26,144 nt of DNA from a virus. A program made the position numbers and the translations under genes. The notes beneath the pieces were generated by a model that worked only from the letters and a program-made list of their open reading frames with translations, searched no databases and was not told the origin of the DNA. The DNA lies in IMG/VR virus record IMGVR_UViG_3300044615_000901, positions 1-26,144 of that record; one strand, given 5' to 3'. Shown here one piece after another: positions 1 through 26,144 of this stretch. The first letter of the stretch is position 1. Each line of letters opens with the position of its first letter.

Positions 1-114
1 GATATTAATGTCAAATGTCCCACCTGCGGTGCCGAGGTCACCGCACCCATAACCTTTCCCGGAGGGTTCAAATCTCTTTTCGTTATTTCAGATATCTTTA
101 GAGAACTTCTTTGA
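1..114 (+). CDS. C-terminal end of a zinc-ribbon-like phage protein (possible gp26-type baseplate hub protein)
   Basis: This is the last 37 codons of a gene that begins before the window, and it ends at TGA 112-114. The visible peptide contains a CPTCGAEV segment (Cys-x-x-Cys) followed by a hydrophobic stretch with Pro and Phe, then a short helical end. Cys-pair segments followed by a Pro/Phe-rich strand occur near the C-terminus of gp26-like baseplate hub assembly proteins of T4-type phages. That comparison is from memory and the fragment is short. The next small gene follows after 13 bases. A generic zinc-ribbon protein is equally possible. Confidence 0.45.
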   Translation, partial: DINVKCPTCGAEVTAPITFPGGFKSLFVISDIFRELL

Positions 115-127
115 TTTGAAGTTTAGA

Positions 128-286
128 ATGTGGAAAGAACACGGTCTTGATCCCAATTGGATTGAGTCTATTCCATTCTATGAATATCAAATTTGGATTG
201 ATAAGCTAAACGATGCAGTAGATAAGGAAAACAAAGAAGCATTGTCCGAGGCTGGTCAGATTGAGCTATTTAATTTTTCTAAATAG
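128..286 (+). CDS. Small protein of 52 aa downstream of the hub-like gene
   Basis: A short open frame beginning MWKEHGLDPNWIESIPFYEY and ending at TAG 284-286. The peptide is rich in Trp, Tyr and charged residues and reads as a real helical protein, not low-complexity noise. The ATG follows an A-rich sequence (tttagaatg). A TTG at 116 in the same frame would add four residues, and the frame stays open further upstream inside the previous gene. In T4-type phages a small protein commonly follows the gp26-like gene, so it could be a baseplate assembly partner. This rests on position only and I do not recognise the family. Confidence 0.55.
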   Translation: MWKEHGLDPNWIESIPFYEYQIWIDKLNDAVDKENKEALSEAGQIELFNFSK

Positions 287-295
287 TGTTTTTCT

Positions 296-304
296 GATAT
301 ATAA
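296..304 (+). promoter_or_regulatory. Late-type promoter motif GATATATAA
   Basis: The sequence ctGATATATAAAGAAAA lies in the short gap before the 320 gene, with the motif starting 24 bases upstream of the ATG. It resembles the T4 late -10 element TATAAATA and recurs before several other genes in the window. No -35 element is evident, as expected for a gp55-type promoter. Confidence 0.5.
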
Positions 305-319
305 AGAAAAAAGTCCAGA

Positions 320-1714
320 ATGGATTCTTCTAGAGAGTTACTTAAACAATTATCCGACCTTACTCGAAATATAGATTCTTTAACCAAAGAGATTAAAGAA
401 AGTAATTCGAATAATTCTTCCGCCATTAAGAAAATGTCGGGTGTAGCATCTTCTGGTGGTAGTTCAAACTCAGGATCTGCTAAAAATACTGGTGCTGGTT
501 CTCCTTCCGGTACTGCTTCAAATACAGGTAGTGCTGCTAGCTCTACTTCAAATACTCCTTCTGGAAACAAAGACTCTCAGAAAAATCCGGATAAAAATTC
601 GGAAAACCCACCACAGGAGAAGAAGAAAAATTCTGCATTAGATTTTTTAAAGTCTGCAGGAAAGGCTGCTTTCAGTTCCAAAGGTGTTGATTTCATACAG
701 TCTAAGCTACAGGAAAAAGGAATAAATGTAGACCGCCAGACGATCGCGAAAGGAGCTTCTAAAGTTTCTGATTTATCTAAGCTAAAAGAAAAAGAGAAGG
801 TGAAAGAGGCAGAAAAGGAAGAGACTAAATCTGAAGAGAAGAAAGAGGAAAATAAATTTAAAATCTCGGATCTCAATCCTCTTAATCTTTTCAAGAAAAA
901 TAAGGAAACCCCGGAAACAGGAAAAGAGGGAGAAAAAGGTAATGATCTTGCTAAAGAGGGTAAAGGATTTTTTGATAAATTATCCGAAAGAATTTCTGGT
1001 GTTAAAAAAGAAAATGAAGAAAAATCCGAAAAGAAATCAGAAGAGAAAAAAGAAAGTCCAAAGCTTAGTGTAATTGATAAAGTAAAATCTCTCTTTGATA
1101 AAAAGAAAGAGGAAACTCTAGCGGGTAAAGAATCTAAGGAGTCAAAAGAGGAATCAAAACTAGCTTCCCTAATTAAATTTTCGTCTGAAACTCTCTCCGG
1201 AGGAGATGGAAATAAAGATAAAGGATCCGGAACCGATAAAAAAGGAGAGGGGAAAACAAAGACTGAGTACGAGGAAAAATTCGATAGGATGAAGTCCAAA
1301 CTTAAATCTACCTTTGACACACTTACAGGAAAGAAAAAACCAGAAGAATCCCAGGCAGAAGGATCTTCCGACATGAAGAAAGAATCTACGAGTTTAAAAA
1401 ATCTTTCTAATAAAACCGATCAGACTCAACAAAAAACGGAGGAGGCTAAACCAGCTACTCCATCAGAACCCGTGGCTGCACCCAAACCTTCCGATGCACC
1501 AAAAACCGAATCTACTTCTAGTAGCACTTCGGGTTCTTCCGACTCTATGAAATCCTCTACTTCCTCTAAGTCTGCACCTGCAGAAGGAGCAATAACTTCC
1601 CAGGATATACAAGATATTAAAGCTCTACTTTCCGCAATGAATGCAACATTAAATGGTCCTTTAATGATCAAAGACAATAAGCCATTTAGACCAAAATCTA
1701 GCATGCTAGAATAA
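320..1714 (+). CDS. Lys/Glu/Ser-rich low-complexity phage protein with conserved-looking ends
   Basis: A 464-aa protein with no recognised family. Residues 1-40 form a likely coiled coil (MDSSRELLKQLSDLTRNIDS). A Ser/Gly/Asn/Thr-rich linker follows at about 48-90. A long, highly charged Lys/Glu region with short hydrophobic islands (for example DFLKSAGKAAF and LNPLNLFKK) runs to about 370, then a Ser/Thr/Pro/Ala linker. The last 40 residues are ordered, with a helix ending in MNATLNGPLMIKDNKPFRP. The layout suggests a flexible tether between two small folded ends, as in some virion or tail-assembly proteins. It follows hub-like genes and has its own late-type motif upstream, so a structural role is inferred. 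Long antisense frames here come from its biased composition. Confidence 0.85.
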   Translation: MDSSRELLKQLSDLTRNIDSLTKEIKESNSNNSSAIKKMSGVASSGGSSNSGSAKNTGAGSPSGTASNTGSAASSTSNTPSGNKDSQKNPDKNSENPPQEKKKNSALDFLKSAGKAAFSSKGVDFIQSKLQEKGINVDRQTIAKGASKVSDLSKLKEKEKVKEAEKEETKSEEKKEENKFKISDLNPLNLFKKNKETPETGKEGEKGNDLAKEGKGFFDKLSERISGVKKENEEKSEKKSEEKKESPKLSVIDKVKSLFDKKKEETLAGKESKESKEESKLASLIKFSSETLSGGDGNKDKGSGTDKKGEGKTKTEYEEKFDRMKSKLKSTFDTLTGKKKPEESQAEGSSDMKKESTSLKNLSNKTDQTQQKTEEAKPATPSEPVAAPKPSDAPKTESTSSSTSGSSDSMKSSTSSKSAPAEGAITSQDIQDIKALLSAMNATLNGPLMIKDNKPFRPKSSMLE

Positions 1715-1732
1715 ATTTCGAATAAATTTCGA
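1711..1732 (+). repeat. Perfect tandem 11-bp repeat ATAAATTTCGA
   Basis: Two exact copies of ATAAATTTCGA lie back to back. They span the stop codon of the preceding gene and end 14 bases before the promoter motif of the deaminase gene. Each copy carries the self-complementary core TTCGAA or close to it. Just upstream, 1697-1710 is a perfect 14-bp palindrome at the gene end. The repeat could be an operator or simply A/T-rich slippage. Confidence 0.55.
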
Positions 1733-1746
1733 AAAATTAGAAACTG

Positions 1747-1758
1747 GTCCGTATATTT
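1747..1758 (+). promoter_or_regulatory. CCGTATATT-type promoter motif before the dCMP deaminase gene
   Basis: GTCCGTATATTT lies 40 bases before the ATG at 1787. Near-identical sequences (GACCGTATATTC) stand before the DNA ligase gene and the Fpg-like gene. All three are intergenic, in the same orientation, and precede DNA-metabolism genes. I infer a middle- or early-class promoter distinct from the GATATATAA class. Confidence 0.5.
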
Positions 1759-1786
1759 CATTATAAAGTGAAATAACAAATACATA

Positions 1787-2347
1787 ATGTTTATAAACGA
1801 TCGACAAAAAATAGAATTTTTAGAGCTCTCCTTTGGGGATACGGAAAAGATATCTTCCAATTTCTGGAAAGCTTCTCCTGAAGATATGAGCTTTCGATAC
1901 GGAAGTTCTATTGACTCCCTGAAATTGGACGAGAAGACACAAAAGACGGATTTAGTCTATCTTAAGATGGCAGAAATCTGGGGAACTAATTCACACTGCA
2001 AGAGAATGCAGGTAGGATGCTTAATGGTTAAAAATAAATCTATCATTTCGGATGGATATAACGGGAGTCCTTCGGGATTTCCAAATAAGTGTGAAGACGA
2101 TGGAAACACCACCCTACCGTATGTTCTTCATGCAGAAGCAAATGCAATTACTAAGTTGGCAAAGAGCACAAACAGTTCAGACGGATCTACTGTCTATATT
2201 ACAGCTTCACCTTGTTTTGAGTGTTCTAAACTCATTATCCAGTCGGGAATCAAAAGGGTGGTATTTAAAGATCTTTACAGAAAAACAGAATCACTTAGCT
2301 TCTTGTTCCAAGCAGGAATTGAAGTGGTTAGAATTGGAGAATTATAA
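1787..2347 (+). CDS. cd: dCMP deaminase
   Basis: Deaminates dCMP to dUMP, feeding thymidylate synthesis in the phage nucleotide pathway. The 186-aa protein carries the zinc-dependent cytidine/deoxycytidylate deaminase signature. HAE at residues 115-117 supplies a zinc ligand and the catalytic Glu, and PCFEC at 142-146 supplies the two Cys ligands. The GYNGSPSGF segment (90-98) is typical of the dCMP-specific branch. Length is close to the T4 enzyme (193 aa). The first 55 residues precede the usual domain start. The ATG at 1787 is chosen because a promoter-like motif sits 40 bases upstream and the frame is continuous. A later start would remove this extension but leave the catalytic domain. 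Confidence 0.92.
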   Translation: MFINDRQKIEFLELSFGDTEKISSNFWKASPEDMSFRYGSSIDSLKLDEKTQKTDLVYLKMAEIWGTNSHCKRMQVGCLMVKNKSIISDGYNGSPSGFPNKCEDDGNTTLPYVLHAEANAITKLAKSTNSSDGSTVYITASPCFECSKLIIQSGIKRVVFKDLYRKTESLSFLFQAGIEVVRIGEL

Positions 2348-2350
2348 AAT

Positions 2351-2359
2351 TATAAACTA
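2351..2359 (+). promoter_or_regulatory. Possible late-type promoter TATAAACTA before the sigma gene
   Basis: The ten bases TTATAAACTA occur here, 26 bases before the sigma-factor ATG, and again at 3002-3011 before the next gene. They resemble TATAAATA, but such A/T strings are common in this genome. Confidence 0.3.
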
Positions 2360-2376
2360 AGAAAATATACAGAGAA

Positions 2377-2988
2377 ATGCAAAAAGAAATTAAGAAAGAG
2401 AAGAACATTCAGGTACTTGCAAACAATTTTATTGAGACCAAAGATGAAAGAAGTTTTAAATCACTCTACGAAAGAGTTAAACCTGGAGTGTTGAATCACT
2501 GCTATGGAATTTTAAAAGATACTGAACTAGCGGAGGATGCATTCCTAAATGCAATGGCCAAGGTCTGGCAAAAGATAGATCAATATGACAATTCAAGAGG
2601 TAATTTTTCCACGTGGTGCTACAATATCGCTAGAAACGAATCTCTCTTATTGTTAAAAACAAGAAAGAAGTATGTTCATTTATCTTTAGAAGATCTGGAT
2701 TATTCTTCGTCCAAGAACGAGGAGAAGAACCCATCCTATTCTATAGAGGAAGATCCCCTTTGGAAGTTTGCCAACGAAGGAGATTCAATAGATGACATGT
2801 ACGAAACTGCCATCGAAGAAATTAGGTCCCTCCCTTCCCTCTATCGAGACATTATGATTGATAGAGAAATCAATGGAATGAAATATAAAGACATAGCAGA
2901 AAAATACGGAATCAAAAAGAGGTCCATTGCTACCAGAATTAGACGAGCTAGAAATAAAATTCGTTTAAAGATGGAAGAAAATAAATAA
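2377..2988 (+). CDS. ECF-like sigma-70 family RNA polymerase sigma factor
   Basis: A 203-aa protein with the two-domain layout of ECF/group 4 sigma factors. Region 2 (about 25-97) reads through LKDTELAEDAFLNAMAKVW and the FSTWCYNIARNESL core that contacts the -10 element. Region 4 (about 143-198) contains a helix-turn-helix with LPSLYRDIM and YKDIAEKYGI. An acidic Ser-rich linker joins them. It would redirect host RNA polymerase to phage promoters. T4 itself has no such protein, and its late sigma gp55 is a different lineage that is also present in this window at 11627. ECF sigmas are abundant in Bacteroidota, so acquisition from a host is plausible. Its cognate promoter is not known, and the CCGTATATT motif is a candidate. 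Confidence 0.88.
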   Translation: MQKEIKKEKNIQVLANNFIETKDERSFKSLYERVKPGVLNHCYGILKDTELAEDAFLNAMAKVWQKIDQYDNSRGNFSTWCYNIARNESLLLLKTRKKYVHLSLEDLDYSSSKNEEKNPSYSIEEDPLWKFANEGDSIDDMYETAIEEIRSLPSLYRDIMIDREINGMKYKDIAEKYGIKKRSIATRIRRARNKIRLKMEENK

Positions 2989-3002
2989 TTTTGACTATAA
3001 CT

Positions 3003-3010
3003 TATAAACT
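3003..3010 (+). promoter_or_regulatory. Possible promoter TATAAACT before the 3017 gene
   Basis: ACTATAACTTATAAACTA fills the gap after the sigma gene. It contains the same TTATAAACTA decamer seen at 2350-2359, 14 bases before the ATG. The segment ATAACTTATA also recurs before the UvsE-like gene near 22584. Confidence 0.28.
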
Positions 3011-3016
3011 ACCTTT

Positions 3017-3457
3017 ATGTTCAGAATTTTTAAAGTATTAAAAGAAATAAGTCTATATAGGGAGTATCTGAAGGTAATTAAAAAAGAGTCTTTGGATTCT
3101 CCAGAATGGAGCAGACTTAGATTGAGAAGAGACTGGTTTGGTAGAATCTACACAGTCTTTAATCTTCCCCCTGAAGTTACAAAGTCTCCAGATTTTCCAA
3201 AATATGCTAGACCAGCATTTGTTTTTGACCAGATTAAACCTATCAACGAATATCTAACCAAACTAAGACTCCAGGAGCTGATTGCTCCCCTTATGAATCC
3301 TGTAGAAGGAACCGACGAAGAATCTTTCTTGGTGGTTTATTCCTTTGTTTTCAGACAGGTTTCCCTCCTTTGGATTCTAAGATTGATCATTGAAATTTCC
3401 TTAATTGTTCTAGCGTTTAATCACTGGGGCTGGATTCTATCTTTCTTTGGAAAATAA
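3017..3457 (+). CDS. Membrane-anchored phage protein of unknown function
   Basis: A 146-aa protein that I cannot assign. The first 100 residues are soluble and basic, with a Trp/Arg-rich stretch (SRLRLRRDWFGRIYTVFNLP, 32-51) and a Pro-rich middle. The end is strongly hydrophobic: residues about 116-143 form one long or two short membrane segments with Trp residues at the boundary. It would be anchored in the inner membrane with its N-terminal domain probably cytoplasmic. It lies between the sigma factor and the nuclease gene, four bases before the latter, so the three are likely co-transcribed. Confidence 0.75.
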   Translation: MFRIFKVLKEISLYREYLKVIKKESLDSPEWSRLRLRRDWFGRIYTVFNLPPEVTKSPDFPKYARPAFVFDQIKPINEYLTKLRLQELIAPLMNPVEGTDEESFLVVYSFVFRQVSLLWILRLIIEISLIVLAFNHWGWILSFFGK

Positions 3458-3460
3458 GAT

Positions 3461-4264
3461 ATGGATTTAAGACCTATTAGAAATGATCTAATACAAAAGC
3501 TTTCAGTTTTCAAAGATCCAAACTTTATCTTTGAGGAAGAAGCTCATACTTATCACTATAGGGACATAAAGTATGACTCAGTAACTTCCTATATCAAGAG
3601 ATTTAAAACTCCGTTTGATAAAGAATATTGGTCCAAAAAGAAAGCAGCAGAGAGAGGAGTTGAAGTCTCAGTTGTTTTGGATGAATGGCAGGGAAAAGCA
3701 GATGTTGCAAATGATCTTGGAACCAGAGTCCATAAATGGATAGAAGATTTTTGGAGTGGAAATTCTAGAGAACTAACCAGTGAAGATGATGAAGCTTTTG
3801 TCGAAAGAATTAGCAAGTTTATGGACCTTTATGAGAAAAGATTTAAAAACCTAGTTCCATTAACCTCTGAGCTTAAAATATTTTGTAGAAAATGGAGACT
3901 TGCAGGAACTATTGACCAACCCTTTTTGATGTGGGACGAAAAACAAAATAAGGTTCTTTTCTTGATCGGAGACTGGAAGACAAACAAGGAATTTAGATTT
4001 GATGACCACCCAAGAGGAAGATACAAGAAACTTCTACATCCCTTTTCTCATTTATGGGAAAATCATCTAAATGAATATTCTATACAGGTTAGTCTATATA
4101 GACTTATGCTGGAGGAGGAGATTGGAATAGAATCTCATGGAGGATTCCTCTGTCACATTGGACCAGAAGGACCTGCTAAGATCCACCCAATCAAAGATCT
4201 GAGAGAACCTTTGAGGGTTTATCTACAACACAACAGGGAAGAATTTGATATATTTTCAGTCTGA
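3461..4264 (+). CDS. PD-(D/E)XK family nuclease, RecB/Cas4-like exonuclease
   Basis: A 267-aa predicted DNA nuclease. The motifs of the RecB-type branch appear in order: GTRVH at 87-91 (GxxxH motif), Glu137, GTID at 149-152 with Asp152, GDWKTNK at 170-176 giving the D-x-K pair Asp171 and Lys173, and QVSLY at 209-213 (QxxxY helix). This is the usual catalytic set for two-metal DNA hydrolysis. There is no helicase domain or four-Cys cluster, so it is neither a full RecB nor a canonical Fe-S Cas4. In phages such stand-alone enzymes act in recombination or host DNA breakdown. Which applies here cannot be read from sequence. Confidence 0.85.
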   Translation: MDLRPIRNDLIQKLSVFKDPNFIFEEEAHTYHYRDIKYDSVTSYIKRFKTPFDKEYWSKKKAAERGVEVSVVLDEWQGKADVANDLGTRVHKWIEDFWSGNSRELTSEDDEAFVERISKFMDLYEKRFKNLVPLTSELKIFCRKWRLAGTIDQPFLMWDEKQNKVLFLIGDWKTNKEFRFDDHPRGRYKKLLHPFSHLWENHLNEYSIQVSLYRLMLEEEIGIESHGGFLCHIGPEGPAKIHPIKDLREPLRVYLQHNREEFDIFSV

Positions 4265-4281
4265 GTGAAACTTTTTAATCT

Positions 4282-4291
4282 GATATAAATA
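4282..4291 (+). promoter_or_regulatory. Late-type promoter motif GATATAAATA
   Basis: tctGATATAAATAAAA lies in the 45-base gap before the 4310 gene, 28 bases upstream of its ATG. It includes an exact TATAAATA, the T4 late promoter consensus. Confidence 0.6.
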
Positions 4292-4309
4292 AAATAATAA
4301 AATTATAAA

Positions 4310-4840
4310 ATGACCAACAAGAAATCAAACACTACTACGCCTCTTGCTTCTAGCGAAATTCCAACAAGTTTTGCTGGTGCTTCTGTCGATTTTTCAGAAA
4401 GTTTTATCGACACACTGGATCACAAGAAGATCAAGTCCATCGAGGACCAGATTCAAGATCTAAAAGAAAAGAATTCTAAGAAAGTTTATGCAGTAAAAAT
4501 GACTGCAGATCTTTTAGTCACCTTAATTGACTTTATTGAGAAAAATGCAGAATGGTCACAAACTGAATCTTTGGGAGTAATCGAGGTGCATAAAATCCTT
4601 TCAGGTCTTAAAAAAGAAGGAGTAAAAGACAATACGATTTTCATTGAATCTCTTCCACTGGAGGCAACCCACTATTTTCTTTCCAAAGTTAGAGGAAAAG
4701 GTTTAAAAGAAGCTCAAAATTTTATTTCTCTTTTTAAACCAATTTCAATCGCACTCGAGGAAGTTAAAAAGGATGCAGAAGCTATCCAATCATTAGAAAA
4801 AGACCTGGTAGCTGCTCAGCAAGGAATTCAAACTGCTTAA
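4310..4840 (+). CDS. Soluble helical protein of unknown function
   Basis: A 176-aa protein of no recognised family. It has a Ser/Thr-rich start, a helical region with coiled-coil character near 40-58 (KIKSIEDQIQDLKEK), a compact helical domain at about 60-150, and an Ala/Gln-rich helix at the end. No catalytic motif, signal peptide or membrane segment is visible. It stands alone between a T4-late-like promoter and a strong terminator, so it is probably a single-gene late transcript. A virion or assembly role is inferred from that position only. Confidence 0.75.
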   Translation: MTNKKSNTTTPLASSEIPTSFAGASVDFSESFIDTLDHKKIKSIEDQIQDLKEKNSKKVYAVKMTADLLVTLIDFIEKNAEWSQTESLGVIEVHKILSGLKKEGVKDNTIFIESLPLEATHYFLSKVRGKGLKEAQNFISLFKPISIALEEVKKDAEAIQSLEKDLVAAQQGIQTA

Positions 4841-4856
4841 TCTTAATATCTTTCGT

Positions 4857-4885
4857 AAAAAGAGCACGATAAGTGCTCTTTTTCG
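4857..4885 (+). terminator. Rho-independent terminator
   Basis: A perfect 11-bp stem (4857-4867 with 4873-4883) encloses the five-base loop GATAA, and the 3' arm runs into TTTTTCG. It closes the 4310 transcript 16 bases after its stop. The stem is A/U-rich at its base and could also terminate leftward transcripts. Confidence 0.88.
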
Positions 4886-4912
4886 TTTTATCGGGGTATT
4901 TATTTTTTCAGG

Positions 4913-4921
4913 GATATATAC
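4913..4921 (+). promoter_or_regulatory. Late-type promoter motif GATATATAC
   Basis: cagGGATATATACATAATATAA lies about 30 bases after the terminator and 32 bases before the ATG at 4945, so it would start the next transcription unit. Confidence 0.45.
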
Positions 4922-4944
4922 ATAATATAATTAAAAATCAAGTC

Positions 4945-5235
4945 ATGAATAAAGTAGACAATTTTTTATCGAAGCACGGGACAAAAATTATCATAGTTCT
5001 TCTGCTTCTTACTTACCTTAAATCTTGCGGAACTAGTTCTGAACTACACAAGGTTAAAAAAGAATTCCAATCTCAAAAGACTGTTATTGATGCTCTTCCA
5101 ACCCGCAAGGATGTTGAGATCGAGGGTTTAAAAGCAGAGAAAAGAATGATCCAGTCCGTTGACAGAAAAATTCTAGATGTTAATAGACAATCTGAGATCG
5201 ACCTAGAAATTAAGAAACTACAGACTAAGAACTAA
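4945..5235 (+). CDS. Small single-pass membrane protein with coiled-coil tail
   Basis: A 96-aa protein starting MNKVDNFLSKHGTK. One membrane segment lies at about 13-30 (KIIIVLLLLTYLKSCG), followed by a charged helical region (35-96) with coiled-coil periodicity. The Cys after the membrane segment is not in a convincing lipobox. An in-frame GTG at 4873 would add 24 residues but lies inside the terminator hairpin. The ATG at 4945 is preferred because it follows a promoter-like motif. Its stop overlaps the next ATG by one base (TAATG), so translation of the two membrane proteins is probably coupled. Confidence 0.75.
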   Translation: MNKVDNFLSKHGTKIIIVLLLLTYLKSCGTSSELHKVKKEFQSQKTVIDALPTRKDVEIEGLKAEKRMIQSVDRKILDVNRQSEIDLEIKKLQTKN

Positions 5236-6098
5236 TGAAAAACAAACTTGTACATAGGTTCATTATTGGAACTTTTGTGTCCTTGTATTTGCTTGTTAGT
5301 ATCATTTCTACTATTCACGTAATAGAATTCTTCGAGCTGTCTAACCCATATTGGTTAGCAGTTTCTCTTGCAATCGGATTCGAATTAGGTGCAGCAGCTT
5401 CATTAGCTTCTTTGATTATTCTGGATAGAATGAACAAAACACTAGTCTGGATGCTATTTGGCGCTATTACTCTCATGCAGATGCAGGGTAACATGTACTA
5501 TGCATTCGTGCATATGGAGAATTTTCAGGGGTGGTCTGAATTGTTTGGTCTTATAGAAGAGGACATCGTTTACCAGAAGAGAGTCTTATCTGCTGTTTCT
5601 GGAGCAATTCTTCCTTTAGTAGCCCTTGGATTTATTAAGTCTCTGGTTGATTATATTAAACCACAATCAGAATCTGTAGTAAATGAAGATCCTAAAATAG
5701 AAGAAATCCCAACTGAGATCAAAAAGGAAGAAATTTATACCTCAGAGGATTTAGAAGAGATTAAGGAATGGGATGCAACATTAATGGATGGTTTGGAAGA
5801 AGAGCCGGCTGAAAAGGTTGAAGAAAGAGACGAGGATCACGAATTAGATATAGTTCTAAATGAGATGGTGGAGAATCCTGAAGAAACCACCGAAACCAAT
5901 CCAGAAGATAACAAGGACAATAATTCTTCTAACACCATAGGAGGATATTATGGGGATGTTCTTATTGACGGTAATGGACCTTCGGTTGAGATCGAAGAAA
6001 ATCAGATCCTTCCGGTCAACTCAAACGTTCCAAAACAAAAAAATACTGGGATCATAGATAACTCTGGAAGTGTTCATCTAAACCCAATGAGCTTATAA
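5235..6098 (+). CDS. Four-pass membrane protein with long acidic cytoplasmic-type tail
   Basis: A 287-aa protein without a recognised family. Residues 8-30, 38-62, 68-86 and 116-137 are hydrophobic helices, and Glu50 and Asp64 lie within or beside the second. From about 145 the protein is hydrophilic, highly Glu/Asp/Asn-rich and probably disordered. The last 40 residues contain Gly and Pro. It starts in a TAATG overlap with the previous small membrane protein, suggesting that the two act together in the inner membrane. It is too large and lacks the features for a typical holin. Its place next to virion-type genes could mean a role in adsorption, exclusion or assembly, but the sequence does not decide. 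Confidence 0.78.
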   Translation: MKNKLVHRFIIGTFVSLYLLVSIISTIHVIEFFELSNPYWLAVSLAIGFELGAAASLASLIILDRMNKTLVWMLFGAITLMQMQGNMYYAFVHMENFQGWSELFGLIEEDIVYQKRVLSAVSGAILPLVALGFIKSLVDYIKPQSESVVNEDPKIEEIPTEIKKEEIYTSEDLEEIKEWDATLMDGLEEEPAEKVEERDEDHELDIVLNEMVENPEETTETNPEDNKDNNSSNTIGGYYGDVLIDGNGPSVEIEENQILPVNSNVPKQKNTGIIDNSGSVHLNPMSL

Positions 6099-6100
6099 AA

Positions 6101-6781
6101 ATGTCAGCAACAGGAGAATTTGCGTCCTATTTAGGAACAACAGGATATAATTATGATGGAGGTAATGCTTATAATACTAGCCTTCTGAAAGTAGCGGACG
6201 GAGACAGTACTCCAGTCCTTCCCCCTGGTGCTTCTGCAGCTTTTTTGGTTGACTATGCAATCATAGCAGTAAATAAAACTGCATTAAGAAGAGTAAATTT
6301 AACTTTTGCTGACTTTAATGACCCTCATAACGTTAGATTCTACAATACAGCTATTAATGTTTCCTGGCAAAAATACACCGAGGAAACTTTAAATCTAGTT
6401 TCTTTCTTCCACCCTATTCAATCTTTTAGCAACTATCAGAAGCAAACTTTTAATATTGCTCCATTATCTTCCATAAACTTTGACGTTGGAAACTTTGACG
6501 AGACATACGGAGAAGTTAGTCTTCTGATGGCACAAGCAGAATATCTCCCTCATCTAGTAGAAGATCCTTATAACATCATATATTGGAATTATAAAAATTC
6601 TCCTAGATATGCAATGGGACAGTTCATGGTTTTAACTGGTGCGGTTAAAACAACTTCCAATTGGAAGGGCTGGCAGGTGGATCCAAGCTTAGAACCAGAC
6701 TATGATGGGATTACCCCCGGATTTGTATTCACTAATCCCACCGATTTCTCGGTAAGACTATCAATATTAACAGCTAACTAA
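6101..6781 (+). CDS. Putative virion protein A of a paralogous pair
   Basis: A 226-aa protein rich in Asn, Tyr, Thr and aromatic residues with alternating hydrophobic strands, typical of beta-sandwich surface or virion proteins. No signal peptide is present. The C-terminal part contains GQFMVLTG (around 172-179), a GW pair, and a PGFVFTNPTDF segment with a final hydrophobic strand. The next gene's product shows the same elements in the same order, so the two appear to be paralogs. It begins two bases after the previous stop and ends in a TAATG overlap with its paralog. Function beyond probable virion structure is not known. Confidence 0.78.
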   Translation: MSATGEFASYLGTTGYNYDGGNAYNTSLLKVADGDSTPVLPPGASAAFLVDYAIIAVNKTALRRVNLTFADFNDPHNVRFYNTAINVSWQKYTEETLNLVSFFHPIQSFSNYQKQTFNIAPLSSINFDVGNFDETYGEVSLLMAQAEYLPHLVEDPYNIIYWNYKNSPRYAMGQFMVLTGAVKTTSNWKGWQVDPSLEPDYDGITPGFVFTNPTDFSVRLSILTAN

Positions 6782-7326
6782 TGGCAACTAGACCTATTAT
6801 ATGCCCACCGGGAACAATACCAGGATTTGTTTTTTTCAAGGACAAATTTGTTCTAGACGAAGGAAATGTTAAAACCACATTTTTCAATCTCTCCGACATT
6901 CTTTTAGGAGTTAGTGCCTATTCTAGAATTAAAATAAGTTTAAAAGCAAATACCTCGGTGATGCTAAGCCAAACGGATCTGGTGGACAACGAGGGATTTG
7001 TTAGATGGATTGCAATCAAAGTTGTTTACCCGGAGCCAGTAAATCCAATTCTTTATAATTCTGAACTTCCTTTTGTTCCTGGATACCCTAGACCTACAAA
7101 TGGAACTCCGCAGAACCAAAAATATTTAACTTGGACGTACGAAGGAAATACGTATCCTTTAGGTGAATTGATGATTTTATCGGGTAATCCTGCAGGATCT
7201 ATTAACTCAGAAAACATCGGGTGGAATCTTTCTGATCAGGACATTGCTTTCCCTGGAGGAGGGATAACAATCACAAATCCCCATGATGCTATGAACGTCA
7301 AGCTAGAAATAATGGTGGCTAGATAA
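6781..7326 (+). CDS. Putative virion protein B, paralog of the preceding gene
   Basis: A 181-aa beta-rich protein starting MATRPIICPPGTIPGF. Near the C-terminus it has GELMILSG, a GW pair, then a Pro/Gly turn and ITITNPHDA followed by a hydrophobic strand. These match GQFMVLTG, GW and FVFTNPTDF in the upstream protein, while the N-terminal halves differ. Translation is probably coupled to that gene through a one-base TAATG overlap. The pair may form a hetero-oligomeric virion component such as a decoration or fibre-base protein. That is inference from fold type and neighbours. Confidence 0.78.
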   Translation: MATRPIICPPGTIPGFVFFKDKFVLDEGNVKTTFFNLSDILLGVSAYSRIKISLKANTSVMLSQTDLVDNEGFVRWIAIKVVYPEPVNPILYNSELPFVPGYPRPTNGTPQNQKYLTWTYEGNTYPLGELMILSGNPAGSINSENIGWNLSDQDIAFPGGGITITNPHDAMNVKLEIMVAR

Positions 7327-7354
7327 AAAACTAAACAATTTTTGGAAAAAGATT

Positions 7355-7367
7355 GAATATATAAGAG
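7355..7367 (+). promoter_or_regulatory. Late-type promoter motif GAATATATAAGAG
   Basis: First of two A/T motifs in the 94-base gap before the 982-aa protein gene, 66 bases from its ATG. It differs from the strict GATATATAA form by one inserted A. Confidence 0.4.
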
Positions 7368-7389
7368 AAAAATTCCCCAATCGAGGAAA

Positions 7390-7399
7390 GATATATAAT
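7390..7399 (+). promoter_or_regulatory. Late-type promoter motif GATATATAAT
   Basis: Second motif of the pair, 31 bases upstream of the ATG at 7421, with an A-rich leader (aataacaggaaaatg) containing a weak AGGA. Two motifs in tandem suggest strong expression of the following gene. Confidence 0.55.
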
Positions 7400-7420
7400 C
7401 TGTAAAAAAATAACAGGAAA

Positions 7421-10369
7421 ATGGATTTAATAAACAAACTACAAAATCTAAAAGAAACTACTCAATCCAGAGAAGTTAAAGATTTGTGTGAAACCTACAT
7501 TGCTGAACTTAAGAACGGAAACACCTCCATCACAGAATCTCAGGTTGTAGCAGTCATAGAATCTAAAGAAGAAAACACAATTTCTCCAATCGAAGCTCTA
7601 AGAAATGAAGAACTAGAAAGATCTAGGTCTAGAGCTAAGATGATTGCTGAATCTTGGGGTGGTCTTAATTCTTTCACCGTTTCTAAGAATTCCGGTTCTT
7701 ATGTAGACGGAGCTAAAGAAGAAAAACCATCAAGTGAGATTCAAAATAAATTAAACGAAGCTCTAGAAGGAATGGCAAAGTTTGATAAATCTGCTGCTTC
7801 TTTCGTTAATTCAAATAGAGTTGAAAATCTCGGAATTCTAGAATCTATTCTAGAACTTTCAAAGAAAGGGATCTACGAGCATGCTAACTTCAAAATTATC
7901 TGCGAGAACTACGTTAACGTTCTAAAAAATAAAAATGTTCCTGAATATTGGGTTGCTGAGAATTTCATTGCGGATTTCTCTAACTTCTCGTGGGACAACA
8001 GTGTTAAGGCTGCAGTAAATAGAGTTACAGAAGCTTGTAATACTCTTAGACCTGAAATTGAAGTTTCTAAAGCTTTATATCAGATCGAAAATACAGGAAG
8101 TTCTGACTTCTACACCCCTGTTAAAGAATCAATCTCTAAATGGTTAGTTTCTGAATCCAAATCTATTCCTGCACTTTCGAAAGAACTTAGAGTTTGGTCT
8201 TTTAACCCAGTTGTTAAAAACCTTATCAATAATTTAACTCTTCTTGAGACAAATGATTCTAAAATGAATATTCCTACAATCAACGGAAATTCTGAAATTA
8301 GAAAAATCTATTCCCCGGTTCTTGTTGAAAACAACAAGACAATCTTTGCAGTAGGAAAAACTTTATTTGAAGGTAGCTCAGAAGGAGTTAGAAAACTTTC
8401 TAATAGAGATATTGCTAACATGGACAAAGAATTCCTAGGTCTACTTGAAACCTTCTATACAGAGGGAGTTAAAGTTGATGAGAAGGGAATTTCCATTTAT
8501 GCTGGAGATACTAGAATTTCTATCGTCGAGGAAAACGAAGAGACTAAAATCTACCTAAATGACGATCTTGCTAAATTTGGTGACTACAATCAGCTTGCAA
8601 AACTTATCACTTTAAAGATTTCAAGAGGTCTTGGAACCAATGAAAATAAAGTTATCTCTGATACAATCAGACTTTACGAAAACTTCGATAGAATTGTAGA
8701 TCTAGACTTTGCTAAGTCTATAGTATCTAAAGTTTACGAAGGTGCTTCCGTTAGTTTGATTAAGTGGGACGGAAAATTATACTTACAGAGAGTTAACGAG
8801 GCAATGAGAGAAAATTCTCTATTCTCAGTTAATGGATCACAAGCAGCTAACATCGTTAAAGATTTCTTGAAATATGATATTTCAGAAGGTTTAACTGAAT
8901 TCTTGGATGGTGAAAGAAAGATCAAGTCAATCATGATCAACGATAGAAAGAAAGTTATTGATAACATCTCTATCGTAGAAGGTGAAATGAAGAAGATCGA
9001 AACTCTAGTAGCTTCTAATCCTCTCTTCAAAGGATCTAATCAACTTTCTCAGGCTTATTCAATTCTTGAAAAAGAACTTCAGACTCTTAAGTCTAAATGG
9101 TCTACAATCAACGCAGAACTAGATTCTATCGAGAACAATCCAACAGAGATTGAAAATCTAATGGAAGATTCTAAATTCACAGTTGGTGACTACGTTAAAG
9201 TTAAAGAAAATGGAAATACTGGAAAGATCATTTCAGTAGATACAACATCAGGTTCTTACACTGTTCTTTTAGACAGCGGAAAAACTGGTGATTTCGGAGT
9301 AGAAGATATTGTAGATCTTGAAGATGCTTTCCAAAAATCTTCTGACGAAAACGCAGAAGAGGGAGAAGGAGTAAAAGAATCTAGCACACCTTTGGCAAAA
9401 GCACCATCTACTGGTAAATTAGTTCATGGTAAAACTCCAGCTCAAGTTTTAAAGGCTAGCACGTCAGCAGCTCCATCTGCTAAGACACAAGAACAAGACG
9501 GTAAAAAAGACGTTGAAAACCTTAAAGATGCTAATTTAGAAGAAGCTCCAGAAAGCAAAAACAAACCAACCGACTATGAAGTAAATGATGAGATCGGTTA
9601 CAATCTAGAAGAGTCTAGCCAGACTTCTTTAGCTTCAGCTCCACAGGGAAAACCAAAAGGAACTAATATGGCTACAGAATGGGAAAAATCTGGCTTAAAA
9701 GCTATGAATTTAGCTACTACTCCAGGTAAAGAAGAAGGAGATGCAGACTACAAAGTTGAATATCCTGATCCTAAAGCTGATAAAAAACCTGAAGTAACTG
9801 GTAGTTCCAATATGGCAGTTGCCCCAGGAATGGGTAAATCTAAAATGGACGAATCAGATCTTTCTAAATTAGATCCAGCACTTGCTACTGCTCCCGGAGC
9901 ACAAGTTGGTGATTCTGGATACAAAATTAAGATCGACCTTCCAAAAGCTAGCAGCCCAGAAATTGACAATCTAGATACTGCAGAATTGGTAGTAGCTCCA
10001 GAAAAAGGTTCAAAGGTTCCTTCTAAAGACTCAACAAATCCTAATTTTGCTACCTCTCCAGGTAAAGTAGAAGGAGATGCTGGATATGAAGTTGAATATC
10101 TTGACCCCAAAGCTTCTAATGATGCAGACATTGATAATTTAGATACTGCACATCTAGCAGAAACCCCTTCAAAAGGTGCAGATGGTGAAGTCGATTATGA
10201 ACTTAATGCAGAGATGGGATACAATCTTGGCGAAAGCGTAGAGAATTTAACTCTAGAGAACGTTAAAGATTATATCTTGAAGAATAAAGATTCTGAAGAG
10301 ATTCAAAAGATGCTTAAGGATCTAAACGAAGGTTTTGAAAGACCTTCTCCGGAACTAAAAAAAAATTAA
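7421..10369 (+). CDS. Large phage protein with beta-barrel domain and C-terminal repeats, 982 aa before the zero-frame stop
   Basis: The longest gene here, of no recognised family. Residues 1-560 are mainly helical, with a coiled-coil-like stretch at about 500-575. Residues about 586-638 (FTVGDYVKVKENGNTGKIIS onward) look like a small SH3/KOW-type beta barrel. From about 650 to 950 the chain is Ala/Pro/Gly/Asp-rich and repetitive: PGK-EGDA-Y-VEY-DPKA at nucleotides 9706-9783 and 10039-10119, and IDNLDTA twice. Two late-type promoter motifs precede it, so abundant late expression and a head or core role are inferred from position near portal genes. The zero frame ends at TAA 10367-10369, directly after a nine-A run. 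The -1 frame continues for 61 more codons with the same composition (see the slippery site), giving a likely full product of about 1043 aa. Confidence 0.88.
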   Translation: MDLINKLQNLKETTQSREVKDLCETYIAELKNGNTSITESQVVAVIESKEENTISPIEALRNEELERSRSRAKMIAESWGGLNSFTVSKNSGSYVDGAKEEKPSSEIQNKLNEALEGMAKFDKSAASFVNSNRVENLGILESILELSKKGIYEHANFKIICENYVNVLKNKNVPEYWVAENFIADFSNFSWDNSVKAAVNRVTEACNTLRPEIEVSKALYQIENTGSSDFYTPVKESISKWLVSESKSIPALSKELRVWSFNPVVKNLINNLTLLETNDSKMNIPTINGNSEIRKIYSPVLVENNKTIFAVGKTLFEGSSEGVRKLSNRDIANMDKEFLGLLETFYTEGVKVDEKGISIYAGDTRISIVEENEETKIYLNDDLAKFGDYNQLAKLITLKISRGLGTNENKVISDTIRLYENFDRIVDLDFAKSIVSKVYEGASVSLIKWDGKLYLQRVNEAMRENSLFSVNGSQAANIVKDFLKYDISEGLTEFLDGERKIKSIMINDRKKVIDNISIVEGEMKKIETLVASNPLFKGSNQLSQAYSILEKELQTLKSKWSTINAELDSIENNPTEIENLMEDSKFTVGDYVKVKENGNTGKIISVDTTSGSYTVLLDSGKTGDFGVEDIVDLEDAFQKSSDENAEEGEGVKESSTPLAKAPSTGKLVHGKTPAQVLKASTSAAPSAKTQEQDGKKDVENLKDANLEEAPESKNKPTDYEVNDEIGYNLEESSQTSLASAPQGKPKGTNMATEWEKSGLKAMNLATTPGKEEGDADYKVEYPDPKADKKPEVTGSSNMAVAPGMGKSKMDESDLSKLDPALATAPGAQVGDSGYKIKIDLPKASSPEIDNLDTAELVVAPEKGSKVPSKDSTNPNFATSPGKVEGDAGYEVEYLDPKASNDADIDNLDTAHLAETPSKGADGEVDYELNAEMGYNLGESVENLTLENVKDYILKNKDSEEIQKMLKDLNEGFERPSPELKKN
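10357..10363 (+). other. Candidate -1 ribosomal frameshift (or transcriptional slippage) site A_AAA_AAA
   Basis: In the zero frame the codons are CTA AAA AAA AAT TAA, so 10357-10363 is a classic X XXY YYZ heptamer made only of A, within a nine-A run (10357-10365). A one-base backward slip bypasses the TAA and joins the -1 frame, which stays open to 10551. No clear Shine-Dalgarno stimulator or stable downstream hairpin was identified by eye. A homopolymer assembly error would look the same. Confidence 0.6.
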
Positions 10370-10551
10370 AGTCGGCTCTCAGTAAGGTTTGGTCTTTTGC
10401 TCCGGAAAACGAAGAAGCAGAAGGAAAAAAATCCAATCCTGACATAGAAAGTTCGGAAGGAAAGATGAGTGTAGCTCCAGACGGAAAACCTAAAAAGTCT
10501 GAAGATACACTCATTTCTAATGAAGATGAAGAGGGAGAAGACAAAGAATAA
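10366..10551 (+). CDS. -1 frame extension of the 982-aa protein
   Basis: After the nine-A run the -1 frame encodes 61 residues ending at TAA 10549-10551. Two features argue that it is real coding sequence continuous with the upstream gene. It contains MSVAPDGKPKKS, matching the recurring SAPQGKPKG and MAVAPGMGKSK segments upstream. It also shares the same Glu/Lys/Pro/Ser bias. An in-frame ATG at 10465 could make a separate 28-aa peptide, but that is less likely than fusion. A late-type motif for the next gene follows five bases after this stop. Confidence 0.65.
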   Translation, partial: LKSALSKVWSFAPENEEAEGKKSNPDIESSEGKMSVAPDGKPKKSEDTLISNEDEEGEDKE

Positions 10552-10555
10552 AATT

Positions 10556-10564
10556 GATATATAG
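10556..10564 (+). promoter_or_regulatory. Late-type promoter motif GATATATAG
   Basis: attGATATATAGATAACTATG: the motif begins 15 bases before the ATG at 10571, immediately after the stop of the frameshift extension. If transcription starts about seven bases past the motif, the leader would be only a few bases long. Confidence 0.45.
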
Positions 10565-10570
10565 ATAACT

Positions 10571-10906
10571 ATGAAAAATCTAAAATCTTACTCAGAAATT
10601 AACGAATCTGAATTATTTGAAGCATTTGGAAAGGGTGCAGCTGGAAAATCTGCTGTAAATCCATTATTCAAAAAGAACTTCATCGACATGGCTACTAAAG
10701 CTTACGGATATAAGGAAAGTGGAGAAAATCTTTCTAGAGATATTGAAGGAATTAAATCTACAATTTCAGTAAAAGACTCCGGAATTAAATCGGATCTTAT
10801 TGGAGACTATCCTTTGACCAAAACTAAGTCTATAGACTATGTTAAGTTTCTAAATAAAATTGGGGACGAAGCTAGAAAGCAAGCAAAAAAAGCAGTTAAA
10901 AAATAA
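10571..10906 (+). CDS. Small basic protein with capsid-targeting-like N-terminus
   Basis: A 111-aa lysine-rich protein of unknown family. The start MKNLKSYSEINESELFEA resembles the T4 capsid-targeting peptide MKTYQEFIAEA found on internal head proteins. The gp21-type protease cleaves that peptide after (L/I)-x-E. Here both INE (10-12) and LFE (15-17) fit that rule. The remainder is Gly/Ala/Lys-rich with a basic C-terminus (RKQAKKAVKK) suited to binding packaged DNA. Its stop overlaps the next gene (TAATG), whose product has a similar N-terminus. I infer an internal capsid or core protein. The protease gene is not in the window. Confidence 0.75.
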   Translation: MKNLKSYSEINESELFEAFGKGAAGKSAVNPLFKKNFIDMATKAYGYKESGENLSRDIEGIKSTISVKDSGIKSDLIGDYPLTKTKSIDYVKFLNKIGDEARKQAKKAVKK

Positions 10907-11538
10907 TGAAGAATATTAAATCTTTTGGAGACTTTGTTCTAGAGGGAGAAATCTTTTTAGGAGAAACTATCTTCATCGACGTTCAGCCCGATAATTACTT
11001 CGAAGGTGTTATCTTAGAAGCTAAGAAATTTATCGACCAAAAAGAATTGGCGGATGAGGTTAAAAAATCCCTCGCTGAAGGAGAAACAGTTTACATCAAA
11101 GTTTTAGGAAATCCTCGTAGGCCTGTTAGAACAGTAACTCACAAACTTGCTAAGATGCTGGTTGAACTGATTAACTCTGTAGCTTATGGTGAGTTTAGAA
11201 GAAGATGGTCAAATCTAAGCGACGAACAATTTGACGAGGTAATTGCTACAACTCTTAAAGATGTTCTTCAAGACTGGCACAAGAGCGTAGACAAGCCTAA
11301 TTTGACCGACGGACAAATATATGGTAACCTTAGGACTCTAATCAAAACTAGACTTCTTGGAGCTAATAATCAGCTAATGAGAAGAGTAGTTAAAGAACCT
11401 GCAGGCTCTCAACAAGTTGATTACGATGCAATCGATAGAAGTATCAATAAGATTCTAACCGGAACAACAGATAGAGCTTATAGACCAGCAGTAAAGGCTC
11501 CAGAACCTGGAGAAAAGAGCTGGTTTGATATGGAATAA
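10906..11538 (+). CDS. Putative internal head or core protein with capsid-targeting-like N-terminus
   Basis: A 210-aa protein that I cannot assign to a family. It starts MKNIKSFGDFVLEGE, close in pattern to T4 capsid-targeting peptides, with FLGE (17-20) giving an (L/I)-x-E site. Residues about 35-180 are helical with many charged residues and a conserved-looking AYGEFRRRWSNLSDEQFDEV stretch. The end is Pro-rich (APEPGEKSWFDME). It is translated in a TAATG overlap with the preceding basic protein and is the last gene before a strong terminator. Packaging into the head is inferred. Confidence 0.75.
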   Translation: MKNIKSFGDFVLEGEIFLGETIFIDVQPDNYFEGVILEAKKFIDQKELADEVKKSLAEGETVYIKVLGNPRRPVRTVTHKLAKMLVELINSVAYGEFRRRWSNLSDEQFDEVIATTLKDVLQDWHKSVDKPNLTDGQIYGNLRTLIKTRLLGANNQLMRRVVKEPAGSQQVDYDAIDRSINKILTGTTDRAYRPAVKAPEPGEKSWFDME

Positions 11539-11560
11539 TACAGGGACACTTCCCGAAACC

Positions 11561-11607
11561 AAATCCGCACTAAATGATATAATACATTAAGTGCGGATTT
11601 ATTTTTT
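11561..11607 (+). terminator. Strong intrinsic terminator with a promoter-like loop
   Basis: A 16-bp stem with one mismatch (11561-11576 with 11585-11600, AAATCCGCAC against GTGCGGATTT at the base) is followed by six T at 11602-11607. It ends the transcript of the internal-protein genes. The loop and upper stem contain GATATAATA, matching the late-type promoter motif, so termination and re-initiation may overlap. Confidence 0.9.
11576..11584 (+). promoter_or_regulatory. Late-type motif GATATAATA in the terminator loop
   Basis: The sequence lies at the apex of the 11561-11600 hairpin, 51 bases upstream of the gp55 gene. It is the best promoter candidate for that gene, because the terminator isolates it from upstream transcription. 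Confidence 0.4.
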
Positions 11608-11626
11608 ACGCTAAGAAATATTAAAA

Positions 11627-11983
11627 ATGGCAGACTACGTTAAAAACTCAGAATTAATGAGAGCAATTTTGGAGTCCAAGGAAAAAGGAGCCTTGACCCC
11701 AGAAACTATAAGTATGTTCTATCTTATGATAAACGGAATATCAAAAAAGATGGCATACAAAGATCCGGAGGATAAAGAGGACTGTATGGCTTTTGCTATG
11801 GAAGATCTTTGTAAGTATTGGAATAGATTTGACCCAGCAAAATCTAATAATCCATTCGCATACTACACTCAGATTGCTAAGAATGGATTTGCAAAAGGAT
11901 GGAAGAAAATACATCCACCAAAGTCTCCAAAAACTATCCCATTTTCCCATATAACCGGAGAAGAAAATTCCTACAACATTTAA
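11627..11983 (+). CDS. 55: T4 gp55-like late sigma factor
   Basis: A 118-aa homolog of the T4-type late-transcription sigma factor, which replaces host sigma on RNA polymerase and recognises only a -10-type element, with activation by the sliding clamp. The diagnostic stretch is FDPAKSNNPFAYYTQIAKNGF (68-88). It corresponds to the FDP-KSKNPFAYFTQI region of gp55 in cyanophages and T4. It is preceded by an acidic DKEDCMAFAMEDLCKYW helix, the region-2-like core. It is shorter than T4 gp55 (185 aa) and close to shorter family members. Upstream is a terminator with a late-like motif in its loop, so its own late transcription is possible. The gp4 and portal genes follow within a few bases. Confidence 0.82.
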   Translation: MADYVKNSELMRAILESKEKGALTPETISMFYLMINGISKKMAYKDPEDKEDCMAFAMEDLCKYWNRFDPAKSNNPFAYYTQIAKNGFAKGWKKIHPPKSPKTIPFSHITGEENSYNI

Positions 11984-11986
11984 TAT

Positions 11987-12469
11987 ATGTCGATTAAGAA
12001 AGTAAAGCCGAACGGATTATACAAGTCAGGTCTTTACGAACCTCTTCATCCTGACAAATACATCGGGGATCCCCATAATATTATATTTAGATCCTCTTGG
12101 GAGTTTAGATTTTGTAAATACTGCGACACAAACGAGAAAATCCTAAAATGGTCTTCAGAGCCTCTTCAAATCCCATATTACAACCCCTTAGATAAAAAAG
12201 AACACACTTATAATGTGGATTTTTATATGAAGGTGCTAAAGGATGATGGGACCGAAGCCGAATGGATAGTTGAGATTAAACCGGAGTCCCAATACAAAAA
12301 GCCAGTAATAACACCTCCGGAAACTTTGGCAAAATTGAAAGCTTACAACCAGAAAATGCAGATCTGGATTACTAATCAGGCAAAGTTCAAAGCAGCAAAG
12401 GAATGGGCTTTAAAAAGAGACTACAACTTTGGTGTCATAGATGAAAATTTCCTATTTAAAAGCCCTTAA
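11987..12469 (+). CDS. 4: Head completion protein gp4, TnsA-like nuclease fold
   Basis: A 160-aa protein matching the gp4 head-completion family, needed to finish DNA-filled heads before tail joining. Family features in order: HPDKYIGDPHNIIFRSSWEF (21-40), the CKYCDTNEKILKWSSEP segment (43-59), IPYYNP, the VDFYM strand with Asp78, and VEIKPE (95-100) giving the E-x-K pair. Glu39, Asp78 and Glu96/Lys98 form a PD-(D/E)XK-like set related to TnsA endonucleases. It starts three bases after the gp55-like gene. Length is close to T4 gp4 (about 150 aa). Confidence 0.88.
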   Translation: MSIKKVKPNGLYKSGLYEPLHPDKYIGDPHNIIFRSSWEFRFCKYCDTNEKILKWSSEPLQIPYYNPLDKKEHTYNVDFYMKVLKDDGTEAEWIVEIKPESQYKKPVITPPETLAKLKAYNQKMQIWITNQAKFKAAKEWALKRDYNFGVIDENFLFKSP

Positions 12470-12474
12470 ATTAA

Positions 12475-13083
12475 ATGGATTTACGAGAACAAATTATAGA
12501 ATATAGGAATTCTGCTACTTCCGTTTCTTCTCTTGCTACGGATACCGATCTTTACTTCTTGGGCAAATATGGTGTAGATGGAAAAGGAACTAGCTATAAG
12601 TTTGATGGTACTTTAATACCTGGAAACATTTATTTCTTTTCGTACGACACAAACATGGAACTCAGTGATAAAGTCCCATTTATAAACAGGAACCCCCTCA
12701 TCCTCTATCTTTCTTCCGAAAAAGTAGGTGATGATATAGTTGTTAAGTCTATCGATTTAACAATAACCCCTCCCGAGCAAAGACTGGACATCATTCAGAA
12801 ATTTTGGAATCAATTTCAGCCTTCTATTGAGGAAGGAATCAAAAAAACCGAGGCGGGAAACGCACCCAGCACAATTAGAATTGAATCTAAAAGCATCCCT
12901 CGTCTCTTTGATGGTACTGGATACTCTTCATCTTTCGTTGGATTTAAATATAGATTTATGAAAAATGTAAAATGGGTTAGCTATTTAGACTGGGCAAAGC
13001 TTCCTTTTTTAAAATATTCTTCTATCCAGGGGTTATCCGTTAACGAGATATATACTAACTATAGGTCGAAATTAAATAAGTAG
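12475..13083 (+). CDS. Unknown protein in the head/neck gene cluster
   Basis: A 202-aa protein starting MDLREQIIEYRNSATSVSSL. It combines a helical N-terminus with beta-rich middle parts, including the turn-rich PGNIYFFSYDTNMELSDKVP (49-68) and NPLILYLSSE. The end is rich in Trp, Tyr and Lys. A pattern like GxxYFFxY...PxxxRxPL occurs in structural proteins of several T4-like phages, but I cannot name the family. In T4 the gene after gp4 is gp53 (baseplate wedge), and this sequence does not look like gp53. Context favours a virion or neck assembly role. Confidence 0.75.
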   Translation: MDLREQIIEYRNSATSVSSLATDTDLYFLGKYGVDGKGTSYKFDGTLIPGNIYFFSYDTNMELSDKVPFINRNPLILYLSSEKVGDDIVVKSIDLTITPPEQRLDIIQKFWNQFQPSIEEGIKKTEAGNAPSTIRIESKSIPRLFDGTGYSSSFVGFKYRFMKNVKWVSYLDWAKLPFLKYSSIQGLSVNEIYTNYRSKLNK

Positions 13084-13090
13084 TTAGATC

Positions 13091-13098
13091 TATAAATT
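13091..13098 (+). promoter_or_regulatory. Late-type promoter motif TATAAATT
   Basis: gatcTATAAATTAAAG lies in the 32-base gap before the first portal gene, 25 bases from its ATG. It is one base from the T4 late consensus TATAAATA. A second GATATATAC (13047-13055) lies within the preceding coding sequence. Confidence 0.45.
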
Positions 13099-13115
13099 AA
13101 AGATACAAAGCATAA

Positions 13116-14732
13116 ATGGCAGGTTTTTTAGAAAATCCACAAGGTAGTCCTATCTTCCAAAGAATTAGAGATTCGGTAAAGAATCTAAGTAACTTTGGGC
13201 TAAATTATGGCGACATGGTGGTTAAAAACTCACAAGCCATCGGACAAACAGAAGCAGCATTCCTCAAAAAAGGAATGATTGAAGATGAGACCATGCTATA
13301 TGCTTTGGCCAGACAAGATACAACCTCAAAGCAATATGTTTCTTATTTCGATAAGGACTACAAAGGAAAAAGAGATTATCTTAGAAAGTTTTCTTTGAAC
13401 CCGGAGATTGAATTTATCTTGGATGTAGTTAACGACGAAGCTATTTCTTACGATTCTCATAACTTTTTTGCATACCCAGCTTTTTTAAATCTCACCGGTC
13501 TGAAAGAGAAAGTAGTTGACAAGATCAATGAGAATTATAAGAAACTGTATGATATGTTTGGATTTACTGACGACATTAGTGCTTGGCAGTATTTCAGACA
13601 GTTTTTAGTGGATGGATATGTTGCCTTTGAAATTATCTACGACGACAAAGGTAAAAATATTATAGGATTCAAGGAGATTGATGCTATGACACTTATGCCT
13701 TCTGTAGAAAAACAGAAGGATGGTACTTATCTTAACGTTTGGTGGCAGTATTTTAAAGATCCGAGAAGAAAGAGAATGCTATATGATTCTCAGATTATTT
13801 ACATTTCTTACGCCAAAGGAAATACAGTTTCAAGAGTAAGTTATACAGAGAGACTTATTAGACCCTATAACGTTCTTAGAATCATAGAATACACTAGGGT
13901 AATTTGGTCGGTAATGAATGCTTCATTTAGAATGAAGATGACGGTACCGATTGGAACTAGATCCCAACAAAAAGGGATGCAAACCCTTGGAGAACTAATG
14001 AGCATCTATAAAGAAGACATTAGCTTAAATGACCAGAGTGGAGAACTTTTTGTTAACGGTGCACCAAAGATTCAATTCTTCAAGAATTATCTGATGCCTT
14101 CAGGAGTTAATGGTACTCCTACTATTGAACCTCTTAATAATGTTGGACCAAATTTAAATGATCCAGCTCCATTAGCATATTTCTTTGATAAACTCATCAA
14201 CGAATCAAAGGTTCCAAATTCAAGATTTACCGGACCTGATGGTGGAACCATGGGTAAATATGCAAATGCAGCAGAAGGTCTAGATAAGCAAGAAATTAGA
14301 TTTGCTAAGTTTATTAATAGACTTAGAACTGCATTCCAGGACGTTTTAATTAAACCTCTTTGGATCCAAATGTGTAAGGATTTCCCAGAACTGGAGAAAG
14401 ATTATATGTTTAAGAGCCAACTTGGCTTAGACTATGTTTCGGACAACCCATTCAAGAGGAACCAAGAGATGGAGATCATTCTAAAGAAGAAGGAATCCGT
14501 GGATAAATTGATTGGACTGACTGATGATACGGGAGGTGGATTCTTCTCGGTTCCTTATCTAGTTGAAAATTATTTAGGTCTTACATCGGATGATATAAAG
14601 GCAAATGCCGAGGCTAGAAAAAAAGCAGAGGAGAAGAAAAAAGAGGGTGGTGAAGCTTCAGCAGGATCCCCTCCATCTGGGGCAGCACCAGCAGCTCCGG
14701 CTCCATCTGAAACAGAGGCTCCACCAGCATAA
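13116..14732 (+). CDS. 20: Portal vertex protein gp20, copy 1
   Basis: A 538-aa protein of the T4 gp20 portal family, which forms the dodecameric ring through which DNA enters and leaves the head. Family landmarks include the N-terminal region leading to NPEIEFILDVVNDEAISYD (95-113), the FRQFLVDGYVAFEIIYD strand region, IIYISYAKGN followed by the ERLIRPYNVLRIIEYTRVIW helices, and the RFTGPDGG loop near 375. The C-terminus is Ala/Pro/Glu-rich and differs from copy 2. Both copies begin MAGFL and align along most of their length, with blocks such as GTRSQQKGMQTLGELM versus GTQSQQKAMQTLGQLM. The stop lies nine bases before copy 2. Confidence 0.92.
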   Translation: MAGFLENPQGSPIFQRIRDSVKNLSNFGLNYGDMVVKNSQAIGQTEAAFLKKGMIEDETMLYALARQDTTSKQYVSYFDKDYKGKRDYLRKFSLNPEIEFILDVVNDEAISYDSHNFFAYPAFLNLTGLKEKVVDKINENYKKLYDMFGFTDDISAWQYFRQFLVDGYVAFEIIYDDKGKNIIGFKEIDAMTLMPSVEKQKDGTYLNVWWQYFKDPRRKRMLYDSQIIYISYAKGNTVSRVSYTERLIRPYNVLRIIEYTRVIWSVMNASFRMKMTVPIGTRSQQKGMQTLGELMSIYKEDISLNDQSGELFVNGAPKIQFFKNYLMPSGVNGTPTIEPLNNVGPNLNDPAPLAYFFDKLINESKVPNSRFTGPDGGTMGKYANAAEGLDKQEIRFAKFINRLRTAFQDVLIKPLWIQMCKDFPELEKDYMFKSQLGLDYVSDNPFKRNQEMEIILKKKESVDKLIGLTDDTGGGFFSVPYLVENYLGLTSDDIKANAEARKKAEEKKKEGGEASAGSPPSGAAPAAPAPSETEAPPA

Positions 14733-14741
14733 AAAAGATAA

Positions 14742-16346
14742 ATGGCAGGATTTTTAGATTCAAACCCGCAGAATAGATTCGTTACCCAGCTCTACAAAAA
14801 TCTTAGTAGAATTGGTAAATTCGGAATGCAATACGAAGACATGGTTATTCGTAATTCCCAGACTATTGGGCAAACTGAATCCCAAATGTTCTCAGAAGAA
14901 GGTAACGGGTTCACAAACGATAGTGCTTTCTACTGGACTCTTGGATATCAAGATACTAGAATCAGAAAATACATTGCTTATTTTGACAAGGACTATCTAG
15001 GTAAAAGAGATTTCTTAAGAAAATTTGCACTAAATGGAGAGATTGATTTTATCCTGGAAACAATTTCTGATGAAGCTGTTAACTACGACGACAAGAACTT
15101 CTTCTGTCAGCCTTTGTTAAACAATATTGATCTGAAAGATAAGATTATCGATAAAGTTCACGAGAACTTTAAAACGATTTATATGCTGTATGCATTCCAA
15201 CAGAACAATTTAGCTTGGCAGTTATTCAAGCAATTTTTAATTGATGGATTCTTAGCTTTTGAAATTGTATATTCAACAGACGGAAAGAAGATAGTTGGAT
15301 TTAAAGAACTCGATCCAACCTCACTACAGCCGCATACAGAGAAAGCTCCTGACGGTTCTTTTGAACAGATCTGGATTCAATATCCTAAGGATACTCAGCT
15401 CTCTAGAAAGTTAAAGTCTGAGCAGATCATCTACATATCTTATGCAAAGGGTAATTCTATCTCTAGAGTTAGCTACGTTGAAAGACTGATTAGATCTTAC
15501 AACATCCTAAGAGTTATGGAGAACACCAGAGTTATCTGGAACGTGATGAATGCTTCTTATAGATTAAAGTTTGTAATTCCTGTTGGTACTCAATCTCAAC
15601 AAAAAGCAATGCAAACTCTTGGGCAGTTAATGTCTTCTTATAAAGAGGAAGTTTCTATCAACGACACTTCAGGAGAACTTCTAGTAAACGGAACTCCTAA
15701 GATTCAGTTCTACAAGAATTATTTATTCCCGGAGAAGGATGGACAATCCCCGCAGATTGATGTTTTGAATGCAAATGGACCAGATTTTAACGTAATGGAA
15801 AATGTTATCTATTTCTACAATAAATTGAAATTAGATTCTAAGATTCCATATGCTAGATTTGCTGGTAGAGGAGCATCCCCTGCCAACTATCAGATTTCAA
15901 TAGATCAGCTAGAAAGAGATGAGATTAGATTTGAAAAATTTCTAACCAGACTTAGATCTATCTTCCAGGAAATAGTAGTTAAGCCTCTCTATATTCAGAT
16001 GTGTTTGGATTTCCCCGAACTTTCTAAAGACAGAAGTTTTAAGGCTAATCTTGGTCTAGATTACTATAACGAAAATCAATTCCAAAAGCTTCTTGATCTG
16101 GCACATCTTACCAAAGCATCTGACTTTGTTACCACTCTAGGGGAAATAAAAATGAAAGTTGGTGAAGAAGAGAAACCTTATTTTGACAAGGATTTCTTGA
16201 TTAGAAGATTCGTTCCTCTTTCTAGAGACGAGTTCGACAAGAATAAAGTCTATAAAGAAGCAGAAGCTAAGGAAGCAGAAAAAGCTAAGAAGAAAGCGGA
16301 GAAAGAAGGAGGAAAAGAAGGTGAAAGCGAGAGCTTTACCTTATAA
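14742..16346 (+). CDS. 20: Portal vertex protein gp20, copy 2
   Basis: A 534-aa paralog of the preceding portal. It keeps the same core blocks: NGEIDFILETISDEAVNYD, FKQFLIDGFLAFEIVYS, IIYISYAKGNSISRVSYVER and DTSGELLVNGTPKIQFYKNY. It diverges in the N-terminal segment, in the loop equivalent to RFTGPDGG (here RFAGRGASP), and in the C-terminal third, which ends in a Lys/Glu-rich helix (AEAKEAEKAKKKAEKEGGKE). T4 has one portal gene. Here both copies look intact, with no stops and all core motifs, so both are likely expressed. They might make a mixed ring, or one might have taken a different role. Confidence 0.92.
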   Translation: MAGFLDSNPQNRFVTQLYKNLSRIGKFGMQYEDMVIRNSQTIGQTESQMFSEEGNGFTNDSAFYWTLGYQDTRIRKYIAYFDKDYLGKRDFLRKFALNGEIDFILETISDEAVNYDDKNFFCQPLLNNIDLKDKIIDKVHENFKTIYMLYAFQQNNLAWQLFKQFLIDGFLAFEIVYSTDGKKIVGFKELDPTSLQPHTEKAPDGSFEQIWIQYPKDTQLSRKLKSEQIIYISYAKGNSISRVSYVERLIRSYNILRVMENTRVIWNVMNASYRLKFVIPVGTQSQQKAMQTLGQLMSSYKEEVSINDTSGELLVNGTPKIQFYKNYLFPEKDGQSPQIDVLNANGPDFNVMENVIYFYNKLKLDSKIPYARFAGRGASPANYQISIDQLERDEIRFEKFLTRLRSIFQEIVVKPLYIQMCLDFPELSKDRSFKANLGLDYYNENQFQKLLDLAHLTKASDFVTTLGEIKMKVGEEEKPYFDKDFLIRRFVPLSRDEFDKNKVYKEAEAKEAEKAKKKAEKEGGKEGESESFTL

Positions 16347-16350
16347 TTGA

Positions 16351-16362
16351 GACCGTATATTC
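16351..16362 (+). promoter_or_regulatory. CCGTATATT-type promoter motif before the DNA ligase gene
   Basis: GACCGTATATTC in the 37-base gap between portal copy 2 and the ligase gene, 33 bases upstream of the ATG. It is identical over 12 bases to the motif at 23482 and marks the change from structural to replication genes. Confidence 0.55.
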
Positions 16363-16383
16363 ATGTAGATAATAATAATCTAT

Positions 16384-17730
16384 ATGAAGAAAGAATTAGC
16401 AGTCCTCTTAGAAATTGAGCTTTTAACCGGTAACGGATCCCAAAAAGAAAAACAAAGACTTATTTCGGAAAATCTATCCGAAGAAATGCTATACATCATA
16501 GATGTTTGCTTTAACCCATTTATTACAACAAAACTCCATAAGCTGGAAATGGAAAAAACCAGGGGGATCATTCCTTCTCCTTCATTTCCGGGATTTCAGG
16601 TTTTCAAAGATCTAATAGAAGATCTCAAAAAGGCACCTGCTGCAAACGATGCTTTGAGACAGAGAGCTAATTTTTTAATTAACTCGGTAATTGACGAGGA
16701 TCCTAAAATGGATCTTGCTCTTAGAGATATTCTGATGAAGATTCTAACTAAGAGAATGAACATTGGAATTGGTGCTAAGCTAATTAATAAAGCAGTTGGA
16801 AGAGAGTTAATCCCCGATCCTTCTGTAATGTTGGCTTCAGATGATCAGAAAGAAGTTGCTGTGTGGAAAAAGATCTACTGCGAAGAAAAGTATGACGGGG
16901 TTCGAGTAATTGCGGTTGGAGACAGAGAAACTGGATTTCAGTTCTACACCCGGGCTTTTAATGAGCTAGACAAGGCTAAACTTTCTAGAATTGAATCTGA
17001 ATTAGTTAAAATGCTTGATTCCGTCAATGTAAATTCACATGTCTTCTTTGACGGAGAACTTACTGACCTTAACAGAAAATCAGTTTCCGGGAAAGTAACC
17101 CAGATCCTTAAGGGAACTGCCCCAAACGACATTGATAAGGAATTTATCTTTAATGTTTTTGATATTGAAAAATCTGATGTTCTAAAGACAGGAAAAGGGG
17201 ATACCACCTTTATTAAAAGAAGACAAGAACTCCAACTTCTAACCTCATTCTTATCGGAGGAAAGTCCGGTAAAATTAGCTCGACAATGGGTTGTAGAATC
17301 GATGGAAGAAACCCAAGAAATCTATAAGTTGATAGTTTCAATGGGAGGTGAAGGGGTAATTCTAAAACCGGAAGATCACGTTTATGAGTGCAAGAGAAGT
17401 AGAAACTGGGTGAAGCTAAAACAGATCCAAGACTGTGATCTGGAAATCACTGGATGGTTTCCGGGAGAAGGAAAGAGAGAAGGTTTCATTGGTGGATTCA
17501 TCTGTAAAGATGCTAGCGGAACTCTGGAAGTTAGAATTGGATCCGGATTTACTGACAAGGATCTTCAGGAGTTAAGCCAGAACCCAGATTCCTTGATTGG
17601 AAAGATTGCAGCCATCCAATACAATGAGCCCATCACAGATAAATTTGGTGGGAGAAGTTTATTCTTACCCCGCTTCATAGAGATCCGAAACGATAAAGAT
17701 CAAGCGGATGATATGACTAAGATGTTTTAA
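16384..17730 (+). CDS. 30: ATP-dependent DNA ligase (gp30-like)
   Basis: Seals nicks in duplex DNA during replication and repair. The 448-aa protein has a helical DNA-binding N-terminus (1-150) and an adenylation domain with motif I EEKYDG (167-172, nucleophile Lys169). Motif III is in FFDGEL (221-226), motif IV EGVILK (323-328) and motif V WVKLK (342-346). A C-terminal OB-fold domain follows. The order and length (T4 gp30 is 487 aa) fit the phage gp30 family. All key lysines are present, so it should be active. A CCGTATATT motif precedes it, and the clamp loader gene follows 43 bases downstream. Confidence 0.95.
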   Translation: MKKELAVLLEIELLTGNGSQKEKQRLISENLSEEMLYIIDVCFNPFITTKLHKLEMEKTRGIIPSPSFPGFQVFKDLIEDLKKAPAANDALRQRANFLINSVIDEDPKMDLALRDILMKILTKRMNIGIGAKLINKAVGRELIPDPSVMLASDDQKEVAVWKKIYCEEKYDGVRVIAVGDRETGFQFYTRAFNELDKAKLSRIESELVKMLDSVNVNSHVFFDGELTDLNRKSVSGKVTQILKGTAPNDIDKEFIFNVFDIEKSDVLKTGKGDTTFIKRRQELQLLTSFLSEESPVKLARQWVVESMEETQEIYKLIVSMGGEGVILKPEDHVYECKRSRNWVKLKQIQDCDLEITGWFPGEGKREGFIGGFICKDASGTLEVRIGSGFTDKDLQELSQNPDSLIGKIAAIQYNEPITDKFGGRSLFLPRFIEIRNDKDQADDMTKMF

Positions 17731-17773
17731 AAATCAGAAACTAACGATCCCCAGACCACTATAATTAACATCT

Positions 17774-18721
17774 ATGATCCAAGATCTATTAACAGAAAAA
17801 TTAAGACCAAAAGAAATAAGACATATGATTCTCCCACCGAGAATTCGTGTCCTATTTGAAGACAAAGGGCTAAACCAAAACGTTCTTTTGGCAGGTTCAC
17901 CAGGATGCGGAAAGACAACTCTTGCAAAGATTCTAGCAAAAGACCTTCCCCATATGTTCATCAACGTGTCCGACGAAAGCTCGGTGGATACTATTCGAAA
18001 CAAGATCAATGACTTTTGTTCTAATATTTCCGTATTGGATGGAAAATCCTCTAAGAAGGTAGTCATTTTAGACGAGTTTGACGGAGCTTCGGATCAGTTC
18101 TATAAAGCACTAAGGGGAACGATCGAAAAGTTCGCAGGCAACACGAGATTCGTTGCTACGTGCAATTACATCAACAAGGTTCCAGATGCAATCCAAAGTA
18201 GATTTGAAGTCATTAACTTTGATCCTTCTACCTCAGAAGAGGAGGAAATGATTAAAGAGGAATGGAGATCTAGAGTAAGATTAATTCTAGGAAAACTCGG
18301 AATCTCTATCGACGATGATTCCTTGACTGCATTTGAAAAGTCTTATTTTCCTGATTTTAGATCTGCTTTAAATAGAATCCAATCTTGGTCTATCGAAGGA
18401 GTGACTCAACTAGATCTTGCTAAGGTCAAAGAAGCAAATTGGTCTTATGAGGATCTTTATAAGATGATAATGACTTCTAAGGATCCAGTGAACAACTATC
18501 AAGTTCTTGTCGGACAATATTCTACTAAAGTAGACGACGTTATGACTTCTCTCGGAGGGGAATTCATCGATTGGATAGTAAAGAATCATCCAGACAAGGC
18601 TAAGATTATTCCTGCTACCATTGTATTGGTTGCATCTCACCAAGCTCAAAGAACTGCAGTGATTGACCCAGTGGTCTCTCTCCTTTCTTTATTTTTCCAA
18701 ATCCAAAAACTAATTGACTAA
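17774..18721 (+). CDS. 44: Sliding-clamp loader large subunit (gp44-like AAA+ ATPase)
   Basis: Opens and loads the gp45 clamp onto primed DNA. The 315-aa protein has Walker A GSPGCGKT (41-48), Walker B VVILDEFD (96-103), a sensor-1 TCN (129-131) and a QSRF segment (141-144) in the position of the SRC arginine finger. A C-terminal helical collar domain follows. Length equals T4 gp44 (319 aa). The short N-terminus LLTEKLRPKEIRHMILPP is typical. The clamp is also needed for gp55-dependent late transcription in T4. The gene overlaps the next by one base (TAATG). Unlike in T4, the small subunit gene is not adjacent. Confidence 0.93.
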   Translation: MIQDLLTEKLRPKEIRHMILPPRIRVLFEDKGLNQNVLLAGSPGCGKTTLAKILAKDLPHMFINVSDESSVDTIRNKINDFCSNISVLDGKSSKKVVILDEFDGASDQFYKALRGTIEKFAGNTRFVATCNYINKVPDAIQSRFEVINFDPSTSEEEEMIKEEWRSRVRLILGKLGISIDDDSLTAFEKSYFPDFRSALNRIQSWSIEGVTQLDLAKVKEANWSYEDLYKMIMTSKDPVNNYQVLVGQYSTKVDDVMTSLGGEFIDWIVKNHPDKAKIIPATIVLVASHQAQRTAVIDPVVSLLSLFFQIQKLID

Positions 18722-19062
18722 TGGAACTGCTACCAGAAAGAATAAAAAGAAAAGATTTTATCTATGAACTAGAAAAAAGAGGGGAGAAAGCCCTTATTTA
18801 CAGGCAAATAGACGACGAAGACAATATTCTGATCGCTTATGAAGTGTTCAAAATTAAAGTAGATCAGCCAAAATTAGTCTTTGGAATTCAGCTCAATGAG
18901 AGAGAAGTTTTCCCGGCTAACGAGGACTTTGGAAAATGGGCCTGGTCTTGCCCTACCAAGGAAAGAGCTGAACAGAGATTCGAATATTTGGAATCATTAG
19001 TTGATGAAACCCAAGCAGAGGAAACTTTAGAATCTTCTTCGGAGGGGGAAAATGATGAATAA
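18721..19062 (+). CDS. Small phage protein of unknown function in the clamp loader operon
   Basis: A 113-aa protein starting MELLPERIKRKDFIYELEKR. It has a compact alpha/beta domain at residues 1-95 with YEVFKIKV and a PANEDFGKWAWSC block, and an acidic Glu/Ser tail. It does not look like gp62. Similar EDFGKWAWSC-type proteins occur in other large phages to my recollection, but no function is known to me. It is coupled to gp44 through TAATG and overlaps the next gene by 11 bases. Confidence 0.75.
   Translation: MELLPERIKRKDFIYELEKRGEKALIYRQIDDEDNILIAYEVFKIKVDQPKLVFGIQLNEREVFPANEDFGKWAWSCPTKERAEQRFEYLESLVDETQAEETLESSSEGENDE
19041..19048 (+). promoter_or_regulatory. Unusually strong Shine-Dalgarno GGAGGGGG
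   Basis: This purine run ends just before the tandem ATGATG at 19052-19057. It is one of very few clear Shine-Dalgarno matches in a window where most starts have only A-rich leaders. It also encodes the acidic tail of the upstream protein, so it may be partly coincidental. Confidence 0.45.
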
Positions 19063-19399
19063 GACAGCACTACTGTCTGTCTTATTGATTATATTAGGAC
19101 AAGCTGGAGCTTGGTTTCAACAATTTGCTCAGGCTAGGTTTGAATGGATGAGAAGCAATCTTTGGGTTAATGTTTTAGTCTTTGGTTCTTTCGTTTCCTT
19201 CGCTTTTGTCTTTGCAGCAAAATATGGGATAGATTCCTTTGGAAGTGCATGGTCTTATAGACTAATCCAATTTTCTGTCGGAATATTTGTTTTTACATAT
19301 CTAACCCACACTCTCTTAGGAGAGAGCATTTCAGTCAAGAATGGAATTTGTATAGGCCTATCCATTCTGATTATTTTAATTCAGGCCTTTTGGAAGTAA
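19052..19399 (+). CDS. Small multi-pass membrane protein
   Basis: A 115-aa hydrophobic protein with four predicted membrane helices at about 5-25, 36-55, 66-88 and 95-113, separated by short loops. It resembles small four-helix membrane proteins, but I see no transporter signature (for example no conserved membrane Glu near the start). Either ATG of ATGATG at 19052 could serve. The strong GGAGG upstream fits both. It sits inside the replication cluster, overlapping the upstream gene by 11 bases and leaving five bases before the kinase gene. Function unknown. Confidence 0.72.
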   Translation: MMNKTALLSVLLIILGQAGAWFQQFAQARFEWMRSNLWVNVLVFGSFVSFAFVFAAKYGIDSFGSAWSYRLIQFSVGIFVFTYLTHTLLGESISVKNGICIGLSILIILIQAFWK

Positions 19400-19404
19400 A
19401 AAAA

Positions 19405-19926
19405 ATGAAAAAAAGATTAATTATAGTAGGAAAAGGTGGATCTGGGAAAGATCACCTCAGAAAAATCCTAGTAGAAAGAGGATTTAAATACTGCGTATCT
19501 CACACTACCAGACCAATAAGAGAGGGAGAACAAAACGGGAAAGACTATTGGTTCATCAAAGGTTCTGAGCTTACGTCTATGGCGGACAAGTTTTATGAAG
19601 CTGTCTTTTTCAATGACTGGTTTTATGGAACTTCGATAGATGAGTTTAATAGGTCAAATCTTTTTATTATGACCCCAGGAGGGATAGCAAAACTCAGCAA
19701 GTCGGATAGGGAAGAATCTACGATAGTCTACCTAAACATCGATGAAGAAACTAGAAAAACTAGGCTTGCTGCAAGAAGAGATGCAGATGATGTCAAAAGA
19801 AGACTTGATGCAGACTATGCAGATTTCTTAGATTTTAAAGACTTTGACTATGAGATAAAAGATCCAAATTTTAAGGACATTGGTGACATTGGGAACGTAT
19901 ATTTTTATATAAGAAAAAATGATTAA
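19405..19926 (+). CDS. Guanylate-kinase-like nucleoside monophosphate kinase
   Basis: A 173-aa P-loop kinase predicted to phosphorylate GMP/dGMP-type nucleotides. The P-loop is VGKGGSGKDHL (8-18). The GMP-binding region SHTTRPIREGEQNGKDYWFI (32-51) closely follows the guanylate kinase pattern S-TTR-R-GE-G-DY-F. It is a guanylate kinase fold rather than the T4 gp1 dNMP kinase type. The start at 19405 gives the expected MKKRLIIVGKGGSGKD beginning. A longer frame from 19348 would add 19 residues overlapping the upstream gene. It overlaps the RNase H gene by eight bases. Confidence 0.85.
   Translation: MKKRLIIVGKGGSGKDHLRKILVERGFKYCVSHTTRPIREGEQNGKDYWFIKGSELTSMADKFYEAVFFNDWFYGTSIDEFNRSNLFIMTPGGIAKLSKSDREESTIVYLNIDEETRKTRLAARRDADDVKRRLDADYADFLDFKDFDYEIKDPNFKDIGDIGNVYFYIRKND
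19894..19906 (+). promoter_or_regulatory. Weak CCGTATATT-like motif before the RNase H gene
   Basis: AACGTATATTTTT, inside the end of the kinase gene and about 24 bases before the RNase H ATG, shares CGTATATT with the three intergenic motifs but lacks the GACC part. It may only be codon sequence. Confidence 0.22.
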
Positions 19927-21055
19927 TATACTTGTAGACGGAAACTATATTTTCCACAAGACCTTTGGGGTCTTTGGTGGATTTGGATTGAAAGATCCTT
20001 CTAAAGTTCTCGGGACATCCGGAGAACAGGCAATGTTCATCCGTAAGGTTGCTACGGACTTGTGTGCTGGACTTAAACTACTTCCCCAAGGTGGTAGATT
20101 GGTCTTCACCTCCGATAGCAGATCCTGGAGAAAAGACGTTGAAATCGAAGATGGTGGTTATAAGTCTAATCGTGTGAAAGATGAAACTGTAGACTGGACA
20201 ATCTTCTTTGACCTAATGACCGAGTTTGGGCATCAGTTGGAGAACCAGGGATTTGTCTTCTCGAAGGTAAAAGGTGCGGAGGGTGATGACCTTCTTTATT
20301 ACTGGTCAGACTACTTTAACTCTATCGGAGAGAATTGTATTATCATCAGTGGTGATAAAGATATGCACCAGCTTGCTCGTCATAACGACAGAGGTTGGAC
20401 AGTTATCTGGAACAATAACTCAAAGAATAACGTTCTAGCAGTTCCTCCAGGATGGGAAGATAACTGGGTTAATAAAACAGAATCTGTTTCTATCTTCGAT
20501 ATGACTGCTGCAATCTCTCCAGATAAAGAGAAGATCAAGGAGTTTCTAAAGAAGGTAACAGTAGAAGAAGTAAGAAGAAGAGACTTTGTCTTTAACAAGA
20601 TGTTAACTGGTGATAAAGGTGATGCAGTCCCTGGGGTTTGGTACGTTCAAGCACCAAACGGAAAGTTCAATGGTATTTCCCCCAAGAAAGCAGAACAAAT
20701 TTTAGAGTCTCTAAATCAGTCAGAATGGAAAGATTCTAGATTTGTAGACATGTTACAGGATCAAAACTTTCTTTCTTGGGTTTCTGGATTTATCCTTAGA
20801 ATTCTAAAGGATGTAGACAATAAAGAGAACAGAGACAAAGTAGCTAAGAATCTCTTGAGAAACTACACTCTAATGTGGCTAGATAGAAGTGTAATGCCAG
20901 AGTTTGTTATTTCAAACTGTGACGGTGAAGTTGCTAGAGGAATCGAAATTCCTAAGAAAAACATCACTATAGATAGAGTGAAGATATTGGAAGGAACTTC
21001 CTGGGCTACAACCCAATCTGTTCCTAAGGCTTTTGATCCCTTTGCTAACTTTTAA
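19919..21055 (+). CDS. rnh: T4 RNase H-like 5'-3' exonuclease (FEN family)
   Basis: Removes RNA primers from lagging-strand fragments, acting with the ligase encoded nearby. The 378-aa protein has the FEN/PIN-type acidic site: ILVDGNY (4-10, Asp7), GAEGDD (119-124) and SGDKDMHQL (144-152). MLTGDKGDAVPG (228-239) leads into a helix-hairpin-helix type segment (GISPKKAEQIL). It is longer than T4 RNase H (305 aa), with extra sequence between the second and third acidic clusters. The next gene starts in its TAATG stop. The early SNRVKD stretch (83-88) fits the basic arch region. Confidence 0.88.
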   Translation: MINILVDGNYIFHKTFGVFGGFGLKDPSKVLGTSGEQAMFIRKVATDLCAGLKLLPQGGRLVFTSDSRSWRKDVEIEDGGYKSNRVKDETVDWTIFFDLMTEFGHQLENQGFVFSKVKGAEGDDLLYYWSDYFNSIGENCIIISGDKDMHQLARHNDRGWTVIWNNNSKNNVLAVPPGWEDNWVNKTESVSIFDMTAAISPDKEKIKEFLKKVTVEEVRRRDFVFNKMLTGDKGDAVPGVWYVQAPNGKFNGISPKKAEQILESLNQSEWKDSRFVDMLQDQNFLSWVSGFILRILKDVDNKENRDKVAKNLLRNYTLMWLDRSVMPEFVISNCDGEVARGIEIPKKNITIDRVKILEGTSWATTQSVPKAFDPFANF

Positions 21056-21483
21056 TGGAACTATTCGACGTTATAAAAACAATCTTCAAAAAGAAGAAGG
21101 ACTGGGAAGAGGTAGGGAAGAACGATAAAGTTCGAAACTTCTTTATGATTAACCGAATCATGTCCATCCAATGGCCAATCCAAGCTAACCAATTTAATCA
21201 CACTAAGATATCCCCGGCACCCGTAGTAGATTGGTGGCACGGGACAATGTCTAATTACTATTCTAAGTCTCCTGGATGGATTTTCACCAAGACTAAAAAG
21301 AAAGAAGGTAAGGAAGATAAGAAGATAGACTTTTCTGACTATGAGGACGCAGAAGCTTTTGTGATGAAGAGATTTGAAGTGTCAAAGAGAGAAATATCAG
21401 ACCTAAAAAAGTTCTATCCCCAGAAGTATGAGTCTTGGATTAAAGAAATTTCAGTTCAACTAAAGTCTATAGAGAAAGACTGA
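21055..21483 (+). CDS. 62: Probable clamp loader small subunit (gp62-like)
   Basis: A 142-aa protein whose N-terminus ELFDVIKTIFKKKKDWEEVG leads to FFMINRIMSIQ (29-39). It has an AN-x-x-N helix and a Trp-rich middle, then a helical basic C-terminus (VMKRFEVSKREISDLKKFY). The FxFL-x-x-I...FMINR-S...AN-x-N pattern matches gp62-type proteins of T4-like cyanophages as I recall them. Gp62 forms the loader with four gp44 copies. The gene is 2.3 kb from gp44 here, with other genes between, though probably in the same transcript. Similarity is patchy, so the name is moderately supported. Confidence 0.58.
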   Translation: MELFDVIKTIFKKKKDWEEVGKNDKVRNFFMINRIMSIQWPIQANQFNHTKISPAPVVDWWHGTMSNYYSKSPGWIFTKTKKKEGKEDKKIDFSDYEDAEAFVMKRFEVSKREISDLKKFYPQKYESWIKEISVQLKSIEKD

Positions 21484-21485
21484 GC

Positions 21486-21495
21486 AATATATAAA
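21486..21495 (+). promoter_or_regulatory. Late-type motif AATATATAAA
   Basis: gagcAATATATAAAGAAATG occupies the whole 15-base gap before the 21499 gene. It shares ATATATAAAGAAA with the promoter at 296. The start codon would lie close to the transcription start, giving an almost leaderless mRNA. Confidence 0.38.
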
Positions 21496-21498
21496 GAA

Positions 21499-22044
21499 AT
21501 GAAGAAAGAGCATTCAAAGCTGATGGACAAAGTTCTCCAGAGTTTAGACTGGGACTCCATCTTGGAAATAAATAAAGTTCTTAGACTAGGAACCGGAACG
21601 GGAAATGAGATCATCCCAGGTCTAAAGAAAAAACCGTTTAGTGATTCTTTAACAAAGAATGACTTTAAGAATGAGTTGAAGGCTCTACTTAAACATGCAA
21701 TCGAAAATCACATTCCGCAGATAAGTTACGGCAACTGGATTATTTATTGGGTCAGTGACGATTGGGATGTAGACATGCATTACCCAGAGGAGATGGACGA
21801 CGATGAAATCGAAGATCTAGATCCAGAGGAGTTTAAGTTTGTGATGGAACCCCAGATAGAAGTTATATTTTCCCCACAGAGGATAAGTCTAGTTGGTGAG
21901 ATTTCTCAACCAGAAGGGACAAACAAAGAGTTTGTAAATCTGGAAGAAATGCTAGAAAAAGCCATCAAAAATGAAGAATATGAACTTGCTACTAAAATTA
22001 GAGATCTAATTTCTCAAAATAAAGAAAAAAAATTAGATAAATAG
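21499..22044 (+). CDS. UVR-motif protein of unknown function
   Basis: A 181-aa acidic protein. Residues 147-176 (NLEEMLEKAIKNEEYELATK then IRDLISQNKEK) match the UVR motif that mediates UvrB-UvrC contact and is also found in McsA and ClpC. The first 130 residues are a separate domain with many Asp/Glu and Trp residues and no family that I recognise. A UVR motif in a phage protein beside UvsE-like and glycosylase genes suggests a possible contact with host UvrB or UvrC. The motif is also used as a general protein-binding helix pair, so the function is open. Confidence 0.78.
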   Translation: MKKEHSKLMDKVLQSLDWDSILEINKVLRLGTGTGNEIIPGLKKKPFSDSLTKNDFKNELKALLKHAIENHIPQISYGNWIIYWVSDDWDVDMHYPEEMDDDEIEDLDPEEFKFVMEPQIEVIFSPQRISLVGEISQPEGTNKEFVNLEEMLEKAIKNEEYELATKIRDLISQNKEKKLDK

Positions 22045-22061
22045 AGGAAATAAATCTCGAT

Positions 22062-22547
22062 TTGAAGCACATTATTCCTATTAACGAATTTTTCCAAGAC
22101 GTTGGAGTCTTTGGTGACACATATGGATATGGAGGGGCTAATGGTGTATTCAAAGTTACCTATAAGCCATACAAGGACCTTTCTGTTACCGTTGGACCAG
22201 ATCCTAACGTGCCAAGATATAAAAAGGGATCTCAATTTCAAGTTGGAGACTATGTTTCTGCAAAACCTATTAACTCCAAGAAGGAAATAATCGGGATGGT
22301 GGTTAAAACAGTTCTTAGTAGTGATGGCAAAAACTACAAGTATTTTGTTCAGATTAAATCCAAGAACAAAAAGGAAGAGGATGTAGTAGAAGTTGTTCCC
22401 AGCACCATTAAATTTATCGATGGTGGAGACAAAGGATTTAACCAAAAAGGAGCAAAGTTTAATATGGATGCGGCAGACGGAGAGGTTTACAATTCACCTT
22501 ATGTTTACAACAACAACGTTGGTGGTGAGCAAGTAGACGGATCTTAA
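22062..22547 (+). CDS. Putative packaged protein with SH3/KOW-like domain
   Basis: A 161-aa protein beginning at TTG (22062) with MKHIIPINEFFQDVGVFGD, which resembles the capsid-targeting-like starts at 10571, 10906 and 25060. INE (7-9) gives an (L/I)-x-E site. No in-frame ATG lies near, and AGAGGA at about 22043 is a fair ribosome site for the TTG. Residues about 62-112 (FQVGDYVSAKPINSKKEIIG onward) look like a small beta barrel similar to residues 586-638 of the 982-aa protein. The C-terminus is Gly/Asn-rich. A virion-internal role is inferred. Confidence 0.68.
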   Translation: MKHIIPINEFFQDVGVFGDTYGYGGANGVFKVTYKPYKDLSVTVGPDPNVPRYKKGSQFQVGDYVSAKPINSKKEIIGMVVKTVLSSDGKNYKYFVQIKSKNKKEEDVVEVVPSTIKFIDGGDKGFNQKGAKFNMDAADGEVYNSPYVYNNNVGGEQVDGS

Positions 22548-22561
22548 TTTTTATTTTATTG

Positions 22562-22580
22562 AAACTCCGCTCTGGAGTTT
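22562..22580 (+). other. Perfect 7-bp hairpin before the UvsE-like gene
   Basis: AAACTCC-GCTCT-GGAGTTT forms a perfect stem with a five-base loop, preceded rather than followed by a T-rich stretch, so it is not a standard rightward terminator. Its 3' arm overlaps a possible TTG start at 22579, which favours the ATG at 22594. It could stabilise or separate mRNA segments. Confidence 0.5.
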
Positions 22581-22593
22581 GCATATAACTTAT

Positions 22594-23481
22594 ATGCTTT
22601 TAAATAGAACAGCTCACAGGATAGGCTACTTGGGCTCTATGAAGTCTTGGGAGGACAAAAAGATTGAATCTTTGAGTCGATTTCTGGATTTCATCATACT
22701 CCACGTTAATTCTAATATTCATAAAGGTATTCATATTACCTGCATAGATATTCTGAATATTGATTTTAGTGAGATTGACTTTTCTAGAATTGAAGAGGAT
22801 TCTTTAGAACAGGAAAAGATCGATATTATTTCTAATTTTTTATCCTTTAAAGAATCCAGAATATTCTTCTTTGTTGGTAAAACTCATTTTTTAGGAAGCC
22901 AACTTCCTGAGGTAGTTTTAGAATGCAAAGAGATCTTAAGAAAGATTTCAGATTTTCTTGAGATGATAGGACAAAAAGGACCTTCCATATTGATTAGGGT
23001 TGGAAGCGCATATGGTAACAGAAAAGAAACCCTTGCTAGATTCTGCTCCGAAGTTAGTTCTCTTACCGAGGAAATATCTTCCAGATTAGTGGTGATGAAT
23101 GATGAAAAGCCAAGCCTATTTTCCGTAACCGATCTTCTCTCTGGTGTCTTCTACTCAACTAAGACCCCAATCTGCTTTAGATTTCTCCCACACCAGTTTA
23201 ACAATGGTGGATTAACCTCAAGAGAAGCATTATTTCTTAGTTCTTCCACCTGGCCAGTCGGGGTTAAGCCGATCTTTATCCTTGCAGAACCCGAATCTAG
23301 CGACGAGTTTGGTGTTCCTAGCAGTCCTTCTCCCTCCGATTATCTTCAGTATAGAATACCAACATTTAATTTGGAGATCGACATTGTGCTTGACTGCGGA
23401 GAAAGAGATCTTGCCTGCGTGAAATACATGCTGGAAAATAAATCTTTAAAACCAATTATTATTAACAAAGTTCCAGATTAG
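22594..23481 (+). CDS. UvsE/UVDE-fold protein with metal ligands apparently lost (pseudoenzyme)
   Basis: A 295-aa protein that aligns by eye with UV-damage endonuclease (a TIM-barrel enzyme with three metals). Matching blocks are RIGYLG near the start, IRVGSAYGNRKETLARF (where the family has IHVGGAYGDK-AL-RF), RLVVMNDE (family RLVLENDD), CFRFLPHQFNNGGLTSREAL (family FDIHHH-N), KPIFILAEPES (family KPKVHVSSP), SDYL, and IDIVLDCGERDLACVKYM (family DIMLEAK-KD-AL). The spacing and order are preserved. In every block the metal-binding residue is replaced: His to Arg, Glu to Met, Asp to Arg, His to Pro, His to Ile, Glu to Asp. I therefore infer a protein with the fold but without the nuclease activity. 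A TTG at 22579 would add five residues. The family assignment is by recognition, not search. Confidence 0.68.
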   Translation: MLLNRTAHRIGYLGSMKSWEDKKIESLSRFLDFIILHVNSNIHKGIHITCIDILNIDFSEIDFSRIEEDSLEQEKIDIISNFLSFKESRIFFFVGKTHFLGSQLPEVVLECKEILRKISDFLEMIGQKGPSILIRVGSAYGNRKETLARFCSEVSSLTEEISSRLVVMNDEKPSLFSVTDLLSGVFYSTKTPICFRFLPHQFNNGGLTSREALFLSSSTWPVGVKPIFILAEPESSDEFGVPSSPSPSDYLQYRIPTFNLEIDIVLDCGERDLACVKYMLENKSLKPIIINKVPD

Positions 23482-23493
23482 GACCGTATATTC
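23482..23493 (+). promoter_or_regulatory. CCGTATATT-type promoter motif before the Fpg-like gene
   Basis: GACCGTATATTC begins right after the stop codon of the UvsE-like gene and lies 26 bases before the ATG at 23508. It is identical over 12 bases to the ligase-gene motif. Confidence 0.55.
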
Positions 23494-23507
23494 TATCAAA
23501 TAGAAAT

Positions 23508-24296
23508 ATGCCAGAACTAGCTGAAGTTAGATTGACGGCTGACTACGTCAATAAAATGTGCGAAGGAAAAACCTTTGCTAGAGTCAGAAAGAACCCAAGT
23601 CACAAAGGGAAACTTTTTCCTCATCCGGAAACTTTCAAGATCTCTGCAGTTTCCAGAGGAAAGGAATTTAAACTCCTACTAGAACACAAAGGAGGAACCG
23701 AACATCTTCTGATGACTATGGGAATGTCCGGTTATTTTAAATTAACCCCGTTTGGAGATGAGATAAAACACTCACATTTGATGTTCGATGCAACTGACGG
23801 AACAACCCTTTCCTTCGTAGACGTTAGAAGATTTGGAAAGTGGGGATTTGGTGATTGGAATAAACTCAGAGGTCCTGACCCAGTACGGGAATATAATGGG
23901 TTTGTAAATAATATCATGACTAATCTTCTTAAAAGAGATTTCGACAAGCCCCTCCACGAGGTTTTGATGAACCAGAAATACTTCAACGGAATCGGAAACT
24001 ATCTTAGAGCAGAGATTCTCTATAGACTTGATATAAATCCATTTCAACCTGCTAGAGATGTAATTTTATCCTCCAAAGTAAGAGAACTTTTTGAACTCTG
24101 CAGGGATATTCCCAATCAGGCTTATCTTCTCGGGGGTGGAAATCTCTACACCTGGGAAACTCCACAGGAATTAGAAATGCACACTTCGATTGGCTCCTGG
24201 ACTGACTGGATGAAATGCTACGGAAATAAAGAAATGTCTTCTGAAATGGACAACATAGGAAGAAGATTTTGGTTTGACCCTAAATGGAAAAAATAA
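23508..24296 (+). CDS. Fpg/Nei-family DNA glycosylase with zincless finger
   Basis: A base-excision repair enzyme predicted to excise oxidised bases and cut the backbone. The 262-aa protein begins MPELAEVRLT, giving the catalytic Pro2 and Glu3 after Met removal. SRGKEF (49-54) supplies the conserved Lys52 and MTMGMSGYF (69-77) the void-filling loop region. DVRRFGKWG (105-113) is also present, and NQKYFNGIGNYLRAEIL (155-171) is the H2TH DNA-binding motif. The end (from about 235) has one Cys instead of the four-Cys zinc finger, but keeps a NIGRRFWFDP hairpin like the zincless finger of NEIL1 and plant Fpg proteins. It should be active. The exonuclease gene follows after one base. Confidence 0.9.
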   Translation: MPELAEVRLTADYVNKMCEGKTFARVRKNPSHKGKLFPHPETFKISAVSRGKEFKLLLEHKGGTEHLLMTMGMSGYFKLTPFGDEIKHSHLMFDATDGTTLSFVDVRRFGKWGFGDWNKLRGPDPVREYNGFVNNIMTNLLKRDFDKPLHEVLMNQKYFNGIGNYLRAEILYRLDINPFQPARDVILSSKVRELFELCRDIPNQAYLLGGGNLYTWETPQELEMHTSIGSWTDWMKCYGNKEMSSEMDNIGRRFWFDPKWKK

Positions 24297-24297
24297 G

Positions 24298-24996
24298 ATG
24301 ATAAAAAAAGATGATATAAAAAACATCCTCTACTTTGACGTTGAAACGGCTGGAGGATATAGGACTCACGAAGATCTAGTTTTAGAAAATCCTAGACTTG
24401 CAAAGCTCTGGGAGAGAAGGGCAAAATATTTTAGAGGAAACACCCCTGGAATGGAAGGTCTAACAGATGCTGAAATTTATTCACATAAATCAGGACTCGA
24501 ACCAGAGTTTGGTCGAGTAGTATGTGTTTCATTTGGAGTTTGGGACGAAACGGGATCACATAGAATGACATCCTTTTATGGTGAAGATGAAAATGAGATA
24601 CTAGAAAAGACCGCAAAGGTTTTAGCAAATGCTTCTGTCAAGGGAATGAAAATCTGTGGGCACAATATCAAAATGTTTGATATTCCCTTCTTGGGTAAAA
24701 AAATGGTCTTTAAAGGTCTGGTTGTTCCAAATAATCTACAGTTATGGGACAAGAAACCCTGGGAGATGCCAATTTTAGACACTGCAGAATTCTTCTCTTT
24801 TGGAAGCTGGTCTCAGAAGTTTTTGGGACTAGATCTTCTAGCTTGCTCTCTCGGGATCGAATCTCCAAAGGAAGACATAGACGGATCGCAAGTTCATGGA
24901 ACATATTGGGACGACAAAGATTATGATAGAATTAAAGAGTATTGCGAAAGAGACGTCGTCACAGTGATGGACGTTCTTAAGAAAGTTTCTCGATAA
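24298..24996 (+). CDS. DnaQ-like DEDDy 3'-5' exonuclease (PolB-exo2 type)
   Basis: A 232-aa predicted 3'-5' exonuclease without a polymerase domain. Exo I is YFDVET (12-17, Asp14 and Glu16), Exo II CGHNIKMFDIPFL (120-132, Asp128) and Exo III YCERDV (215-220, Tyr215 and Asp219). Together these give the DEDDy set of the PolB-like exonuclease group. The long insert between Exo I and II (RTHEDLVLENPRLAKLWERR) is typical of that group. The ATG at 24298 places Exo I near the N-terminus. A longer frame from 24274 would overlap the glycosylase gene by 23 bases. It may serve in repair or proofreading beside the glycosylase, with which it is co-transcribed. Confidence 0.88.
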   Translation: MIKKDDIKNILYFDVETAGGYRTHEDLVLENPRLAKLWERRAKYFRGNTPGMEGLTDAEIYSHKSGLEPEFGRVVCVSFGVWDETGSHRMTSFYGEDENEILEKTAKVLANASVKGMKICGHNIKMFDIPFLGKKMVFKGLVVPNNLQLWDKKPWEMPILDTAEFFSFGSWSQKFLGLDLLACSLGIESPKEDIDGSQVHGTYWDDKDYDRIKEYCERDVVTVMDVLKKVSR

Positions 24997-25015
24997 AATT
25001 TTATCTTAGAATAAG

Positions 25016-25057
25016 AAAGGATTATTTGGATATATAAAATTCAAATAATCCTTTTTT
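25016..25057 (+). terminator. Intrinsic terminator with a promoter-like loop
   Basis: A perfect 13-bp stem (25016-25028 with 25042-25054, AAAGGATTATTTG) ends in a run of six T (25052-25057). It closes the repair gene group 19 bases after its stop. The 13-base loop is GATATATAAAATT, which contains the late-type promoter motif. Confidence 0.88.
25029..25038 (+). promoter_or_regulatory. Late-type motif GATATATAAA in the terminator loop
   Basis: The motif fills the loop of the 25016-25054 hairpin and starts 31 bases before the GTG of the nucleotidyltransferase gene, the same spacing as at 7390. A transcript started here would include the 3' arm but not the full hairpin. Confidence 0.5.
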
Positions 25058-25059
25058 GT

Positions 25060-25854
25060 GTGGAGCCAGTAAAGTCTTTTAGAAACTATTTTATATTTGA
25101 GAAACAGATAGGATCTTTCTATCAGGATGAACTAAACCCAAAATTTTGGACCAAGAGAGTTTCGAAAGACGGGACCAAAGAAAAGTGGATTCTGGATCCT
25201 ATAGTTAGAAAAAAACTCCTAAAGATAGGAGAAGAATTTTACGATGGACTAAAGGACGTAGTTGGTAAAACTCCCATCTACGATATCCAATTGACGGGAT
25301 CTATTGCAAACTACAACTGGACAGACCTTTCCGACTTAGATATTCACGTATTGGTGGATTTTGATAAAATAGATGCACCAAAAAAAGTCATCGAATCTGC
25401 TGGTGAAGGGGCAAAGTTTGTGTGGAACACTCGACATGATATTAAGATGAGAGGACACGATGTTGAGGTCTACCTCCAAAGCTCAGACGAAAGACACCAT
25501 ATAACCGGTTTATACTCACTTAAAGATAACAAGTGGGTTAAAAAACCTCAGTTCGATCCCCCGAAGATTGACGAAGATGATGTCTACAAAAAATCGGACT
25601 TGATAGCGAAAGAGATTTCTGATTTAGAGGGAAAACTGATAAAATCATATTCTTTGCCAAAGGAATCTAGGAATCTCTATCAGAGAGCCAAGTCTCTAAA
25701 GAAGAAGATAAGTAAGATGAGGAAAGAAGGTCTGGAGAAGAAGGGAGAATTTTCTGTCGGTAATCTTGCCTTTAAGAAGCTCAGAAACGATGGATATATA
25801 GGAAAGCTAATTGATGTAATGTCTCAGGCTTACGACAGAATATATTCAGAATAA
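25060..25854 (+). CDS. Nucleotidyltransferase with capsid-targeting-like N-terminus
   Basis: A 264-aa protein with the DNA polymerase beta-type nucleotidyltransferase core: LTGSIANYNWTDLSDLDIHV (78-97) has the G-S motif and the D-x-D pair (Asp92, Asp94). A third acidic strand is DVEVYL (134-139). The substrate is not evident. It could add nucleotides to RNA, protein or small molecules. The C-terminal third is a Lys-rich helical region. The start is GTG at 25060, three bases past the terminator T run, giving MEPVKSFRNYFIFEKQ. This resembles T4 capsid-targeting peptides, with IFE (12-14) as an (L/I)-x-E cleavage site. It may be packaged and injected like T4 Alt. That is inference. Confidence 0.82.
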   Translation: MEPVKSFRNYFIFEKQIGSFYQDELNPKFWTKRVSKDGTKEKWILDPIVRKKLLKIGEEFYDGLKDVVGKTPIYDIQLTGSIANYNWTDLSDLDIHVLVDFDKIDAPKKVIESAGEGAKFVWNTRHDIKMRGHDVEVYLQSSDERHHITGLYSLKDNKWVKKPQFDPPKIDEDDVYKKSDLIAKEISDLEGKLIKSYSLPKESRNLYQRAKSLKKKISKMRKEGLEKKGEFSVGNLAFKKLRNDGYIGKLIDVMSQAYDRIYSE

Positions 25855-25868
25855 AAAGATAAACAAAC

Positions 25869-26144
25869 ATGGTAGTTTTTTTCGTTAAGGAAAATAGTAA
25901 ATTTTCAAGAGGACAATTAATTCCTCTTATGGAAATCCCGGTTAACAAAGAGGGTGAGAAGGTGGAGCTAAATGACTTCCAGTGGTGGGCACCTACTACA
26001 AAGTGGAATCAGTGGTTAAAGGCAAATCCTAGAGATTGGAAAGCAGAAAGCCAACATCCGATTTTTAAGAAATCTACCAGGGAAATTTTTGAGTCTCTAG
26101 TTGAAGACGGAAAGATAGATCGTTCTGTCGTTAGTTTTTCCGAA
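25869..26144 (+). CDS. N-terminal part of an unknown protein, cut by the window end
   Basis: An open frame starting MVVFFVKENSKFSRGQLIPL that runs to the window end (92 codons seen). It contains a Trp-rich stretch (DFQWWAPTTKWNQWLKANPR, around 37-56) and no recognised motif. The ATG follows aagataaacaaac, the A-rich start context usual in this window, 14 bases after the nucleotidyltransferase stop. Confidence 0.65.
   Translation, partial: MVVFFVKENSKFSRGQLIPLMEIPVNKEGEKVELNDFQWWAPTTKWNQWLKANPRDWKAESQHPIFKKSTREIFESLVEDGKIDRSVVSFSE

Follow-up and report, generated by a model that had tools for sequence, protein, structure and literature searches.

Comparative evidence for -1 slippage at an invariant nine-A run that would give a late-region protein of Lak-related phages two C-terminal isoforms

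The nine-A run and the frames that meet at it

Does a 982-aa phage protein end only at the stop codon of its open reading frame, or does slippage on the run of nine A's that abuts this stop also produce a longer form? The question is raised by the 26,144-base viral fragment from IMG/VR analyzed here (hereafter, the window). Read directly from the sequence, the 3' end of the 982-aa open reading frame is CTA AAA AAA AAT TAA. In the -1 frame, there is no stop from the run to the codon at 10549-10551, which leaves 61 codons past the third AAA and gives a fused product of 1043 aa. After the nine A's, this frame reads KLKSALSKVWSFAPENEEAEGKKSNPDIESSEGKMSVAPDGKPKKSEDTLISNEDEEGEDKE. The features on which the analysis turns are the following.

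7421-10369, + strand: zero-frame open reading frame encoding the putative short isoform (982 aa), with homologs at 79 viral loci
7421-9340, + strand: mostly folded part of the protein according to AlphaFold2 (residues 1-640), with a helical N terminus, a β-rich middle, long helices, and an SH3/Tudor-like domain (575-632)
9341-10366, + strand: predicted disordered tail (pLDDT below 50 at residues 642-944) with, by motif count, about nine [LMF]xxAP motifs
10357-10365, + strand: putative nine-A slip site in the phase NNA AAA AAA AAY, which contains A_AAA_AAA; exactly nine A's at 75/75 loci showing the site
10367-10369, + strand: zero-frame stop TAA, abutting the nine-A run; TAA or TGA at the equivalent place in all relatives
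10366-10551, + strand: -1 frame extension of 61 codons plus stop, the putative C terminus of the long isoform, supported by dN/dS and by a frame open in 41/41 homologs
10390-10404, + strand: WSFAP motif of the extension, which is WAFAP, WSVAP, or FYFAP in the alignment of relatives
10465-10488, + strand: MSVAPDGK motif of the extension, aligned with LSKAPTGK and similar motifs in clade C

Nineteen bases separate the -1 frame stop from the start of the next gene at 10571. Among the gaps between the main open reading frames of the window, the 201 bases 3' of the zero-frame stop form the longest. The extension occupies this gap; an earlier note, made from the sequence alone, had suggested that such an extension would account for an otherwise gene-free gap of about 200 bases. 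In shuffles of this stretch alone, the chance of an open 61-codon frame was about 0.009.

The site is conserved across three deep clades

Relatives of the protein were sought in viral contigs, where a protein search returned 21 loci and a profile search 78. Four loci end upstream of the slip site and one (L108) ends just past it. The site and the extension are visible at 75 loci, corresponding to 42 distinct sequences, all of which have exactly nine A's followed by C or T, an immediate TAA or TGA, and an open -1 frame. The latter is 51-62 codons long, with one case ended by its contig end. These relatives come from many separate metagenome assemblies, their zero-frame proteins are roughly 40-95% identical to that of the window, and they fall into three deep clades (A, B, and C). 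The earlier note had held that runs of eight or ten A's, or homologs lacking the extension while keeping the zero-frame stop, would speak against slippage. No run of eight or ten A's was found among the homologs, every homolog with the repeat tail has the extension, and the zero-frame stop is conserved together with it.

Further afield, a DNA-level search of phage records gave no match, and a protein search of the same records found only the 462-kb LR756500 (26.6% identity), whose 617-aa homolog has neither the tail nor the slip site. Relatives of the core domain were recognized by profile in LR745206, LR756504, and LR756501, and the ends of these proteins show no such slip site. A search of prokaryote genomes found no relative. 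When we looked for reuse of the slip signal elsewhere in the same phages, there were two extra matches in long contigs, neither of which is a slip site at a gene end. Two loci carry an extra frame break within the large gene, far from the nine-A run (L055 near 7102 and L114 near 8392), and these are probably contig errors.

Selection on the run, the stop, and the -1 frame

The run itself is strikingly pure. Its two zero-frame Lys codons and the Lys codon of the -1 frame are AAA in 42/42 sequences, although 31% of Lys codons are AAG and both codons occur in each of the nine other columns that are Lys throughout. On the tree, no change falls at the Lys columns of the run, versus three to nine at 20 other Lys columns. 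The codon preceding the two AAA codons is TCA, TTA, CTA, or GTA; its first two positions have changed five times on the tree, each time altering the residue, but its final A never has, and only 1.6% of the well-filled third positions in the gene are without any change. As for the zero-frame stop, it has been retained despite changes of the following residue (Lys, Arg, or Ser), and its retention leaves only TTA, CTA, or CTG for the Leu codon of the -1 frame and, for the Ser codon that comes next in clade C, only AGC or AGT. Since the stop is kept despite these limits on codon choice, selection apparently acts on the short product as well.

The extension displays the signature of a coding frame. 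The median dN/dS in the -1 frame is 0.11 in clade A, 0.22 in clade B, and 0.20 in clade C, versus 1.2 and 1.7 for the same region in the other two plus frames. Moreover, among 41 distinct complete homologs, the -1 frame is open in all 41, the other plus frames in none, and the best minus frame in 17. By these comparative measures, the -1 frame is under purifying selection, and the comparison as a whole shows selection to be maintaining three elements: the nine A's, the stop beside them, and the -1 frame.

Because selection acts on all three, we infer that both isoforms are made, and programmed -1 recoding, whichever machine slips, is very probably their source. Products halting at the TAA beside the run would have 982 aa, and a fraction would shift by -1 at the run and continue for 61 further codons to reach 1043 aa. 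The central claim of the earlier note, that slippage at the nine A's yields a second, C-terminally extended isoform, is thus strongly supported by an invariant run, a stop, and a constrained -1 frame in 42 distinct homologous sequences from three deep clades.

Could a homopolymer of this kind have misled us? Such runs are common sites of sequencing and assembly error, and one extra A would fuse the two frames, in which case the true gene would be a single fused frame or one with a decayed C terminus. However, 42 distinct sequences, drawn from many metagenomes, have identical nine A's and a conserved stop, and no fused in-frame version exists among the 75 loci, which refutes this explanation unless all assemblies share one error; because the relatives were assembled separately, we give error a negligible probability. 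Equally negligible is the probability that the extension belongs to an independent small gene, started separately on either strand, as could be suggested by an ATG in the -1 frame (10465) and by an open reading frame on the minus strand of the window. Constraint starts at the run, 34 codons ahead of this ATG, and the Met that opens MSVAPDGK is Leu or Phe in clade C, so it is not a conserved start. At one locus (L008), a stop interrupts the -1 frame two codons ahead of the run, and no ATG, GTG, or TTG lies between this stop and the conserved WAFAP, which, with the replaced Met, argues against any separate start, and the best minus frame is open in too few homologs (17/41). On this comparative evidence, sequencing error, a pseudogene, and a separate gene are effectively excluded. 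Phase variation, in which the length of the run would vary in the DNA so that each phage genome makes one form or the other, fares only slightly better. A-runs are prone to replication slippage, and long ones are avoided in the other genes of these phages, but switching should leave some assemblies with eight or ten A's when all 42 distinct consensus sequences have nine, and conservation of third positions within the run indicates selection on its purity. We therefore consider phase variation very improbable.

Polymerase or ribosome

If programmed recoding is the source of both isoforms, either RNA polymerase or the ribosome could slip. Bacterial RNA polymerase has been shown to slip efficiently in vivo on runs of nine A's (PMC5009743, PMC1088944). 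Functional transcriptional slippage has been characterized by a run of at least nine A/T inside a coding sequence (PMC1088944), which is present in the gene of the window and in all its relatives, and by frame-independent selection against such runs in other genes (PMC1088944). The latter was revealed by a census of A-runs in 543 non-redundant open reading frames from these loci, with the slip site removed and expectations taken from codon-randomized genes. Runs of seven A's are not avoided (191 seen versus 197 expected), but there are only 23 runs of eight versus 68 expected, and only two of nine or more versus 37 expected, the last being low in all three phases. Between genes, the depletion of runs of nine or more is weaker (five seen versus 9.7 expected). 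Avoidance that is independent of frame and begins at eight or nine A's is what polymerase slippage predicts, although replication slippage could contribute to it.

The same two products would also arise by -1 programmed ribosomal frameshifting, through tandem tRNA-Lys slippage on A_AAA_AAA, perhaps aided by the adjacent stop and in need of no RNA stimulator. A heptamer of the form X_XXY_YYZ in the zero-frame phase is indeed present, as A_AAA_AAA, in 42/42 sequences, and it is retained where the preceding residue changes; this phase cannot discriminate between the two machines, since it is fixed by the two frames. Phage precedents are ribosomal (PMC5009743), and clusters of IS elements are known that use A_AAA_AAC with no established stimulator (PMC4066793). 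In-phase A_AAA_AAG is avoided about twofold in the other genes (35 seen versus 64 expected), and the ribosomes of these hosts therefore probably slip as well. However, seven A's suffice for the heptamer and nine are always kept, and in-phase runs of seven are scarcely avoided (59 seen versus 67 expected), whereas runs of eight and of nine or more are avoided in every phase. In addition, the aligned sequences share no Shine-Dalgarno-like element upstream, and folding of nested base pairs gave no sign of the downstream stem-loop that, like a pseudoknot, usually, but not obligatorily, stimulates -1 frameshifting. Mean folding z-scores over the 42 sequences were -0.08 (40 nt) and -0.23 (60 nt), and consensus folds for clades A and B contained at most one pair with a double-sided change and no covarying structure. 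Rfam likewise yielded no conserved RNA structure.

Because long A-runs are avoided independently of frame and no downstream structure is conserved, we favor RNA polymerase over the ribosome as the slipping machine, with some confidence, and regard ribosomal frameshifting as a serious but clearly less probable source of the long form. Both machines may contribute. The two isoforms by slippage proposed in the earlier note thus stand, and the evidence leans toward the polymerase rather than the ribosome as their agent. This enzyme is presumably that of the host, since a search of eight long relatives, some fragmentary and the longest 348 kb, found no RNA polymerase β subunit, and the slip would most likely consist of adding an A to the transcript, from nine to ten. 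The fuller proposition, that polymerase slippage at an invariant run of nine A's sets the proportions of two isoforms of a virion or assembly protein, in large-genome DNA phages that are related to Lak and other huge phages, probably infect Bacteroidota, and keep such runs out of nearly all other genes, we hold to be evenly balanced between true and false.

The protein and its extension

Searches of Pfam, PHROGs, and PDB sequences gave no family match and no function for the 982-aa protein; a match to Pfam MSSS was weak and below the cut-off. The AlphaFold2 model has low overall confidence (mean pLDDT 60, pTM 0.33), with values mostly between 70 and 90 for residues 1-640 and a disordered tail of about 300 residues. 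In Foldseek, the small domain matched Tudor/MutS2-SH3 folds, and the other matches were to uncharacterized phage proteins, including one from Tenacibaculum phage PTm1. In this phage and in MA9V-2, both of them related, the gene annotated for the major capsid protein is located elsewhere, past the portal gene.

The tail ends in a variable number of AP motifs. By a simple motif count, this end of the zero-frame protein has eight to nine in clade A, whereas in clade C the count can drop to one. In contrast to this variation, two are invariably present in the extension, where a basic stretch that includes Trp or aromatic residues comes before the first and the end is acidic. The earlier note had described the extension as matching repeated segments upstream, and this is true for the short [LMF]xxAP motif, which occurs about nine times in the zero-frame tail and twice in the extension, but not at the DNA level, where the best match is 16 nt with 81% identity. 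The long form would gain two AP motifs, a basic stretch with Trp, and an acidic end over the short one. We suggest, with low confidence, that the protein might belong to a virion or assembly module in which the long form is a minor isoform binding a partner that the short form does not.

Comparison with known two-product recoding

The arrangement would represent two-product recoding of a known type, of which T7 10A/10B and Thermus dnaX are examples, what is new being the phage group and the gene. In T7 gene 10A/10B, T3, Lactobacillus phage A2, and the structural genes of Listeria phages PSA and A118 (PMC5009743), recoding near the end of a phage gene also produces a minor, C-terminally extended isoform. 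Those proteins are major head or tail proteins and the recoding is ribosomal, often with stimulators, whereas here there are nine A's and no conserved stimulator, in a gene that is only tentatively assigned to the virion or assembly module. Thermus thermophilus dnaX (PMC1088944, PMC5009743) resembles our case in having a coding-strand run of nine A's and a conserved pair of products, and slippage there occurs during transcription; however, its slipped product is the short one, when here slippage in a phage gene would give the longer one. In Shigella mxiE and in IS elements with slippage on A/T runs (PMC1088944), overlapping frames are likewise joined into a longer product, with conservation of the run and of the organization of the open reading frames. 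These are other genes in other organisms, and here the run is conserved across phages at about 40% protein identity. Conserved -1 recoding in phage morphogenesis genes is also known from the lambda G/GT tail assembly chaperone (PMC5009743), which is a small protein encoded before the tape measure. The 982-aa protein does not fit this description, and its neighbors are short open reading frames, a late-sigma-like gene, the gene for a protein with a TnsA-like nuclease domain, and portal genes. Our search of the open-access literature found no report of the present case, which is weak evidence of absence.

If the polymerase were confirmed, its use for a conserved late-region phage protein would also be new. 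The locus offers an unusually clean and deeply conserved instance of two-product recoding in large uncultured phages, in which the 61-codon extension would be overlooked by a gene caller that ends the gene at the zero-frame stop. It permits a direct test of whether polymerase or ribosomal slippage fixes the ratio of two phage proteins, and it singles out an unassigned, conserved late-region gene of Lak-related phages for structural and virion work.

Genomic neighborhood and phage group

The gene precedes, in clades B and C as well as in LR756500, a homolog of the sigma-70-region-2-like protein encoded at 11627-11983 of the window and, further downstream, a gene for a protein with a TnsA-like nuclease domain and then portal genes. 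We take the nuclease-domain protein to resemble the T4 head-completion protein gp4. Three other huge-phage records encode shorter relatives, limited to the core, upstream of the portal. By its portals, the phage is placed near LR756500, the Lak phages, and other phages of Bacteroidota, and because of these relationships a Bacteroidota host is likely.

Several other features of this region deserve mention. The window encodes two tandem portal proteins (13116-14732 and 14742-16346, + strand), both of the PHROG portal family and 49% identical to each other. Both copies are kept as separate orthologs (66-98% identity) at more than 60 loci in all three clades, wherever two portal places are visible, and LR756500 shows one portal place. 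It would be unusual for a portal to be built from two different subunits or for portals to have two roles. There are also two sigma-factor-like genes, one for an ECF-like sigma-70 protein (2377-2988) and the other for the short, late-sigma-like protein consisting of region 2 only. Several proteins (10571-10906, 10906-11538, 22062-22547, and 25060-25854) have similar short N termini (MKNLKSYSEINE, MKNIKSFGDFVLEGE, MEPVKSFRNYFIFE, and alike), which in our view resemble the capsid-targeting N termini of T4 internal head proteins. In LR756500, translations read at the locus (L023 4281-5516 and 7849-9462) show a TnpB-like gene immediately ahead of the homolog of the 982-aa gene and, a short distance past it, an endonuclease-like gene, both apparently mobile insertions around the late-gene block.
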